64,000 nt of DNA, taken from the NCBI RefSeq assembly GCF_002252505.1, contig NZ_NNRL01000163.1, positions 625,981 to 689,980 of the forward strand, read 5' to 3'. Positions 1-64,000 of the stretch are shown here, piece by piece. A model generated the notes under the pieces. That model had not been told where the DNA came from. It searched no databases and was given only the letters and a program-made list of their open reading frames with translations. Every line of letters begins with the position of its first letter. Position 1 is the stretch's first letter. The translations under genes and the position numbers were made by a program. This stretch comes from Brucella grignonensis (lineage in GTDB: Bacteria > Pseudomonadota > Alphaproteobacteria > Rhizobiales > Rhizobiaceae).

Positions 1-561
1 ATGGCCTATGAATTTGTGGCGTCGAGCTTGAGGGATTCGGCTGGTTCAAAGGGTATGAAGTTCTTCCCCTTTGTTTTCTCGCTGTTCATGTTCGTACTGG
101 TCGCAAACTTCATCGGCCTGTTCCCTTATTTCTACACGGTCACCAGCCAGATCATCGTAACCTTTGCACTTGCTTTGCTGGTTATCGGTACGGTCATTAT
201 TTACGGTTTCTATAAGCATGGTCTCGGCTTCCTCAAGCTGTTCGTACCAAGCGGCGTCCCGGGCATTATTGTGCCGCTGGTTGTAGCCATTGAAATCATC
301 TCGTTCCTTTCGCGCCCAATCAGCCTTTCTGTTCGTCTTTTCGCGAACATGCTGGCAGGCCACATCACACTCAAGGTTTTCGCAGGCTTCGTTGTCTCGC
401 TGAGCTCTCTTGGTGCGCTTGGTGTTGGCGGCGCGATCCTGCCTCTCATCATGACGGTCGCGATCACCGCGCTTGAGTTCCTGGTTGCATTCCTCCAGGC
501 CTACGTCTTCACAGTCCTTACCTGCATGTACATCAACGACGCAGTACATCCGGGTCACTAA
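1..561 (+). CDS. atpB: ATP synthase F0 subunit a (5' truncated by window edge)
   Basis: Membrane subunit a of the F0 sector, which forms the proton half-channels beside the c-ring. The frame is open from the first base. Only the C-terminal 186 residues are visible, while alphaproteobacterial AtpB is usually about 250 residues, so the ATG at base 1 is almost certainly internal. The segment [12 protein letters not shown] (residues 110-121 of the visible part) carries the essential arginine (R112) that faces the c-subunit carboxylate. Several hydrophobic helices follow, and the conserved end is [10 protein letters not shown]. It is first in the visible order atpB-atpE-b'-b, the F0 operon layout of Rhizobiales. 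Confidence 0.97.
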
Positions 562-663
562 AGCATGTTGCGGAAAAGTGGTTTACCGGTTTTCCGACAA
601 CAACATGCGTTATGAAAACATTTAAAGCGCTTCGCATCGATACAATTAAAGTGATGCGCTTTG
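561..663. repeat. Two-palindrome mosaic repeat between atpB and atpE
   Basis: Two consecutive imperfect palindromes fill the gap behind atpB. The first pairs 563-570 with 601-608 on the outside and 571-577 with 590-596 on the inside. The second pairs an AAAGCGC arm near 625 with GCGCTTT ending at 663. The layout (palindrome, short linker, palindrome, about 103 bp) matches the other dispersed repeats in this window, although the sequence is diverged. It lies inside the atp transcript and should fold in the mRNA just upstream of atpE. Confidence 0.7.
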
Positions 664-733
664 AGGTTCTAGCCGGCGGGTTTCCGCCAGAACAGAAATC
701 CGCACTAATTTGCAATCCAGAAGGAGCTTTAAC

Positions 734-961
734 ATGGAAGCGGAAGCAGCAAAGTACATCGGCGCCGGTCTCGCCTGTTTCGGTATGGCCGGTACGGCTC
801 TCGGCCTCGGCAACATTTTCGGTAGCTATCTCTCGGGCGCTCTGCGTAACCCATCCGCTGCTGACAGCCAGTTCGGCCGTCTCGTGTTCGGTTTCGCTGT
901 GACGGAAGCTCTGGGCATCTTCTCGCTGCTCATCGCGCTTCTGCTCCTCTTCGCTGTTTAA
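734..961 (+). CDS. atpE: ATP synthase F0 subunit c
   Basis: Proteolipid c subunit that assembles into the rotating ring of F0. The product has 75 residues and two transmembrane hairpin helices. The glycine-rich first helix is near residues 10-35, and the proton-binding carboxylate is Glu58 in the second helix (VTEALGIF). The start is ATG 734, chosen because AAGGAG at 721-726 sits 7 bases upstream and the protein then begins [10 protein letters not shown] as in relatives. An in-frame ATG at 710 has no comparable ribosome site. Palindromic elements flank the gene on both sides (561-663 and 1044-1089), which may matter because c is needed in many copies per complex. Confidence 0.97.
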
Positions 962-1043
962 TCAACAGTCGCAAGAAACTGGCCTGCCGCGATCTGTATC
1001 TTGAAATGCAGCGCGGCTGGCCTTTGCATATGACGTCTAAGTG

Positions 1044-1089
1044 AGCATGTTTCTATGAATCCGGAGTTTTTTCCGGGGAAGAACATGCT
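1044..1089. repeat. Half-element palindrome between atpE and b' gene
   Basis: Nested inverted repeat: outer arms 1044-1052 and 1081-1089 (AGCATGTT against AACATGCT), inner arms CCGGA 1061-1065 and TCCGG 1072-1076. It resembles the first palindrome of the longer repeats at 561 and 48568. A six-base T run lies in the inner loop rather than after the stem, so it does not look like a classical terminator. Confidence 0.6.
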
Positions 1090-1109
1090 GGATTGAAGGG
1101 GAAATCTGG

Positions 1110-1727
1110 ATGTTCGTGTCCACGGCGTTTGCCCAAACCGCCACCGAATCGCAACCGGCACCAGCTGCTGGTGAGCACGGCGCAGCCGATGCTGTGCACA
1201 CCGAAACCGGGGTCGCGCACGATGCCGGACACGGCAGCGGCGTATTCCCGCCGTTTGATTCCACCCATTACGCATCGCAGCTTCTGTGGCTGGCGATCAC
1301 TTTCGGTCTTTTCTATCTGTTCCTGTCCCGCGTGGTTCTGCCACGTATCGGCGGTGTGATCGAAAACCGTCGTGACCGTATCGCACAGGATCTCGAGCAG
1401 GCTGCCCGCCTCAAGCAGGATGCAGACAACGCCATTGCTGCTTACGAGCAGGAGCTGGCCGCTGCGCGCACCAAGGCTGCTTCGATTGCCGAAGCTGCTC
1501 GCGAAAAGGGCAAGGGCGAAGCAGACGCGGAACGTGCGACTGCGGAAGCTGCTCTGGAAAGCAAGCTGACTGAAGCTGAAGAACGTATCGCCGCAATCAA
1601 GGCCAAGGCCATGAGCGATGTCGGTACGATCGCCGAAGAAACCACGTCTGCGATTGTAGAACAGCTTTTGGGAACCAAGGCCGATAAGGCCGACGTGACC
1701 GCAGCAGTTAAAACCGCAAACGCCTGA
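1110..1727 (+). CDS. atpF1: ATP synthase F0 subunit b'
   Basis: One of the two peripheral-stalk subunits (b and b' form a heterodimer in alphaproteobacteria). The 205-residue product has an N-terminal Ala/His/Gly-rich stretch (about 1-50), a single membrane helix near 57-78, and then a long alanine/glutamate/lysine-rich coiled coil that reaches to F1. GGGGA at 1099-1103 lies 6 bases before ATG 1110 and supports this start. The extended N-terminus and position directly after atpE identify it as b' rather than the shorter b, which follows 10 bases downstream. Confidence 0.95.
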
Positions 1728-1737
1728 GGAGACGAAA

Positions 1738-2217
1738 ATGGACGCAACATTTTGGGCATTTATTGCTCTTCTTCTCTTCATTGCACTGATTGTTTACCTG
1801 AAGGTTCCTGGCATGATCGGTCGCTCGCTTGATGAGCGCGCCGAAAATATCAAGAAGGAACTCGAAGAAGCCCGCACCCTGCGCGAAGAAGCTCAGCAGC
1901 TTCTTGCTGAATATCATCGCAAGCGTAAGGAAGCGGAAAAAGAAGCTGGCGATATCGTCGCTGCTGCAGAGCGCGAAGCAAAAGCTCTTCTCGAAGATGC
2001 CAAGCGTGCGACAGAAGAATATGTTGTTCGTCGCAACAAACTTGCTGAGCAGAAGATTGCAACCGCTGAAACCGATGCAATCAATGCAGTCCGTGCTTCG
2101 GCTGTTGATCTGGCTGTCGCCGCTGCTGGCAAGATCGTTGCTGATAAGGTTGATGCCAAGGTTGCGGGCAGCCTGTTCAAGGATGCGCTCGGTCAGGTTA
2201 AGACCAATCTGAACTAA
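1738..2217 (+). CDS. atpF2: ATP synthase F0 subunit b
   Basis: Second peripheral-stalk subunit, 159 residues. The N-terminus is the membrane anchor (about 5-22), followed by the typical b-subunit continuation (VPGMIGRSLDERAENIKKEL) and a continuous charged helix that pairs with b' to form the stator. GAGGAGAC at 1727-1734 provides the ribosome site just before ATG 1738. It is the last F0 gene here. A strong terminator follows 24 bases after the stop, so the F0 genes form their own transcription unit, as usual in Rhizobiales where F1 genes lie elsewhere. Confidence 0.95.
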   Translation: MDATFWAFIALLLFIALIVYLKVPGMIGRSLDERAENIKKELEEARTLREEAQQLLAEYHRKRKEAEKEAGDIVAAAEREAKALLEDAKRATEEYVVRRNKLAEQKIATAETDAINAVRASAVDLAVAAAGKIVADKVDAKVAGSLFKDALGQVKTNLN

Positions 2218-2241
2218 GCTCAGTTATTATCGAATTCTGGA

Positions 2242-2271
2242 AACGCCGCCTCGAAAGGGGCGGCGTTTTTG
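2242..2271 (+). terminator. Rho-independent terminator of the atp F0 operon
   Basis: Nine-base-pair GC-rich stem (AACGCCGCC 2242-2250 with GGCGGCGTT 2259-2267), an 8-base loop and a T tract. It lies 24 bases after the atpF2 stop. Confidence 0.92.
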
Positions 2272-2300
2272 TTTGTCCGATTGGGAGGCCTGCCAAGTCT

Positions 2301-3194
2301 CTACGGTATCTGCCTCGTTGGTAATGTTATCGCGAATACGCCTACAACAACGAATGCCAATCCCAACCATGCGGTTGATGTCAGTCGTTCTCCAAGGAAG
2401 ATGACACCGATGCTGACGCCAATGGGAACGCGGAGATAGGCCTGCGCGGTGGTGCCGACTGAACCCAATGTCTGGATAAGCCGGAAGTAGATTGTGAAAG
2501 CAGCCGCTGTTGAAAAGACAGCAAGGCCGAGCAATGAGTATAAAGAGTTAACGCTGGGTGTCATGGTCCACGGTCGGTCGATGATGAGGCTCAACGGGAT
2601 CAGAATGATCGCACCGCTGATGAGAGACCCTGCTGCGGGAAGCATCGGATCAAGGCCCTTAAAATTTCGGCCAAAGATGGCTGCACCTGCATAGCAGATG
2701 GTGGCAGCGATGATTGCGAGCTGCGCCCATAGTTCATTGCCCAATCCGGCAAGCGCCTGCACACCGACAATGAGGCAGGTGCCTGCAAGACCTGCTGCAA
2801 CGCCCAATAGCCTGCGGCAGGTTAAAGCTTCGTGGCGTGTGATGAGAAGCGTGATGAGGAATGTAAAGATCGGCGTTGTTGAATTGAGGATCGCAGCAAG
2901 GCCTGCTTCCGTCGTCTGTTCTGCCCATGCGATTGCCGTGAATGGTACAACGCTATTCAGGCAGGCCTGAAACAGAAAGTATTTCCAGGTCAGCGCGTCG
3001 GTTGGCAGCTTCAAGCCGCGCAGCCTGATTATGACAATTAATATCAATCCTGCGATCAAGGTTCTGGCGGCGATGAGGGTAATAGGTGGGATCGTAGTCA
3101 CGCCGATTTTAATGAAGCTGTAGGATGCACCCCAAAGAGCGGCCAGTAACAACAGCAATCCTAGTTCGACGACGATATTGGTTTTATGGCTCAT
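2301..3194 (-). CDS. EamA/DMT-family transporter
   Basis: Inner-membrane permease of the drug/metabolite transporter superfamily, 297 residues with about ten hydrophobic helices arranged as two EamA repeats. The first repeat holds ALWGASYSFIKIG near the N-terminus, and the second ends near LGERLTSTAWLG. Such proteins export small metabolites or amino-acid-like compounds; the substrate cannot be read from sequence. Start ATG 3194 was chosen because AGGAAAAG precedes it directly on the minus strand. The open frame runs 19 codons further upstream, but that extension is not hydrophobic and has no ribosome site. It is downstream of rnhB on the same strand, with a small hairpin between them. Confidence 0.88.
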   Translation of the reverse strand: MSHKTNIVVELGLLLLLAALWGASYSFIKIGVTTIPPITLIAARTLIAGLILIVIIRLRGLKLPTDALTWKYFLFQACLNSVVPFTAIAWAEQTTEAGLAAILNSTTPIFTFLITLLITRHEALTCRRLLGVAAGLAGTCLIVGVQALAGLGNELWAQLAIIAATICYAGAAIFGRNFKGLDPMLPAAGSLISGAIILIPLSLIIDRPWTMTPSVNSLYSLLGLAVFSTAAAFTIYFRLIQTLGSVGTTAQAYLRVPIGVSIGVIFLGERLTSTAWLGLAFVVVGVFAITLPTRQIP

Positions 3195-3253
3195 CTTTTC
3201 CTGCACGTTTAAGCGGTTGTACTGCTCTCTAGCAGTCCGTTGCTCGCACATGC

Positions 3254-3271
3254 TTCGGTTCAGACCGAAGT
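3254..3271 (-). other. Short perfect hairpin between rnhB and the EamA gene
   Basis: CTTCGGT and ACCGAAG arms of 7 bases around a TCAG loop, immediately after the rnhB stop on the minus strand. No T run follows, so it is at most a weak terminator or a processing stem. Confidence 0.5.
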
Positions 3272-3272
3272 G

Positions 3273-3935
3273 TCAGCAGGAAAAGCGTCCTTTGATCGGT
3301 GAGAATGTGTAGCGATGAATACCGGGCACAGGGCCGTCTGTCTCAATGGCCGTCCGATGCCTGGCGGTTCCGTAACCCGCATGAACTTCCAGTCCGTAGG
3401 GAGGATGGGCATTGCCTGCCCGGACCATCATGCGATCACGCGTGACCTTAGCCACGATGGAGGCGGCAGCGATGGAAATGGAGCGCTGATCGCCTTTCAC
3501 CAAAGCAGAGCCGGGGCAGGTCAAGCCGGGCGGTACATCGCGTCCATCAATCAACGCATGGCAAGGTTTGAGGGTAAGCCCCATAAATGAGCGACGCATG
3601 GCCTCAAGCGCGGCCTTTCGAATGTCGCTGGCATCAATACTGCGCGCACTTAAGCTTGCGACTGAGACGGTCAATGCCTTGGCAAGAACGATCTCATATA
3701 GGGCGTCGCGCTTGGCAGCCTTAAGTCGCTTGGAGTCATCCAGTCCTTCAGGTAAATCATGGGGATCCAGCACCACAGCTGCTGCCACTACAGGGCCGGC
3801 TAGCGGCCCACGACCTGCTTCGTCGATGCCTGCAATATGAAAAAGTCCGCGGGCCAGATATTTCTTCTCTTCTGAGAAGTCTGGTGCGAGCGGGATGTCG
3901 AAAAGGAGCGGAGAATCAGAAGACAAGCGTTTCAT
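3273..3935 (-). CDS. rnhB: Ribonuclease HII
   Basis: Cleaves RNA in RNA/DNA hybrids and removes single ribonucleotides from DNA in the cytoplasm. The 220-residue protein has all the family signatures: [13 protein letters not shown] with catalytic Asp38 and Glu39, LDDSK, an internal Asp in [20 protein letters not shown] with the last catalytic Asp, and HAGYGTARH near the end. Length is normal for bacterial RnhB. It is upstream of the EamA transporter gene and downstream of the radical SAM gene on the same strand, with 165 non-coding bases separating it from the latter. Confidence 0.96.
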
Positions 3936-4100
3936 TTGGCGGCAATGCTCGCATTGCTTCTGGTTCTCCGCAAGGTCCCTGCCGAGGAAGGTGGCGTAAA
4001 AGCAAGGACCATCCGTCTGAAATGGACATCAGACGGGGATTGAATACGCAACGCGTAACCCATGCAAATTGCTCACGTTCAAGACGGTGAGCACGTAAGC

Positions 4101-5255
4101 TTAGAAAAGCGAAAGCTGCTTGCCGCCCTTTTCGACCGGTTCAAACAAATCTGTCCGAAGATGAAGTCGTTTGGAATTGAAGCCGAGCTTGCGAGCAGCG
4201 ATCTCAAAGCGGCGACCGATCTGCCAGGCATAGGGCCCAGTGCCACGCATACGCTTGCCCCATTCCGCATCATAATCCTTGCCATCACGCATGGAGCGCA
4301 CAAGCGACATCACATGGCGATAACGGTCGGGGTAGTTGCGCAAGAGCCAGTCTTTGAATAAAGGCGCTACTTCCAACGGCAGACGCAAGAGGACATAGCC
4401 TGCTTCACGTGCGCCTTGTGCGTAAGCTGCATCCAGAATGCGCTCAATTTCATGATCGTTGATGCCGGGAATAATCGGGCCCATCATTACATTGGTCGGA
4501 ATACCAGCATCGGTTAGCTTGCGAATAGCCTGCAAACGCATTGTCGGGGTTGAGGCACGTGGCTCCATCGTGCGGGCAAGATTGGCATCAAGTGTCGTGA
4601 CTGAAAGCGCGACCTTTGCTAGGCCTTTTTCTGCCATGCGGCTTAAAATATCAATGTCGCGCACAACCAGTGCCGATTTGGTGACAATGCCGACCGGATG
4701 ATTGGCAGTTTCCAGCACTTCGAGAATCTCGCGCATGATGCGCCATTTTTTCTCGATTGGCTGATAAGGATCGGTATTGGTACCGATGGCGATAGTCTTT
4801 GGCTGGTAACCGGGCTTCGCTAGCTCACGTTCAAGCAAGCGGGGTGCATCTGGCTTGGCAAAAAGCCGGGCTTCGAAATCAAGTCCCGCAGAGAGCCCCA
4901 TATAGCTATGTGTTGGCCGTGCAAAGCAATAGATGCAGCCATGTTCGCAACCGCGATAGGGATTGATGGATCGATCAAAACTGATGTCAGGCGAATCATT
5001 GCGTGTGATGATGGTTCGCGGCTTTTCGACCTGAACATCTGTCTTGAAGGGTGGAAGGTCTTCAAGCGTCTCCCAGCCATCGTCAAATTCATGTCGTGTC
5101 GTGGGTTCAAATCGCCCGGTGGAATTGATGCCTGCACCGCGCCCGCGCCGTCGTGAATGGTCAATGCGCAGGCCTGCTTCGCTCACAAGCGCATTGGCGT
5201 GTTCTGCGCGCCCTGTTCCGAATGCTGCTTTATCTGCCTGCTGGATGATTTCCAT
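4101..5255 (-). CDS. PA0069-type radical SAM protein
   Basis: 384-residue radical S-adenosylmethionine enzyme. The cluster-binding motif is CEHGCIYC (Cys103, Cys107, Cys110), a CxxxCxxC pattern preceded by SINPYRG, characteristic of the PA0069/SplB-related family. Further conserved pieces are GTNTDPYQPIEKK, the TKSALVVRDIDIL stretch and MMGPIIPGINDHE. The family is widespread in proteobacteria but its reaction is not established; a role in nucleic-acid or cofactor chemistry is only a guess. Start ATG 5255 is the first in frame. The gene lies divergently from the small glycosyltransferase gene at 5364, with about 108 bases between. Confidence 0.9.
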   Translation of the reverse strand: MEIIQQADKAAFGTGRAEHANALVSEAGLRIDHSRRRGRGAGINSTGRFEPTTRHEFDDGWETLEDLPPFKTDVQVEKPRTIITRNDSPDISFDRSINPYRGCEHGCIYCFARPTHSYMGLSAGLDFEARLFAKPDAPRLLERELAKPGYQPKTIAIGTNTDPYQPIEKKWRIMREILEVLETANHPVGIVTKSALVVRDIDILSRMAEKGLAKVALSVTTLDANLARTMEPRASTPTMRLQAIRKLTDAGIPTNVMMGPIIPGINDHEIERILDAAYAQGAREAGYVLLRLPLEVAPLFKDWLLRNYPDRYRHVMSLVRSMRDGKDYDAEWGKRMRGTGPYAWQIGRRFEIAARKLGFNSKRLHLRTDLFEPVEKGGKQLSLF

Positions 5256-5363
5256 AACCGACTCTCTTGTTGGTGAATCTATTCCTATCGCAAAGAAAGG
5301 AACAAATCAAGAACATATAAGAAGGCAGCTTTTCGATCACAGGGTCTTGATATAGAACGGATC

Positions 5364-5882
5364 ATGCTTTCCGTTCTGATTGTCACTCGAAATTCTGAAA
5401 AGCTTTTGGCGAACACGTTCTCGGCTTTGGTGCCAGTAGTGGTCGAAGGGCTTTTGCGCCGCGTTGTTGTCGTCGATCAAGGCTCGACGGATGAGACAAG
5501 GCTGGTTGCAGATGGTGCAGGCTGCACCCTTTATAATGGGGATGAGCTGACCGAAGCACTTGGTGCCTTACGAACGGAGTGGCTGTTGATTTTGCAGCCC
5601 GGGGCGATATTGGCAGATGGCTGGGAAGAAGCTGTGCGTCGCCACATTGGAGAAAGTCGGCTTCCGGCCAGATTTACTTTGCAGCACGAGGTGCGTTTGG
5701 GATTGCTTGGCAAACTCTTTGCACGCCAGCCATCTTTGAGTTCTGGTTTGCTCGTGAGGCTCAATGCATTCAAATCTTTCCCAACAACGGGGTTTGAACT
5801 GGAAGATTTGCCGCGCCAGTTGAAGCCTATTCGGTTGTCTCCAATCATTACGCCCCCACAAACAACAAAAGGCGGAGCCTGA
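5364..5882 (+). CDS. Small family-2 glycosyltransferase-like protein
   Basis: 172-residue protein with the N-terminal half of a GT-A fold. It opens LSVLIVTRN, followed by VVVVDQGSTDET (Asp38 and Asp43), the nucleotide-sugar binding pattern, and by a WLLILQPGA segment where the metal-binding DxD would be expected; a clear DxD is missing. Typical GT2 enzymes are 230 residues or more, so this one lacks most of the acceptor domain. It may be a reduced or non-catalytic family member. It is a single-gene unit with its own terminator immediately after the stop codon, read divergently from the radical SAM gene. Confidence 0.75.
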   Translation: MLSVLIVTRNSEKLLANTFSALVPVVVEGLLRRVVVVDQGSTDETRLVADGAGCTLYNGDELTEALGALRTEWLLILQPGAILADGWEEAVRRHIGESRLPARFTLQHEVRLGLLGKLFARQPSLSSGLLVRLNAFKSFPTTGFELEDLPRQLKPIRLSPIITPPQTTKGGA

Positions 5883-5899
5883 AGAGGCTTCGCCTTTTT
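5868..5899 (+). terminator. Terminator after the glycosyltransferase-like gene
   Basis: AAAGGCGGAGCCT pairs with AGGCTTCGCCTT (arms about 5868-5880 and 5885-5896, one mismatch) and runs into a T tract. The left arm overlaps the last codons of the gene. Confidence 0.88.
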
Positions 5900-5923
5900 G
5901 TATTTTACCCGCTTACGCCGGGC

Positions 5924-6151
5924 TTAGTTCTGGAAGCTCGATGGCGATGCATCACCGAAGCGATGAGCGGAGCCATCCTGGAAAGAAGACTGGCCAATGG
6001 AAGCGGTTGCGGTGTTATCAACCTGCTGGGTAGCAACAGGTGTGCGGTCATTTGCATAAAGATCGGCAGGTTCGCCAACATGTGGGTTTTCAGCGAAAGC
6101 GGCACCGGCGCTAAAGGCAACGGCTACGGCAGCAAGAGCAAACTTTTTCAT
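5924..6151 (-). CDS. Small exported protein, DUF680-like
   Basis: 75-residue protein with a clear signal peptide: MKKFALAAVAVAFSAGAAFA with cleavage expected after AFA (residue 20). The mature part is about 55 residues, polar and rich in Asn, Asp, Ser and Gln, with no cysteines or recognisable domain. This resembles the short exported DUF680 proteins of Rhizobiales, but the match is by general form only. GGAG at 6159-6162 (read on the minus strand) lies 7 bases before ATG 6151. An unbroken run of nine A residues (T at 6166-6174 on the plus strand) precedes the ribosome site. Function unknown; probably periplasmic. Confidence 0.75.
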   Translation of the reverse strand: MKKFALAAVAVAFSAGAAFAENPHVGEPADLYANDRTPVATQQVDNTATASIGQSSFQDGSAHRFGDASPSSFQN

Positions 6152-6370
6152 TTTCTATCTCCGTGTTTTTTTTTGGGAAGCGACGGTGTGTTCGTCGTTT
6201 CGATGAGCAAGAGATAGGCCTTTCCATCGGCGGCGCCTAGACAGCAAATGGTTCACGCATTGTATTCATATCAGTAGACAATAAGCCATAGAAATGGCTA
6301 AATAGGTCAATGGCACGATATTTATTCAAGTATATGTGAACAGTATGGGGTCGAAAATGGCCATCTGACG

Positions 6371-7282
6371 TCAGAATGAAGATGCCGTTGTTTGGGTGGA
6401 AACCACAAACCAGTCAGGCTGTTGCGCCCGAATTTTAGAAGCCGCATCGTCCGCACCCTGCTGGTCATTGAAGATGGCAAAGCAGGTCGCACCCGAGCCT
6501 GACATCTGCGCAAAAAGCGCACCCTGCATGCGCAACAGATCGAGCTTATTGTCGATTTGTGGAGCAAGTGTCAGGGCTGCAGGCAGGAGGTCATTGCGGG
6601 TTGAGCCGAGATAGGTGCAGATTGTTTCTATGTCGCTTTCTGAAGGCGACGGGAGGGAAGGGTTGTCGCGCTTTGTTAATGCCTGGAAGACGTCGGGTGT
6701 CGCAACGGCTGTGCCATCATTGACAAGCAACAGCGGAAGGGCTGGCATCTGCTTGACATGGGTTAGCTGCTCGCCAATACCGCGCGCAACAAGCGGCGTG
6801 CCAATAGCTGCACCATGCAAACACATGGGAATATCGGCGCCGAGTTTGAGGCCGAGTTCTGCCAGTGTGTCTAAGTCGAGGCCAAGCTGCCAGATCTCAT
6901 TGAGAGCCAGCAGTGTGGCTGCGGCGTCACTTGAGCCACCGCCGATGCCGGAAGCCACAGGCAGATTCTTTTCAAGATGAATGGTGACGGGCGCGAGATT
7001 GCGACCCGTATATTGCTTTAAAGCATCACGGGCCCTGAGGACCAGATTGCCACTATCAAGCGGTATGCCGTAAGCAAAACGTCCGTCGATGGTGAAACTG
7101 TCATGGTCGGCGACTTCCACACTGACGCGATCACCATAGTCCGCGAACACCACCAGCATGTCGAGCAGATGATAACCATCATCCCTGCGGCCTGTCACAT
7201 GCAGTGCGAGATTAATCTTGGCCGGTGCCACATGATGAACAGGATGACGAACCAGAGTGGCAGCCTCAGCAGAATGATACAT
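6371..7282 (-). CDS. ispE: 4-diphosphocytidyl-2-C-methyl-D-erythritol kinase
   Basis: GHMP-family kinase that phosphorylates CDP-methylerythritol in the non-mevalonate isoprenoid pathway (same route as dxs at 42265). The 303-residue protein has [10 protein letters not shown] near residue 20, a [10 protein letters not shown] substrate-binding segment, the glycine-rich ATP loop [10 protein letters not shown] (112-121) and a late [11 protein letters not shown] motif, all normal for IspE. The start is the first ATG of the frame at 7282. An internal start is less likely because the PAKINL motif already lies close to the N-terminus. It is read in the same direction as the 61-residue membrane protein gene upstream, 65 bases apart. 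Confidence 0.96.
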
Positions 7283-7347
7283 TCAGGAAAAGCAATAATC
7301 TAAATGGTTAGCACAGCCTTTTTGCGCTCATTAGAGCGCACGGTACT

Positions 7348-7533
7348 CTAGTCTTTTTTGACGTAATATTCGCCGGTTTTCGGATCTTGAACGAGCGTGC
7401 CATGAGCGCGATTTTGCGCTTCTTTTTCTGCCCGGCGTACACGCTGGGTAACGCGTACCGCTTCGCGTTTGAAGGAACGATAGCCGTACCAGGCGGCAGC
7501 GATGATCAACAGCAGAAAGATAAGCTGGGGCAT
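7348..7533 (-). CDS. Small single-helix membrane protein
   Basis: 61 residues: a hydrophobic N-terminal helix (about 3-18, PQLIFLLLIIAAAWYGY), then a basic amphipathic stretch (KREAVRVTQRVRRAEKEA) and a conserved-looking tail with LVQDPKTGEYYVKKD. The helix, basic linker and DPxTGEY tail recur in small alphaproteobacterial membrane proteins often found near glyQ/glyS or the S49 peptidase gene, which is the neighbour upstream here. Function unknown. The tail probably lies in the cytoplasm. Confidence 0.72.
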   Translation of the reverse strand: MPQLIFLLLIIAAAWYGYRSFKREAVRVTQRVRRAEKEAQNRAHGTLVQDPKTGEYYVKKD

Positions 7534-7559
7534 GGCCTCTAGTCCTCAGGCTTGCACAA

Positions 7560-7585
7560 GATCCCGAAAATGCTATTTCGGGATC
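7560..7585. other. Perfect 10-bp hairpin between the small membrane protein and S49 peptidase genes
   Basis: GATCCCGAAA (7560-7569) pairs with TTTCGGGATC (7576-7585) around a 6-base loop. No T tract follows on either strand. It lies in the leader of the 61-residue protein gene or the 3' end of the peptidase transcript. Confidence 0.6.
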
Positions 7586-7663
7586 ACGCAGGGAAAAGTC
7601 TTGGCGAATAGCATAACACTGATCCACCCAATTATGCATCATATCATGGTGAAACCATGGAAT

Positions 7664-8539
7664 TCAAAGCCCATATCGCGCCCAGAGTGCTTTTTCTTCG
7701 GCAACCGACAGTAAACCCTCACCAAGATTGGCGGCAATGCTGGCTGGGTCAAGCCCCAGACCGAGGCTCATTTCGACACCCGGTGCCTTGCGTCCAAGCA
7801 ATCCGCGCTTCGGCTCAATGAGTTTGAGCTTCACCTTGTCCCCATAGGTTTTGCGCAAAAAGCTGCGCATATCGCCAAGCCCATCAATGAGGCCCAGCTC
7901 TTTTGCCTTGATCCCGGTCCAGAAAAGTCCGGTGAAAAGATCGGAATCCTCGACAAGCTTACTGCCGCGACGCTCCTTCACCATGTCGATAAAGGTCTCG
8001 TGAATTTCAAGCTGCAGTTTTTTCAGGCGATCAATATCAGTCTTTTTCTCCGGCTGGAACGGATCGAGCGAAACCTTGTTTTGCCCGGCAGTATAAACGC
8101 GACGTTCAACGCCGATCTTTTTGAGCAGTTCCGGGAAACCGAAGGATGCGGAAACAACACCGATGGAGCCGACGATCGAAGAGGGGTCTGCAATGATTTC
8201 GTCACCTGCAAGCGCAATCATATAACCGCCCGATGCGGCAGCATCTTCGACAAAAATGAAGACGCGCTTTTGATGTTCGTCTGCCAGGTCGCGGATACGG
8301 CGATAAATCAGGCGCGACTGCACGGGCGAGCCGCCAGGCGAATTGACCGAGATAGCAACCGCTGGCGCTTCCTTGTCGGTAAATGCCTTTTCCAGAACAC
8401 CTGCTGCAGTGGCAAGCGAAAGTGCTGGCCGGAAAGACGAGCCGCCAGTCATGATGGCTCCATGCAGACGCACAACGGGGATCTCAATTTCTTTTTTGCG
8501 AAAACGACGCGGAATGAAACGGGTCAATATTCCGGACAA
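7664..8539 (-). CDS. S49 family peptidase (SppA-like)
   Basis: Signal-peptide-peptidase-like serine protease. The core contains VVRLHGAI, VAISVNSPGGSP, the nucleophile in DAAASGGYM (Ser103 in this numbering) and a candidate dyad lysine in YTAGQNKVSLDPF (Lys155), as in single-domain bacterial SppA enzymes. The frame is open to an ATG at 8635, but that extension contains the nhaA terminator stem (8606-8632), so it is unlikely to be translated. I chose TTG 8539, which has GGAG at 8546-8549 and a 6-base spacer and gives 291 residues beginning SGILTRFIPRRF. No membrane helix is obvious, so a cytoplasmic or peripheral location is likely. Confidence 0.85.
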   Translation of the reverse strand: MSGILTRFIPRRFRKKEIEIPVVRLHGAIMTGGSSFRPALSLATAAGVLEKAFTDKEAPAVAISVNSPGGSPVQSRLIYRRIRDLADEHQKRVFIFVEDAAASGGYMIALAGDEIIADPSSIVGSIGVVSASFGFPELLKKIGVERRVYTAGQNKVSLDPFQPEKKTDIDRLKKLQLEIHETFIDMVKERRGSKLVEDSDLFTGLFWTGIKAKELGLIDGLGDMRSFLRKTYGDKVKLKLIEPKRGLLGRKAPGVEMSLGLGLDPASIAANLGEGLLSVAEEKALWARYGL

Positions 8540-8599
8540 ATCAAACTCCAGTTGAAAAATTTTCTTAGTCCAAATGTAGAAATCAATCTCGGAAATACA

Positions 8600-8632
8600 A
8601 AGAGAAATGCCCGGAAAATTGTTCCGGGCATT
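8600..8632 (-). terminator. Terminator of nhaA
   Basis: Eleven-base-pair stem, AATGCCCGGAA (8606-8616) with TTCCGGGCATT (8622-8632), followed on the minus strand by CTCTTT. It lies 9 bases after the nhaA stop, upstream of the S49 peptidase gene. Confidence 0.88.
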
Positions 8633-8641
8633 CATTGCGTA

Positions 8642-9820
8642 TTATTTTTTGGGCTTTGCCAGCATTCCAAGCAGCACATAGCCGCATATGGCTGACAAGG
8701 CGGAGCCGGTGAGTACACCGATTTTCGTTTCTGCTTGTAACAGTTCCGACGGGAATGACAGAAGGCCGATGAAGATACTCATCGTGAAGCCGATGCCGCA
8801 CAAAATGGCGACGCCATAGAGCTGAGCCCAGCTTGCGCCCATCGGCTTTTGTGCCAGCCCGGATTTGATCGCAATCCAGGCCGCACCAAATACACCGATC
8901 TGCTTGCCGACAAACAGACCAAGCATGATGCCAAGCGGCAGTGTATCGACGATGATGGAAGGACTCATTCCCGCAAAGGAAATACCGGCATTTGCGAAAC
9001 CAAAGATGGGCACAATGATGAAGGCAACCGGCTTTGCCAGCGCATGTTCGAGGATATGGAGTGGCGAACTCATATCGTCTGGTTTGGCCTTGGCGGGTTT
9101 AAGTGGGACCATCAGTGCTGCCACAACCCCCGCAACCGTCGCATGGACGCCGGAATTGAGCACGAAAAACCACAGCACGACAGCACCAATGAGGTAAGGC
9201 AGCAACTTGGCTACACCAAGTCGGTTCATTGCAAACATCACCGCAGCCGTTGCAAATGCCGCACCAAGATAAGGCATGGAAATTTCGGCAGTATAGAAAA
9301 TAGCGATGATGACAACAGCCGCCAGATCATCGAGGATTGCAAGCGTTGCCAGAAAGACCTTGAGGCTTGACGGCACACGCGAACCCAGCAGCGATAAAAC
9401 GCCGAGTGCAAATGCGATGTCGGTGGCAGATGGTACGGCCCAGCCGTGCACTTTTTCAGGGTCGCCATAGTTGAATGCGACAAAGATCAGGGCAGGCAGA
9501 ATAACGCCGCCCGCAGCGGCAATCCCCGGCAGCATGCGATTGGGCCAACTGGCGAGCTGGCCATCGAGAAATTCACGCTTGATCTCAAGCCCGACCAGCA
9601 GAAAGAAAATGGCCATCAGCGCATCATTGATCCAATGCGCAAGACTGAGCGGTCCAATGTAGAAATGCAAAGCGTCGAAATAAGCCTTTGAGAAAGGCGA
9701 ATTCGCAACGATGAGCGCAAGGGCGGCTGCGAACATAAGGACGATGCCACCGGCCGATTCACTATCAAGAAAGCGGCGCATGATGGAAACGGGACGAACG
9801 GGCTTCGGATTGGGCGTCAT
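8642..9820 (-). CDS. nhaA: Na+/H+ antiporter NhaA
   Basis: Inner-membrane sodium/proton exchanger, 392 residues with about twelve hydrophobic helices. The ion-binding pair is Asp164-Asp165 in [11 protein letters not shown], and the discontinuous helix region [20 protein letters not shown] is typical of NhaA. The conserved [18 protein letters not shown] is near residues 72-89. The start is ATG 9820, with a Pro-rich N-terminus before the [11 protein letters not shown] motif found in most NhaA proteins. It is a single unit ended by its own terminator and follows the ABM-domain gene, which stops 10 bases upstream. Confidence 0.96.
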
Positions 9821-9830
9821 TGATTTCTTT

Positions 9831-10130
9831 TCAGGTTATTTCCGGAGCTTCTACTTCGTAGAGCATGAGATTACGATCCGTTATGCCCAGTCGTGGCCAC
9901 TCGGAACGCCAGTCTTCTATGTGGCCAGAAGTGAAATGTTTGTCCAGTGAAACCCGGTCCTGCCAGAGTTCTTTTACATGGACGAGGCTGGGATCAAGAA
10001 TGTCCTGAGCATAAGAATACTCAATGCAACCACTTTCCGCACGACTTGCTTGGATCATGCGCTGCATTACGGGCCGCGCATCACCAATGTTTTCGACTGG
10101 CAGGCGTATGGTTCCAACGATCAGCAACAT
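9831..10130 (-). CDS. Antibiotic biosynthesis monooxygenase (ABM) domain protein
   Basis: 99-residue single-domain protein of the ABM/YgiN superfamily, a dimeric ferredoxin-like fold that includes quinol and heme monooxygenases. Family pattern: [49 protein letters not shown], where the Glu and His residues are the usual conserved positions. The substrate is unknown. Its start codon sits directly after the stop of the methyltransferase gene (10131), so the two are translated from one transcript. Confidence 0.85.
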
Positions 10131-10937
10131 TTATTTGCTTTCATGAAGCAGCGACGTCTGCCCGTTATTGATGGCAGTTGCACGCTCCGTAAAATCATTG
10201 CCTGCTTCGCCATGAAGGATGAGTGCCGGCATCAGCGAAAGTCCTGCACGGCTGCCGCGAATGCCCATAATTACAATGCGGATGGCCGCACCGTCGGGAC
10301 GCGGCAGTACTGGGATGATTTTCACCCCACCAAATCGCCCCTTTAGTGCTTCCAATATTGAGGCGAGTGAACCCGGGCGTGCAATGATTGAAACGCTACC
10401 TCCCGGCCGAAGGATTGCCGATGCGGTGCGCAACCACTGGTCAAACATGCCTTCAGGCATGACATGCGCTTCGGCCTTTACGGGGTCAGGCGTGGAACGG
10501 TCACTGGCCTCGTTGAAAGGTGGGTTCATGATGACAAAGTCGAAACTATGGTCGATGAGACCTGCAGCAGCGCGTGTTTTTCCAGTCAGCGAGACATCGG
10601 CTTCGAGAATATCGACGCGATCAAGCAAGGCTGCATTCAGTGGATGGCTGACGCTTTTATGCGCAAAGTTCAGCATGAAGCCTGAACGTTCGATAAGTGT
10701 GACGTGCGCATGCTTGCAACGGGCAGCCACAGCCAGCCCGGCAGCACCTGCACCACTACCAAGATCAGCAAGCTGACCTGAAAAACGTTGGGGGACGCTG
10801 CTTGCGAGAATCATCGCGTCCACGCCGGAGCGATGCCCTTTTATGGCAGGCTGTACGAGATGAAATGCACCACGATGAAACACATCGAGTGTTTCATCGA
10901 CCGTGTCAGGCTGGTGCTCGGAAATGTTATTTGCCAT
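10131..10937 (-). CDS. TrmN6-like tRNA (adenine-N6)-methyltransferase
   Basis: 268-residue class I methyltransferase. The SAM-binding loop is LADLGSGAGAAGL (about 57-69). The amino-group methyltransferase motif is NPPF (Asn138-Phe141) in FVIMNPPFNEAS, as in the YfiC/TrmN6 enzymes that modify A37 of valine tRNA. The N-terminal FHLVQPAIKGHRSGVDAMIL is also typical of that family. The exact tRNA target is inferred from family only. The start at 10937 overlaps the DUF2007 gene (stop at 10927) by 11 bases, which implies translational coupling. Confidence 0.86.
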   Translation of the reverse strand: MANNISEHQPDTVDETLDVFHRGAFHLVQPAIKGHRSGVDAMILASSVPQRFSGQLADLGSGAGAAGLAVAARCKHAHVTLIERSGFMLNFAHKSVSHPLNAALLDRVDILEADVSLTGKTRAAAGLIDHSFDFVIMNPPFNEASDRSTPDPVKAEAHVMPEGMFDQWLRTASAILRPGGSVSIIARPGSLASILEALKGRFGGVKIIPVLPRPDGAAIRIVIMGIRGSRAGLSLMPALILHGEAGNDFTERATAINNGQTSLLHESK

Positions 10938-11157
10938 GGTCTTTTAATTCGTGTTCCAAGCCTGCGTCGATGAGATAGTGCCGGGCTTCATCCAGCCTGT
11001 CTTCTTCGACAAGAAACCGTCTCGGTATAACGCCAAGCGAACCTTCGAGAATGCTCATATTCGTGTCGGCGATGAAATAGATGATGCCTGCTTCTTTCAT
11101 CAGCGCTTCAGCGACGGACAGCAGTACGGAATCATTTGTGCGCATAAGTTCGATCAT
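10927..11157 (-). CDS. DUF2007 (putative signal-transducing) small protein
   Basis: 76 residues matching the compact DUF2007 fold: LMRTNDSVLLSVAEALMKEAGI, then a central IADTNMSILEGSLG segment and FLVEEDRLDEARHYLIDAG at the end. Members are small cytoplasmic proteins of unknown function, sometimes with a PII-like fold. It is first in a minus-strand unit with the overlapping methyltransferase and ABM genes, and divergent from the polyprenyl synthase gene at 11312. That divergent arrangement is common in Rhizobiales. Confidence 0.88.
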   Translation of the reverse strand: MIELMRTNDSVLLSVAEALMKEAGIIYFIADTNMSILEGSLGVIPRRFLVEEDRLDEARHYLIDAGLEHELKDHGK

Positions 11158-11311
11158 TTCGACAATGTGTAATCAATAGACCGCATTGACAACTGCTTCC
11201 TTCAATGGTGAACAGGCACTGAATGAAAAGCTTGAGCGTGCAGGGGCTTTTAAGCGTCTTGAGCATTCTGATCCGCACACATAGTGTGGTCAGCAGCTAG
11301 GAGTAACGACA

Positions 11312-12328
11312 TTGGGTGTGGTTTTGAATCTCGACGGGAAAAAGAAGCAGGAAGGATCGGTTCAGCCTCTGGTCGATCTCACGAAGGCCGATATGGGCCG
11401 CGTGAATGAAATGATCTTGTCCCGTGCAGGTTCCGATGTCGAAATGATCCCGGAAGTGGCTAACCATCTCATTTCATCTGGTGGCAAGCGCCTGCGTCCT
11501 ATGATGACGCTCGCGGCAGCCCGCATGTTTGGCTATGAAGGCGACGGTCATGTCCGTCTCGCAACCTCAGTTGAATTCATGCATACGGCAACGCTTCTGC
11601 ATGATGATGTGGTTGACGAAAGCGATTTGCGCCGCGGCAAAAGCACGGCGCGCATGATCTGGGGCAATCAGGCCAGTGTTCTGGTTGGCGATTTCCTGCT
11701 CGGTCAGGCCTTTAAGATGATGGTGGACGTTGGTTCGCTTGATGCACTCGATGTTCTTGCAACCTCCGCTTCGGTTATCGCCGAAGGCGAAGTGATGCAG
11801 CTTGCTGCAGCCAAGAACATGGAAACCACCGAAGACGAATATCTCGCTGTGATCAAGGCAAAGACTGCCGCTCTTTTCTCAGCCGCTGCTGAAGTCGGTC
11901 CGATCATTGCTCAGGCACAGCGCTCGGATCGTGCAGCGCTGCGCGACTACGGTCTCAATCTCGGCCTCGCCTTCCAGCTCGTTGACGATGCGCTGGATTA
12001 TGGGGGCTCGGCTGCCGATCTTGGTAAGAACACAGGCGACGACTTCCGTGAAGGCAAGATCACCTTGCCGGTTATCCTAAGCTATCGTCGGGGTAGCGAT
12101 GAAGAGCGTGCATTCTGGAAGCACGCGATTGAAGAGGGTGCCAGCGACGACGCTTCACTTGAAAAGGCTATTGGTCTGATGATGAAGCACGGTGCGATTG
12201 CCGATACGGTACAGCGCGCGCGGCATTTCGGCGAAATCGCCCGTGATGCCTTAGCGCCGCTCAAGGCAACACCTGAGAAAGATGCGTTGATCGAAGTGAT
12301 CGATTTCTGCATCAGCCGCGTTAATTGA
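11312..12328 (+). CDS. ddsA: Decaprenyl/polyprenyl diphosphate synthase
   Basis: Long-chain trans-prenyltransferase that makes the side chain of ubiquinone; ubiA at 27713 uses its product. The 338 residues include the first Asp-rich motif HDDVVDESDLRRG (Asp98, Asp99, Asp102), GEVMQL, and the second Asp-rich motif FQLVDDALDY (Asp225, Asp226, Asp229). A C10 product (decaprenyl) is inferred from the Brucellaceae setting, where Q-10 is standard; sequence alone does not prove chain length. The start is TTG 11312, supported by AGGAG at 11299-11303 with an 8-base spacer. A later GTG at 11318 is an alternative. Confidence 0.92.
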   Translation: MGVVLNLDGKKKQEGSVQPLVDLTKADMGRVNEMILSRAGSDVEMIPEVANHLISSGGKRLRPMMTLAAARMFGYEGDGHVRLATSVEFMHTATLLHDDVVDESDLRRGKSTARMIWGNQASVLVGDFLLGQAFKMMVDVGSLDALDVLATSASVIAEGEVMQLAAAKNMETTEDEYLAVIKAKTAALFSAAAEVGPIIAQAQRSDRAALRDYGLNLGLAFQLVDDALDYGGSAADLGKNTGDDFREGKITLPVILSYRRGSDEERAFWKHAIEEGASDDASLEKAIGLMMKHGAIADTVQRARHFGEIARDALAPLKATPEKDALIEVIDFCISRVN

Positions 12329-12457
12329 GATCAGGATTAAACAACAACAAAGCATCTATCACGGATGCTTTTCTTGCACGTGTACCCCAAAAAGGCCATG
12401 CTTGAGGTGCCTCTGAATAGGGGAACTTATGCGGAATTGGAAAGAGGACTGGGCTTT

Positions 12458-14260
12458 ATGCGGCAGGGATTGAAACGTCGTCCGCTTTACGGATTGCTTC
12501 TCTTGGCTCTAGCGGGAGTAGCGCTGCCAGCAAATGCGGCAACGGCTAAAACCAATCCAGATCCTGTGTCGCAAGTGCGTGCCGGTTCGTTTGCAGGTGC
12601 CTATCTTGCAGCCCGTACGGCAGAAGCCGACAACAATATTGGCGCGGCTGTAGACTTCTATCGTCAGGCCATGGCGTTTGATCCGGGAAATGACATCATT
12701 AAGCAGAACCTGCTGTTGGCGCTGCTTACGGAAGGCCGTTTCAAGGATGCTTTACCGCTTGCGGAAGAGCTGAAGAATCAGCCTGAGATTGAACGCTTTT
12801 CGCGTGTTGCTCTGGCAATCGACGCCATTTCCAGGAAGCAGTATCGCAAGACTGGCCCACTCCTGATGCTGTCGATCCAATCCGATATGGATCAGCTTGC
12901 GACCAGCCTCATGGGCGCATGGGTTAAGGTCGGGCAGGGTAATCCAAAGCGTGCGCTTGCAGACGTCGTGAAGATCAACGGCCCTGAATGGTATGGCCTG
13001 TTCCGCATTTATAATGCGGCGCTGATTGCCGACATCGCTGGTGACAAGCAGGATGCACGTAACTATTACCAGCAGGCGATTGACGACCGTCCGGGCGGCA
13101 GTGCTGCACCTGATACCTATGAACGCATTGTGATGGCCTATGCCTCCTTCAAGCTGCGTCAGGGTGACAAGGATGGCGCGATCAAGATTCTGAAAGATGC
13201 CGAAGAGCTTCTGAACGGTCGCATGACCATTACCGAGATGCGTGAAAAGATAGAGGCTGGACAGAAATATCCTCGCCTGATCGAGACGCCGCAGCAGGGC
13301 GTGGGCGAGGTGCTTTATACGCTTGGTACTGCGATCAACCGTGGTGGTGCGGAAGCTTTTGCCAAGCTTTATCTGCAAATGTCACTGCCATTGCGCCCTG
13401 ATAATGACGCCACGCTTTATCAACTTGGCGATATTTCGGCGAAGCTGCGTCAGCCTGAAAGGGCCGTCGAATATTATGCCCGCGTTCCTGAAAAATCGCC
13501 TTACAGACGCGATGCAGAAATGCAGCGGGCGCTTAATCTTGCTGAAAATGAGAAGACAGGCGAAGCGATTGAGCAGTTGAAAACCTTGCTCGACCGCGAC
13601 AAGACCGATCTGCGCACCTATCTGGCGCTTGGTGGTGTCTATGCGCAGGACAAGAATTTTGCCGATGCCGCAAAAATCTACGATGCGGCGGTCGAGCAGA
13701 TCAAATCGCCGGAACGCAAGGATTGGCCAGTGTTCTATCAGCGCGGCATCGCGCATGAACGGCTGAAGGAATGGGATCAGGCCGAGCCGAATTTCAAGAA
13801 GGCATTGGAGCTTTATCCTGACCAGCCACAGGTGCTGAATTATCTTGGCTATTCATGGGTTGATCGCGGTGAAAACCTCGATGAGGCGCTGCTGATGATC
13901 AAGAAGGCTGTCGAGTTGCGCCCACAGGATGGCTATATCGTCGATTCACTCGGCTGGGCTTATTATCAGCTTGGTCGTTATCCGGAAGCCGTCGTGGAGC
14001 TTGAAAAAGCCGTTAAGCTGCGTCCGGAAGATCCGACGATCAATGACCATCTTGGTGACGCTTACTGGCGTGCGGATCGTCAGCTTGAGGCGACGTTCCA
14101 GTGGAACCATGCCATTGCCGGAAAGCCGGAGCCGGAAGAACTCGCCAAGATCGAGGAAAAGCTGAAGTCGGGCCTTGCTGATCCAGCCAATCCTGCGCAA
14201 GCTGATGCTGCCAAGCCGGGCGACGCTAAGCCTGAAACAGAAAAACCTGCTGCAAACTAA
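12458..14260 (+). CDS. Exported tetratricopeptide-repeat protein
   Basis: 600-residue TPR protein. From ATG 12458 the N-terminus MRQGLKRRPLYGLLLLALAGVALPANA is a signal peptide with cleavage after ANA. GAGG lies about 10 bases upstream of that ATG, while the 31-codon extension further upstream lacks signal character. At least eight TPR-like repeats are visible, most clearly in the second half (RTYLALGGVYAQDKNFADAAKIYD; YLGYSWVDRGENLDEALLMI; VDSLGWAYYQLGRYPEAVVELEKA). The tail is Ala/Pro/Lys-rich and low in complexity. It is probably periplasmic or outer-membrane-associated and acts as a protein scaffold. It follows ddsA in the same direction. Confidence 0.9.
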   Translation: MRQGLKRRPLYGLLLLALAGVALPANAATAKTNPDPVSQVRAGSFAGAYLAARTAEADNNIGAAVDFYRQAMAFDPGNDIIKQNLLLALLTEGRFKDALPLAEELKNQPEIERFSRVALAIDAISRKQYRKTGPLLMLSIQSDMDQLATSLMGAWVKVGQGNPKRALADVVKINGPEWYGLFRIYNAALIADIAGDKQDARNYYQQAIDDRPGGSAAPDTYERIVMAYASFKLRQGDKDGAIKILKDAEELLNGRMTITEMREKIEAGQKYPRLIETPQQGVGEVLYTLGTAINRGGAEAFAKLYLQMSLPLRPDNDATLYQLGDISAKLRQPERAVEYYARVPEKSPYRRDAEMQRALNLAENEKTGEAIEQLKTLLDRDKTDLRTYLALGGVYAQDKNFADAAKIYDAAVEQIKSPERKDWPVFYQRGIAHERLKEWDQAEPNFKKALELYPDQPQVLNYLGYSWVDRGENLDEALLMIKKAVELRPQDGYIVDSLGWAYYQLGRYPEAVVELEKAVKLRPEDPTINDHLGDAYWRADRQLEATFQWNHAIAGKPEPEELAKIEEKLKSGLADPANPAQADAAKPGDAKPETEKPAAN

Positions 14261-14281
14261 CGCAGACCAGGCACAAACCAT

Positions 14282-14313
14282 CCATTGCGCGTTGATTTTA
14301 CCGCGCGCAATGG
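14282..14313. other. 10-bp GC-rich hairpin between the TPR gene and glyQ
   Basis: CCATTGCGCG (14282-14291) pairs with CGCGCAATGG (14304-14313) around a 12-base loop. No T tract follows. It may be a Rho-dependent or mRNA-end structure, located 22 bases after the TPR gene stop. Confidence 0.5.
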
Positions 14314-14407
14314 CTCGCATGCTTGACCCTGCGTGACGGACAAATTAGACCGGGCCATCATTTCAATAACAAGGCCTGACCCCGTGTCCAGTACGTTGCC
14401 AGCACAT

Positions 14408-15334
14408 ATGCATCCCACCCGTTCCTTTCAGGGCCTGATCCTGACGCTCCATAACTATTGGGCGGAACATGGTTGCGCTATTTTGCAGCCTTACGACATG
14501 GAAGTGGGGGCGGGTACATTCCATCCGGCGACGACTTTGCGTTCGCTCGGGCCAAAGCCTTGGAAAGCTGCCTATGTGCAGCCATCGCGCCGCCCAAAGG
14601 ATGGTCGCTATGGCGAAAATCCAAACCGCTTGCAGCACTATTACCAGTATCAGGTGATCATCAAGCCATCGCCGCCGAACCTTCAGGATCTTTATCTCGG
14701 TTCGCTGCGCGCTATCGGTCTTGATCCGACCCTGCATGATGTGCGCTTTGTGGAAGACGACTGGGAAAGCCCAACGCTCGGCGCATGGGGTCTTGGCTGG
14801 GAATGCTGGTGTGACGGCATGGAAGTGTCGCAGTTCACTTATTTCCAGCAGGTCTGCGGCATTGAATGCTCGCCGGTTGCGGGTGAATTGACCTATGGTC
14901 TGGAGCGCCTCGCCATGTATGTGCAGGGTGTGGACAATGTTTATGACCTCAACTTCAATGGTCTGGAAGGCGAAGAAAAACTTACCTATGGTGATGTTTT
15001 CCTGCAGGCCGAGCAGGAATATTCCCGCTACAATTTCGAAATGGCGAATACCGACGTTCTGCATCAGCACTTCATCGATGCAGAGCGCGAATGCGAAGCC
15101 ATCCTGAAGGCGGGCAGCGCGGGCGAAGGCTCGCTGCATAAATGCGTATTTCCTGCCTATGACCAGTGCATCAAGGCATCTCACGTCTTCAACCTGATGG
15201 ATGCGCGTGGCGTGATCTCGGTTACTGAACGCCAGAGCTATATTCTGCGCGTGCGCAATCTCGCGCGTCAGTGCGGCGAAGCATTTTTGCTCACCGACGC
15301 CGGCGGCTTCAACCTTAAGAACGAGGCTGTGTAA
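14408..15334 (+). CDS. glyQ: Glycine--tRNA ligase alpha subunit
   Basis: Catalytic alpha subunit of the heterotetrameric bacterial glycyl-tRNA synthetase, 308 residues. Recognisable blocks are the opening [59 protein letters not shown] and [12 protein letters not shown], all class II synthetase features of the alpha chain. The open frame extends 25 codons upstream to a GTG at 14333, but the family protein starts at MHPTRSFQG, so ATG 14408 is chosen even though no strong ribosome site is visible. The stop overlaps the glyS start by one base (TAATG), so the two subunits are coupled. Confidence 0.96.
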
Positions 15335-17628
15335 TGCCTGATTTATTGCTCGAACTTTTCTCCGAGGAAATCCCGGCTCGTATGCAGCGCAAGGCTGCGG
15401 GCGATTTCAAGAAGATGATCACCGATGGTCTGGTGGAAGCCGGTCTGACCTATGAGGCTACGACGGCCTATTGGACTCCGCGCCGTCTGACGCTCGATAT
15501 TCGCGGCCTGACTGTGCGCTCAAAAGACGTGCATGAAGATGTGAAGGGGCCATCCGTCACCGCACCCGAACAGGCGATTGTTGGCTTTTTGAAGAAAGTC
15601 GGCCTGACCGATGTTTCTCAGGCACATGTGCATTCCGATCCAAAGAAGGGCGATTTTTACGTCGCTCACCTGACCAAGCCGGGCCGTGCTGCGGAAGAAG
15701 TCATCGCGGAACTCGTACCGCAGACAATCCGCAATTTCCCATGGCCGAAGTCCATGCGCTGGGGTGCGGCGTCATCCAAGCCGGGCGCGTTGCGCTGGGT
15801 ACGTCCGCTGCAATCGATCCTCTGCACCTTTGGTCCTGAAACCGAAGAAACCGTTGTGGTTGACTTTGATGTTGACGGCATCAAGTCGGGCAATGTCACC
15901 TATGGTCATCGCTTCTTAAGCGATGGTCAGGCGATCAAAGTGCGCCGTTTCGAGGATTACGTCGATAAGCTCGAAAAGGCTTTCGTTGTGCTCGACGCCG
16001 AGCGCCGCAAGGAAATCATCTCGCAGGACGCGAATAACCTGGCTTTCGCCTCCGGTCTGGAACTGGTCGAAGATGCGGGTCTCCTCGAAGAGGTTTCTGG
16101 TCTGGTCGAATGGCCTGTGGTGCTGATGGGTGAGTTTGAGGAAGAGTTTCTGGCGATCCCGCCGGAAGTCATTCAGCTGACAATCCGCGTGAACCAGAAA
16201 TGCTTTGTCACCCGCAAGCAGGGTGAAACGGAAGCGCTGTCGAACAAGTTCATTCTGGTATCCAACATCGCAGCACGCGATGGCGGAACGGAAATCGCTT
16301 ACGGCAATGGCAAGGTTGTGCGCGCACGTCTCTCCGATGCGCTCTATTTCTGGCACACCGATCAGCACGATCTGCCGGACCTCGACAAGCTTTTGGCATC
16401 TGGCGAAAAGTTCGACCTTGATTTGAAGAAGCCGCTTGATCAGCGCATGGCGCGTTTGGATGCACTCAATGTGACCTTCCATGCCAAGCTTGGCACGCAA
16501 GGCGCTCGCGTTGAACGCATTCGCGAACTGGCAAGTCAGATTGCGCCGCTCGTCGGTGCCGATCCGAAGCTTGCAGCGCGTGCGGCAGTTCTGGCTAAAG
16601 CCGATCTGACCACGGAAGTTGTCGGCGAGTTCCCTGAACTTCAGGGCGCAATGGGTCGCAAATATGCGCTTCTTCAGGGCGAGGACGAATCCGTTGCTAC
16701 GGCTCTCGAAGAACATTACAAGCCGCAAGGCCCGTCTGATTTCGTACCGAAGAATCCGGTTGCCGTTGCTGTCGCTTTGGCTGACAAGCTCGACACGCTG
16801 GTTGGCTTCTGGGCGATTGATGAAAAGCCGACTGGATCGAAAGACCCGTTTGCTCTGCGCCGTGCAGCTCTTGGTGTGATCCGTCTGGTTCTGTCACAAG
16901 ATTGGAAGTTCCCGCTCTTGCCGCTTCTGCGCTCGGCTTATGCCGCGCTGAAAGAGGGCCAGGTTCAGCGCAAACTGCGTGAGTTTGAAGCCAAGCTCGC
17001 AGATGAAAAATCTGGCGATGTTGATGGCGAACAGGACGTCGATAACGCATTGCGCAATCTCGAAACGCAAGCGCGTGCTGAAATCGAAGCCAATGCTGAG
17101 CCGCTGTTGGCTGACCTGCTGTCGTTCCTGCATGACCGTTTCAAGGTTCACTTGAAAGAAGACGGCGCACGCCACGACGCAATTGATGCGGTTTTGACTT
17201 CGGATGCCGACAATCTTCTGCTGGTTGCCCGTCGTCTGGAAGCCTTGATCGTCTTCATCAATGAAGAAGATGGCAAGAACCTTCTGGCTGGCACCAAGCG
17301 CGCGGCCAATATTCTGGCTGCGGAAGAAAAGAAGGGCACCAAGGTCGCCCAAAGCGTCGATGCGGCTCTCTTGAAGCTTGATGAGGAAAAGGCGCTTTAT
17401 GCGGCGGTAACCCTCGCAGCTCAGGAAGCCGAAGAAGCTATTGCCCGCGAAGATTTCGGTGGTGCAATGCTGGCACTGGCCAAGCTGCGCGGTCCGGTCG
17501 ATACCTTCTTTGAGAAGGTATTGGTCAATGATGAGGACGAAAATGTCCGCGCCAATCGCCTTGCACTGCTTGAACAAATCCGCACTGCCACCAGCAAGGT
17601 GGCCGATTTCTCGAAGATCGCCGGTTAA
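15334..17628 (+). CDS. glyS: Glycine--tRNA ligase beta subunit
   Basis: Beta subunit of glycyl-tRNA synthetase, 764 residues, needed for tRNA binding. It opens [21 protein letters not shown], the standard GlyS start. The body contains [11 protein letters not shown], a [29 protein letters not shown] HD block (here [13 protein letters not shown]...), and [13 protein letters not shown] with [16 protein letters not shown]. It is longer than the roughly 690 residues of E. coli because of acidic inserts near residues 550-580 and 650-680, which are usual in alphaproteobacteria. Start ATG 15334 overlaps the glyQ stop. Confidence 0.96.
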
Positions 17629-17633
17629 GACAA

Positions 17634-17663
17634 AAAGGGCGCTTTCTAGCGCCCTTTCTTTTT
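17634..17663 (+). terminator. Terminator of glyQS
   Basis: Nine-base-pair stem, AAAGGGCGC (17634-17642) with GCGCCCTTT (17649-17657), followed by CTTTTT. It lies 5 bases after the glyS stop. Confidence 0.92.
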
Positions 17664-17753
17664 GTACCTCATTCCTATCTTGCATGAACTGCGCATATGA
17701 GTCCCTTGCTCTAAGCCCATGTGTTGTGTAGCTACAGCGGCAGGAGAATGACC

Positions 17754-18725
17754 TTGGCCGATATTCTGGAATTTGACGATAAAGCTGTTTTACGCGCGGT
17801 GGCTGTGCTCACCAGTGGCGGCCTTGTCGCGATTCCTACAGAGACGGTCTATGGTCTTGCGGCTGACGCAGCGCATGGCGAAGGCGTGGCTGGTATTTTC
17901 GCCGCCAAAGGTCGCCCGCAGTTCAATCCGCTGATTGCGCATGTCGATAGTATTGCCATGGCCGAGCGTTATGTGACTTTTGACCCTATCTCACGCAAGC
18001 TCGCGAAGGCTTTCTGGCCGGGGCCGTTGACACTTGTTCTACCGCTTAAAGCGAAGCAAGACACGATGCGCCCAATTCATCCGCTGGTGACCGCGGGGCT
18101 TGATACGCTCGCCATTCGTATGCCCACCGGGCGGGTTCGCGATGTCATCAACCAGCTCGACAGTCCTGTTGCCGCACCAAGCGCTAATACATCGGGTCGC
18201 ATCAGCCCGACTTCGGCCAAGGCTGTGGCCGATGATCTGGGCAGCAAGATCGATATGATCCTCGATGCCGGTCCTTGTGGCGTGGGTGTTGAATCCACCA
18301 TCATCAAGGTCGAAGGTGAGCGTGTGCGTTTGCTGCGTCCCGGCGGTCTGGCCGCAGAAGAGATTGAAGCGCTGTTAGGTTTGAAGCTCGAGCGTGCCGA
18401 GCATAATGCAGCCATTCAGGCTCCCGGCATGATGGAATCGCATTATGCGCCCAATGCTGCCGTGCGGTTGAATGCTGAAAATGTTGAGCAGGGCGAGGCG
18501 CTTCTGGCTTTTGGACCTTTGCGCGTAGCCGATGCCGACAAGGCGGTCGCAGTGCTGAACCTCAGCGTATCGGGTGATTTGCGCGAAGCGGCCAGCAATC
18601 TGTTTGATTTCATGCGTCAGCTCGATGCACACGGTGCGCGTACCATCGCTGTTGAACCCATTCCTGTTGACGGTCTCGGTGAGGCCATCAATGATCGTCT
18701 TAAACGCGCGGCCGCGCCGCGCTAA
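17754..18725 (+). CDS. L-threonylcarbamoyladenylate synthase (Sua5/YwlC type)
   Basis: Makes threonylcarbamoyl-AMP for the t6A37 modification of ANN-decoding tRNAs. The N-terminal YrdC domain has AIPTETVYGLAADA, KGRPQFNPLIAHV and APSANTSGRISPTSA, with GVESTIIKVEG near its end. The C-terminal part (about 215-323, GMMESHYAP onward) is the extra Sua5 domain, so this is the long form rather than TsaC. Start choice: AGGAG at 17742-17746 is 7 bases before TTG 17754 but only one base before ATG 17748, so the TTG start (MADILEFDD) is preferred. ATG 17748 would add two residues. Confidence 0.9.
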   Translation: MADILEFDDKAVLRAVAVLTSGGLVAIPTETVYGLAADAAHGEGVAGIFAAKGRPQFNPLIAHVDSIAMAERYVTFDPISRKLAKAFWPGPLTLVLPLKAKQDTMRPIHPLVTAGLDTLAIRMPTGRVRDVINQLDSPVAAPSANTSGRISPTSAKAVADDLGSKIDMILDAGPCGVGVESTIIKVEGERVRLLRPGGLAAEEIEALLGLKLERAEHNAAIQAPGMMESHYAPNAAVRLNAENVEQGEALLAFGPLRVADADKAVAVLNLSVSGDLREAASNLFDFMRQLDAHGARTIAVEPIPVDGLGEAINDRLKRAAAPR

Positions 18726-18750
18726 TTCCCCAGAGACTTAAGAGAAGCAC

Positions 18751-20163
18751 ATGCTCGACACCGCCCTGATCGAACGTTTCGCAGCCATCGTTGGCGAAAA
18801 GAATGCGCTGACCGCGCCGGAAGACATCGCACCGTTTATGATCGAGCAGCGCGATCTCTATCAGGGCCGCTCGCCGCTGGTTCTGCGCCCGGCTTCGGTG
18901 GAAGAAGTTTCCGCAATTATGACGCTTGCTTCGGAAACCAAAACGCCGATCGTTCCGCAGGGCGGCAATACCGGTCTTGTCGGTGGTCAGACGCCGGATG
19001 AAAGCAACACCACTGTTGTGTTGTCGCTTGGCCGCATGAACAAGGTGCGCTCGGTCGACCCGGTTGGCAATTTGGTGACAGTGGAAGCCGGTGTGATCCT
19101 GAAAAATCTGCAGGATGAAGCACAGAAAGTGGGCCGTCTGTTTCCGCTGTCGCTTGGTGCCGAAGGTTCCTGTCAAGTTGGCGGCAATCTCGGTTCCAAT
19201 GCAGGCGGCACTGCCGTTCTTGCCTATGGCAATATGCGCGAGCTTTGCCTCGGTCTTGAAGTGGTTCTGCCAAGCGGCGAAATCCTCAACGATCTGCGCT
19301 ATGTGAAGAAGGACAATACGGGCTATGACCTGAAGGATCTGTTCGTCGGTTCCGAAGGCACGCTTGGGATCATCACTGCAGCGGTTCTGAAGATTTACCC
19401 GCAGCCAAAGGGTAAGGGTGTAGCCTATGCCGGTCTTCGTAGCCCGGAAGACGTGCTGCGCCTGTTCCAGCTTGCGACCGAACACGCAGGTCCGTCACTG
19501 ACCGGATTTGAACTGATGCCGCGTGTGGGCGTCGAGTTCACGATTGCGCATGTCGATGGCGTTCGTGATCCACTGGAAAGCCCGCATGACTGGTATGTGC
19601 TGGTTGATATTTCCTCGAGCCGTTCGGAAGACGATGCCCGTACGACGCTTGAAACCATTCTGACTGAAGCTTTCGAGAACGACATCATTCAGGATGCGGC
19701 GATTGCCGAAAGCGTGGCGCAGGCGCAGATGTTCTGGAAAATGCGTGAGGAAATGTCCTGGGCGCAGAAGCCGGAAGGCGGCTCGATCAAGCACGATATT
19801 TCGGTGCCTGTCGCGAGAATCCCCGAATTCATTGCAGAAGCTAATGCAGCGACGCTTGAGATGATTCCGGGTTCGCGCATCGTTTGCTTCGGCCATATTG
19901 GCGATGGCAATCTGCACTATAATGTGTCGCAGCCAGTCGGTGCCGACAAGCAGGCTTTCCTTGATCGCTGGCACGACCTTAATCACCGCATCCACACAAT
20001 TGTCGCATCTTATACAGGGTCGATCTCCGCCGAGCATGGCATTGGCGTCTTGAAGCGTGAGGAACTTGCCTTCTTCAAGCAGGATGTCGCGCTTGAATTG
20101 ATGCGCCGTATTAAGAAATCCTTCGACCCGTTGGGCATCATGAACCCGGGTAAAGTGCTGTAA
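18751..20163 (+). CDS. FAD-linked oxidoreductase, D-2-hydroxyacid dehydrogenase type
   Basis: 470-residue flavoprotein of the GlcD/D-lactate/D-2-hydroxyglutarate dehydrogenase group. The N-terminal PCMH-type FAD domain (about 40-220) shows VPQGGNTGLVGGQTP, LGAEGSCQVGGNLGSNAGG and DLKDLFVGSEGTLGIIT. The C-terminal FAD-oxidase domain carries CFGHIGDGNLHYNVSQP with the metal-binding His residues, SAEHGIGVLKREEL and the usual ending KKSFDPLGIMNPGKVL. Which 2-hydroxyacid it oxidises cannot be read here; 2-hydroxyglutarate is a reasonable first guess for this subgroup. It starts 25 bases after the Sua5-type gene, probably as one transcription unit, and a strong terminator follows. Confidence 0.88.
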   Translation: MLDTALIERFAAIVGEKNALTAPEDIAPFMIEQRDLYQGRSPLVLRPASVEEVSAIMTLASETKTPIVPQGGNTGLVGGQTPDESNTTVVLSLGRMNKVRSVDPVGNLVTVEAGVILKNLQDEAQKVGRLFPLSLGAEGSCQVGGNLGSNAGGTAVLAYGNMRELCLGLEVVLPSGEILNDLRYVKKDNTGYDLKDLFVGSEGTLGIITAAVLKIYPQPKGKGVAYAGLRSPEDVLRLFQLATEHAGPSLTGFELMPRVGVEFTIAHVDGVRDPLESPHDWYVLVDISSSRSEDDARTTLETILTEAFENDIIQDAAIAESVAQAQMFWKMREEMSWAQKPEGGSIKHDISVPVARIPEFIAEANAATLEMIPGSRIVCFGHIGDGNLHYNVSQPVGADKQAFLDRWHDLNHRIHTIVASYTGSISAEHGIGVLKREELAFFKQDVALELMRRIKKSFDPLGIMNPGKVL

Positions 20164-20185
20164 TCGCAGCAAATAAGATGAAATT

Positions 20186-20218
20186 AAGGCGGGCAGGCAA
20201 CTGCCCGCCTTTTCATTT
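20186..20218 (+). terminator. Terminator after the FAD-linked dehydrogenase gene
   Basis: Eleven-base-pair stem, AAGGCGGGCAG (20186-20196) with CTGCCCGCCTT (20201-20211), GCAA tetraloop and T-rich tail. Confidence 0.93.
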
Positions 20219-20441
20219 ATGTAAACGCAAATTAGCAAGAATTACTGACTTCTTACACCTGGTTGTAAAGCGGTAACCAAATGAAAAAGCAGGGAAAAGT
20301 TAACCTAACGCGTTAAGCGCATCGGTAATAATCGCGGTCTATTCTCCAAATCAACAAGAGCGAACCATCGCTCAAAAAGAGAAGCCGGAATAACTGGCTC
20401 TCAAAAAATAAAAACAGGCAGAGATAGACAGAGGCGTCAAA

Positions 20442-21011
20442 ATGATGAGCAGCGGACTTAAGAAGCCAGAATGGGCAGGCCAGGAACTTCGGCTCGATCC
20501 GTTTCATCTTCCGCAGGTCGTGACCTATGCGGCAGAGGATTGCGACGCAGATGTAACCTTCACTATCAGTGAACGTGGTGCAGTCATCCGCCAGATCCTG
20601 CCTTCGAGCGGCCTGCCCATGTCGATCGCACTGCCGATTAATGCGTTTGTTGGCGTAGCTGCCCGTGCTGTGGAAGATGAGTTTGGTGAAATCACCGTAA
20701 CGCTCGAGCTGATGCACGAAGATCCGCAGCTTTCCGTGCCACTGCTGGTTGCTCATGATCTGACCGATGTTGCTGCTGACTGGCGTGCATGGGCAGCAGC
20801 CTTCAGCCTGCCAATGATGCTGGTGGAAGAAGATGGTGTTGCTCGTCCGCTTTATGAAAGCACTGGTCCGGTTCGCACGGGAGAGCCACAGGCGCGCCGT
20901 CAGGGACAGGAACCGCGCCGCCGTCGCCCACGCTTCCTTGCTCGTCGCAAGACCGGTTCGCTGGGGGTTCGCATGGTCATTGAAGGCCGTGAAATTATCG
21001 CCAGAAATTGA
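20442..21011 (+). CDS. DUF6101 family protein
   Basis: 189-residue cytoplasmic protein with no signal peptide or membrane helix. It opens WAGQELRLDPFHLPQVVTYA, and its middle (about 40-130) alternates predicted strands, e.g. SIALPINAFVGVAARAVED. A strongly basic Arg-rich stretch lies near 145-170 (RRQGQEPRRRRPRFLARRK). This matches the Rhizobiales DUF6101 family, whose function is unknown. The basic segment could bind nucleic acid, but that is speculative. The 278-base gap upstream holds the previous terminator and, just before the gene, two small hairpins (about 20358-20376 and 20379-20402) that would lie in its 5' leader. Confidence 0.8.
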   Translation: MMSSGLKKPEWAGQELRLDPFHLPQVVTYAAEDCDADVTFTISERGAVIRQILPSSGLPMSIALPINAFVGVAARAVEDEFGEITVTLELMHEDPQLSVPLLVAHDLTDVAADWRAWAAAFSLPMMLVEEDGVARPLYESTGPVRTGEPQARRQGQEPRRRRPRFLARRKTGSLGVRMVIEGREIIARN

Positions 21012-21019
21012 AATGAAAC

Positions 21020-21125
21020 TAGAGCATTTGCAGCAAAAGTGCGAAGCGGTTTTGCGTCGGATAATGCGAAAAAAACAAAGAGATAGAGCATTTCCAATGA
21101 TTCAAGAAAAACAGGAAATGCTCTA
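21020..21125. repeat. Mosaic palindromic repeat, full-length copy
   Basis: 106 bp bounded by the inverted ends TAGAGC and GCTCTA. The first palindrome covers about 21022-21067 (GCATTT...AAAAGTGCGAAGCGGTTTT...ATAATGC). A purine-rich linker (AAAACAAAGAGA) follows, then a second palindrome from 21084 to 21125 (TAGAGCATTTCC...GGAAATGCTCTA). Almost the same sequence recurs at 57678-57782 and, inverted, at 31301-31403. Confidence 0.9.
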
Positions 21126-21142
21126 AGGCAGTCATCACATTC

Positions 21143-21156
21143 ACGTGTGAACACGT
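21143..21156. promoter_or_regulatory. Perfect 14-bp palindrome upstream of the candidate sRNA
   Basis: ACGTGT-GA-ACACGT, a perfect inverted repeat with a 2-base centre, the size of a typical dimeric repressor or activator site. It sits about 30-44 bases before the likely sRNA start. The regulator is unknown. Confidence 0.45.
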
Positions 21157-21186
21157 TCTCGTCGGATTTCTACACTATCTAAAGGA

Positions 21187-21319
21187 TAACGCACCACTCG
21201 GTGGTCGTCTGGAAAGATGAAGGACCTTTCCAGATATCAAAGTCCCCGATGCCGGAGCAACCAACTTGGCTGACCTCCAGCAAGCCACCCGGATGGTAAC
21301 CCCATCCGGGTAATTTTTT
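21187..21319 (+). ncRNA. Candidate small RNA with four hairpins and intrinsic terminator
   Basis: No plus-strand protein gene lies here, yet the sequence folds into ordered hairpins ending in a strong terminator. Stem 1 is ACCAC/GTGGT (21193-21197 with 21201-21205). Stem 2 is CTGGAAAG/CTTTCCAG (21209-21216 with 21226-21233). Stem 3 is GGAG/CTCC (about 21254-21278). The terminator is ACCCGGATGG/CCATCCGGGT (21287-21296 with 21302-21311) followed by six Ts. A CTATCT box at 21175-21180 is close to the rhizobial -10 consensus, giving a start near 21187 and an RNA of about 133 nt. ACCTCC (21273-21278) could pair with Shine-Dalgarno sequences. It is convergent with the enoyl-CoA hydratase gene. The general form recalls trans-acting alphaproteobacterial sRNAs, but I cannot name the family. 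Confidence 0.6.
21287..21319 (+). terminator. Terminator of the candidate sRNA
   Basis: Ten-base-pair stem (21287-21296 with 21302-21311) followed by AATTTTTT on the plus strand. The T run on the plus side and its absence on the minus side show it serves plus-strand transcription. Confidence 0.88.
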
Positions 21320-21326
21320 GTTCAGA

Positions 21327-22076
21327 TTACTTTTTACGACTAAGAAACGCCATCACGGCTTCGCGCGCTTCGTTCGAGGTAAGCCGTTCGGAAAAATGCT
21401 TTGCTTCCCGTGCAATGCGGTCAGCAACGGGTTCAGCAGGCATCCGCATCAGGCTGCGTGCAATCTGCATGGCTTGCGGAGGCTTGGCCGCTATTTCCTC
21501 AGCAGCTTTCAGTACTTCTGCTTCAAGCTCGCTGCTTTCGACGACCTTATAGACAATGCCTGCCTCAAGGGCTGCCTGCGCATCAAAGCCATGGCCCAGC
21601 GCCAGAAGGGCGAATGCCTTCTGATGGCCCATTAATGGTGGGGCAAGCAGGCTGGATGCCGCTTCCGGTACAAGTCCAAGATCAACAAATGGCGTGCGGA
21701 ACAGCGCGTGGCTGGTGGCAAATGTCAGATCGCAATGAAGATGAATTGTTGTGCCGATCCCAATGGCCAAGCCATCGACGCCCGAGACAATTGGCTTTTT
21801 CGCGCCTGAAAGAGCGCCAAGAAAATCCAGAATATCATTACCCATGCTGCCGCCAGAAGCCGCAGCCATGAAATCTTGCATATCGTTGCCGGACGAAAAA
21901 GCACCCGGAACACCGAGAAACACATGTACGCGCACGGCGTCGTCTGCATCGCCATCAATAAGCGCCTTGGCCATGGTGGCATACATGGCACGCGTAATGG
22001 CATTCTTCTTATCAGCGCGGTTAAGCCGGATGATCTGCACCGGGCCATTGCGTTCGATCAGAACATGCTCGCTCAT
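21327..22076 (-). CDS. Enoyl-CoA hydratase/isomerase family protein
   Basis: 249-residue crotonase-fold enzyme. Conserved blocks are IIRLNRADKKNAIT, the oxyanion-hole segment FSSGNDMQDF and a second block KKPIVSGVDGLAIGIGTTIHLHCDL. FVDLGLVPEAASSLL carries the usual active-site Glu position. It could be a hydratase or an enoyl-CoA isomerase, since both share these motifs. Start ATG 22076 (MSEHVLIERNG) has GGAGG upstream within the end of the acyl-CoA dehydrogenase gene and lies 2 bases after that gene's stop, so the pair is coupled in a fatty-acid or branched acyl-CoA oxidation operon. Confidence 0.9.
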   Translation of the reverse strand: MSEHVLIERNGPVQIIRLNRADKKNAITRAMYATMAKALIDGDADDAVRVHVFLGVPGAFSSGNDMQDFMAAASGGSMGNDILDFLGALSGAKKPIVSGVDGLAIGIGTTIHLHCDLTFATSHALFRTPFVDLGLVPEAASSLLAPPLMGHQKAFALLALGHGFDAQAALEAGIVYKVVESSELEAEVLKAAEEIAAKPPQAMQIARSLMRMPAEPVADRIAREAKHFSERLTSNEAREAVMAFLSRKK

Positions 22077-22078
22077 GA

Positions 22079-23857
22079 TCAGGCCTCCAATGCAGATTTG
22101 GCCGCAGCGAGGCTGGATGCGCCGGTGATGACCGTATCCTTCAACGAGCTGACTTCGGCCAGCATGTTTTCGGCAAAGAAGCGGCAAAGGGCAGCACGGC
22201 CTGCATCGTCACTGTTAAGGGCTGCACGCGCCAGATAAGCACCGCCAGCGGCCAGCGACAGCAGACGCTGGTAAGGCGTGGCACCAGCCAACGCTTCCTC
22301 TGTCCGGCCTTCGCTTGCTGCTTTCTGCAACCATTCAGTGGCTTCACGGGCCTCACTGATGGCAGTGGACAGACGCGATCCTGTTTCACCAAGCTCACGA
22401 CGGTTGGAGGCCTTGGCCTTGTCCGCTTCTTCCTGCAATTCTGCGAAGAAACCCTTGATATGCTCCCCATTACCAAGCGGCAATTTGCGCAACACCAGGT
22501 CAATGGCCTGAATGCCGTTGGTGCCTTCATAGATCGGGGTAATACGTGCATCGCGCAGCAATTGTGCGGCACCGGTTTCTTCAATAAAGCCCATGCCGCC
22601 ATGGATCTGCACGCCAAGCGATGCCACATCCACACCGACATCGGTTGCAAAACTTTTGGCCAAAGGCGTGAGAAGACCTGCACGATCCGACCAGAATTGC
22701 GCGTCCGCACCCGCCGTCGCGTGGCTCATATCGATAGCATGAGCACAGGAATAGGTAATGGAGCGGGCAACTTGTGTCAGTGCCTTCATGGTGAGCAACA
22801 TGCGCTGCACATCCGGATGTTCGATGATCGGGCTCATGCCAGCTTTTGGATCAGCGCCGATGGCGCGGCCCTGTTTACGTTCCTTGGCATAATGAAGTGC
22901 CTGCTGATACGCGGCTTCTGCAACGCCGACACCCTGAATGCCCACCAACAGACGGGCATTGTTCATCATGGTGAACATGCAGGCGAGACCACGATTTTCT
23001 TCGCCGATCAGATAGCCAACAGCGCCTGTTTCCTCGCCTTTCACAAATCCATCACCATAGATCATGGTGCAAGTGGGCGACGCGTGGATGCCCATCTTGT
23101 GCTCAAGGCCAGAGCAGAACAGATCATTGCGCCGCCCGAGCGAACCATCCGCATTGACCAGGAATTTCGGTACGAGGAACAGCGATATGCCCTTGGTTCC
23201 CGCAGGCGCATCGGGCAGGCGGGCCAGAACCAGATGCACGATATTGTCGGTTAGGTCGTGTTCGCCATAGGTGATGAAAATCTTTTGGCCAAAGATGCGA
23301 TAGCTGCCATCGTCGCTGCGCTCCGCTCGTGCTCGCAAAGCGCCCAGATCGGAGCCCGCTTGCGGCTCCGTCAGGTTCATAGTGCCCATCCACTCGCCGG
23401 TAATGAGCTTTTCGAGATAAGTGTCTTTCAACTCTTTCGAAGCGTGCTTTTCCAAGGCTTCAACCGCGCCCATTGTGAGCGTGGGAGCGATAGCAAAAGC
23501 AAGTGTCCCGGAGTTCCACATTTCGCTGACGGCGACCGACATCATGGTCGGGAGACCTTGTCCACCATATTCGGGGGTTCCGGTTAGCGAGTTCCAGCCA
23601 CCATCAATCCAGTCGCGATAAAGCTCTTTCCAGCCGGGTGCCGTGGTGACGATGCCGTCCTTGACGGTCGCACCATGCTTGTCGCCGGTAATGCGAAGCG
23701 GCTCGACGCGCTCGGCGGCAAACTTGCCTGCTTCTTCCAGAATGGCTTCCGCCAGATCGGCGGAAAATTCGGGGAAACGGTTGTCTTCAATCGCCTTTTC
23801 AAGGCCCGCGACCTTCATCAGCGTATGTGAAATTTCAGAAACCGGCGCGCGATACAT
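22079..23857 (-). CDS. Acyl-CoA dehydrogenase, large (about 590-residue) type
   Basis: FAD-dependent alpha,beta-dehydrogenase of acyl-CoA thioesters. The 592 residues are the long class with a C-terminal extension (DmdC-like size). Motifs: GGWNSLTGTPEYGGQGLP, the FAD/acyl site MNLTEPQAGSDLGALRARA, IFITYGEHDLTDN, MNNARLLVGIQGVGVAEAA, and IHGGMGFIEET with RDARITPIYEGTNGIQAIDLV, whose Glu is the usual catalytic base. AGGAGG stands 5 bases before ATG 23857 (MYRAPVSEI). An upstream extension of the frame is not supported. The substrate is not determinable. It is first gene of the operon with the enoyl-CoA hydratase. Confidence 0.93.
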   Translation of the reverse strand: MYRAPVSEISHTLMKVAGLEKAIEDNRFPEFSADLAEAILEEAGKFAAERVEPLRITGDKHGATVKDGIVTTAPGWKELYRDWIDGGWNSLTGTPEYGGQGLPTMMSVAVSEMWNSGTLAFAIAPTLTMGAVEALEKHASKELKDTYLEKLITGEWMGTMNLTEPQAGSDLGALRARAERSDDGSYRIFGQKIFITYGEHDLTDNIVHLVLARLPDAPAGTKGISLFLVPKFLVNADGSLGRRNDLFCSGLEHKMGIHASPTCTMIYGDGFVKGEETGAVGYLIGEENRGLACMFTMMNNARLLVGIQGVGVAEAAYQQALHYAKERKQGRAIGADPKAGMSPIIEHPDVQRMLLTMKALTQVARSITYSCAHAIDMSHATAGADAQFWSDRAGLLTPLAKSFATDVGVDVASLGVQIHGGMGFIEETGAAQLLRDARITPIYEGTNGIQAIDLVLRKLPLGNGEHIKGFFAELQEEADKAKASNRRELGETGSRLSTAISEAREATEWLQKAASEGRTEEALAGATPYQRLLSLAAGGAYLARAALNSDDAGRAALCRFFAENMLAEVSSLKDTVITGASSLAAAKSALEA

Positions 23858-24021
23858 TTTTCCTCCTAAAAACCTCTTCCTCAAAAGGCTCCGACTTGCC
23901 GTTGATTGGCAGCAATTCATTCAGCCTGATGGCTGGTCATGAGTAAGAGCTATCGGCTTATTACGTAAACGTCAATATTCACACGAGGAAGTTATCGATA
24001 GTTTGAGGAATGGTTGTGGCA

Positions 24022-24194
24022 TTATTCAGCTTGGTAGTGGTTGAGACGTGCAGCGCGCAGCCGAGCGGCCTTTTCATCCGCGGCCTCGCATTCGTTCTGC
24101 AAAATGGCTTTGGCGACTTTATCGGTCGTCGCCTTTTTCGCATCTCTTCTCAAAGAAGCGGATTTGAAGAGGATATCTTCGATCAGGTTTTCAT
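24022..24194 (-). pseudogene. Small alpha-helical protein with a probably frameshifted start
   Basis: A coding-looking frame ends at 24022 (TAA) and reads NLIEDILFKSASLRR, then DAKKATTDKVAKAIL, then a Glu/Ala/Arg-rich helix ending ARLNHYQAE. Similar Lys/Ala/Arg-rich proteins of 55-65 residues are common in Rhizobiales. The only nearby ATG (24194) is out of frame and hits a stop after three codons (ATG AAA ACC TGA). One extra A in the AAAA run would give MKNLIEDILFKSAS in frame. So either a one-base deletion broke the start, there is a sequencing error in a homopolymer, or translation begins at TTG 24153 and gives 43 residues. No other gene fills 23858-24444. Confidence 0.45.
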
Positions 24195-24300
24195 TTTGTT
24201 ATGAAACCTAACTCCCCCACAGCCCCTAACCAAGCAAAGCCTTCACTCTCTCTTGTAAGTGTTCAATGGAGATCTTGGAGACTTAGCAAAAGACAGCGGT

Positions 24301-24333
24301 AAAAATAAAAAGGCCGGGCATGGACCCGACCTT
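24301..24333 (-). terminator. Terminator of the cold-shock gene
   Basis: On the minus strand, AAGGTCGGG pairs with CCCGGCCTT (24325-24333 with 24310-24318) and runs into TTTTATTTTT. It is 111 bases after the cold-shock gene stop, leaving a structured 3' region with a further inverted repeat around 24411-24440. Confidence 0.85.
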
Positions 24334-24444
24334 CATAAGTCTCAACAATCAGTGCCAGTACATCCGTGGTCAAAGACTGGAGACAAATTTCTTTGCACAA
24401 TAATCATTCGAGCAAAGCTTTTAAAAGCCCTGCTCGAACAAGCA

Positions 24445-24654
24445 TTAGAGTGCGCGCAGGTTTTCTGCTGCATTCTTGCCCGAACGGCGGTCAGCAACAA
24501 CTTCAAAGCTGACCTTCTGGCCTTCGTTGAGAGTGCTCATGCCCGAGCGTTCTACAGCCGAGATGTGTACGAACACGTCTACGCCGCCGTCATCAGGCTG
24601 AATGAAGCCGAAGCCCTTGGTTGTATTAAAGAATTTTACTGTTCCGTTTGCCAT
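24445..24654 (-). CDS. Cold-shock domain protein
   Basis: 69-residue CspA-family RNA/ssDNA-binding protein. Both nucleic-acid motifs are present: RNP1 as KGFGFI (residues 13-18) and RNP2 as VFVHIS (27-32). The rest, [20 protein letters not shown], is canonical. AAAGGAATTCAAC precedes ATG 24654. The gene lies alone between a 372-base AT-rich upstream gap and its own terminator, so it is probably monocistronic with a long leader, as usual for cold-inducible csp genes. Which paralogue it is cannot be told here. Confidence 0.95.
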
Positions 24655-25026
24655 GTTGAATTCCTTTCAAATCGCACGGTTAAAATATAATGGATCAAAA
24701 TCCATCGCCGAATTTCACGAATTTGAAAGAAATACCGGGTGGCGAAAGCGCGCCGAAACATTCGAAAACAAAATCGATGGTCATTATATATGTGCCATTC
24801 TCGGATTTTACAAGGCGCTTTTCCAAAAACCATAAAATTACTATTGTGAATATAAATTATTTTAACCTGAATATTATGAAGGAACGTTACAACTATAAAA
24901 TTTTGCGAGCTCAAACCATGTCGATTTGTAAACCGCAACGAGAATAACGGTATATAGGAATTTCGACGTTTACGAAATTTTCTTGGTCTTATATTAGAAT
25001 TTCAGCATGTTCATAGGGACCATTGT
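24655..25026. other. AT-rich intergenic region between csp and the GGDEF gene
   Basis: 372 bases without a convincing gene, clearly more AT-rich than its surroundings. It must hold the divergent promoters of the cold-shock gene (minus) and the diguanylate cyclase gene (plus). A TATATT box at 24684-24689 (minus) is a possible -10 for csp, but no good -35 was found. I see no riboswitch or repeat element. Confidence 0.5.
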
Positions 25027-26172
25027 ATGACGCTCGTACCGTACTTTCTGACTGTTCATTTGACGGTTTCATGCGTCTTTATCCTGACTTTCGCTTTCGT
25101 TTCTATTCAGGAACGGAATTACTCTGCCCCTCGCTGGTTCACGCTCGCGTCTATATCCTCCGCGCTTGTCGCAATCTTCGGATACTGGATTCCGCTTGCA
25201 ACCAATCCACAGCTGCTTGTGCCTGTTTCATTCGCACTTCTGATAGCAACCTTTCTCGCAATAATTATTGGCTTGCAAAGCATCTACAGGCAAAAGACTG
25301 ATTGGAAGCTCATTGGCGGATTCTTTCTTGCTGCCATTGTTTGTAATGTTCTGATTTACGATCTGCCACGCACATCGTTTCTGCATCGTTTTCTTTATCA
25401 ATTGCCACTCTGCCTTGTTCAGCTCCTCATGATCAGGGTGATCTATCGCTCTGGAATGCCGCGGCTGGTTGACAAGCTGATGATGGCCCTCGCGATCTTC
25501 AGTTGCCTCCATTATCTGTCGAAAGCATTTCTCATCGCTTGGCCGGGATCAGATATGCGGCCCGAGATCGAAGCCAACATGCTACACGTGCTCGTCTCGC
25601 TTTCTATTGGCGTTTTCGTGCAGGTTGCGCGCGGGCTATTGCTGCTGTTGAGCACGGTTTCACACATGGTGGGGGAGGCCAGCGAGCAATCAGAAGTCGA
25701 TGAGCTTTCTCAGATTTATAATCGTCGCGGTTTTGATCGCCATGTTTCCCGAGTACTGGTGCGTAAGGGCGCGCGCATTCATTACTCGGTGATTATGAGC
25801 GATTTGGATTTCTTTAAACGCGTCAATGACACCTACGGGCATGATGGCGGCGACCGCGTGATTGCAGCCTTTGGCAAATTGCTCAAAACACGACTGCCGC
25901 GATCAGCTGTGGCTGCGCGTATGGGTGGAGAAGAATTTGTTGTCTTCATTCCGGATAGCGATATGGCGGCTGCTGAATCTCTGGCGCAAAGTCTGCGCCA
26001 AGCATTGTCTGAAATGCGTTTCGTGGGAAAGGCGCCGGACTGGGGCCCCACTGCAAGCTTTGGTGTAGCTGAACAAGTGGGTGACGAGGGGTTCTATGAG
26101 ACGATGCGTCGTGCCGATGCAGCGCTCTACCAGGCCAAGAAGGCAGGACGTAACCGCGTCCATATTGCCTGA
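25027..26172 (+). CDS. Membrane-bound diguanylate cyclase (GGDEF)
   Basis: Makes cyclic di-GMP. About seven hydrophobic helices fill residues 5-212 and form an integral-membrane sensor I cannot assign to a named domain. A short linker leads to the GGDEF domain (about 225-381). The active site is GGEEF (300-304), with metal-binding Asp in MSDLDFFKRVNDTYGHDGGD (Asp259, Asp261). The inhibitory I-site (RxxD five residues before GGEEF) is lost: the sequence is RSAVAARMGGEEF, with Val at the Asp position, so product inhibition by the usual route is not expected. No EAL domain. It is convergent with purD, 4 bases apart. Confidence 0.92.
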   Translation: MTLVPYFLTVHLTVSCVFILTFAFVSIQERNYSAPRWFTLASISSALVAIFGYWIPLATNPQLLVPVSFALLIATFLAIIIGLQSIYRQKTDWKLIGGFFLAAIVCNVLIYDLPRTSFLHRFLYQLPLCLVQLLMIRVIYRSGMPRLVDKLMMALAIFSCLHYLSKAFLIAWPGSDMRPEIEANMLHVLVSLSIGVFVQVARGLLLLLSTVSHMVGEASEQSEVDELSQIYNRRGFDRHVSRVLVRKGARIHYSVIMSDLDFFKRVNDTYGHDGGDRVIAAFGKLLKTRLPRSAVAARMGGEEFVVFIPDSDMAAAESLAQSLRQALSEMRFVGKAPDWGPTASFGVAEQVGDEGFYETMRRADAALYQAKKAGRNRVHIA

Positions 26173-26176
26173 GTTA

Positions 26177-27460
26177 TTACTTGCCTGATTGTTCCCGTTC
26201 GACAGCTCTCCAGCCGATATCCGAGCGATAAAAACCTTCTGGCCAATCGATTTTTTTGACCGCACCATAGGCATTGGCCTGTGCTTCAGCGACCGTTTCG
26301 GCAATAGCTGTAACGTTAAGCACGCGTCCGCCGCTGGCAATGAGCTTGCCGTCTTTCTCTGCCGTACCAGCGTGGAAAACTTTCAGGCCTTCTATGCCTT
26401 CAAGCTTATCGAGGCCGCGAATGACGCTGCCTTTTTTCACGTTGGTTGGATAACCTTCTGCAGCCATGACGACCGTAAGTGCTGGCTGGTCTTTCCATTC
26501 AAGCGAAACTTGATCGAGTTTGCCGTCAACCGCTGCGTTGATGAGGTCGAGCAGGTCGCTTTCAAGGCGCATCATCAGTACCTGGCATTCGGGATCACCG
26601 AAGCGGGTGTTGTATTCAATAAGCTTGGGTCCATCCTTGCCGATCATAAGGCCAAGGAACAGCACGCCCGAGAAAGATGCACCGATTTCTGCCATGCCGC
26701 GCATGGTCGGCTCGATCAGCTCGCGCATGGTGCGTTCAACGATTTCGGGCGTCATCACAGGGGCAGGGGCATAGGCTCCCATGCCGCCAGTGTTTACACC
26801 CGTATCGCCATCGCCGACGCGCTTGTGGTCCTGTGCTGAGCCGAGCGGTAGCGCAGTCTTGCCATCGCAAATGCAGAAAAAGCTGGCTTCCTCGCCATCA
26901 AGAAACTCTTCTACGACTACTTCGGCACCGGCAGAGCCGAATGCACCTTCAAAGCATGCATCGACGGCGTCGAGTGCTTCATCAAGTGTCATGGCAACCA
27001 CCACGCCCTTGCCAGCAGCAAGGCCATCGGCTTTGACAACGATGGGGGCGCCCATTTCGCGAACATAGGCTTTTGCTTTTGGCGCATTGTTGAAGCGACC
27101 ATAAGCGCCAGTCGGAATATCAAAGCGGGCACAAAGGTCTTTGGTGAAGCCTTTGGAGCCTTCAAGCTGGGCTGCAAGCTTTGATGGTCCGAAGACGCGG
27201 ATGTCGGCTGCAGTGAGATCGTCGGCGAGGCCCGCAACGAGTGGTGCTTCTGGACCTACGACGACAAGATCAATGGCTTTTTCCTTCGCAAAGGCGATGA
27301 CGGCTGCGTGGTCGGTCACATCAAGTGCTACGAGCTCTGCATATTCAGCAATGCCGGGGTTGCCGGGAGCGCAATAGAGCTTTTCGAGCTTTGCAGATGC
27401 GGCAAGTTTCCATGCCAGTGCGTGTTCGCGGCCACCTGAACCGATCAACAGAACTTTCAT
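26177..27460 (-). CDS. purD: Phosphoribosylamine--glycine ligase
   Basis: Second step of de novo purine synthesis: joins glycine to phosphoribosylamine using ATP (PurF at 56083 makes the substrate). The 427 residues begin [20 protein letters not shown], then [22 protein letters not shown], and the ATP-grasp loop [14 protein letters not shown]. The signature [21 protein letters not shown] is complete. Start ATG 27460 lies at the correct N-terminus, with CAGGGAGCAAGGC upstream. It is a lone gene; the upstream gap carries a mosaic repeat. Confidence 0.97.
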
Positions 27461-27498
27461 GCCTTGCTCCCTGCGCGTGAGATACGTAAATAATTACT

Positions 27499-27601
27499 TA
27501 GAGCGCCGTGCGCCCTCTTGGGCACTAAATACGGACGCTCTACCTTATTTAATCTACGCATCGCGTTTTCCAAAAATCGATTCCGATTTTTCAGCCGATG
27601 C
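27499..27601. repeat. Mosaic palindromic repeat, second sequence type
   Basis: 103 bp made of two palindromes. The first has TAGAGCG near 27499 pairing with CGCTCTA ending at 27542, with an inner GCCC/GGGC stem. The second has GCATCG (27558-27563) pairing with CGATGC (27596-27601), with inner AAAAATCG/CGATTTTT. The layout matches the other repeats but the sequence is distinct, so it is a second subfamily. It lies between the divergent purD and ubiA genes. Confidence 0.8.
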
Positions 27602-27712
27602 TGTAGTTACTTCGGGTCTCTATTGCCCATCGCGTGTGCGAGCAAGGGCAGCGCCGCAATTTTTCGATAAAAAACGGGAGAGGCCGTCGCAGTTTCAGGA
27701 AAGCAGGCAATT

Positions 27713-28714
27713 ATGCAGCATTTAGAGGCACATTCGGATGTCCAGTCGCGGGAAGCTCGCGGACGGGTAAAGGACGCACCATCTGGCCATTGGGTCTACC
27801 GTATTCTGCCACCATGGCTCTGGCCCTATGCACAGCTTGCGCGTTGGGATCGGCCTATCGGCTGGCAGCTTCTATTGTGGCCATGCTGGTGGTCGGCGGC
27901 GCTTGTCGCAGGCGCTGGTGCACAGCCGGGCGACGGTGCATGGGCGGTCATGCCATCACTCTGGCATCTTGTGTTATTCTTTATTGGATCCGTCGCTATG
28001 CGCGGTGCAGGTTGCACCTATAATGACCTTGCCGATCAGGATATTGACGACAAAGTTGACCGTACCCGGTCGCGACCGCTGCCGTCTGGGCAAGTGACGC
28101 GCAAACAGGCCAAATTGTTTCTGGTCTTGCAGGCCCTGGTCGGGCTGGCTGTTGTGTTGCAGTTCAACTGGTTCTCGATCGGGCTTGGGGTCGGCTCACT
28201 GCTGATCGTCGCGGCCTATCCTTTCATGAAGCGTTTTACCAACCTGCCGCAGGTGGTGCTTGGACTTGCCTTCTCCTGGGGTGCACTGATGGGCTGGGCA
28301 GCGGTAGAAGGTTCGCTCGCGCTTCCGCCTGTGCTGCTTTATATTGGTTCGATCCTGTGGGTGATCGGCTATGACACGATTTATGCCCATCAGGACAAGG
28401 AAGATGATGCGCTGGTCGGCGTTGGCTCGACGGCACGCCTCTTCGGAAAACATACCAAGACAGCGCTCATGGTGCTTTATGGTGGGGCGATCGGGTTTTT
28501 CGCGGCGGCTTTCGCAGTGGCTCAGGTGCCAATGCCTGCGCTGGCGGGTCTGCTCGCAGCAGGTGCACATCTTTATCGCCAGATCATTGTGCTCGATATT
28601 GATAATCCGGATCAGTGTCTGAGGTTGTTCAAGTCGAACAACATTGTCGGGCTGATTATCTTTCTGGGCCTTGTGCTGGGAAGTCTTTGGGTGGCGGTCA
28701 AACCGCTGGTCTAG
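27713..28714 (+). CDS. ubiA: 4-hydroxybenzoate polyprenyltransferase
   Basis: Inner-membrane prenyltransferase that attaches the polyprenyl chain (from ddsA) to 4-hydroxybenzoate in ubiquinone synthesis. The 333 residues contain about eight hydrophobic helices. The two Asp-rich Mg-diphosphate motifs are NDLADQDIDDKVD (104-116) and YDTIYAHQDKEDD (220-232). An N-terminal hydrophilic stretch of about 35 residues precedes the first helix, slightly longer than in E. coli UbiA. Start ATG 27713 has AGG about 8 bases upstream. It is followed by a bidirectional terminator shared with pdxH. Confidence 0.95.
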   Translation: MQHLEAHSDVQSREARGRVKDAPSGHWVYRILPPWLWPYAQLARWDRPIGWQLLLWPCWWSAALVAGAGAQPGDGAWAVMPSLWHLVLFFIGSVAMRGAGCTYNDLADQDIDDKVDRTRSRPLPSGQVTRKQAKLFLVLQALVGLAVVLQFNWFSIGLGVGSLLIVAAYPFMKRFTNLPQVVLGLAFSWGALMGWAAVEGSLALPPVLLYIGSILWVIGYDTIYAHQDKEDDALVGVGSTARLFGKHTKTALMVLYGGAIGFFAAAFAVAQVPMPALAGLLAAGAHLYRQIIVLDIDNPDQCLRLFKSNNIVGLIIFLGLVLGSLWVAVKPLV

Positions 28715-28720
28715 AAGATA

Positions 28721-28750
28721 TAAAAAGGCCACCAAAACGGTGGCCTTATT
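28721..28750. terminator. Bidirectional terminator between ubiA and pdxH
   Basis: AAGGCCACC (28725-28733) pairs with GGTGGCCTT (28739-28747). The minus-strand side runs into TTTTTA, so it serves pdxH well; the plus side has ATTTA and serves ubiA less strongly. Confidence 0.85.
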
Positions 28751-28759
28751 TACATTCAA

Positions 28760-29371
28760 CTACGGATAGAGCCTGTCCTTATTCCAGTCACCATCCGGCG
28801 TGGGCCGCGTAAACAACACGCGGTCATGCAGACGGAAGGGACGGTCATGCCAGAACTCGATGGAAGTTGGACGAATGCGGAAACCGGACCAGTGAGCTGG
28901 GCGAGGAATTTCGCCAATGGCATATCGGGCCGTATATTCGGCAACAGCCTTTTCCAGTGCAAAGCGGCTTTCAAGCGGTCGCGACTGTTTGGATGCCCAG
29001 GCACCGATGCGGCTACCACGCGGACGTGAGGCATAATAAGCGTCGGCTTCGGCGTCACTGACCTTTTCAACAGGGCCGCGAACACGCACCTGACGGCGTA
29101 GTGATTTCCAATGAAAGCACATTGCAGCCTTCTCGGCAGACAGGATTTCCTGTCCCTTCGTGCTTTCATAATTGGTGTAGAAGACGAAGCCGTGCTCATC
29201 GAAATCCTTGAGCAATACCATCCGCACATTGGGCATGCCGTCCGGATCGACAGTCGCCAGAGCCAATGCATTTGGATCGTTCAATTCGCTTTTGGTTGCA
29301 TCGTTGAGCCACTCCGCGAAGAGATTGAACGGTTCTGAACTCTGGGTGAAATCTTCGGTGGCGCTGGTCAT
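28760..29371 (-). CDS. pdxH: Pyridoxamine 5'-phosphate oxidase
   Basis: FMN-dependent enzyme making pyridoxal 5'-phosphate. The 203 residues show the family pattern: [60 protein letters not shown], and the C-terminal signature [21 protein letters not shown] with DRVLFTR near the end. Length and ending (WNKDRLYP) are standard, so it is complete. ATG 29371 is the start. It is a single gene convergent with ubiA. Confidence 0.96.
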
Positions 29372-29657
29372 ATTTTCTGTTTCGCAGTTCGATTGGAAAG
29401 CATGTTCACTTGTTTGCGATTGGGAACCTCGTCCAATTCGTAAGCTTTGTCCATGCCTGGTTGTTGCGGCAGATTAGAGCATTCGATCCAAAAACGCGCT
29501 TTGGCTGCTCACAAACTTTGAACGACAGAAGCTGTGCCTACCAATTTTATACCGTTGTTCTTTGATATTGATTTGTTTACCTTGCCCGCGAACCGCTTGT
29601 TAACTCCATATCCCCCATAATTCCTACATCTTTAGGATGTATTATAAGGGAAGACCG

Positions 29658-30128
29658 TTGGCTGCTCTATCCGCTCGCCGCGAAAAATATGACGACTCTA
29701 CAGTTTCTGGTATGGCACTTCTGCGCCATGTAGCTCTTGCTATGGTTGTTATGTCGTTGGCTGGCTGCGCCATGGGCGGAGTGAGTATTGAAAAAGCGGT
29801 GCCTGATTCTTCAATGATTACCGGCTCGGTGAAACCCGCGCAGAAAACTGAGACGGATACAGGCAAGCTCTCCGACCAGTCGACTATCAAGGGCATCGTA
29901 TCGGCGCTCGATTTCACCCAATGGGGCAAGAAACCTGTTCCGTGGGCTAATCCAGATACCGGCAGTCAGGGTACAATCACGACGGTTGCAGAGACAAAAT
30001 CTGGCGATGGTCTGTGCCGCCAATTTGAAACTTCGCGCGAAGCCTTTGATGGTGTTTCTATTTATCGCGGTGAGACCTGCATGCAGCGCGGTGGCCAGTG
30101 GACCCTGACATCATTCGCACCAATTTAA
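29658..30128 (+). CDS. Lipoprotein of the RT0821/Lpp0805 surface-protein type
   Basis: Exported lipoprotein: a hydrophobic stretch LLRHVALAMVVMSLAGC ends in a lipobox (LAGC), then a Ser/Thr-rich linker. The globular end has two Cys residues (GLCRQFET and GETCMQRGGQWTL), the pattern of the small surface-antigen family seen in alphaproteobacteria. Start is uncertain. TTG 29658 has AAGGGAAG at 29646-29653 and gives 156 residues with a longish hydrophilic lead. ATG 29712 would place the signal peptide right at the N-terminus but has no ribosome site; an ATG at 29637 also exists. Function unknown. Confidence 0.75.
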   Translation: MAALSARREKYDDSTVSGMALLRHVALAMVVMSLAGCAMGGVSIEKAVPDSSMITGSVKPAQKTETDTGKLSDQSTIKGIVSALDFTQWGKKPVPWANPDTGSQGTITTVAETKSGDGLCRQFETSREAFDGVSIYRGETCMQRGGQWTLTSFAPI

Positions 30129-30230
30129 AGCATTTTCAGCAAAAGCGGGAACCGGTTTTGCGTTCCGAAACGCGCAAAATAAAGAGATAAAAGGATTCCA
30201 ACGGCTCAATCTTAGCTGGAAGGGCTCTCA
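30128..30230. repeat. Diverged copy of the mosaic repeat
   Basis: The first palindrome (GCATTTTCAGCAAAAGC...GGTTTTGCG) and the linker (AAAATAAAGAGATA) are clear. The second palindrome (about 30190-30230) has lost most of its symmetry. It begins directly after the lipoprotein stop. Confidence 0.65.
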
Positions 30231-30345
30231 GCTTTCTGGGAAACAATCCTCTATAACTCTGGAAGTTTCTGCGCTTAGTGCGCATATTATGGCAAACTGA
30301 GTCTAACGACTGAGATTACAGTCATTTTTCCTGAATGAGGACTTT

Positions 30346-31293
30346 ATGCGCGATCCCTATAGCGTGCTGGGCGTCGCCAAAACGGCGAAGCCCGAGGAAA
30401 TAAAATCGGCTTTTCGCAAGTTGGCCAAGAAGCACCATCCGGATCAGAACCAGGATGACCCGAAGGCGCAAGAGCGTTTTGCGGAAGTAAATCAAGCCTA
30501 CGAGATCGTTGGCGACAAAGACAAACGTGGCCAATTTGATCGCGGCGAAATCGACGCCGAAGGCAAGCCAGCCTTTCAGGGCTTTGGCGGGCAGGGCGGT
30601 GGTTTTGGTGGTGCCGGTGGTGATCCATTCGGTGGCTTCCGCCAGCGTGGCGGCAACAGCCATTTTGATTTTCGCGGTGCCGGTGGTGGGCAACAGGGCG
30701 GCTTCGGTGGCGCGGAAGACATATTGAACGATCTGTTCGGTGGTGCCTTTGGCGGCGGTGCCCGTGGTGGTGCACGTCAGCAGCGTGGACCTGTGAAGGG
30801 CAGTGATCTCGCCGCGTCTATCAACATTACGCTTGAGCAGGCAGCGGGGGCCGACAAGGTCGAAGCCGTGTTTCCGAACGGCAAGCATCTGAAGATCAAG
30901 CTTCCGCAGTTTGTTGAGGACGGTCAGACCATCCGGCTTAAAGGGCAAGGCGAACACATTGTCGGCGGTACGCCCGGCGATGCTCTGGTGACGATTCACT
31001 TCAAGCCAAGCACGCGCTTCAAGCTTGAAGGCCGCGATGTTCACGTTGATCTTCCTGTCGAGCTTGCCGACGCGGTTCTTGGAGGAAAAGCGGAAGTTGA
31101 TACACTCAACGGCCGCATAGCCGTCAAAGTTCCGGCATGGTCCAGTTCCGACAAGGTACTGCGCCTGAAAGGCAAAGGTTTGCCGCTCAAGGCCGGTGGT
31201 CATGGCGATCTTTATGTCCATGTCCGTATCATGCTGCCGGAAGGCGGCGACGCAGAGCTGGAAGAGTTTTTGCGCCAGCGCAAAGCTGACTAA
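30346..31293 (+). CDS. DnaJ-class co-chaperone without zinc finger (CbpA-like)
   Basis: 315 residues. The N-terminal J domain (1-65) has the DnaK-stimulating HPD motif (His31-Pro32-Asp33). A long Gly/Phe-rich linker (about 80-150) follows, then the two-barrel C-terminal substrate-binding domain (about 155-310; [22 protein letters not shown] start, [17 protein letters not shown]). The four CxxCxGxG zinc repeats of true DnaJ are absent, so it is a type II J-protein like CbpA. It presumably works with DnaK. It lies between two mosaic repeats and upstream of fabI. Confidence 0.92.
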
Positions 31294-31300
31294 CGCTGAC

Positions 31301-31403
31301 TAGAGCATTTCCTGTTTTTCTTGAATCATTGGAAATGCTCAATCTCTTTGTTTTTTCGCATTGTCCGACGCAAAACCGCTTCGCACTTTGCTGGAAATGC
31401 TCC
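31301..31403. repeat. Mosaic palindromic repeat, inverted copy
   Basis: 103 bp, close to the reverse complement of the copy at 21020-21125. The TAGAGCATTTCC/GGAAATGCTC palindrome comes first (31301-31340), then the linker (CTCTTTGTTTTTTC), then the CGACGCAAAACCGCTTCGCA palindrome up to 31403. It lies 8 bases after the DnaJ-like gene stop. Confidence 0.88.
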
Positions 31404-31420
31404 AGGTCAATTAGTGGTTT

Positions 31421-31472
31421 GATTCCGACATTTGCGTCCCTTGCTTACAAGCACCGGACAAATGCCGGAATC
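31421..31472. other. Long inverted repeat upstream of fabI
   Basis: GATTCCGACATTTG (31421-31434) pairs with CAAATGCCGGAATC (31459-31472) with one mismatch, around a 24-base loop. No T tract follows. The remaining 200 bases up to fabI contain no convincing gene. Confidence 0.55.
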
Positions 31473-31678
31473 AACCGAATCTGCGCTGAGAGCCGTTGCT
31501 GCATTCAGCCCGGGGAACGTCGCTTGGTGACGCTTTCCCCCGCTGTAGCCGATGCACGCGCACAACTGTGCTGTGCGATAAAATCACAATACCCGGCTTT
31601 TTACGCGCAATTGCTTGAAGCCTGTGCAAGCCTGTGCGATAGGGCATCTAGTTGATTATATTTCAATGAGGACCCTTA

Positions 31679-32497
31679 ATGACCGCAAAGTCAGGTTTGT
31701 TGCAGGGCAAGCGCGGATTGATTCTGGGCGTAGCCAACAACCGTTCCATCGCCTGGGGTATTGCCAAGGCCGCTCGTGAAGCTGGTGCGGAACTCGCGTT
31801 CACCTATCAGGGTGATGCGTTGAAGAAACGCGTTGAGCCACTGGCTGAAGAATTGGACGCTTTCGTTGCTGGACATTGCGATGTCGCTGACGGCGCAAGC
31901 ATTGATGCTGTTTTTGAAGCGCTTGAGAAGAAGTGGGGCAAGCTCGACTTCGTCGTGCACGCCATCGGTTTCTCCGACAAGGACGAACTGACTGGCCGTT
32001 ACGTCGATACAAGCGAAGCCAATTTCCAGAACACGATGCTGATTTCAGTCTATTCGCTTACGGCCATTTCGCGCCGTGCAGAAAAGCTGATGGCTGATGG
32101 CGGTTCTATTTTGACGCTGACCTATTACGGTGCTGAAAAAGTTATGCCGAACTACAACGTCATGGGCGTTGCAAAGGCAGCACTTGAAGCAAGCGTAAAA
32201 TATCTCGCTGTCGATCTTGGACCACAGAATATTCGCGTCAACGCGATTTCAGCTGGCCCGATCAAGACGCTTGCCGCATCCGGCATTGGCGACTTCCGTT
32301 ATATTCTCAAGTGGAACGAATATAACGCGCCGCTGCGCCGTACCGTGACCATCGATGAAGTGGGCGATGTTGGCCTCTACTTCCTCTCCGACCTGTCTCG
32401 CTCGGTTACCGGCGAAGTGCACCATGCCGACAGCGGCTATCATGTCATTGGCATGAAGGCGGTCGATGCGCCGGATATTTCGGTCGTCAAGGACTGA
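31679..32497 (+). CDS. fabI: Enoyl-ACP reductase (NADH)
   Basis: Reduces enoyl-ACP in the last step of each fatty-acid elongation cycle; target of triclosan-type inhibitors in the family. The 272 residues open with LQGKRGLILGVANNRSIAWGIAKA, the NADH-binding Rossmann loop of FabI. The catalytic pair is Tyr159 and Lys166 (Y-x6-K in NYNVMGVAKAALE), with the conserved TYYGAEKV just before. The segment RVNAISAGPIKTLAASGI is the substrate-loop signature. GAGGAC precedes ATG 31679. It ends in its own strong terminator, so it is a separate transcription unit. Confidence 0.96.
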   Translation: MTAKSGLLQGKRGLILGVANNRSIAWGIAKAAREAGAELAFTYQGDALKKRVEPLAEELDAFVAGHCDVADGASIDAVFEALEKKWGKLDFVVHAIGFSDKDELTGRYVDTSEANFQNTMLISVYSLTAISRRAEKLMADGGSILTLTYYGAEKVMPNYNVMGVAKAALEASVKYLAVDLGPQNIRVNAISAGPIKTLAASGIGDFRYILKWNEYNAPLRRTVTIDEVGDVGLYFLSDLSRSVTGEVHHADSGYHVIGMKAVDAPDISVVKD

Positions 32498-32510
32498 GAC
32501 GGATAATACA

Positions 32511-32547
32511 AAATCCCGAAAAGTTGACCGACTTTTCGGGATTTTTC
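32511..32547 (+). terminator. Terminator of fabI
   Basis: Fourteen-base-pair stem, AAATCCCGAAAAGT (32511-32524) with ACTTTTCGGGATTT (32531-32544), and a T tract. It is symmetric enough to stop transcription from both strands. Confidence 0.93.
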
Positions 32548-32644
32548 TTATGTCTTTCCGGTGCAGGAAGGCTATCGAGTAAAGAGCACATGCGCAAAAC
32601 TGCGCGTCATACGATGAAATCAAGCGGCAGATAGAGGTAGGCTT

Positions 32645-33235
32645 TTGGCTCGGGAGATCATCTACTTTTCGCGTCACGGCGAGACCGACTGGAATGTTTC
32701 GCAGCGCATTCAGGGGCAACTCGATATTGATATCAATGCCCATGGTCGCACGCAGGCCGATCGTAACGGGGATATGCTGAAATCACTGATCGGCAATGGG
32801 GCAGGTTACGATTTCGTGGCAAGCCCGCTGCGCCGCACGCGCGAGACGATGGAACGTATTCGTTTACGCATGGGGCTCGACCCTTACGACTTCCGCACCG
32901 ATCCGCAATTGATGGAAGTGAATTTTGGCGACTGGCAAGGCTTCATGATGGAAGACATTGCCAAGGAGAGCATCGATCTCGTCGAAGCCCGCGCCCGCGA
33001 CAAATGGAATTTCATCCCGCCGGGCGAAACTGCAGAAAGCTATATGCGGCTTTCACAGCGGATTGGTCGCTGGGTTGAAGCTGTGGAATGGCCAACCGTT
33101 TGCGTGACGCATGGCGGCTGCATCCGCACCCTGTTCTATCTCTACGGCGATATGGACGGCCACGCCGCCGCAAACCTCTCCATTCCACAGGATAAAATTC
33201 TGAAGTTTGAAAACGGCAAGCTTGAGTGGGTTTAA
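32645..33235 (+). CDS. Histidine phosphatase family protein
   Basis: 196-residue phosphoglycerate-mutase-like phosphatase. The catalytic motif is RHGETDWN (Arg10, His11), with a second Arg in SPLRRTRETMERI and the late His in CVTHGGCIRTLF. The acid-base Glu lies in MEVNFGDWQGF. Substrate unknown; the family covers sugar phosphates, nucleotide and cobalamin intermediates. Start TTG 32645 is set by GAGG at 32635-32638, 6 bases upstream, and no ATG fits. It is followed by the metallophosphoesterase gene in the same direction, 76 bases on. Confidence 0.88.
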   Translation: MAREIIYFSRHGETDWNVSQRIQGQLDIDINAHGRTQADRNGDMLKSLIGNGAGYDFVASPLRRTRETMERIRLRMGLDPYDFRTDPQLMEVNFGDWQGFMMEDIAKESIDLVEARARDKWNFIPPGETAESYMRLSQRIGRWVEAVEWPTVCVTHGGCIRTLFYLYGDMDGHAAANLSIPQDKILKFENGKLEWV

Positions 33236-33311
33236 AAAGCCGGATAGCTTTTCAGGTCTATGAGGCGGTGTCGTTATACCGCGCTGAAAAGCTTCATCTT
33301 GCGAGAAAAAC

Positions 33312-34070
33312 ATGCCCTTCAAGCGCTTTGCGGTTATTGCAGATATTCACGGCAACAGCGATGCGCTGGCGGCTGTGCTCACTGATATAGATGCCCTGCG
33401 CATTGAGACTATCATTAATCTTGGTGACCATCTGAGCGGGCCGCTCGCGGCTCGCGAAACCGCAGATATACTGATGGCACGCGAGATGATCTCCATTCGT
33501 GGCAATCATGACCGCTGGTTGGTGGAAAAGCCTGTCGCCGAGATGGGGCCTTCGGATCGCGTTGCTTTTGAGCAAATCGAAGAGCAGCACCTTGCATGGC
33601 TGCGGAATTTGCCCGCGACGCTGACACTGGCGGATGGGCGAATTTTCATCTGCCATGGTACACCGACGAGCGATATCACTTACTGGCTGGAAACGGTCAC
33701 CGTCACTGGCGATGTTGTTCTGCGCGGACGTGATGAAATTGAAGCGGAAGCAGAAGATATTGCTGCCTCGCTTATCCTCTGTGGTCACACGCACACGCCG
33801 CGCGTGGTGCGTTTGAGTGACGGTCGCCAGATCGTCAATCCCGGAAGTGTGGGCTGCCCGGGCTATGATGATGACCAGCCGGTGCCGCATATTGTCCAAA
33901 CCGGAACGCCGAATGCCTCTTATGCCATAATCGAAAGCAGTGCGTTGGGCTGGCAGGTCACGTTCCGCAGTATTCCCTATGATACGACACGTATGGCTTC
34001 GCTGGCCGAACAAGCGGGCAGGCCGGAATGGGCTCGTGTCATCCGCAGCGGATGGCTTCGGAAGGCATAG
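33312..34070 (+). CDS. Metallophosphoesterase (calcineurin-like, YfcE/ApaH-related)
   Basis: 252 residues with the full two-metal phosphoesterase set: FAVIADIHGN (Asp11, His13), NLGDHLSGP, IRGNHDRWL, the later FICHGTP and CGHTHTPRV, and NPGSVGCPG. This is the small cytoplasmic phosphodiesterase/phosphatase subgroup. Its substrate cannot be predicted. ATG 33312 follows GAGAAAAAC. The gene ends 75 bases before the RES/Xre module, whose promoter occupies the gap. Confidence 0.9.
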   Translation: MPFKRFAVIADIHGNSDALAAVLTDIDALRIETIINLGDHLSGPLAARETADILMAREMISIRGNHDRWLVEKPVAEMGPSDRVAFEQIEEQHLAWLRNLPATLTLADGRIFICHGTPTSDITYWLETVTVTGDVVLRGRDEIEAEAEDIAASLILCGHTHTPRVVRLSDGRQIVNPGSVGCPGYDDDQPVPHIVQTGTPNASYAIIESSALGWQVTFRSIPYDTTRMASLAEQAGRPEWARVIRSGWLRKA

Positions 34071-34095
34071 GGTCGTAGGTCGTAAAGCGCCTTTA

Positions 34096-34129
34096 TTGTC
34101 ATTTGGCAAAAATATGCTATATTTCTGCC
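34096..34129 (+). promoter_or_regulatory. Promoter with overlapping operator of the RES/Xre module
   Basis: A -35 TTGTCA (34096-34101) and a -10 TATATT (34118-34123) are spaced 16 bp. A 25-bp inverted repeat covers the spacer and -10: GGCAAAAATAT (34105-34115), centre GCT, ATATTTCTGCC (34119-34129), one mismatch. This is the expected layout for repression by the antitoxin or the toxin-antitoxin complex. Confidence 0.72.
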
Positions 34130-34145
34130 ATAAGGATGATGAGCG

Positions 34146-34559
34146 ATGGAACTTCAGCCAATCAGCATAACGCCTGTAGGCGGTCTGACAAGCGTGATCA
34201 CCGACGAGGAAGCGGGTGCACTTGCACGGACCACAGTCAATTTGCTTAAGGTTTGGAAGCTGTCGGATGCTGAGGCCTGCACGCTTTTGGGCGATATGTC
34301 CCCGCGCACCTGGGCGCGTTGGAAAGAAGGCACTATAGGCCGCATCGATCGCGATCTGCGGATGCGGATGGCGCATCTCATGGGCATTCATAAAGGTCTG
34401 CGTTATCTGTTTCGAGATGCTGCGCGCGGTTATGCCTGGATCAGGAAACCCAATGCCGCCTTTGGTGGGCTTTCGGCGCTTGATCTCATGCTGCGTGGTG
34501 AAATCTCTGATCTCGCTGCCCTCCGCGACTGGCTGAATGCGGAGCGCGGTGCATGGTAA
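34146..34559 (+). CDS. Xre/MbcA/ParS-family antitoxin
   Basis: 137-residue antitoxin of a RES-Xre type II toxin-antitoxin pair. The middle has a Xre-like helix-turn-helix (about 40-80, LSDAEACTLLGDMSPRTWARWKEG). The C-terminal toxin-binding (DUF2384) domain ends in NAAFGGLSALDLMLRGEISDL and ALRDWLNAERGAW. It should neutralise the RES protein encoded next and repress its own promoter through the palindrome at 34105-34129. AAGGATGATGAGCG precedes ATG 34146. It overlaps the toxin gene by 7 bases, so translation is coupled. Confidence 0.92.
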   Translation: MELQPISITPVGGLTSVITDEEAGALARTTVNLLKVWKLSDAEACTLLGDMSPRTWARWKEGTIGRIDRDLRMRMAHLMGIHKGLRYLFRDAARGYAWIRKPNAAFGGLSALDLMLRGEISDLAALRDWLNAERGAW

Positions 34560-35251
34560 GTGGGCTGGCCGTAAAGCGCCCGGTTCACTGGCCGCAGACC
34601 TATCGCATCATCCGCTCCATCTATCCCCCCATTGATCTGTTTGAAGATATTGCCGACCCCCGCGATTGGGAGGCCTTGGCTTCAGTTGAAGAGAAAACCA
34701 ATCCGCGTATTCGTTTCGAGATAGGTGATCTCGGCAAGGTGCCTGCCGATCGGCGAGTAGCGGGGCAGGGCGCTTCCTATGTAATGGCACCATTCGTGCA
34801 TTGCTCCAGGCAGCGTCCCGGCCGCTTTAGCGACGGAAGCTATGGTATCTATTACGCGGCGGACCAGGAAAATGTGGCAGTTGCTGAAACCATCCACCAT
34901 TATGAAAAATTCATGCGCGCGACCAATGAAGAACCTGGCTGGACTTCAGACTTTCGGGTGCTGATTGGGAGTGTCGGTCGCGAACTCGATGATGTGAGCA
35001 AGGTCCCGGACGTGCTTGATCCGGTTGATTATACGGCTTCACATGTCGAGGGGCGAGAACTGCGCGCTCAGGGGAGCCATGGGCTGCTATGGCCAAGTGT
35101 GCGGATGCGCGGCGGGTTCTGTATCGGGGTTTTCTGGCCGAATGTTATAACGATTCCCGTTCAGGGACGACATTACAGCTATCATTGGAACGGAGCCCGC
35201 GTCGATTTTGTTCGCCAGTACGACACGGGCACGGTGCTCGAAGTGAAATGA
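34553..35251 (+). CDS. RES-domain toxin (NAD+-degrading family)
   Basis: 232-residue RES protein. Characterised members of this family act by degrading NAD+. The RES core lies near residues 85-220. It shows GRFSDGSYGIYYAADQE (conserved Arg and Tyr) and NVAVAETIHHYEKFM (conserved Glu), plus the expected C-terminal half with GRHYSYHWNGARVDF. The length is normal and the frame is intact, so the toxin is probably functional. ATG 34553 overlaps the antitoxin stop. The pair sits between housekeeping genes, with a likely promoter only upstream of the antitoxin. Confidence 0.92.
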   Translation: MVSGLAVKRPVHWPQTYRIIRSIYPPIDLFEDIADPRDWEALASVEEKTNPRIRFEIGDLGKVPADRRVAGQGASYVMAPFVHCSRQRPGRFSDGSYGIYYAADQENVAVAETIHHYEKFMRATNEEPGWTSDFRVLIGSVGRELDDVSKVPDVLDPVDYTASHVEGRELRAQGSHGLLWPSVRMRGGFCIGVFWPNVITIPVQGRHYSYHWNGARVDFVRQYDTGTVLEVK

Positions 35252-35254
35252 TAT

Positions 35255-35506
35255 CTAAGGCGCTTCCTGAATGTCGGTAATGAAGCGGGTATCATCAGCT
35301 TCATCATAGAGGATGATAACTTTCATGCCTTTGGAGATGGCGGAATAATCAAACTCGCCGGGCAGTTTATAAGTCTTGCCATCATCCAGCGTAATCGTTT
35401 CTTTGTCTTTATTGATGCCAGTGATCTTGCCCTCGACATCGTCCGCCATGGCGACGGTCGAGAAGAGCGAGGCAATGATGAAGATCAGTCCCACAATATA
35501 CTGCAT
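35255..35506 (-). CDS. DUF1344 small periplasmic protein
   Basis: 83 residues: signal peptide MQYIVGLIFIIASLFSTVAMA, then one small beta-rich domain (DVEGKITGINKDKETITLDDGKTYKLPGEF) matching the DUF1344 family of Rhizobiales. Function unknown. Start ATG 35506 was chosen because GAGG lies 9 bases upstream. ATG 35515 overlaps that ribosome site, and upstream codons of the frame carry no signal-peptide character. It is convergent with the RES toxin gene, 3 bases apart. Confidence 0.82.
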   Translation of the reverse strand: MQYIVGLIFIIASLFSTVAMADDVEGKITGINKDKETITLDDGKTYKLPGEFDYSAISKGMKVIILYDEADDTRFITDIQEAP

Positions 35507-35816
35507 GGGTGTCATCCTCTTTTTGAGTGCCCGACCGTCAGCTGACTGATTCGACACGAATTGCATTTTGCGCGATCACTTTCCTCTGGTTGTATAGTCT
35601 GACTGTACGGGTAGAAAATGGGTGGCGCAACGTGATTATTGACCCCATTTTAGTCGGTGGAATGTGTCAAAAAGAATGCGGCATGTGGATGATCCGAAGG
35701 AAATTTTGCGATCTCAATGCGCCTATTCAGAGCTATAATTTGACCATGGCTGAAAAGGCCAATAAAACCAGCCCGTATCCTGCCTGAAAAGGCGCATTCC
35801 TTAATCGGGCTTAGCA

Positions 35817-36911
35817 ATGTCTCATAACAGTTTTGGTCATCTCTTCCGCGTAACAACCTGGGGCGAAAGCCATGGTCTGGCGCTTGGTTGTGTGGTGGAT
35901 GGATGCCCTCCGGGTATCACGTTCACGGAAGCTGAAATCCAAGCCTATCTCGACAAGCGCAAGCCCGGTCAGTCAAAATACACGACGCAGCGCCGCGAGC
36001 CGGACCAGGTGCGCGTGTTGTCCGGTGTAATTCTGGGCGATGACGGCGTGACCATGACTACGACCGGCACGCCGATTTCGATGATGATCGAAAACACCGA
36101 TCAGCGGTCGAAGGATTATGGCGAGATTGCCCGCCAGTATCGTCCGGGCCATGCCGATTATACCTACGACGTCAAATATGGCATTCGCGACTATCGCGGC
36201 GGCGGACGTTCGTCCGCACGCGAAACGGCAGCGCGTGTTGCAGCCGGCGCCATCGCCCGCAAGATTGTGCCCGGGCTTGAAGTCAAGGGTGCGCTGGTGG
36301 CCATGGGCGTGCACGGTATCGACCGTCGCCGCTGGAACTGGTCGGAAGTGGACAACAATCCTTTCTTCTCGCCGGATGCCGGTTCGGTCGAGCTGTTCGC
36401 GGACTATCTCGATGGCATTCGCAAGAGCGGATCATCGGTTGGAGCAGTCATCGAGATTGTGGCCGAAGGTGTGCCTGCGGGCATTGGAGCGCCGATTTAT
36501 GGTAAGCTCGATCAGGATATCGCAAGCCTTTTGATGTCTATCAATGCTGTCAAAGGCGTTGAAATCGGCAATGGTTTTGAAGCTGCGCGCCTGACCGGTG
36601 AAGAAAACGCCGATGAAATGCGGATCGGCAATGACGGTCAGCCGATGTTCCTGTCCAATCATGCGGGCGGCATTCTGGGTGGCATTGCAACCGGCGCACC
36701 AGTTGTGGCGCGCTTCGCGGTGAAACCAACCTCGTCGATCCTCACGCCGCGCAAATCCATTGATAAGGACGGCAAGGAAGTGGACGTGATGACCAAGGGG
36801 CGTCATGATCCTTGCGTGGGTATTCGCGCAGTGCCGATTGGCGAAGCGATGGTCGCCTGCGCAATTGCTGATCATTATTTGCGTCATCGCGGTCAGACGG
36901 GGCGCGTGTAA
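35817..36911 (+). CDS. aroC: Chorismate synthase
   Basis: Last step of the shikimate pathway, using reduced FMN. The 364 residues contain the three family signatures: [19 protein letters not shown] near the start, the central [22 protein letters not shown] and the C-terminal [17 protein letters not shown]. The gap upstream (35567-35816) holds no gene. It has a TATAAT box at 35734-35739 without a good -35, which would give a 71-base leader. Two tandem half-copies of the mosaic repeat begin at the stop codon. Length is standard, and the start [11 protein letters not shown] is the usual one. Confidence 0.96.
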
Positions 36912-37016
36912 AGCATTTCCAGCAAAAGTGTGAAGCGGTTTTGTGTAGGATAATGCGTAGAGACATGAGCATTTCCAGCAAAAGTGTGAAGCGGTTTTGC
37001 GTAGGATAATGCGTGT
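36911..37016. repeat. Tandem pair of mosaic half-elements
   Basis: Two direct copies of the first palindrome unit: about 36911-36958 and 36967-37015. Each contains GCATTTCCAGCAAAAGTGTG and a GCGGTTTTG...GGATAATGCG end, differing at only a few bases. The second palindrome type seen in full elements is missing, so this is a duplication of one module rather than a full element. Confidence 0.82.
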
Positions 37017-37086
37017 AAGTGAGTTCAGTTTCAGGAACTGAGGGCCGGTTTTCGACTGAAGCTGTGGTACAACCATTGAGGCTGAA

Positions 37087-38202
37087 ATGAGCTATAATCA
37101 GAAACAGGTCGTTGATGCGCTGCGCGCTTTCGAGCGTGGCGAAATTGTTGTGGTCATGGATGATGACGGACGCGAGAACGAAGGCGATCTGATCGTTGCC
37201 GCCGTTCACTGCACGCCGGAAAAAATGGCCTTTATCGTGCGCTATACGTCAGGCATCGTGTGCACGCCGATGCCACGTGAAGAGGCCAAGCGACTCAATC
37301 TTGCGCCAATGGTTGCAGAAAACGAATCCGCGCATACGACGGCTTTCACCGTTACCGTTGATTACCGTCACGGTACGACGACCGGCATTTCAGCTGACGA
37401 CCGCACGCTCACGGTACGCAATCTGGCGAACCCCAATGCTGGCGCTGGCGATTTCGTACGCCCCGGCCATATTTTCCCGCTTATCGCGAGAGAAGGCGGT
37501 GTGCTGATGCGCTCCGGCCATACCGAAGCGGCAGTCGATCTCTGCAAGCTTGCAAACCTGCCACCCATCGGTGTCATCTGCGAACTCATCAATGATGACG
37601 GCACCGTTATGCGTGGTCCTGACGTGACAGCATTTGCAGAAAAGCACGAGCTGCATCGCGTAACGGTCGCGGACCTCATCGCTTATCGCCAGCGTAAGGA
37701 AACGCTGGTCAAGCGGGTCGGTGACGCTACAATCGGCACCTGTGCTGGCGCGGCCCATGCCTATACTTACGAACTCCCATGGGAGCCAATGCAGCATGTG
37801 GCGGTGGTCTTTGGTGATATTCGTGATGGTGAGAATGTGCCTGTCCGTTTGCATCGCGAAGATGTGCTGAGCGATGTTTTCGGCAAAGGTGGCAACAATC
37901 TCGACGAGATTATGAAGCGTATGGGCAAGGAAGGCCGCGGCGTTCTGGTTTATCTGCGTGAAGGCTCGGTCGGTGTGCGTGCTGATCACCGCGATGCCCG
38001 TGCGCGTGAAGCTTTGCTGGCAGAACATGAAGCCCATGCGGAAGCCGTTGCCCGCGAGGAAGAATGGCGCCAGATCGGTCTGGGTGCACAGATTTTGAAA
38101 GATCTTGGCATCACTTCGATCGTGCTTTTGGCATCGCGGGAACGTCACTATGTCGGGCTCGAGGGTTTTGGCATCAACATATCGCGCACGGAAATCATCT
38201 GA
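37087..38202 (+). CDS. ribB: 3,4-dihydroxy-2-butanone-4-phosphate synthase with degenerate GTP cyclohydrolase II-like domain
   Basis: 371 residues. The N-terminal DHBP synthase domain (1-205) is intact: DDDGRENEGDLI (metal-binding Glu/Asp), RHGTTTGISADDR and RSGHTEAAVDL. The C-terminal part (about 210-365) aligns in layout with GTP cyclohydrolase II, but the zinc motif is gone. Where the enzyme should have a Cys followed ten residues later by CxC, this protein reads VRLHREDVLSDVFGKGGNNL (253-272) without any cysteine. So it should make the butanone phosphate for riboflavin but not open GTP. I see no FMN riboswitch upstream; the gap holds repeat modules. Confidence 0.92.
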   Translation: MSYNQKQVVDALRAFERGEIVVVMDDDGRENEGDLIVAAVHCTPEKMAFIVRYTSGIVCTPMPREEAKRLNLAPMVAENESAHTTAFTVTVDYRHGTTTGISADDRTLTVRNLANPNAGAGDFVRPGHIFPLIAREGGVLMRSGHTEAAVDLCKLANLPPIGVICELINDDGTVMRGPDVTAFAEKHELHRVTVADLIAYRQRKETLVKRVGDATIGTCAGAAHAYTYELPWEPMQHVAVVFGDIRDGENVPVRLHREDVLSDVFGKGGNNLDEIMKRMGKEGRGVLVYLREGSVGVRADHRDARAREALLAEHEAHAEAVAREEEWRQIGLGAQILKDLGITSIVLLASRERHYVGLEGFGINISRTEII

Positions 38203-38238
38203 CACCGTGCTGTCTGTTAAAGATGCTACAGGAGCGCC

Positions 38239-39189
38239 ATGACCACACGGCTTTACTGGCATCCGACCTATCTTGAACATCACGTGCCGCCCGGACATCC
38301 CGAGCGGCCCGACCGCATTCGTGCATTGATGAGCGAGCTGGAAGGGCCGGATTTTTACCGTCTTGATCGTGTGGAAGCGCGGGCTGCTTCGCAAGAGGCC
38401 ATTTTGCTCGCGCATCCTGAAAGCTATGTCGAAACGATCCGTAATGAGATACCGGACCTTATCGACAACGAAGAGGCACCGCAGCCGATCAATAAACTTG
38501 GTGTCGATACCTATGTGAGCCCGAAAAGCTGGGAAGCTGCCCTTCTGGCGATTGGTGCAGCCAACGCTGCTGTCGATGATGTTTTTTCCGGGCAGGCGGA
38601 CAACGTGTTTGTCGCGTCGCGTCCTCCCGGCCATCACGCCGAACTTTCTACAGCCATGGGCTTTTGCCTTTTCAACAATGTTGCCATCGCCGCCCGTCAT
38701 GCACAGCGCAATCACGGTGCAGAGCGCGTTGCAATCGTCGATTGGGACGTGCATCACGGCAATGGTACACAGGATATTTTCAAAGACGATCCGAGCGTTC
38801 TCTACTGCTCGACGCATCAGTTTCCGCTCTTTCCCGGCACAGGCCGGAAAGACGAGGTGGGTGTGGGGAACATCGTCAATGCACCGCTTTCACCCAATAC
38901 CGGCAGCCGAGAATTTCGCGAGGCATTTAATAGTCGTGTATTGCCCGCTTTGGACAACTTCCGGCCCGATTTGGTCCTTATTTCAGCTGGCTTCGACGCG
39001 CATTTCCGCGATCCGCTGGCCGAGATCAATCTCGATGCAGCAGATTTCGATTGGGCGACGGGCAAGCTCATGGAACGTGCTGAACGGTTCTGCAATCACC
39101 GACTGGTGAGTGTGCTTGAAGGTGGATATGATCTTGAGGGCTTGTCGCAGTCCGCGTCTTCTCATATTACGCGGCTGTTGAAAGGATAA
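38239..39189 (+). CDS. Histone-deacetylase-like amidohydrolase
   Basis: 316-residue zinc-dependent deacetylase of the HDAC/acetylpolyamine amidohydrolase superfamily. Catalytic histidines are in RPPGHHAE (His132, His133). Zinc ligands are Asp170 and His172 in VDWDVHHGNG plus the Asp in SAGFDAHFRDP. FPLFPGTG and GGYDLEGLSQS complete the pattern. Bacterial relatives act on acetylated polyamines or other small acetyl amides; the substrate is unknown here. TACAGGAGCGCC precedes ATG 38239. It is 3 bases ahead of xseB and is likely to be cotranscribed. Confidence 0.92.
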   Translation: MTTRLYWHPTYLEHHVPPGHPERPDRIRALMSELEGPDFYRLDRVEARAASQEAILLAHPESYVETIRNEIPDLIDNEEAPQPINKLGVDTYVSPKSWEAALLAIGAANAAVDDVFSGQADNVFVASRPPGHHAELSTAMGFCLFNNVAIAARHAQRNHGAERVAIVDWDVHHGNGTQDIFKDDPSVLYCSTHQFPLFPGTGRKDEVGVGNIVNAPLSPNTGSREFREAFNSRVLPALDNFRPDLVLISAGFDAHFRDPLAEINLDAADFDWATGKLMERAERFCNHRLVSVLEGGYDLEGLSQSASSHITRLLKG

Positions 39190-39192
39190 ACC

Positions 39193-39447
39193 ATGGTAAC
39201 CGAACCGTCCAACACCGACATTGCAGTTATGAGCTTCGAGGATGCCTTGAAGCAGCTTGAGAAGATCGTCGATGATCTGGAGCGGGGCGACGTGCCGCTG
39301 GAGGAATCCATTCGCATCTATGAGCGCGGCGAAGCGCTAAAGAAGCATTGCGACACGCTGCTGAAATCAGCTGAAGACAAGGTTGAGAAAATCCGCATTG
39401 GCCGCGATGGTCAGCCTGCTGGCACTGAGCCGCTCGACGCTGAATAA
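39193..39447 (+). CDS. xseB: Exodeoxyribonuclease VII small subunit
   Basis: 84-residue small subunit of ExoVII (degrades single-stranded DNA). The family core [33 protein letters not shown] is complete, and the rest is a coiled coil with an acidic tail. It starts 4 bases after the amidohydrolase stop. Its stop codon abuts the stop of the DedA gene on the opposite strand (39447/39448) with no base between. The large subunit gene xseA is not in the window. Confidence 0.95.
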
Positions 39448-39969
39448 TTAAAACATTGCCTTGAGTTGGGCGGCGTAGGGCGCAAGCACGCCGCTCAGAA
39501 GATAGGGGCCAAGTCCCCACACAAGCGTCCACCCGGCAGCACCCACCACATTGGCGCATAAAAAATGCAGCGGGTTCATTTTCATGGACCCGGCGACAAT
39601 GCCGTTCAATTGTCTGAGCAGGACTACGAAGCGCGCAGTTGCGACCACGTAAATGCCTTTGCTTTCAAACATCCTCTCGAATTTATCGAGCCGTTCAGGC
39701 GTGAGTTTTACATAATTTCCGTAGCGAAGGATGAGCGCTCTTCCGCCAAAGCGCCCAATGGCATAGCCGGTGCAGTCACCCAAGACCGCGCCAACAAATA
39801 CAGCCAGAATGACCATTTCGATATTCAGTGTGCCATGCAATGCCAGAAGCGAACTTGCAATGAGGGCACTTTCACCGGGAAGCGGTGCGCCGAAAGATTC
39901 AAAATAGACAATAATGAAAAGTGCCAGCGCGCCGTAGGCGGTGATGTAGGGCTCAATGAAGCTCATCAT
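39448..39969 (-). CDS. DedA-family membrane protein
   Basis: 173-residue inner-membrane protein of the DedA (SNARE-associated/VTT) family, some members of which flip undecaprenyl or other phospholipids. Visible pieces: FESFGAPLPGESALI near residue 25, a GDCTGYAIGRFGG loop, and FVVLLRQLNGIVAGSMKMNPLHF. In well-studied DedA proteins this loop carries a conserved Arg and Pro; here the Arg of ARFVVLLRQ is present. It is somewhat short for the family. It is tail-to-tail with xseB and upstream of nothing on its strand, so monocistronic. Confidence 0.9.
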   Translation of the reverse strand: MMSFIEPYITAYGALALFIIVYFESFGAPLPGESALIASSLLALHGTLNIEMVILAVFVGAVLGDCTGYAIGRFGGRALILRYGNYVKLTPERLDKFERMFESKGIYVVATARFVVLLRQLNGIVAGSMKMNPLHFLCANVVGAAGWTLVWGLGPYLLSGVLAPYAAQLKAMF

Positions 39970-39999
39970 TAAAAAGTGGCACTTTCAGAAGACAAGATA

Positions 40000-40027
40000 T
40001 GAAAAGGCTCCGGCGCGAACCGGAGCC
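40000..40027 (-). terminator. Terminator of the GlsB/YeaQ gene
   Basis: GGCTCCGG (40006-40013) pairs with CCGGAGCC (40020-40027), with TTTT after the stem on the minus strand. It lies 20 bases after that gene's stop. Confidence 0.85.
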
Positions 40028-40047
40028 AGCAGTTATAATTGGTTTTT

Positions 40048-40311
40048 TCAGCCGATGGAACGTTTGCCGGTGATCTTGTGGTAAGCCCACAAAACTATAA
40101 TTGAACCGATAATGGCGATAATCAGACTGATTGGATCGAAGGCGCCAGTGACGCCACGACCGAAAAGAGATGAAGAAAGAACGCCGCCAACGATTGCCCC
40201 GACAATGCCCAGCGCAATGTCGAAAAACAGTCCTTGTCCGCTTTTATTGACGATCTTGCTGCCGATGAAGCCGGCAATCAGACCTAGAATAATCCAGCTT
40301 ATAACAGACAT
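40048..40311 (-). CDS. GlsB/YeaQ/YmgE-family stress membrane protein
   Basis: 87-residue protein with three hydrophobic helices and Gly-rich motifs (ISWIILGLIAGFIGSKIV; IALGIVGAIVGGVLSSSLFG; ISLIIAIIGSIIVLWAYHKI), the transglycosylase-associated protein family induced by envelope or general stress in many bacteria. Molecular role unknown. The start at 40311 follows an AGGAGAT stretch on the minus strand. It is divergent from the YidB-like gene at 40477. Confidence 0.9.
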   Translation of the reverse strand: MSVISWIILGLIAGFIGSKIVNKSGQGLFFDIALGIVGAIVGGVLSSSLFGRGVTGAFDPISLIIAIIGSIIVLWAYHKITGKRSIG

Positions 40312-40389
40312 CTAATATCTCCTATTACGCAAATAAGGTTTTGCATCAGGCAGTTAGAAAATTTTCACAATAGTTTCGATTTGGCAAGG

Positions 40390-40395
40390 TATAAT
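40390..40395 (+). promoter_or_regulatory. Possible -10 box of the YidB-like gene
   Basis: A perfect TATAAT, about 82 bases upstream of the gene start. The -35 is weak, so only the -10 is proposed. Confidence 0.35.
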
Positions 40396-40476
40396 GCTTG
40401 TCAAAAGAGGAAACTTATTTCACCTTAACTTATTGCGTGTGAGAAAATCACAGCGTCCAACAGGGAGTATCGCGTG

Positions 40477-41043
40477 ATGGGAAGCTATGACGACAATTCC
40501 AATAATTCGCCGATCCCCGGCGGCAGCCTTGCCAAGCCGGTTCTGATTGCACTCGGTGCGCTTCTGGTCGGCAAGATGCTGAAAGGGCATAGCGAGGAAC
40601 CTGAACAACCGGCCTCCATCCCGGATCAATCTGCGTCTCAGCAGGCAGATAGCGGTGGCGGTCTGCTCGGCGGCATCCTGGGTGGTCTTGGTGGTTTGCT
40701 TGGTGGAGCGCTTGCAAGTGGTGGTGCGGCTTCAGCTCCAACGGCTCCCGGTTCGCTCGGCGGTGGTCTTGGCGGCCTTCTTGACCAGTTAAAGCAGGCT
40801 GGCCTTGGTGATAAAGTGGATTCCTGGGTCGGGCAAGGCACCAATCATCAGATCGAACCGGGCCAGCTTGGTGATGCACTTGGTCAGAAGACCTTGAGCG
40901 AAATTGCGGCACATGCCGGCATTGATCAGCAGGAATTGCTCAATCAGCTTTCGCAGGTTCTTCCGGGTCTGGTCGATAAGCTGACGGCCAACGGTCAGGT
41001 GCCTGACACGAACGAATTGTCGCGGCTGTTGCACAATCGCTGA
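40477..41043 (+). CDS. YidB-family (DUF937) protein
   Basis: 188 residues. A Gly-rich low-complexity stretch (about 60-105, GGLLGGILGGLGGLLGGALASGG) precedes the conserved domain: LGGLLDQLKQAGLGDKVDSW, the GTNHQIEPGQLGDALG signature, and IAAHAGIDQQELLNQLSQVLPGLVDKLT, the hallmark of YidB/DUF937. Function unknown. Start: GGGAG at 40463-40467 is 9 bases before ATG 40477. A GTG at 40474 would add one residue. It lies next to the divergent GlsB/YeaQ gene, suggesting a shared stress context. Confidence 0.86.
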   Translation: MGSYDDNSNNSPIPGGSLAKPVLIALGALLVGKMLKGHSEEPEQPASIPDQSASQQADSGGGLLGGILGGLGGLLGGALASGGAASAPTAPGSLGGGLGGLLDQLKQAGLGDKVDSWVGQGTNHQIEPGQLGDALGQKTLSEIAAHAGIDQQELLNQLSQVLPGLVDKLTANGQVPDTNELSRLLHNR

Positions 41044-41060
41044 TACAGCTCTACTTTTTT

Positions 41061-41110
41061 AAGAGCATTTTCAGCAAAAGTGCGAAGCGGTTTTGCGTCG
41101 GATAATGCGT
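41061..41110. repeat. Mosaic repeat, single half-element
   Basis: AGAGCATTTTCAGCAAAAGTG...GCGGTTTTGCGTCGGATAATGCG, the first palindrome unit only. It begins 18 bases after the YidB-like gene stop. Confidence 0.82.
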
Positions 41111-41218
41111 AAAGCAAGTGGCGACAGTGGTTCTGACATGTGAAGTTGGTTCGGACCGCTGTGCGCATCACGCACCGGCAAACAGCTTGCCGGTGCGCTT
41201 TAATTTGGTGGTAGCCCG

Positions 41219-42139
41219 ATGAGTTTCTTTCCATGTCCTGATCCGGTTCTCGGCGACAAGACCACTGTGGATGCCATCGAAACGCTGGTGATCCCGCGGA
41301 CGAGCGATATTGGTGGGCTGGAGGTGCGGCGTGCGCTTCCCACGGTTCGCCGTCGTCTTGTCGGACCGTTCATCTTTTTTGATCGAATGGGGCCGGCGGT
41401 TCTGCGTGATGGTGATGCGCTTGATGTGCGTCCGCATCCTCATATCGGACTTTCGACCGTGACCTATCTTTTCGACGGTCACATCCGGCATCGCGACAGC
41501 CTTGGCACCGAAATGGTGATCCAACCCGGCGATGTAAACCTGATGACGGCGGGGAAGGGAATTGTCCATTCCGAACGCTCGCCTGAAGAAGAGCGTAGCG
41601 GCCCGCTATCAATTTCCGGCGTGCAGACATGGCTCGCTCTTCCAGAGCAGCTTGAAGAAATCAATCCGGAATTCTTCCACACCAATGCGCCAGATCTGCC
41701 GCTGATGGAGGATCGTGAGTTCAAGGGGCGTCTTATCATCGGTTCGATGCATGGTGTTAACTCGCCAGTCATTCAGCACGCTGAAACGCTCTATGCGGAT
41801 ATTGAAGTGCTGCCGGGTGGGCGTTTCCATATTCCGCCGACCACGGAAGAACGCGCAATTTACACGCTGCGTGGCAATGTTGGCATTGGTGGCGAGGTGT
41901 TCCCGCCTGACCGTCTGCTGGCATTTCGTCCGGGCGATGATATTGTCGTGCAAGCAGGGCCGGAAGGTGCACATTTCATGCTTTTTGGTGGTGCGGCGCT
42001 TGGCTCCAAGCGTTACATCTGGTGGAATTTTGTATCGTCTTCCAAAGAACGCATTGAGCAGGCAAAAGAAGAATGGCGCACGGGTCGCTTTGATATCGTG
42101 CCTGGTGACGAAAACGAATTCGTACCTTTGCCTGAATGA
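41219..42139 (+). CDS. Pirin-family protein
   Basis: 306-residue bicupin. The N-terminal domain has the pirin metal site: FIFFDRMGPA, DVRPHPHIGLSTVTYLFDG (two His), and GKGIVHSERSPEE (His and Glu). Second-domain features include HPH-less cupin strands near LPGGRFHIPPTTEERAIYTLRG and HFMLFGGAALG with the typical WWNFVSSS. Pirins include quercetinase-like dioxygenases and redox sensors; the actual activity here is unknown. It is upstream of dxs by about 125 bases and read in the same direction. Confidence 0.92.
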   Translation: MSFFPCPDPVLGDKTTVDAIETLVIPRTSDIGGLEVRRALPTVRRRLVGPFIFFDRMGPAVLRDGDALDVRPHPHIGLSTVTYLFDGHIRHRDSLGTEMVIQPGDVNLMTAGKGIVHSERSPEEERSGPLSISGVQTWLALPEQLEEINPEFFHTNAPDLPLMEDREFKGRLIIGSMHGVNSPVIQHAETLYADIEVLPGGRFHIPPTTEERAIYTLRGNVGIGGEVFPPDRLLAFRPGDDIVVQAGPEGAHFMLFGGAALGSKRYIWWNFVSSSKERIEQAKEEWRTGRFDIVPGDENEFVPLPE

Positions 42140-42264
42140 TTTTGCATGTGCATCGTATAGGACACGATGTCTCGCTGCGCGCAATGTGAGCTTTGGCCCG
42201 CTTGATCTGAGCAGGCTGCTGCTATACCGACAAATCAAAATCGAACCAGAAACAGGTTGTTTTA

Positions 42265-44181
42265 ATGTCCCGACCCATAACCCCATTGCTCGATAAAGCG
42301 CCGACGCCGGACGCTTTGCGTGCATTGCCGGAGGCCGATCTGCCGCAGCTTGCGCAGGAATTGCGCGCCGAGATGATCGATGCCGTTTCCACAACAGGTG
42401 GGCATCTGGGTGCAGGTTTGGGTGTGGTTGAACTGACGGTCGCGTTGCATCACGTCTTCGACACACCGCATGACCGCATCATCTGGGACGTTGGACATCA
42501 GACATATCCGCACAAGATTCTGACTGGTCGCCGTGATCGTATTCGCACATTGCGTCAGGAAGGCGGGCTTTCGGGCTTCACCAAGCGCGCTGAAAGCGAA
42601 TATGATCCATTTGGTGCCGCGCATTCATCGACATCGATTTCCGCTGGCCTTGGCATGGCGGTCGCCTCTGATCTCTCAGGCGAAAAGCGCAATGTGATCG
42701 CCGTCATTGGCGACGGCTCGATGTCGGCTGGTATGGCCTATGAGGCGATGAACAATGCCGGTGCGCTCGATGCGCGCCTCATCGTCATTCTCAACGACAA
42801 CGACATGTCGATTGCGCCACCGACCGGCGCCATGAGCGCCTATCTGGCGCGCCTTGTTTCCGGCAAGACCTATCGCAGCGTGCGCGAAGCTGCCAAGCAG
42901 GTTGCCAGGAAACTGCCGAAGTTCCTGCAGGATAAAGCCCGCAAATCGGAAGAATTTACACGTGCCTTCTTTACCGGCGGTACGATGTTTGAAGAGTTGG
43001 GTTTTTATTATGTCGGTCCTATCGATGGGCATAATCTCGACCATCTGTTACCGATCCTGAAAAATGTTCGCGACGCACAGGAAGGTCCTGTGCTGATCCA
43101 TGTGGTCACGCAAAAGGGCAAGGGCTATGCGCCCGCGGAAGCCGCCGCCGACAAGTATCATGGCGTCAACAAGTTTGACGTGATTACCGGCAAGCAGTCG
43201 AAGCCGCCTGCAAATGCGCCAAGCTATACCAAGATTTTCGGCACAAGTCTGATCGAGGAAGCGCGTCACGACGACAAGATCGTGGCGATCACGGCTGCGA
43301 TGCCAACAGGGACGGGCCTTGACCTATTTGGCGAAGTCTTCCCCAACCGCACGTTTGATGTCGGCATTGCGGAGCAGCACGCAGTCACTTTTGCCGCCGG
43401 TCTTGCCAGCGAGGGCTTCAAGCCGTTCTGCGCCATTTACTCGACCTTCCTGCAGCGTGGCTACGATCAGGTCGTGCACGATGTGTCGATCCAGAATTTG
43501 CCCGTGCGTTTCCCCATCGACCGTGCCGGACTGGTTGGAGCCGATGGCCCAACCCATGCAGGTTCATTCGACACAGGCTTTCTCGCAGCGTTGCCGGGTT
43601 TCGTGGTGATGGCTGCATCGGATGAGGCCGAGCTGCGCCATATGGTGCGCACGGCTGCAGACTACGATGAAGGCCCGATCTCTTTCCGCTATCCGCGTGG
43701 CGATGGCGTCGGCGTCGAATTGCCGGAGCGCGGTACGGCACTTGAAATCGGCAAGGGCCGTATCGTTCGTGAAGGCACCAAGGTTGCACTCCTTTCCTTC
43801 GGTACGCGCCTGCAGGAATGCCTGAGCGCCGCTGATGAGCTGGGTGCCGCAGGGCTTTCTACAACCGTTGCTGATGCGCGTTTTGCCAAGCCGCTGGACC
43901 ATGACCTCATCCGCCGTCTGGCACGCGAACATGAAGTGCTGGTGACTGTTGAAGAAGGCGCTGTCGGTGGCTTTGCCGCCCATGTTCTGCAGTTCCTTGC
44001 GACCGATGGTCTGCTGGATCGTGGCCTCAAGGTTCGTGTGCTGACATTACCTGATATCTATCAGGATCATGCCAAGCCGGAAGTCATGTATGCCAATGCT
44101 GGTCTCGACCGTGCAGGCATCGTGCACACCGTCTTTGCCGCCTTGGGGCGCGAAGCAATAACTGCGTCCTTCCGTGCCTGA
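42265..44181 (+). CDS. dxs: 1-deoxy-D-xylulose-5-phosphate synthase
   Basis: Thiamine-diphosphate enzyme that starts the non-mevalonate isoprenoid pathway from pyruvate and glyceraldehyde phosphate. The 638 residues include the N-terminal [25 protein letters not shown], the ThDP-binding [18 protein letters not shown], the catalytic Glu in [17 protein letters not shown], and [17 protein letters not shown]. It overlaps tlyA by 8 bases. It feeds ispE (6371) and the polyprenyl synthase (11312). Confidence 0.97.
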
Positions 44182-44935
44182 TATTTTGTCCGATAAGAGC
44201 TTGCGGCTCGATCAGTTTCTGGTCGAGTGTGGTTTGTTTGCGACGCGCTCACGTGCACGCGATGCGATCCAACGCGGCACGGTCACGGTGGATGGCAAGC
44301 CCGTCACCAAGGCGGGCCAAACGGTTCTGCGTACGGCAAAGATCGCCGTGGATGATCCGGCAAGCGCCTATGTTTCTCGCGGCGCATTGAAGCTCATTGC
44401 AGCACTTGATCACTTTGGCCTCGATGTGAAGGGTTTGACGGCTCTTGATATCGGCGCATCGACCGGCGGCTTTACACAGGTGCTTCTGGAACGCGGTGCC
44501 AACCACGTTCTTGCCATTGATGTCGGCCACGACCAGTTGCATGAAAGCTTGCGCACCGATCCTCGTGTCACCAACAAGGAAGGGCTCAACGCCCGTGCGC
44601 TGGAACTTATCCATCTGGATGGACGCGAAATCGATTGCGTGGTTTCGGATGTGAGTTTCATTTCGTTGAAACTCGCATTGCCTCCGGCATTGGCCTTTGC
44701 GCAAAAAGGTGCTATCTGCGCGCTTCTCGTAAAGCCGCAATTTGAAGCGGGCCGCGAGGCCATTGGCAAGGGCGGCATTTTGCGCGATCCGAAAGATGGC
44801 GAGCGCATAGCAGAAGAACTGAAATCATGGCTTGAGACGCTGCCCGGCTGGCGCGCGCTCGGCCTCTGCCCGTCGCCCATCGAAGGCAGCGATGGCAATC
44901 GTGAATATCTCCTGGCAGGAAAGAAAGATCAATGA
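44174..44935 (+). CDS. tlyA: TlyA-family rRNA methyltransferase (2'-O-ribose)
   Basis: 253 residues. The N-terminal S4 RNA-binding domain (about 9-70, [22 protein letters not shown]) is followed by a class I FtsJ-like methyltransferase with [13 protein letters not shown], the SAM loop [18 protein letters not shown], and [15 protein letters not shown] with LVKPQFEAG. Family members methylate 16S/23S rRNA; older literature calls them haemolysins. Start GTG 44174 lies inside the end of dxs, and the stop overlaps the next gene by 4 bases (ATGA), so three genes are translationally coupled. Confidence 0.92.
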
Positions 44936-46161
44936 CGACCCAAGTGACAATCCGCTCGATGGGTGCGGGCGGCGATGGCGTCGCCAACCTTCCCGATGGC
45001 CAGATTTATGTGCCTTTCACACTGCCGGGTGAGGTGGCCAATGTTGCGCGCGACAAGAACCGTGCGACGGTTATGGCGCTTCTCGAAACGTCACCTGAGC
45101 GGCAGGATCCGGCTTGCCAGCATTTTGAAGATTGCGGCGGCTGTGCGTTGCAGCATTGGCAGGATGAGCCCTATCGATTGTGGAAGCGTGAGCTGGTCGT
45201 TTCAGCGCTTAAAAGCAAAGGGCTCGATGTTGAAGTGGACCCGCTGGTCGCCTGTCAGCCACGCTCGCGCCGCCGTGCGACCTTTGCTGCCCGCAAAACG
45301 GAAAAAGGCGTGCTATTAGGCTTCAACCGCCACCAGAGCCATGAGATTATCGATATCGTTGAATGCGCTGTCACCGTGCCGGAAATCATTGCGCGGCTTG
45401 ATGATCTGCGCGAAGTGGGGGCACTGATTGCTCCCGGTTCCAAGCCGTTTAAATTGGCTGCGACGGTTACGGCATCCGGACTTGATCTCGCAGCAAGCGG
45501 CTGCGGGAAGCTGAGCGATGAGCAGCGCCGCGCACTCACAGCACTTGTGATGACAAAGGGCTTTGCACGTCTTTCGCATGAAGGCGAGATCATCGTCGAG
45601 CCGAAAAAGCCGATCATTCATTTCGGCAATGTGCCAGTTCCGGTTCCTCCCGGTTGCTTCCTGCAGGCAACGGTGGAAGCTGAAGAGGCAATGGTGTCGC
45701 TTGTCCTTTCGCATCTTGGCAAATCAAAACGCGTTGCAGACCTCTTCTGCGGTGTCGGTACATTTGCACTGCGTATTGCTGAAAAGAGTGCAGTCCACGC
45801 GATTGAGAACGATGCACCGGCTCTTGCAGCTCTTGATCGTGGGGTGCGCCATGTGCAGGGCTTAAAGCCTGTTTCGGTCGAACGGCGCGATCTGTTCCGC
45901 CGTCCGCTGATGCCGAAGGAATTGCTGCCTTACAATGCGGTTGTTTTTGATCCGCCACGTGCGGGTGCCGAAGAACAGGCGCTTGAACTGGCAAAATCCA
46001 AGGTGGAGAAGATTGTCGCGATCTCGTGCAATCCGGTGACGCTCGCCCGCGACCTTGCCATTCTGGTGAAGGGTGGCTATCGCGTCACGCGTGTCACGCC
46101 GATTGACCAGTTCCTCTGGTCATCACACGTCGAAGCGGTTGTGATGCTGGTGAAGAAGTAG
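44932..46161 (+). CDS. 23S rRNA (uracil-C5)-methyltransferase, RlmD/TrmA family
   Basis: 409-residue [4Fe-4S]-containing RNA m5U methyltransferase. The TRAM-like N-terminus is followed by CQHFEDCGGCALQHW (Cys62, Cys68, Cys71), with a fourth likely cysteine in DIVECAVTV. The C-terminal methyltransferase domain has VADLFCGVGTFALRIAEKS, FDPPRAGAEEQ and the catalytic Cys in ISCNPVTLARDLAIL. RlmD is the closest functional label by layout, but RlmC or RumA-like enzymes share these motifs. It overlaps the tlyA stop and is followed by a terminator. Confidence 0.9.
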   Translation: MTTQVTIRSMGAGGDGVANLPDGQIYVPFTLPGEVANVARDKNRATVMALLETSPERQDPACQHFEDCGGCALQHWQDEPYRLWKRELVVSALKSKGLDVEVDPLVACQPRSRRRATFAARKTEKGVLLGFNRHQSHEIIDIVECAVTVPEIIARLDDLREVGALIAPGSKPFKLAATVTASGLDLAASGCGKLSDEQRRALTALVMTKGFARLSHEGEIIVEPKKPIIHFGNVPVPVPPGCFLQATVEAEEAMVSLVLSHLGKSKRVADLFCGVGTFALRIAEKSAVHAIENDAPALAALDRGVRHVQGLKPVSVERRDLFRRPLMPKELLPYNAVVFDPPRAGAEEQALELAKSKVEKIVAISCNPVTLARDLAILVKGGYRVTRVTPIDQFLWSSHVEAVVMLVKK

Positions 46162-46173
46162 AGTTGGATAAAA

Positions 46174-46199
46174 GCCGGGCGATTAAGCCCGGCATTTTC
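46174..46199 (+). terminator. Terminator of the dxs-tlyA-methyltransferase operon
   Basis: GCCGGGC (46174-46180) pairs with GCCCGGC (46187-46193) around a 6-base loop, followed by ATTTTCTATTT. Confidence 0.86.
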
Positions 46200-46216
46200 T
46201 ATTTCCATCGGCAGTG

Positions 46217-46645
46217 TCAGTTGGCCAGTCCGTCGAAGTTCGTCAGAATGGTAGTCCAACCCTTGATGTGACCGTCTCGCGCTTCAGGGCTGCGGAATTT
46301 GACCTGTTTCAGCGTAATGTCGGTGGTATTCGGGTCGACCTCCTTGAGGTCTATCGTCACCACGCTGTCGTCTAGCGAATGGGGCGAATTCCATGTAAAT
46401 GCCAAGCGCGAATGTGGATCAATTTCCAGATAAGTGCCCGAATGCGGTACGTCGCGGTCGACCATGTGCATGACGATGGAAAAGCGTCCGCCTTTCACCG
46501 CATCCGTGCTGACATCGGACGGTCCGGTGCTGTCGCTTGATGCACGCATGAATTTCGCCAGCATCATGGGCGAGAGCCATGCGTTGAAAACTTTCTCCCG
46601 GGGAGCGGCGATCCTGCGATTGATTGTCAGTTCAAGCTCACTCAT
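46217..46645 (-). CDS. SRPBCC (AHSA1-like) domain protein
   Basis: 142-residue START-like ligand-binding fold of the AHSA1 group: TINRRIAAPREKVFNAWLSPMML at the start, the central FSIVMHMVDRDVPHSGTYLEIDP and a final DGHIKGWTTILTNFDGLAN. Start ATG 46645 (MSELELTI) has AGGAACAGGAAA upstream and lies 8 bases inside the end of the ArsR gene, so the two are coupled. ArsR plus SRPBCC pairs are common and often respond to small hydrophobic molecules, but the ligand is unknown. Confidence 0.9.
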   Translation of the reverse strand: MSELELTINRRIAAPREKVFNAWLSPMMLAKFMRASSDSTGPSDVSTDAVKGGRFSIVMHMVDRDVPHSGTYLEIDPHSRLAFTWNSPHSLDDSVVTIDLKEVDPNTTDITLKQVKFRSPEARDGHIKGWTTILTNFDGLAN

Positions 46646-46973
46646 TTTCCTGTTCCTTCGAAACGAGTACATCTTCCAGCGCCATTAGGCGCAGTTCCCA
46701 GACAGACTTGAGTTCCGCGAACCATGCTTCCACTTCCCGCACGGGCTCAAGCTCAGCGGCAATGAAATGCTCGCGTCCTAAAGTCTTGCGGGTGACCAGC
46801 CCAGCCTCCTCCAGCACCTTGATGTGTTTGGAGACCGAGTTGAGCGACATGTCGAAATGAGCGGCGAGTGCAGTCACTCTTGACGCACCCTCCTGAATGA
46901 GAAGCGTCAAGATATGCCGTCGGGTAACATCCCCCACAGCTTTGAGAATATGTGACAGAGCATCATCGTTCAT
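46638..46973 (-). CDS. ArsR-family regulator of the SRPBCC operon
   Basis: 111-residue winged-helix repressor. Key pieces: LKAVGDVTRRHILTLLIQEGA, the recognition helix region MSLNSVSKHIKVLEEAGLVTR, and a C-terminal helix pair RLMALEDVLVSKEQ. It lacks the cysteine or histidine metal sites of ArsR/SmtB, so it is probably a non-metal sensor. It is first in the operon, with a promoter and inverted and direct repeats just upstream (46987-47036) that look like its own operator. Confidence 0.9.
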   Translation of the reverse strand: MNDDALSHILKAVGDVTRRHILTLLIQEGASRVTALAAHFDMSLNSVSKHIKVLEEAGLVTRKTLGREHFIAAELEPVREVEAWFAELKSVWELRLMALEDVLVSKEQENE

Positions 46974-46986
46974 TATTCACCCGTGA

Positions 46987-47036
46987 GGTTGAATATACTG
47001 CATTGTGAAAAATAGTCAACCAGGTGGTTGAATATA
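46987..47036 (-). promoter_or_regulatory. Promoter and operator of the ArsR-SRPBCC operon
   Basis: On the minus strand, -35 TTGACT (47014-47019) and -10 TATATT (46992-46997) are spaced 16 bp. A TCAACC/GGTTGA inverted repeat (47016-47021 with 47026-47031) overlaps the -35. The 11-mer GGTTGAATATA occurs twice on the plus strand, at 46987-46997 and 47026-47036, once over each promoter box. Confidence 0.7.
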
Positions 47037-47121
47037 CGCATGTCCACCCGTGCGACGCAAGCGAATGGCGTTGAAGTTTAAGAAAATAAGCCATTTCTGT
47101 AGAGGAAAAGGAGAGGCTTTC

Positions 47122-47823
47122 TCAGGATTTTGGGGAAAGAGCGGCATCCACCGCCGCCTCTGCATGCAACCTTGTGGTGTCAAACACCGGCACGGGGCTG
47201 TCCTGCTGGCCGATGAGTAGCATGATTTCGGTGCAGCCGAGAATGATGGCTCTAGCCCCGCGCTCAACCAGACGATTGATGACAGCGCGGTATTTTTCGC
47301 GCGAAGCATCGCGTACTTCGCCGACGACCAGCTCGTGATAGATGATGTCATGCACGATTTTGCGGTCGGCATCATCGGGCGTCAGTACGTCAAGCCCGTG
47401 TTTGGCTGCGAGGCGACCTTTGTAGAAATCCTGCTCCATTGTGAAGGCAGTGCCAAGCAATCCGACTTTGGACAAGCCTGCGGCCTTGATCTTCTCCGCC
47501 GTCGGGTCGGCGATGTGCACAAGCGGGATCGATGTGGCGTTTTCGACGTCAGCGGCCATTTTATGCATGGTGTTGGTGCAGATCAGGATGAAATCTGCGC
47601 CGCCTTTTTCAAGGTTCTGCGCGGCTTCGATCATAAGTCTGGTCAGCTCGTCCCATTTGCCTTCATGCTGAAGCTGCTCGATTTCGCCAAAATCCATCGA
47701 CCACATCAGGCTCTTGGCCGAATGCGTGCCGCCGAGACGTGCGCGGATTTCCTGATTGATAATGCGATAATATTCCTGCGAGCTTTCCCAGCTCATCCCG
47801 CCTATGAGTCCGATCGTCTTCAT
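47122..47823 (-). CDS. Aspartate/glutamate racemase-family protein
   Basis: 233-residue cofactor-independent amino-acid racemase family member. The two catalytic cysteines are in ILICTNTMHKMA and IILGCTEIMLL. It opens KTIGLIGGMSWESSQEYY, as in the YgeA/aspartate racemase group rather than MurI. ATG 47823 was chosen because GGGAGAG precedes it; a TTG three bases upstream is unlikely. Substrate not certain. It is separated from the LOG gene upstream by a terminator, so it is its own unit. Confidence 0.9.
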   Translation of the reverse strand: MKTIGLIGGMSWESSQEYYRIINQEIRARLGGTHSAKSLMWSMDFGEIEQLQHEGKWDELTRLMIEAAQNLEKGGADFILICTNTMHKMAADVENATSIPLVHIADPTAEKIKAAGLSKVGLLGTAFTMEQDFYKGRLAAKHGLDVLTPDDADRKIVHDIIYHELVVGEVRDASREKYRAVINRLVERGARAIILGCTEIMLLIGQQDSPVPVFDTTRLHAEAAVDAALSPKS

Positions 47824-47836
47824 CAAGCTCTCCCGG

Positions 47837-47867
47837 ATAAAAATTAAGGGCGGATCACTCCGCCCTT
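47837..47867 (-). terminator. Terminator of the LOG-family gene
   Basis: AAGGGCGGA (47846-47854) pairs with TCCGCCCTT (47859-47867), followed on the minus strand by AATTTTTAT. It lies 35 bases after the LOG gene stop and 14 bases before the racemase start. Confidence 0.88.
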
Positions 47868-47902
47868 GTTACTCGGTTTTGTGTTTTGGGCGAAAGCCGC
47901 AA

Positions 47903-48505
47903 TCACATCTTTTCGATGATCTTCTGGTCACCTTCATGTGCCTTGCCATTGGCAGCGATGATGGCGGGAACGATGTCTTCCGCCTTGTCGATGACCAGCG
48001 GCTTTACCTGATGTGCGGTGTGCAGGAAGCCTTCGGTCGTCATGTGCTCAAGGAGCGAAAGCATAGGCTGCCAGAAGTTGTTAATGTTAGCGAACACCAT
48101 AGGCTTGCGATGCTTGCCGAGCTGCCCCCAGGTCATCATTTCCACGATTTCCTCAACCGTGCCGATGCCACCGGGAAGGGTGACGAACGCATCCGACTTC
48201 TGGAACATGAGGTGTTTGCGCTCATGCATGTCACCCACGACGATAAGTTCGGTGAGCTGTTCGGCCTTTTCAAGGCTCGCTTCCTTGTCGAGCAGGAAGG
48301 TCGGAATGATGCCGGTGACTTCGCCGCCAGCTTCCATCACGCCTTGCGCAACCGCGCCCATGATGCCACGCGTGCCACCGCCATAAACAAGGCGCAGGCC
48401 GTGTTCAGCAATGGACCGGCCGAGCGTGACGCCCGCTTCGCGATAGATGGGGTTCAGGCCCGTGGACGAGCCGCAATAAACACAGATGGATCGAATCTCA
48501 GACAT
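47903..48505 (-). CDS. LOG-family protein (TIGR00730)
   Basis: 200-residue lysine-decarboxylase-like/LOG protein. The nucleotide site shows SICVYCGSSTGLNPIYREAG, LVYGGGTRGIMGAVAQG and the signature PGGIGTVEEIVEMMTW. Characterised relatives are cytokinin riboside 5'-monophosphate phosphoribohydrolases, which also cleave other nucleoside monophosphates. ATG 48505 (MSEIRSICVYC) is the family start. The frame extends a further 62 codons upstream, but that part is derived from the mosaic repeat at 48568-48672 and is not coding. Confidence 0.92.
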   Translation of the reverse strand: MSEIRSICVYCGSSTGLNPIYREAGVTLGRSIAEHGLRLVYGGGTRGIMGAVAQGVMEAGGEVTGIIPTFLLDKEASLEKAEQLTELIVVGDMHERKHLMFQKSDAFVTLPGGIGTVEEIVEMMTWGQLGKHRKPMVFANINNFWQPMLSLLEHMTTEGFLHTAHQVKPLVIDKAEDIVPAIIAANGKAHEGDQKIIEKM

Positions 48506-48567
48506 GATTTTCTTGTGCGCTTTTGCCGTTTCAGCGTCAAGCTTTGGCGTGAATGAATTGGTCGGTT

Positions 48568-48672
48568 TAGAGCATGTCTCCCAAAAGCGGAAACCGGTTT
48601 TGGGATGGAGACATGCGTAAAAACAAAAAGATAGAGCATTTCGAATGATTCCATTTAAACCGGAATGCTCTA
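48568..48672. repeat. Mosaic palindromic repeat, full-length copy with variant first half
   Basis: 105 bp with TAGAGC/GCTCTA ends. The first palindrome is GCATGTCTCCCAAAAGCGG...CCGGTTTTGGGATGGAGACATGC (about 48572-48616). The linker is AAAACAAAAAGA, and the second palindrome, TAGAGCATTTCG...CGGAATGCTCTA, ends at 48672. The first half differs from the 21020 copy while the second half is alike, so halves are exchangeable. Confidence 0.88.
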
Positions 48673-48739
48673 GCTGGACATTTTCGAGCATAGCTATATC
48701 TCTTGAGCGGTGGAATTTTGACAGGGAGTTGAGTTGTTC

Positions 48740-49087
48740 ATGGGCAAATGGATTTTATTGCTTGGTCTTTCGCTGGCTGCTTCCAGCGCGTCGGCAGGTG
48801 AAATCAATATCACGTTGCCCGACGATATCGAGGTGACGACCAACTCCGTCCTCTACACTTGTGGCGATAACAATGTCTCTGCCACTTACTATAATGCCGG
48901 TGATATTTCTCTCGCTGAACTGGAAATGGAAGACCAGACCGTGGTGGCTTCCAACGTAATTTCCGGCTCGGGCGCCAAATATGCAGGTGGCATTTACATC
49001 TGGTGGACCAAGGGTGAAACCGCAGATTTATATAATCTGATGGACGATCCTGAGCAGGAAAAGCCAATCAGCTGTGTTGAACAGTAA
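48740..49087 (+). CDS. MliC-family c-type lysozyme inhibitor
   Basis: 115-residue exported protein. The signal peptide is MGKWILLLGLSLAASSASA, cleaved after residue 19. The mature domain matches MliC/PliC: YTCGDNNVSATYYNAGDISLAELEM, then SGSGAKYAGGIYIWWTKGETADLYNLM, with a Cys pair (first in YTCGD, last in PISCVEQ) that should form a disulfide. The conserved Ser and Lys/Gly of the inhibitory loop are visible (SGSGAKYAGG). It lacks a lipobox, so it is the periplasmic (PliC-like) form. GGGAG precedes ATG 48740; the frame's TTG at 48734 is less likely. Confidence 0.9.
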   Translation: MGKWILLLGLSLAASSASAGEINITLPDDIEVTTNSVLYTCGDNNVSATYYNAGDISLAELEMEDQTVVASNVISGSGAKYAGGIYIWWTKGETADLYNLMDDPEQEKPISCVEQ

Positions 49088-49202
49088 TTTTTCTGCAATA
49101 ATGGCCCCATAACTTGCGTAATTCTGCTCTGATTTCTTGTAGGTCAAAGCAAAAGGCGGTAAACCCATTGATTAATTTATCTCATGTGGGTTCCGGGCCG
49201 AA

Positions 49203-50456
49203 ATGCAAAACTACAGATATGGGGTTATCGGTGTTCTTCTCGTTCTCGTTTTAGGCGGGGGCGCCTATTATTGGAATTCTCTAAAAGAGCAGGGCGCATC
49301 GTCGGGTTCAGGTGTGACAACGACAGCTCCCGAAACGGGCAGCACGCAAAAACCAGTTGACGCGCAGGTTCCTGCGGCTGTGCAGGGGCAGCAGAAGCCT
49401 GCCGAAGCAATGCCGGAACCGGCCACTGCGCAGGCCGCCCCAGAGACGCCCAAAGAAGCTCCGAAAGAGGCTAAGGTGCCGGCGTTCGACATTTTGCGTG
49501 TTGAACCTGATGGCTCCGTCGTAATTGCAGGTCAGGCTGCGGCCAATGCCGCTGTCGAAGTCATTTCTGGCTCAAAGGTATTAGGAATGACCAAGGCCGG
49601 TGAGAATGGTGATTTCGCTATTGTTCTTGATGAGCCGCTTAAGCCGGGCGATCACCAGTTGGTGCTACGCGCAGGCGGGGCAGATGGCAATGTTGCCACA
49701 TCGGCGCAAACGGCCATTGTGTCCGTGCCAGATAGCAGCACTGGTCAGGTTCTGGCTCTTGTTGAAGAGCCGGGTCAGGCAAGCCGCCTGATCACCAAAC
49801 CGGAAGCTCCTGCACAGCAGGTGATATCTTCACCAGAAGCGGGCACAACGACGACGGAACAAGCGCCTCAGGTGAAACCCGATCCGGATGCGCCGATTGC
49901 TATTGAGGCCGTGGAAATCGAAGGTGATAAGGTTTTTGTTGCTGGCAACGCCAAGGGTTCCAAAACGGGCAGCAGCGTTGTTGTGAACGCCAATGATATT
50001 ATGCTTGGCACAAGCGCAATTTCTTCAGAAGGTCGTTTTCTGGTGCAAAGCCAGAAGCCTCTTGCGGTTGGTGATTATATCATCCGCGCCGATCTGGTGG
50101 ATAGTACCGGACGGGTGATTGCAACCGCGCGCGTACCTTTCCGTCGCGAAGCCGGTGAGAATGTTTCGGCGATAGCTTCCGAAACAAGCGGCCAGAATGG
50201 TGGCGCAGAGGATGCTTCCACGAGTGTGCCCTTACAGAAGGTGGAAGGCTCGGTGATTATTCGCAAGGGTGATAATCTCTGGACCATTTCCAAGCGCACT
50301 TACGGTAAGGGTACACGCTACACGACCATCTATCTTGCCAATCGCGACCAGATCCGTAATCCGGATTTGATTTTGCCTGGGCAGGTCTTTGTCATGCCAC
50401 AGCAACCGCTGGGTGATGACGAAGTGCAGCGTCGCCTGCAAGATTCCTCGAACTGA
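49203..50456 (+). CDS. LysM-domain membrane-anchored protein
   Basis: 417 residues. An N-terminal membrane helix (about 7-25, VIGVLLVLVLGGGAYYW) anchors it, and a long Pro/Ala/Glu/Gln-rich linker follows. Two Ig/Big-like repeats are recognisable by RVEPDGSVVIAGQAAANAAVEV and AVEIEGDKVFVAGNAKGSKTG. The C-terminal LysM domain (about 358-405) reads IIRKGDNLWTISKRTYGKG and IYLANRDQIRNPDLILPGQVFVMP. It probably holds periplasmic proteins or itself to peptidoglycan. The exact role is unknown. It lies downstream of the MliC gene in the same direction. Confidence 0.9.
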   Translation: MQNYRYGVIGVLLVLVLGGGAYYWNSLKEQGASSGSGVTTTAPETGSTQKPVDAQVPAAVQGQQKPAEAMPEPATAQAAPETPKEAPKEAKVPAFDILRVEPDGSVVIAGQAAANAAVEVISGSKVLGMTKAGENGDFAIVLDEPLKPGDHQLVLRAGGADGNVATSAQTAIVSVPDSSTGQVLALVEEPGQASRLITKPEAPAQQVISSPEAGTTTTEQAPQVKPDPDAPIAIEAVEIEGDKVFVAGNAKGSKTGSSVVVNANDIMLGTSAISSEGRFLVQSQKPLAVGDYIIRADLVDSTGRVIATARVPFRREAGENVSAIASETSGQNGGAEDASTSVPLQKVEGSVIIRKGDNLWTISKRTYGKGTRYTTIYLANRDQIRNPDLILPGQVFVMPQQPLGDDEVQRRLQDSSN

Positions 50457-50534
50457 CGCAAAACAGCAATATCTGTTTTGTGAACGCAGTGTCCTTTAGA
50501 AAGGACGCTGCGTTACATTGCTTTTTGTAGCATA

Positions 50535-50557
50535 ATCGTATATCGTCGATTTACGAT
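50535..50557. promoter_or_regulatory. ArsR-type operator overlapping the regulator's start codon
   Basis: ATCGTA (50535-50540) and TACGAT (50552-50557) form an inverted repeat with an 11-base centre, rich in ATCG steps as typical for ArsR/SmtB operators. It overlaps the ATG at 50556. Confidence 0.6.
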
Positions 50558-50891
50558 GAAGATTTCTCTTGAGACGATGCCCGATGTTCTTCCGGGCGTG
50601 GATGATGATCTTGCGGCGCGCATTTATGCAGCGCTCGGTCACCCCGTTCGTATTCACATTCTCCGGCAGCTGATTCTTGAAGATGCCTGCTGCTGCAAGG
50701 ATATTGTCGGGCGTCTCGATCTTGCCCAGTCCACCGTGTCGCAGCATCTCAAAGTTCTCGTACAGGCGGGCCTTATTGACTATCAGCCCGACCGCCAGAC
50801 CTCGCGCTACAGCGTCAACTGGCAGCAATTGACCATCATTCGTTCGCATCTCGCAGCCTTTCGTGGTGGCTGCTGCGAAACAACTGTCTGA
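50556..50891 (+). CDS. ArsR-family regulator with cysteine cluster
   Basis: 111-residue winged-helix repressor: ALGHPVRIHILRQLILEDACCCKDIV, then the recognition helix LDLAQSTVSQHLKVLVQAGLIDY. Three consecutive cysteines lie just before the recognition helix (CCCKDIV), the site of metal or thiol sensing in ArsR-type proteins, and two more Cys are near the C-terminus (GGCCETTV). It is likely to sense metal(loid)s or thiol stress and to control the Atm1-like exporter gene that follows 15 bases after its stop. No ribosome site is visible before ATG 50556; the mRNA may be leaderless or use ATG 50577. Confidence 0.86.
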   Translation: MKISLETMPDVLPGVDDDLAARIYAALGHPVRIHILRQLILEDACCCKDIVGRLDLAQSTVSQHLKVLVQAGLIDYQPDRQTSRYSVNWQQLTIIRSHLAAFRGGCCETTV

Positions 50892-50906
50892 TTTGAAAGA
50901 AACGTC

Positions 50907-52793
50907 ATGAGCTCCCCCAAAACTGTTTCTGCCGATTCCGGCGAGACGTTCAAAACATTGCGAAATCTTTGGCCCTATATGTGGCCAACGGAACGGCCTG
51001 ATCTCCGAATGCGTGTGGTATGGGCAACGTTCTATCTGGTGATTTCGAAGATCGTTCTGATTCTTGTTCCCTATTTCTTCAAATGGGTAACGAATGCGCT
51101 GAACGGTCAGCTTGATGCGCCGGGTTACATTCCGCTTATTCTGACCGGCGCGGTCATGCTGGTGCTGGCCTATAATGCCGCCAAGATTGTTCAGGCAGGT
51201 TTGAACCAGCTTCGTGATGCGCTGTTTGCCAGCGTCGGCCAATATGCTGTGCGCCAGCTTGCCTATAAAACCTTCGTGCACATGCATCAGCTTTCGCTGC
51301 GTTTCCATCTGGAGCGGCGCACCGGCGGACTTTCGCGCGTCATCGAGCGCGGTACCAAGGGCATTGAAACGATTGTCCGTTTCACGATCCTCAACACGCT
51401 GCCGACCATTCTCGAATTTGCACTGACAGCGGTGATTTTCGCCTTTGCTTACGGCTTTTCCTATCTTCTGGTCGTTGCCGCAACCGTCTGGGCTTATACG
51501 TGGTTCACGATCAAGGCGAGTGACTGGCGTATCAACATTCGTCGCGAGATGAATGACTCTGATACCGATGCCAACACCAAGGCCATCGACTCGCTGCTCA
51601 ATTTTGAAACCGTCAAATATTTCGGCAACGAGAGCATGGAAGCCAAGCGCTTCGATGCGTCCATGGCGCGCTATGAAAAGGCCGCAACCCAAACCTGGAC
51701 GTCGCTTGGCTGGTTGAACTTTGGCCAGGCTGTGATCTTTGGTGTCGGTATGGCGATTGTCATGGTGATGTCGGCGCGCGAAGTGCAGGCTGGGACACAG
51801 TCGTTGGGTGACTTCGTCTTCATCAACGCCATGCTGATGCAGCTTTCCATTCCGCTCAATTTCATTGGCTTTATCTATCGCGAAATCCGTCAGGGCCTGA
51901 CCGATATTGAACAGATGTTTGACCTTCTCGATGTGCAGCAGGAAGTGCAGGACAAACCGGACGCCAAATCGCTCAAGGTCGACAAGGCCGCGATCCGTTT
52001 TGATGATGTGCATTTTGCCTATGACTCCAACCGCCCAATTCTCAAAGGCATCAGCTTTGAAGTGCCGGCGGGCAAGACGGTGGCGATTGTCGGCCCGTCG
52101 GGTGCGGGTAAGTCGACTATCTCTCGCCTTCTGTTCCGTTTTTATGATGTGCAGTCTGGTTCCGTTACAATTGACGGGCAGGATGTGCGTGATGTGACGC
52201 AGGAGAGCCTGCGCAAAGTGATCGGCATGGTGCCGCAGGACACAGTGCTGTTTAACGACACCATTGCATATAACATCCGTTATGGACGCACCGATGCGAC
52301 AGACGAGGAAGTGGAAAAGGCTGCCGAAATGGCGCAGATTTCCGGCTTCATCAAGCATTTGCCGGATGGCTATCAGGCGATGGTCGGCGAGCGCGGTCTG
52401 AAGCTTTCAGGTGGTGAAAAGCAGCGCGTGGCGATTGCTCGCACGATCCTGAAGGCGCCGCCAATCCTCATTCTCGATGAGGCGACATCGGCACTTGATA
52501 CGGCGACAGAACAGGAAATCCAGTCGGCGCTCGATATCGTCAGCCGTGGCCGCACAACGCTCGTCATCGCTCACCGCCTCTCGACTGTAATCGGTGCAGA
52601 TGAAATCATTGTGCTCAAAGATGGTCTGATTGCCGAGCGTGGCACCCACCGGGCGTTGCTCAAGCAAGATGGCCTCTACGCTTCGATGTGGAACCGTCAG
52701 CGTGAAGCTGATGAGGCAGAAGAACGCCTGCGTCAGGTCCGCGAAAGTGACGATATGGGTGTGGTCATTCGCGGTACTCCTGCGGCTGAGTAA
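50907..52793 (+). CDS. Atm1-type ABC transporter (heavy-metal/glutathione-conjugate exporter)
   Basis: 628-residue half-transporter with fused membrane and ATPase domains. About six helices lie in residues 35-330. The segment LLNFETVKYFGNE (231-242) is the hallmark of the Atm1/HMT1 subfamily. The nucleotide-binding domain has Walker A GPSGAGKST (396-404), signature LSGGEKQRVAIART and Walker B ILILDEATSALD. Relatives export glutathione-bound metals or an Fe-S-related sulfur compound. The adjacent cysteine-rich ArsR regulator supports a metal or thiol stress role. Start ATG 50907 follows AAAGAAACGTC, a weak site. Confidence 0.93.
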   Translation: MSSPKTVSADSGETFKTLRNLWPYMWPTERPDLRMRVVWATFYLVISKIVLILVPYFFKWVTNALNGQLDAPGYIPLILTGAVMLVLAYNAAKIVQAGLNQLRDALFASVGQYAVRQLAYKTFVHMHQLSLRFHLERRTGGLSRVIERGTKGIETIVRFTILNTLPTILEFALTAVIFAFAYGFSYLLVVAATVWAYTWFTIKASDWRINIRREMNDSDTDANTKAIDSLLNFETVKYFGNESMEAKRFDASMARYEKAATQTWTSLGWLNFGQAVIFGVGMAIVMVMSAREVQAGTQSLGDFVFINAMLMQLSIPLNFIGFIYREIRQGLTDIEQMFDLLDVQQEVQDKPDAKSLKVDKAAIRFDDVHFAYDSNRPILKGISFEVPAGKTVAIVGPSGAGKSTISRLLFRFYDVQSGSVTIDGQDVRDVTQESLRKVIGMVPQDTVLFNDTIAYNIRYGRTDATDEEVEKAAEMAQISGFIKHLPDGYQAMVGERGLKLSGGEKQRVAIARTILKAPPILILDEATSALDTATEQEIQSALDIVSRGRTTLVIAHRLSTVIGADEIIVLKDGLIAERGTHRALLKQDGLYASMWNRQREADEAEERLRQVRESDDMGVVIRGTPAAE

Positions 52794-52799
52794 CCAGAT

Positions 52800-52833
52800 G
52801 ACTATCAGGGTGTCTTCACGAACCCTGACAGTC
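52800..52833. other. 12-bp inverted repeat after the Atm1-type gene
   Basis: GACTATCAGGGT (52800-52811) pairs with ACCCTGACAGTC (52822-52833) with one mismatch around a 10-base loop. No T tract follows, so it may be a Rho-dependent end or an mRNA-stabilising stem. Confidence 0.5.
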
Positions 52834-52956
52834 GTGAATAAATTGCGAAATACGTTTCGATTTTAAGCAGGATGAGTTAAAACCGGGCCAAGCTGTCGCA
52901 TCGTGCCGTTAATCAGGGGAGATTTTCGGCAAGGCGATGCGCATATAAAATCACTA

Positions 52957-52990
52957 GAGCGCAAGACGCATCGTTAGACATGCTGCGCTC
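52957..52990. repeat. Short palindrome ahead of psd
   Basis: GAGCGCA (52957-52963) pairs with TGCGCTC (52984-52990), starting with TAGAGC like the mosaic repeat ends. Possibly a remnant half-element. Confidence 0.45.
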
Positions 52991-53004
52991 CAGAAGGAAA
53001 AGCG

Positions 53005-53703
53005 ATGAGCCTGTCTGATACTATTCGTAACACTTTCGTGCCGATCCATCGTGAAGGTTATCCGTTTATCGCGGGCTTTTTCGTGGTCTCGCTTATTCTG
53101 GGCTGGCTGTGGAACCCGCTGTTCTGGATCGGTCTCGTTCTCACCATCTGGTGCATCTATTTCTACCGTGACCCGGAGCGGGTTACGCCGATCGCTGACG
53201 ATCTCGTCATCAGCCCGGCTGATGGCAAGGTTTCTTTTGTCGGTCCGGCAATCCCGCCTGCGGAACTGGATCTTGGTGCCGAACCTTTGATGCGCGTTTC
53301 GGTTTTCATGAATGTGTTTTCTGTTCACATCAATCGCGCACCAGTCCGTGGCCGCATCGAGAAGATTTTTCATCGTCCGGGTAAGTTCCTCAATGCGGAA
53401 CTCGACAAAGCGAGCACCGAAAACGAGCGCAATTCCGTTTTGATCGATAGTGCGAATGGCAAGGTCGGTGTTGTGCAGATCGCAGGTTTGGTCGCACGCC
53501 GTATTGTCTGCTGGTCGCGTGAAAGCGATAATCTTATCGTCGGTGAACGCTTCGGCCTGATCCGTTTTGGCTCACGCGTTGATGTTTATCTGCCAGCTGG
53601 TGTATCGGTTCGTGTCGCTGTCGGGCAGACGGCTATAGCTGGCGAGACCGTTCTTGCTGAATTCGGTAGTGAACGCGCCGAACCTGTGGTGCGGATCGCC
53701 TGA
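53005..53703 (+). CDS. psd: Phosphatidylserine decarboxylase proenzyme
   Basis: Converts phosphatidylserine to phosphatidylethanolamine in the inner membrane. The 232-residue form is the short PSD type. A hydrophobic segment (about 20-52) anchors it. [17 protein letters not shown] carries the catalytic His. The self-cleavage site is Gly189-Ser190 in [11 protein letters not shown], where Ser190 becomes the pyruvoyl group of the alpha subunit. It is cotranscribed with pssA, which starts 4 bases after its stop. Confidence 0.95.
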
Positions 53704-53707
53704 GCCG

Positions 53708-54544
53708 ATGGAAACACCGTTCCCACCCTTTGAGCCTAATGGCCGTGTGGATTCATCCCGCGGCCCAAGACTTTCGCAGATCCCTCTGCGTATCGTAGTT
53801 CCGAATGTCATCACAGTTCTTGCTATTTGCGCGGGCCTGACGGGCATTCGTCTGGCCTTTGAACATCGCTTTGAACTTGCCGTGGCGATGGTGCTGATTG
53901 CCGCCTTTCTCGATGGTATCGACGGTCGCGTCGCCCGCATGATGAAGGGCTCGTCCAAGTTTGGCGAGCAGATGGATTCACTGGCCGACATCGTCAATTT
54001 TGGCGTTGCCCCTGCATTGGTACTCTATGTCTATGTGCTTGATCAGGCACGTTCTTTCGGTTGGATCGCGGCACTTCTCTATGCGATTGCCTGCTGCCTG
54101 CGCCTGGCCCGCTTCAATGTGATGCTTGAAGACCCGAACCGCCCTGCCTGGCAGAACAATTATTTTATCGGTGTTCCGGCACCCGCTGGAGCCATGTTGG
54201 TACTATTGCCGGTCTATCTGGGCTTTCTCGGGCTAACCCCGGGCAAGGGGCTGGCTTTCGGCGTTGCAATCTACACGGTTGCAATTGCTTTCCTGTTGGT
54301 GAGCCGTCTTCCGGTTTATAATGGGAAGTCTGCCGGTAGCCTCGTGCGCCGTGATATCGTCATGCCGCTCATTCTGATGGTTGTCATTTACGTGGCTTTC
54401 CTGATGAGCTTTACCTGGCACACGCTGGCGCTGACCGCTTTGGCCTATGTCGCGTTCCTACCGCTTAGTGTGGTCGCATGGAACCGCCGTGAGGCAGCGG
54501 ATCGCAAGGCTGCTCTTGAAAGTGAGCCGTCAGAGGAAGTCTGA
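53708..54544 (+). CDS. pssA: CDP-diacylglycerol--serine O-phosphatidyltransferase
   Basis: Makes phosphatidylserine, the substrate of Psd. The 278 residues hold about eight membrane helices. The CDP-alcohol phosphotransferase motif DGIDGRVARMMKGSSKFG then EQMDSLAD (Asp69, Asp72, Asp90, Asp94) is intact. Start ATG 53708 (METPFPPFEP) lies just after psd; a longer frame starting at 53654 overlaps psd and lacks a ribosome site. The last 15 bases overlap the convergent AAA ATPase gene. Confidence 0.95.
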   Translation: METPFPPFEPNGRVDSSRGPRLSQIPLRIVVPNVITVLAICAGLTGIRLAFEHRFELAVAMVLIAAFLDGIDGRVARMMKGSSKFGEQMDSLADIVNFGVAPALVLYVYVLDQARSFGWIAALLYAIACCLRLARFNVMLEDPNRPAWQNNYFIGVPAPAGAMLVLLPVYLGFLGLTPGKGLAFGVAIYTVAIAFLLVSRLPVYNGKSAGSLVRRDIVMPLILMVVIYVAFLMSFTWHTLALTALAYVAFLPLSVVAWNRREAADRKAALESEPSEEV

Positions 54545-55087
54545 TCGCAAGTTACTGCTGATGAAATGCACACGCTCCTGAACCGATAATTTCGGCAGGA
54601 GCGTGATTTCATATCCGAGCTCTCTATAGATCTGCTCCATAGCCTCGAATGTGCGTAGGGCTTCATCGAAGTCCTGTTTGCGTTCGGCATCCTGTCCGAA
54701 AATTTCCGGCCACGGCGGAGCCAGAAACACTGTTCTGTTATATTGAATCACTTTAGCAGCCTCATACATATGTGGCGGTACAGGCAGTTTGCAGAGCTTC
54801 AGATAACCGATCACATCCGGCACGCCACGGTCAAAAAACACCGGATCGTCAAGTGCTTGTGCAGCTTTGTGCGAGCGCATTTCCCACGACAGCATAAGCT
54901 CGGCAAAGAGGGAGCGGTCAGCCCATGGCAGCCTTGTGCCGCCGATTGCGGCCTGATCCTGAATGATAGCGCGACCAGCTTCCACTGTGCGGGAGAAGCC
55001 TTGCTTTTCGAGTGCATCAATCAGTGTGCTTTTGCCTGATCCGGGTCCGCCACTGATAATGATAAAGCGCTGATAGTCGTGAGACAT
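54530..55087 (-). CDS. AAA-type ATPase/kinase-like protein
   Basis: 185-residue P-loop protein: Walker A GGPGSGKST (13-21) and a nucleoside/shikimate-kinase-like layout with DPVFFDRGVPDVIGYL, where the Asp/Arg pair is typical of small-molecule kinases. The C-terminal half is helical with a YRELGYEITLLPKLSVQERV tail. Which substrate it phosphorylates is unknown. It runs against pssA and overlaps it by 15 bases at the 3' ends. Confidence 0.8.
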   Translation of the reverse strand: MSHDYQRFIIISGGPGSGKSTLIDALEKQGFSRTVEAGRAIIQDQAAIGGTRLPWADRSLFAELMLSWEMRSHKAAQALDDPVFFDRGVPDVIGYLKLCKLPVPPHMYEAAKVIQYNRTVFLAPPWPEIFGQDAERKQDFDEALRTFEAMEQIYRELGYEITLLPKLSVQERVHFISSNLRSDFL

Positions 55088-55222
55088 TGGTCCTCCAGTA
55101 AAATGGGAGTATGCGCGTGCATAAGCGCGCGAAGGAGCAGTCTTGTCTGGTGAGGGGGGAAGGTCCGCTTTAAAAATGGGCCGGAAAGGTCGGCAGGAGC
55201 GGAATATTTAGAACGGATAAAT

Positions 55223-55248
55223 CCGGCCTTGATGTTGCACAAGGCCGG
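55223..55248. other. Hairpin between SDR and AAA ATPase genes
   Basis: CCGGCCTT (55223-55230) pairs with AAGGCCGG (55241-55248), followed on the plus strand by AAAAAAG. On the minus strand, downstream of the SDR gene stop at 55263, it is followed only by ATTTAT, so it is at best a moderate terminator. Confidence 0.55.
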
Positions 55249-55262
55249 AAAAAAGCAAAAAA

Positions 55263-56003
55263 TCAGGACGGCATGTGATAATCGAGGAAGCGGTCCTGAC
55301 GGACGTCAAACAGCTTGCCGGTAACATCAAGGTTCGGATCGGCTAGTTTGACGATTTTTTCAGCGACCGACTGCGGCGTTGGCAGAGTTTCGGGGTCTTC
55401 GCCCGGCATTGCCTGTGCACGCATGGCAGTGCGGGTCGCGCCAGGATTGACCGAGTTGATGTTGAGTTTCATCTGCTTGGTTTCTTCTGCCCAGCTCCGC
55501 GCCATCACTTCGACTGCAGCCTTGGAAGCGGCATATGGGCCCCAGAAAGCGCGGCAGGAATGGGCGACACCTGATGAGAGCAGGATTGCACGTCCTGCAT
55601 CAGACGCACGCAGCAGTGGGTCAGTTGTGCGGATCAGGCGCCATACGCTGGTAACATTGACATTCATGACTTTTTCGAAGGTCTTGGCTTCAACATGGCC
55701 GATGGGGGAAATCGTACCAAGAACGCCGGCATTCGCAACCATGATATCGAGTTTGCCCCAGCGCTCATAAATAGAGCCGCCAAGACGGTCAATTGCTTCC
55801 ATGTCGGTAATGTCAAGCGGCACGAGCGTAGAGCTGCCGCCAAGCTTGCGAATATCGTCGTCGAGTTCTTCCAGTCCCCCAACGGTGCGCGCAACAGCGA
55901 TCACATGTGCGCCGCGTTTTGCCAGTTCAAGTGAAAGAAAATAGCCAATGCCGCGCGATGCGCCCGTTACCAAAGCCAGACGGCCTGTAAGGTCGATGCT
56001 CAT
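55263..56003 (-). CDS. SDR-family oxidoreductase
   Basis: 246-residue short-chain dehydrogenase: the cofactor loop LVTGASRGIGYFLSLELAKRG (about residue 12), the NAG motif DIMVANAGVLG, the catalytic Ser region LLSSGVAHSCRAFWGPYAASKAAVEV with YxxxK (Tyr and Lys in YAASK), and SVNPGATRTAMRA. The substrate is unknown. ATG 56003 was taken as start because GGGGACTGGA precedes it; a TTG four codons further up is possible. It lies after purF on the minus strand but is separated from it by a terminator. Confidence 0.9.
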   Translation of the reverse strand: MSIDLTGRLALVTGASRGIGYFLSLELAKRGAHVIAVARTVGGLEELDDDIRKLGGSSTLVPLDITDMEAIDRLGGSIYERWGKLDIMVANAGVLGTISPIGHVEAKTFEKVMNVNVTSVWRLIRTTDPLLRASDAGRAILLSSGVAHSCRAFWGPYAASKAAVEVMARSWAEETKQMKLNINSVNPGATRTAMRAQAMPGEDPETLPTPQSVAEKIVKLADPNLDVTGKLFDVRQDRFLDYHMPS

Positions 56004-56035
56004 TCCAGTCCCCAATTTCAGTCATGAGATTTGCA

Positions 56036-56065
56036 ATAAAAGCGAGGCGGCCTTTGGGGCCGCCT
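56036..56065 (-). terminator. Terminator of purF
   Basis: AGGCGGCC (56045-56052) pairs with GGCCGCCT (56058-56065) on the minus strand, followed by CGCTTTTATT. It lies 18 bases after the purF stop. Confidence 0.82.
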
Positions 56066-56082
56066 GCGTGAAAGATGCGTGA

Positions 56083-57573
56083 TCAGCCGTTGCTGGCGAG
56101 CAGGGACAACGTATGAACGTTGCTTTCGCCTTCCTGATCTAAAAGACGGGTTGGATATTCACCCGTGAAATAGTGATCGGTGAAGGCAGGTGCCTTTGGA
56201 TCACGCGGCTGTCCGCCGACGGCCTTGTAAAGACCGTCAATCGAAAGGAATGCCAGCGAATCCGCACCGATATAACGGCACATGGATTCAAGGCTGTCAT
56301 GCTGGTTTGCAAGCAGTTTTTCACGGTCTGGCGTATCGATACCGTAGAAGTCCGGATGAAAGATCATCGGGCTTGCAACGCGGATATGCACTTCCTTTGC
56401 TCCGGCATCGCGGATCATCTGCACGATCTTGACCGAAGTGGTGCCGCGCACAATGGAATCATCCACCAGAACGACGCGCTTACCTTCGATCATCGCACGG
56501 TTGGCGGAATGCTTGAGCTTCACACCAAGGGCGCGGATCTGCTGTGTCGGCTCAATAAAAGTACGGCCAACATAGTGGTTACGAATGATGCCGTATTCGA
56601 AAGGAATACCGCTGGCCTGTGCAAAGCCCAGTGCGGCAGGCGTGCCGCCATCGGGTACGGGCACAACCACATCGGCCTCGACGCCGGCTTCGGCTGCGAG
56701 ATTCATGCCCATGTTCTTGCGCGCGACATAGACGCTGCGTCCACCAACGACCGAATCCGGGCGTGCAAAATAGACATACTCGAACAGGCAAAGGCGTTCA
56801 GGCTGTGGATTGTCTGCCTTGATGCATTCGGTGGTGATTGAGCCATCTTTCTGGATTTCGCAGATGATGACTTCGCCGTTTTCGACGTCGCGAATATACT
56901 TCGCGCCGATGATATCAAGAGCACAGGTTTCCGAGCAGAAGATTGGCTTGCCGTCGAGTTCGCCCATGACGAGAGGACGAATGCCGATTGCATCACGAGC
57001 CGCAATCAGCTTGGTGCGGGTCAACGCCAGCATGGCGTAACCGCCTTCGACCTGACGGATCGCATCGACAAAGCGTGCGCTTGACGAAGCCTGACGCGAG
57101 CGCGCAATCATGTGCAGCACGACTTCGGTGTCGGATGTCGCCTGAAAGATTGCACCAGAGGCGATCAACTGCTTGCGCAGTGTAATGCCGTTGGTGAAGT
57201 TGCCGTTATGCGCAATTGCGATGCCGCCAACTTCCAGCTCCGCGAACAATGGCTGCACATTGCGCAGAATCGTTTCACCAGTTGTGGAATAACGTACATG
57301 GCCAATGGCGCGATCGCCGGGCAAACGGTTCAGCGTGGAGGCATCGGTGAAGTGGTCACCCACCAGCCCCATGTGCCGCTCAGAATGAAAGCGACGGTTG
57401 TGGTAAGACACAATACCAGCGGCTTCCTGTCCGCGATGCTGAAGAGCGTGCAAGCCCAGAGCAGTCAGTGCTGCGGCGTCCTCGTGGCCAAGAATGCCAA
57501 ATACACCGCACTCTTCATGCAACGTATCATCGTCCAGCATAAAGGAGCTTTCGTCATGCGATTGTTGGAACAT
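56083..57573 (-). CDS. purF: Amidophosphoribosyltransferase
   Basis: First committed step of purine synthesis: glutamine and PRPP to phosphoribosylamine. The 496-residue proenzyme has a 21-residue leader before the nucleophile Cys22 (HEECGVFGILGHEDAAA). An N-terminal glutaminase domain is followed by a PRPP site VVLVDDSIVRGTTSVKIVQMIRD. The start was set at ATG 57573 (MFQQSHDE); a longer open frame upstream is derived from the mosaic repeat at 57678. It is followed by its own terminator; cvpA is upstream, as in many bacteria (cvpA-purF). Confidence 0.95.
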   Translation of the reverse strand: MFQQSHDESSFMLDDDTLHEECGVFGILGHEDAAALTALGLHALQHRGQEAAGIVSYHNRRFHSERHMGLVGDHFTDASTLNRLPGDRAIGHVRYSTTGETILRNVQPLFAELEVGGIAIAHNGNFTNGITLRKQLIASGAIFQATSDTEVVLHMIARSRQASSSARFVDAIRQVEGGYAMLALTRTKLIAARDAIGIRPLVMGELDGKPIFCSETCALDIIGAKYIRDVENGEVIICEIQKDGSITTECIKADNPQPERLCLFEYVYFARPDSVVGGRSVYVARKNMGMNLAAEAGVEADVVVPVPDGGTPAALGFAQASGIPFEYGIIRNHYVGRTFIEPTQQIRALGVKLKHSANRAMIEGKRVVLVDDSIVRGTTSVKIVQMIRDAGAKEVHIRVASPMIFHPDFYGIDTPDREKLLANQHDSLESMCRYIGADSLAFLSIDGLYKAVGGQPRDPKAPAFTDHYFTGEYPTRLLDQEGESNVHTLSLLASNG

Positions 57574-57677
57574 TGTCCGCAAGGCCTTTCGATTGCGGTT
57601 ACTAAAAGCAACATTTACAGGAAAAGGCCGCGTTTTAAAAGCGATCCCTTGCATGCTGTGCGTTTCAGCCGCTGATA

Positions 57678-57782
57678 TAGAGCATTTCCAGCAAAAGTGC
57701 GAAGCGGTTTTGCGTCGGATAATGCGAAAAGACAAAGAGATAGAGCATTTCCAATGATTCAAGAAAAACAGGAAATGCTCTA
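57678..57782. repeat. Mosaic palindromic repeat, full-length copy
   Basis: 105 bp with TAGAGC/GCTCTA ends, nearly identical to 21020-21125: first palindrome about 57680-57725, linker with GACAAAGAGA, second palindrome 57741-57782. It lies between cvpA and purF, downstream of the cvpA terminator. Confidence 0.92.
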
Positions 57783-57802
57783 GTGTAAGACTTTGACTAA
57801 AA

Positions 57803-57837
57803 ACAGATGAAACCGACAGCTTTATGCTGCCGGTTTC
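57803..57837 (-). terminator. Terminator of cvpA
   Basis: GAAACCGGCAGC pairs with GCTGTCGGTTTC on the minus strand (57826-57837 with 57809-57820, one mismatch), followed by ATCTGTTTTT. It suggests that cvpA and purF are separate units here. Confidence 0.85.
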
Positions 57838-57855
57838 AAAAAGGCGTATTCGAGA

Positions 57856-58446
57856 TCAGTTTGCAGCCGGTGTATCGTCCGGTACAGGCTGCTCGGTTTG
57901 ATCTCCTGTCTGGCCGCTAGCCGGGGCCGGGGTTTCCTGTCCGGGCTTGAATTTTTTAATTGCCGATTCTGGATCAGCCGGCAGGAGATCGATCAACTGC
58001 TGACCGAAGGAATCAAGCATTGGCTTGGATTTCGCATTGTTGACCCATGCAGGCTGGTTGGTTGGAACAAGCCAGTTGAAGAACAGCATAGCAACAACAA
58101 CAAGAAGAACACCACGTGCTGCACCAAACAAAAAGCCGAGCGTGCGGTCAAGGGCACCGATGCGGCTGTCGATGATGAAATCGGCAATCTTCATGGTGAT
58201 AAGCGAAACAACGATCAGAACCACAAGGAAAACTGCGCCAGCGGCTGCTATCTTTGCGATAGTTTCGTTGTTGATATAGGGCTGAAGGAAAGGCAGCACT
58301 GGCATATAGAACAAATATGCCGCTGCGGCCGCTGCTGCCCAGGAAACCAGCGAGAGCACTTCGCGAGAAAAACCGCGGACCATCGCAAGAACGGCCGAAA
58401 CCAGCGTTATTCCGAGTAGAATTCCATCAAGTAACGTAATCGGCAT
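57856..58446 (-). CDS. cvpA: CvpA-family membrane protein
   Basis: 196-residue inner-membrane protein with four hydrophobic helices (first about 5-25; others near 32-50, 64-85 and 105-125). The pattern VSAVLAMVRGFSREVLSLVSW and GALDRTLGFLFGAARGVLLV matches CvpA, linked in E. coli to colicin V production and envelope function. The C-terminal tail is Pro/Glu/Gln/Thr-rich and probably disordered. It is followed by a terminator and upstream of purF, the classic cvpA-purF neighbourhood. Confidence 0.9.
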   Translation of the reverse strand: MPITLLDGILLGITLVSAVLAMVRGFSREVLSLVSWAAAAAAAYLFYMPVLPFLQPYINNETIAKIAAAGAVFLVVLIVVSLITMKIADFIIDSRIGALDRTLGFLFGAARGVLLVVVAMLFFNWLVPTNQPAWVNNAKSKPMLDSFGQQLIDLLPADPESAIKKFKPGQETPAPASGQTGDQTEQPVPDDTPAAN

Positions 58447-58607
58447 TCTGGCCTGTCCTTAATTTATACGCAGCGTGGCTTTTTGCATTCGAGCACCTGC
58501 GGGGCAGTCAAACTTGCGGGAGCATAACATTGGAAAGTTGACGAAATCTTCCGCCGTTAAATCCCATTAAATTCAATGATCTGCAACCTGATGTTTGCAG
58601 ATGGGGG

Positions 58608-59999
58608 TTATTTCTTGCCCGGACCCGATGCCGCAATGCGTACAACAAGATCAGGTAACGCGGTCGTTTCCATAAGCCCGAAGTTGCGATCTTTCCAAAG
58701 CTCGCTACTTCCGCCGGGCACAACTGCTTGTCGGAAGCCGAGTTTTTCTGCTTCCTTCAGCCTCTGTACTGCATGTGATACCGCACGAACAGCGCCAGAA
58801 AGGCTGATTTCGCCGAAATAAACACTATCTGGCGGGAGGGCAATACCGGCAATGGACGAAACAAGCGCCGCAGCCACTGCAATATCGGCAGCAGGCTCGC
58901 TGATACGATAGCCGCCAGCGACATTGAGATAGACATCGTGTTGGCCAAAACGCACGCCGCAATGTGATTCGAGCACGGCCAAAATCATGGCAAGACGGCT
59001 TCCGTCCCAGCCCACAACGGCGCGGCGCGGTGTGCCGAGCGAGGAGGGGGACACAAGTGCCTGTATTTCAACCAGAACCGGGCGCGTGCCCTCCATTCCG
59101 GCAAAAACGGCTGCGCCCGGCGATTTTGCATTACGCTCGCCGAGGAAAAGTTCGGAAGGGTTCGAAACTTCCCGCAAGCCGCCATCTGACATTTCAAACA
59201 CACCGATTTCATCGGTTGGGCCGAAACGGTTTTTGACGGTGCGCAAGATTCGGTACTGATGCCCGCCTTCGCCCTCAAAATAGAGAACGCCATCGACCAT
59301 GTGTTCGACAACGCGTGGCCCGGCAATCTGGCCCTCCTTGGTCACGTGACCAACGAGAACGACCGCCGCACCCGTCTGCTTGGCATAGCGGATCATCGCC
59401 TGCGCAGAGGATCGCACCTGTGTAACTGTTCCGGGGGCAGAGTCTGCCATGTCGGTCCACAGCGTCTGGATGGAATCGATAATGACCAGATCGGGCCGCT
59501 TGCCGTCGGAAACGGTGGCAAGAATATCTTCGACATTGGTTTCAGCGGCAAGCTCGACTGCGCTGGATGCCACGCCAAGTCTTTGCGCGCGCAGACGTAT
59601 CTGTGCAACTGCTTCTTCGCCCGATACATAGACGATGCGGTGACCGCGATTGGAAAGAGCTGCAGCTGCTTGCGTCAACAGTGTCGATTTGCCGATACCC
59701 GGATCGCCACCGATCAAGACTGCGGAACCACGCACGAACCCGCCGCCTGTAACACGGTCGAGTTCGCTGATACCGGAGATGATGCGTGGTGCGTCTTCGA
59801 TTTCGCCTGAAAGTGAAGTCAAAGTAACAGCCCGACCCTTGCGTTTGGAAAGCATGGAGCCGGGACCGGAGCCGATACCGCTATTGGTGCCTTCTTCGAC
59901 AAGCGTGTTCCACTCGCCGCAGGAGTCGCACTTACCCGCCCAGCGGGTGTGAACCGCGCCGCAATTCTGGCAAATGAACTGAACGCGTGCCTTGGCCAT
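58608..59999 (-). CDS. radA: DNA repair protein RadA
   Basis: 463-residue RecA-related ATPase promoting branch migration in recombinational repair. The N-terminal zinc finger is CQNCGAVHTRWAGKCDSC (Cys10, Cys13, Cys24, Cys27). The ATPase core has Walker A GGDPGIGKST (97-106), the hallmark KNRFG motif in LRTVKNRFGPTDEIG, and a C-terminal Lon-protease-like domain (GGYRISEPAADIAVAAALVSS). The start is ATG 59999. It is downstream of dnaB, 27 bases apart, in the same orientation. Confidence 0.97.
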   Translation of the reverse strand: MAKARVQFICQNCGAVHTRWAGKCDSCGEWNTLVEEGTNSGIGSGPGSMLSKRKGRAVTLTSLSGEIEDAPRIISGISELDRVTGGGFVRGSAVLIGGDPGIGKSTLLTQAAAALSNRGHRIVYVSGEEAVAQIRLRAQRLGVASSAVELAAETNVEDILATVSDGKRPDLVIIDSIQTLWTDMADSAPGTVTQVRSSAQAMIRYAKQTGAAVVLVGHVTKEGQIAGPRVVEHMVDGVLYFEGEGGHQYRILRTVKNRFGPTDEIGVFEMSDGGLREVSNPSELFLGERNAKSPGAAVFAGMEGTRPVLVEIQALVSPSSLGTPRRAVVGWDGSRLAMILAVLESHCGVRFGQHDVYLNVAGGYRISEPAADIAVAAALVSSIAGIALPPDSVYFGEISLSGAVRAVSHAVQRLKEAEKLGFRQAVVPGGSSELWKDRNFGLMETTALPDLVVRIAASGPGKK

Positions 60000-60026
60000 C
60001 AGGCACGCTCCGTCGTGATCGTGATT

Positions 60027-61532
60027 TTATTCATACTGCTCCGGGATATAAGACCCCTCGGCCAGATCTGCAAATCGCGTAAACTCGGCCTGGAAAGCAA
60101 GCTTGACGGTGCCGGTTGGTCCGTGACGCTGCTTGGCAACGATCACGTCGGCAGTGCCGCGCACTTTTTCGAAGTGCTGTTTCCATTCTTCGTATTTAGG
60201 ATCGAATTCGTCGCGCGGTTCGAGGTTCTTGACGTAATATTCTTCGCGGAAAACGAACAGCACCACGTCGGCGTCCTGCTCGATCGAACCCGATTCACGA
60301 AGATCGGAGAGCTGCGGGCGTTTGTCTTCACGGCTTTCCACCTGACGGGAGAGCTGTGATAGCGCAATGATCGGAACATTGAGTTCCTTGCCAAGCGCCT
60401 TCAAGCCAGTGGTGATTTCTGTGATTTCCTGCACACGGTTCTGTGCCGAAGCCTTGGACGAGCCGGTCATCAGCTGAACGTAGTCGATGACGAGTACGTC
60501 AAGACCGCGCTGGCGCTTCAAGCGGCGCGCACGCGCTGCAAGCTGTGCAATCGAGATACCACCCGTCTGGTCGATATAGAGCGGGATTTTCTGCATCACC
60601 TGCGAGCAAGCAACGAGCTTTTCGAAGTCGGTCTCGGTGATGTCACCACGACGGATTTTTGAGGAGGAGACTTCCGTCTGCTCGGAAATGATACGTGTTG
60701 CGAGCTGCTCCGCCGACATTTCGAGCGAGAAGAAGCCAACAACACCACCATTCTTGGCTTTCATCGTGCCATCAGCCTGCTGTTCGGCTTCATAAGCATT
60801 GGCGATGTTGAAAGCGATGTTGGTGGCAAGCGAAGTCTTACCCATACCCGGACGACCGGCGAGGATGATCAAGTCGGAAGGCTGCAAGCCGCCCATCTTG
60901 CCATCGAGCGTATGAATGCCGGTGGAAACACCCGACAGATGACCATCGCGCATGAAAGCGGCGTTTGCCATGTCGACGGCGGTTGTGACCGCGTCTTTGA
61001 ATGCCTGAAAGCCACCGTCATAACGCCCGGTTTCAGCAAGCTCAAACAGACGACGCTCGGCGTCTTCGATCTGTTCCTGCGGCGCGTTGTCGACTGGCGC
61101 ATCATAGGCGACATTGACCATGTCTTCGCCAATGCCGATGAGTGCGCGTCGCGTCGCAAGATCATAGATCGCGCGGCCATAATCTTCGGCATTGATGATG
61201 GTGACAGCTTCTGTCGCAAGGCGCGCAACATACTGGAATACAGTCAGATCACCGATCTTGCCTTCATTGGGCAGGAAGGTCTTCATGGTGACCGGATTGG
61301 CCATCTTGCCGACCCGGATAAGATCTGTGGAAATTTCGTAGATACGACGATGCAAAGGCTCGAAGAAATGGGTTGGCTTCAGGAAGTCCGAAACCCGGTA
61401 AAAAGCGTCGTTGTTGATCAGAATAGCACCGAGGAGTGCCTGTTCCGCTTCAATATTGTGGGGTGCTTCACGATAAAGCGCATCTTTTTGCTCGCGCGCA
61501 TCATCAAGTTTGCGTACCGCCGCTTCCGCCAT
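60027..61532 (-). CDS. dnaB: Replicative DNA helicase DnaB
   Basis: Hexameric helicase of the replication fork. The 501 residues begin MAEAAVRKLDDAREQ, followed by the N-terminal DnaB domain PHNIEAEQALLGAILINNDAF. The RecA-like core has Walker A in LAGRPGMGKTSLATNIA, the long FFSLEMSAEQLATRII, Walker B region LDVLVIDYVQLM, and the arginine-finger area QVESREDKRPQLSDLRESGSIEQDADVVLF. ATG 61532 is the family start; the frame extends 48 codons upstream without support. No intein is present. It is followed by radA. Confidence 0.97.
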   Translation of the reverse strand: MAEAAVRKLDDAREQKDALYREAPHNIEAEQALLGAILINNDAFYRVSDFLKPTHFFEPLHRRIYEISTDLIRVGKMANPVTMKTFLPNEGKIGDLTVFQYVARLATEAVTIINAEDYGRAIYDLATRRALIGIGEDMVNVAYDAPVDNAPQEQIEDAERRLFELAETGRYDGGFQAFKDAVTTAVDMANAAFMRDGHLSGVSTGIHTLDGKMGGLQPSDLIILAGRPGMGKTSLATNIAFNIANAYEAEQQADGTMKAKNGGVVGFFSLEMSAEQLATRIISEQTEVSSSKIRRGDITETDFEKLVACSQVMQKIPLYIDQTGGISIAQLAARARRLKRQRGLDVLVIDYVQLMTGSSKASAQNRVQEITEITTGLKALGKELNVPIIALSQLSRQVESREDKRPQLSDLRESGSIEQDADVVLFVFREEYYVKNLEPRDEFDPKYEEWKQHFEKVRGTADVIVAKQRHGPTGTVKLAFQAEFTRFADLAEGSYIPEQYE

Positions 61533-61751
61533 GATTCTCTGGTCCTGTCTCTGATCTTCCCAGCTAGACCTGAAGTGAAGCCAAACGCAACGCAGCCTCA
61601 AGGTGATTCCTGCCGGGAGTGATAAGCTATACCATGATTCACAGGCATCCACAGTTTGCGGTTTAAACTTTTGCACCGGGACTTGACGACCGTTGTGATG
61701 CAGAATGGCGGCTGCTACGAAACCCGAAACAAGCTTCAGAGGAATTCGTTC

Positions 61752-62762
61752 ATGCGTTCTCGTTTCATATCGGCGTGGCTGACGGCCATCGCCTCTTTGT
61801 CATTTCTGTCTTTTCCCGCGGCGGCGTCTGAGCCGATCAAGGTCAAGGTTTTCATCGCCGCAATGTTCGAGATCGGCCAGAATAGTGGAGATCGCGCTGG
61901 CGAGTTTCAGAACTGGTATGAACGCTATTGGAAAGACGCCAAGCCTATTGAAGTGAAGGGCGCTTTGAAGCCGGTCTATTGCAATGACGATGGCGTTTGC
62001 GGTTCGGTTCTTGGTATGGGTAAAGTCAACTCATCGGCCAGTATGCAGGCCATTCTGCTCGACCCGGCTTTTGACTTCTCGAAGAGTTATTATGTTCTGT
62101 CGGGCGTAGCAGGTACGCCGCCTTCGCGTGGAACCATCGGCGATGTGAGCTGGGCGACTTGGCTTGTTGATTATGATCTCGGACATCGTTGGATGCCAGA
62201 GGAAGGCAAGGCCGGTGAGCCGGTATTTATGCCACGTAAAGGCTATGAGGATTATCGCGTCTTCAAGCTTAATCCTGATCTGGTTGCGGCCGCGATGCGC
62301 CTTGGCAAAGACGTGAAGCTTGAGGATTCGAAAGAAGCACAAGCCTACCGGATGCGTTACCCGGATAAGGCTGCACAGGCCGCACCGTCCTTGAAAGAGG
62401 GCACCCATATGACGGGCGACACTTTCTTCCATGGTCCCGGCCTGTCGAAGGAAGCGCAGTATATCGCAAAGCTCTATGGCGCTGACGACTATCTGATCAC
62501 GGAAATGGAAGCGGCTTCGATCACGCTCGTCATCAAGCGTCAGTTCGGCACAGACCGCATTCTCAGTCTGCGCGGTGCGGTAAATTTCGATCAGGGTAAC
62601 CCGAATGAAACAACGTTGCAGCATCTTGATCCAGCGCCGGGCGAAACTGCTGGCGGTTTTGCTGAAACGGTCAGGAACATCTATCTGGTTGGGTCTCCAG
62701 TGGTCGATGAAATCGCGACCCATTGGGACAAGTGGGAAGCGGACGTACCCAAGGCACAGTAA
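61752..62762 (+). CDS. NUP-family purine nucleoside permease, exported
   Basis: 336-residue protein. The N-terminus MRSRFISAWLTAIASLSFLSFPAAAS is a signal peptide cleaved near residue 25, and no further membrane helices appear. The mature domain matches the NUP family (purine nucleoside permease, nucleoside-phosphorylase-like fold): VFIAAMFEIGQNSGDRAGEFQNWYERY, VLSGVAGTPPSRGTIGDVSWATWLVDYDLGHR, and GADDYLITEMEAASITLVI. The annotation 'permease' is historical; a periplasmic nucleoside binder or enzyme fits the fold better. Start ATG 61752 is chosen for the signal peptide. It is flanked by dnaB (divergent) and cfa (convergent). Confidence 0.86.
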   Translation: MRSRFISAWLTAIASLSFLSFPAAASEPIKVKVFIAAMFEIGQNSGDRAGEFQNWYERYWKDAKPIEVKGALKPVYCNDDGVCGSVLGMGKVNSSASMQAILLDPAFDFSKSYYVLSGVAGTPPSRGTIGDVSWATWLVDYDLGHRWMPEEGKAGEPVFMPRKGYEDYRVFKLNPDLVAAAMRLGKDVKLEDSKEAQAYRMRYPDKAAQAAPSLKEGTHMTGDTFFHGPGLSKEAQYIAKLYGADDYLITEMEAASITLVIKRQFGTDRILSLRGAVNFDQGNPNETTLQHLDPAPGETAGGFAETVRNIYLVGSPVVDEIATHWDKWEADVPKAQ

Positions 62763-62772
62763 CTAAACTGAA

Positions 62773-62812
62773 AAAGGGCTGTCGGAATTATCCAGACAGC
62801 CCTTTCTCTTTG
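62773..62812. terminator. Bidirectional terminator between the NUP gene and cfa
   Basis: AAAGGGCTGTC (62773-62783) pairs with GACAGCCCTTT (62795-62805). The plus side is followed by CTCTTT and the minus side by TTTTT, so it serves both genes. Confidence 0.9.
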
Positions 62813-62824
62813 CGCAGATTTTTC

Positions 62825-64000
62825 TCACGCCTTTACACGCTGGCTCGGTGCCTGCGTTTCACTGTTGGCCCCTTTGGGTGCACTGTCGAGCCGCTTTAAT
62901 CGCTTTTCTTCCGCCTCGATGTAATTGCGTGTTAGCGGCACAGCTTCCTGCTTGTGGGCAATCTGGATGTGGAAGACCATCATGTTCTGCCAGCGGAAAG
63001 CACTTTCCGATGCTGCCAGATAAAACTCCCACATGCGACAGAAGCGCTCGTCATAAAGTGCCTTGGCTTCCTCGCGCCGGGCCATGAAGGCAAGCCGCCA
63101 TTCTTTGAGCGTTTCCGCATAATGAAGCCGTAGGATTTCTATGTCGGTGACATAAAGTCCGGCTTTTTCGATATGTGGCAGTACTTCGGAAAGCGCCGGA
63201 ATATAGCCGCCGGGGAAAATATGTTTGCGGATGAACGGATTGGTGGCGCCGGGGCCGTCCGCGCGGCCGATTGCATGAAGCAGAAAAACGCCGTCTTTTT
63301 TCAGCAAACGTGCCGCGTGCTGGAAATATTCGGCGAAGTGCCCAACACCCACATGCTCAAACATGCCAACTGAAACGAGCCGGTCGAACTGATCATCGAT
63401 ATTGCGATAGTCAGTGAGCTGAAACTTTGCGCGATCTGCAAGGCCTTCTTCGACAGCGCGTTTATTGGCGATGGCGTGCTGTTCTTCCGACAAAGTGACG
63501 CCTGTTACATTGGCCTTGAGATAGCGGGCGAGATAGAGCCCCATGCCGCCCCATCCGCAGCCGATATCCAATATCTTGTCGTCTTCATTAACGAGAAGTT
63601 TCGCTGCAATATGACGTTTCTTGGCGAGCTGCGCTTCAGCAAGCGTCGCTTTGGGCGTTTCAAAATAAGCGCAGGAATATTGTTTGTCGGGATCGAGAAA
63701 CAGATCATATAGCGCGCCCGAAAGATCGTAATGGCTTTTGACGTTGCTCGACGACCGAGCCAGGTTATTCATCTGCTGGAAGCGGCGGAACAGCACACGG
63801 AATTTTCCCGCAGCTTTCATCCAAGGTTCAGTGGCCGCTGTCGGCCCGGTGTTTTCAAAGACAATCTTGAGCAGCGTATAAATATCGCCATTGAGAAAAT
63901 CGATTTCGCCATCCATGAAGCATTCCGCAAGCTTCAATTCCGGGTCGAATGCAACGGCACGCTCGGCATGGCGTGTGTTAAAACGCATATGAACCGGTTC
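62825..64000 (-). CDS. cfa: Cyclopropane-fatty-acyl-phospholipid synthase (5' truncated by window edge)
   Basis: Uses S-adenosylmethionine to add a methylene bridge to unsaturated fatty acids in membrane phospholipids. Motifs: NVKSHYDLSGALYDLFLDPDKQYSCAYFE, the SAM loop ILDIGCGWGGMGLYLAR, VTGVTLSEEQ, VSVGMFEHVGVGHFAEYF, and KHIFPGGYIPALSE. The frame is open to the window edge (the last visible codons read E-P-V-H before MRFNTRHAE), so the true N-terminus lies outside; relatives carry a further 25-30 residues. The C-terminus is complete. Confidence 0.95.
   Translation of the reverse strand, partial: EPVHMRFNTRHAERAVAFDPELKLAECFMDGEIDFLNGDIYTLLKIVFENTGPTAATEPWMKAAGKFRVLFRRFQQMNNLARSSSNVKSHYDLSGALYDLFLDPDKQYSCAYFETPKATLAEAQLAKKRHIAAKLLVNEDDKILDIGCGWGGMGLYLARYLKANVTGVTLSEEQHAIANKRAVEEGLADRAKFQLTDYRNIDDQFDRLVSVGMFEHVGVGHFAEYFQHAARLLKKDGVFLLHAIGRADGPGATNPFIRKHIFPGGYIPALSEVLPHIEKAGLYVTDIEILRLHYAETLKEWRLAFMARREEAKALYDERFCRMWEFYLAASESAFRWQNMMVFHIQIAHKQEAVPLTRNYIEAEEKRLKRLDSAPKGANSETQAPSQRVKA

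What the first reader, a model, noticed from the sequence alone, without database searches (positions are those of the whole stretch)
21020..21326. Unannotated structured RNA candidate with its own terminator, next to a repeat
The plus strand between the DUF6101 gene and the convergent enoyl-CoA hydratase gene holds no protein gene. It does hold four ordered stems ending in a ten-base-pair stem plus six Ts (21287-21319). A rhizobial-type -10 (CTATCT 21175-21180) places a start near 21187, for an RNA of about 133 nt. ACCTCC (21273-21278) could block ribosome sites. The terminator direction is opposite to the neighbouring gene, so it cannot be the end of that gene. Hairpins and terminator are seen directly; transcription and a trans-acting role are inferred.
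Basis: partly seen in the sequence, partly recalled or inferred. Interest (0 to 1): 0.75.

Follow-up and report, generated by a model that had tools for sequence, protein, structure and literature searches.

The report
Brucellaceae anti-Shine-Dalgarno small RNA candidate
A short stretch between two genes carries a three-hairpin RNA whose middle hairpin close relatives have kept almost letter-perfect, and it looks like a small regulatory RNA that could cover ribosome-binding sites of other messages, though no transcript has been shown.

Summary
The structures are at the stated coordinates, and relatives show they are not chance. On the + strand, 21191-21319 holds three hairpins. H1 (21191-21258) changes sequence but keeps pairing: 8 of 21 pairs have changes on both sides, shuffles 2.6. 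H2 (21268-21286) is GGCU/AGCC with GACCUCC in its loop. H3 (21287-21311) plus six T is a terminator. GGCTGACCTC lies downstream of DUF6101 in 31 of 40 near and 0 of 48 more distant sequences. The 31 fall in one clade of 34 rows, where only 2 of 60 fourfold-degenerate DUF6101 sites are invariant. Wobble pairs favour the + strand. A conserved block upstream (21134-21189, holding CTATCT) is found in 19 of 31, without a recognisable -35. In most of the other 12 a different hairpin follows the DUF6101 stop directly, so there the element looks 3'UTR-derived. Best reading: an RNA family that I did not find described, probably trans-acting by pairing with GGAGGU sites. Transcription, 5' end and targets are not shown; no Rfam family reaches its threshold.

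The parts
20442..21011 (+). DUF6101 gene, same strand, upstream; probably shares terminator H3
   Evidence: PF19596 E 1.4e-85; directly upstream on the same strand in 22 of 22 loci
21020..21126 (.). dispersed 105-bp repeat, not part of the RNA
   Evidence: 40 places scored in the own genome; other copies in the window
21134..21189 (+). conserved block, inferred promoter region; dyad TCACATTCACGTGTGA 21135-21150, -10-like CTATCT 21175-21180
   Evidence: profile match in 19 of 31 core-bearing sequences, 14 of which built the profile; no -35 recognisable, no scan hit
21187..21319 (+). inferred transcript of about 133 nt
   Evidence: 5' end is inference from the -10-like site; 3' end from the terminator; not observed
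21191..21258 (+). hairpin H1
   Evidence: 8 of 21 pairs with changes on both sides, shuffled mean 2.6, 0 of 500 as high
21268..21286 (+). hairpin H2, GGCU/AGCC stem with GACCUCC in the loop
   Evidence: GGCTGACCTCC intact in 30 of the 31 sequences that carry GGCTGACCTC; stem never varies in A2, so covariation is silent
21273..21278 (+). ACCTCC, anti-Shine-Dalgarno-like loop motif
   Evidence: read directly; conservation
21287..21319 (+). hairpin H3 and T-tract, intrinsic terminator
   Evidence: at least 6 T in the 10 bases after the stem in 31 of 31
21327..22076 (-). convergent enoyl-CoA hydratase/isomerase gene
   Evidence: PF00378 E 2.4e-41

Best explanation
A Brucellaceae small RNA of about 133 nt (about 21187-21319, + strand) made of hairpins H1, H2 and H3. 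Supported here: the three-hairpin RNA is under selection on this strand, and the GGCUGACCUCC hairpin is its most constrained part. Inferred: in this lineage it starts from a promoter in the 21134-21189 block and/or is released from DUF6101 transcripts that end at the same terminator; it acts in trans by pairing ACCUCC (extended UGACCUCCA) with GGAGGU(CA) ribosome-binding sites, lowering translation of selected mRNAs. In lineages without the block, the H2-H3 unit would be a 3'UTR-derived product of DUF6101.
For: Covariation in H1: 8 of 21 pairs, 0 of 500 shuffles as high, slid controls 2-5. GGCTGACCTC in 31 of 40 near sequences, in one clade of 34 rows with support 100/99, against 2 of 60 invariant fourfold-degenerate DUF6101 sites in the same 31. 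G-U cells 28 against A-C cells 7. Terminator tail in 31 of 31. Block in 19 of 31 ending just before H1. Single copy of GGCTGACCTCC in the own genome. Known rhizobial small RNAs with anti-Shine-Dalgarno loops (passages).
Against: No transcript data. No -35 and no promoter-scan hit. The block is not detected in 12 of 31. In the window's own longer RNA the CUCC is predicted paired with GGAG of H1 and H2 is then not formed; the fold that frees it is 1.9 kcal/mol less stable than the minimum. L079 has lost the CCUCC and L069 keeps only the terminator. No convincing target in the own genome.
Confidence: 0.5

Rival explanations
1. It is only the structured 3'UTR and terminator of DUF6101, and a roadblock between convergent genes: the hairpins protect and end the mRNA and do nothing in trans.
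For: Always downstream of DUF6101 on the same strand (22 of 22); H3 is the only + strand terminator-like site found after it; in 8 of the 12 block-less sequences the core starts 39-50 nt after the DUF6101 stop.
Against: A protective or terminating role does not require an invariant GACCUCC loop while other 3'UTR sequence turns over; the block and H1 in 19 of 31 suggest a separate start.
Confidence: 0.33
2. The functional RNA is on the minus strand, as 3'UTR of the hydratase gene.
For: In short forms the minus strand also shows a hairpin followed by TTTTT (read by eye).
Against: G-U against A-C cells 28 to 7; + strand T-tract in 31 of 31; the hydratase gene lies 1408-1427 nt from the DUF6101 stop in L066 and L065 while the element stays by DUF6101.
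Confidence: 0.05
3. The H2 loop acts in cis or as a decoy: it is bound by a ribosomal or other RNA-binding protein, or pairs within the DUF6101 mRNA, and does not regulate other mRNAs.
For: The motif resembles the 16S 3' end (recalled); GGAG of H1 can pair with CUCC of H2 in the window's copy.
Against: The GGAG partner is missing in short forms, which keep the loop. No protein evidence.
Confidence: 0.08

Closest known systems
alpha-r14 / NfeR1 (SmelA075, SmelA099) small RNAs of rhizobia; 'cuckoo' RNAs
   Same: Hairpins with an anti-Shine-Dalgarno loop; stems vary more than the loop (passages of PMC3927594 and PMC10746234); terminator hairpin (recalled).
   Different: Those carry CCUCCUCCC in each of three or four loops; here one loop with ACCUCC. 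No ar14 match among the Rfam hits to E 10. The cuckoo RNA paper itself was not held.
BbsR14 of Bartonella bacilliformis
   Same: Predicted stem-loops with an anti-Shine-Dalgarno motif in a related family (passage of PMC7717549).
   Different: Two loops with TTCCTCCTAA there; one GACCUCC loop here. No sequence comparison made.
3'UTR-derived small RNAs of bacteria (general, recalled)
   Same: Share the terminator of the upstream mRNA; the short forms fit this pattern.
   Different: The window's form has an upstream conserved block suggesting a start of its own; processing not tested.
Rfam Brucella families BASRCI27 and BASRCI408
   Same: Same bacterial family; sub-threshold matches in relatives L046, L052 and L020.
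   Different: Those matches trace to dispersed repeats beside or inserted in the element, not to H1-H3 of the window, which has none at gathering score.

Membership tests
alpha-r14 / cuckoo RNA | CCUCCUCCC in several hairpin loops | tested here: not met
   one ACCUCC loop only; no ar14 hit up to E 10
alpha-r14 / cuckoo RNA | regulated targets through the loop | not testable with these tools
   no expression data
any Rfam 15 family | score at or above gathering threshold | tested here: not met
   window: 2 gathering matches, neither here; 20950-21500 to E 10: 6 matches, all far below gathering, best Hrs10 on the minus strand, 24.8 of 108 bits
structured RNA | compensatory changes in stems | tested here: met
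   H1 8 of 21 pairs; H2 invariant and H3 nearly so, silent; replacement hairpin of short forms weaker: 3 pairs, 24 of 500 shuffles as high
structured RNA | strand polarity of wobble pairs | tested here: met
   28 G-U against 7 A-C cells; 13 against 4 pairs
trans-acting bacterial small RNA | own promoter or processed 5' end | tested here: inconclusive
   conserved block in 19 of 31, no -35, no scan hit
trans-acting bacterial small RNA | discrete transcript | not testable with these tools
   no RNA-seq or northern data
trans-acting bacterial small RNA | conserved complementary target | tested here: inconclusive
   searches gave no convincing target in the own genome

The most novel reading that the evidence does not exclude
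One small RNA locus caught in two states within one bacterial family: an autonomous gene (promoter block, H1, H2, H3) in some species and a 3'UTR-embedded element with a replaced first hairpin in others, with only the anti-Shine-Dalgarno hairpin and terminator kept. In the autonomous form, GGAG of H1 could also mask the loop, a two-state switch that sets when the loop is free.
Probability: 0.2. Interest if true: 0.6.

Novelty: new member of a known kind. Interest (0 to 1): 0.42.

Why it matters
If true it adds a clade-wide RNA family to Brucellaceae, where about 40 small RNAs have northern support and only a handful have known roles (abstract and passages of PMC12772402). The short invariant loop makes the proposed action directly testable, and the two genomic arrangements would let one ask how a small RNA gene and a 3'UTR element turn into one another.

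Tried and rejected
Rfam gave no family for the element. In 12 relatives, matches to E 0.05 were 6, to BASRCI408 and BASRCI27, all below gathering and due to dispersed repeats.

A covariance model of the core (24 of the 31 sequences; the 7 with a long insert in the terminator loop were left out) was searched in 297 genomes of the order: 8 have E <= 0.001, own included. Of the other 7, only G115 (L188, E 5e-7) shows GCTGACCTCC before a terminator; L192 shows GACCTCC before one, and the remaining 5 look like terminators only (by eye). The G115 element is not found in the 4 other genomes of its genus, so I do not count it as a relative. The bare motif GCTGACCTCC-N{1,6}-AGC occurs in 136 of 199 genomes of the order and means nothing alone.

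An 18-codon frame in H1 was rejected (A2, by eye). Targets: of 30 loci from the 12-mer search the script read 20 before it failed; none had a start codon at the right distance followed by more than 83 codons. TGGAGGTC before ATG occurs 15 times in the own genome against 2 for the reversed pattern; two are paralogous amino-acid ABC transporter genes, but there the site lies in the coding end of the gene before (by eye), which can explain its conservation. A 15-nt complementary start site of an accessory gene in 4 relatives also overlaps coding sequence, and the gene has no match in the own genome. The dyad block with up to 3 mismatches occurs once in the own genome, at this locus. DUF6101 in viral contigs: none.

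Literature, listings only unless said: DUF6101 0 papers; searches listed no paper whose title or abstract start describes this RNA; the 10-mer is in 101 papers, the 15 listed unrelated by title. Passages seen: PMC7717549, PMC3927594, PMC6234868, PMC10746234, PMC12772402. PMC4845025: listing and abstract start, and a find with 0 hits. Supplementary lists of Brucella small RNAs could not be read, so an entry there is not excluded. Classical Brucella species were not among the named loci, so their orthologue was not examined.

Full report
What is there. The window belongs to an Ochrobactrum-type Brucella genome near B. pituitosa: DUF6101 is 100% identical to that of NZ_PYSY02000001, and the 200 bases after the repeat match G020 at 97% over 193 bases, whose contig has the same length as that record. 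Between DUF6101 (20442-21011, +) and a convergent enoyl-CoA hydratase gene (21327-22076, -) lie a dispersed repeat (21020-21126) and then single-copy sequence. The single-sequence fold of 21187-21319 has z -4.0; the stretch before H2 alone only z -1.8.

Relatives. The 200 bases match 22 of 60 genomes, own included, all of one genus. In 22 of 22 loci DUF6101 lies directly upstream on the same strand and a hydratase gene converges. From the loci held that have a DUF6101 match I read up to 420 bases after its stop: 88 distinct sequences, a few cut short by contig ends. One search gave loci for 30 places only, and G006, whose DUF6101 is broken there, was not read. GGCTGACCTC was the search string, so its presence is the criterion: it is in 31 of the 40 sequences with DUF6101 above 75% identity and in none of the other 48. 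By eye the 9 near sequences without it hold no altered version; L069 keeps the terminator only. On a DUF6101 tree of 43 rows the 31 lie in one clade of 34 (support 100/99); the 3 exceptions are L069, L074 and L077, and the 9 rows outside all lack it.

What is conserved. GGCTGACCTCC is intact in 30 of 31; L079 reads GACCTCA. In the same 31 only 2 of 60 fourfold-degenerate DUF6101 sites are invariant. All 31 have at least 6 T in the 10 bases after the terminator stem. Seven loci carry a long insert in the terminator loop and still keep the stem (by eye).

RNA structure and strand. On 14 long-form sequences (A2) RNAalifold gives H1, H2, H3 and a small 5' hairpin in the block. H1 has 8 of 21 pairs with changes on both sides, shuffles 2.6, 0 of 500 as high; slid controls 2-5. 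H2 never varies and H3 hardly, so they add no covariation. G-U cells number 28 and A-C cells 7, in 13 and 4 pairs of H1-H3, which favours the + strand. In terminator stems read by eye, L028, L046, L047 and L051 have a + strand wobble and L079 a minus strand one. L020 and L021 fit the consensus badly, probably misaligned. In 8 short forms a different hairpin after the DUF6101 stop has compensatory changes too, more weakly: 3 pairs, 24 of 500 shuffles as high. The sequence before H2 folds with z below -1 in 27 of 31 and below -2 in 21 of 31.

Promoter block or 3'UTR. A block at 21134-21189 matches its profile in 19 of 31; 14 of these built the profile and 5 did not (E about 1e-7 to 9e-7). None of the 9 near sequences without the core has it. 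In six it starts 6-7 nt after the DUF6101 stop. I read it as a promoter that may need an activator; this is inference. In the 12 others the block is not detected, and in 8 of these the core starts 39-50 nt after the DUF6101 stop, among them B. tritici, B. pecoris, B. pseudintermedia and Falsochrobactrum tianjinense. There the RNA would have to come from DUF6101 read-through or a start inside that gene. The tree needs two changes for the block and does not settle which state came first.

How it could work. ACCUCC mirrors the 16S 3' end (recalled) and would pair with GGAGGU ribosome sites. In isolated H2-H3 of the window most of the motif is predicted unpaired, though the H2 stem itself has a probability of only about 0.3; in the longer RNA CUCC pairs with GGAG of H1. 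The consensus fold, which frees the loop, is 1.9 kcal/mol less stable, which I judge within model error. Accessibility differs between relatives: high in several short forms, low in most long forms of the window's group. Whether that is a switch or noise is open. No target is convincing.

Known or new. No Rfam family reaches gathering score here. The nearest kind is the rhizobial anti-Shine-Dalgarno RNAs alpha-r14/NfeR1 with CCUCCUCCC in each loop (passages); that defining motif is not met. It may work like them but is not shown to be one of them. I judge it a new member of a known kind, of moderate interest because expression and targets are unknown.

Noticed in passing
window 48560-48726: The Rfam match to BASRCI27 (60.1 bits, gathering 59.8) overlaps a diverged copy of the dispersed repeat (48568-48672, 77.6% identical to 21020-21126), so this Rfam family partly describes a repeat.
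   Followed up: partly
window 24303-24422 (-): Match to the alphaproteobacterial small RNA family ar35 above gathering score (50 against 45 bits).
   Followed up: no
L046, L047, L048, L049, L051, L052, L079: Long repeat-like insert inside the loop of the H3 terminator, with the outer stem kept (by eye; partial BASRCI408/BASRCI27 matches in L046 and L052).
   Followed up: partly
L246, L247, L248, L253 near base 1485: Start region TTGGAGGTCAGCCAATGA of an accessory gene, complementary over about 15 nt to the H2 hairpin, in 4 relatives; overlaps the end of the gene before; gene not matched in the window's genome.
   Followed up: partly
L188 (G115), centre: Look-alike GCTGACCTCCAAAAGC hairpin plus terminator in another genus of the order, not found in 4 congeners.
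   Followed up: partly
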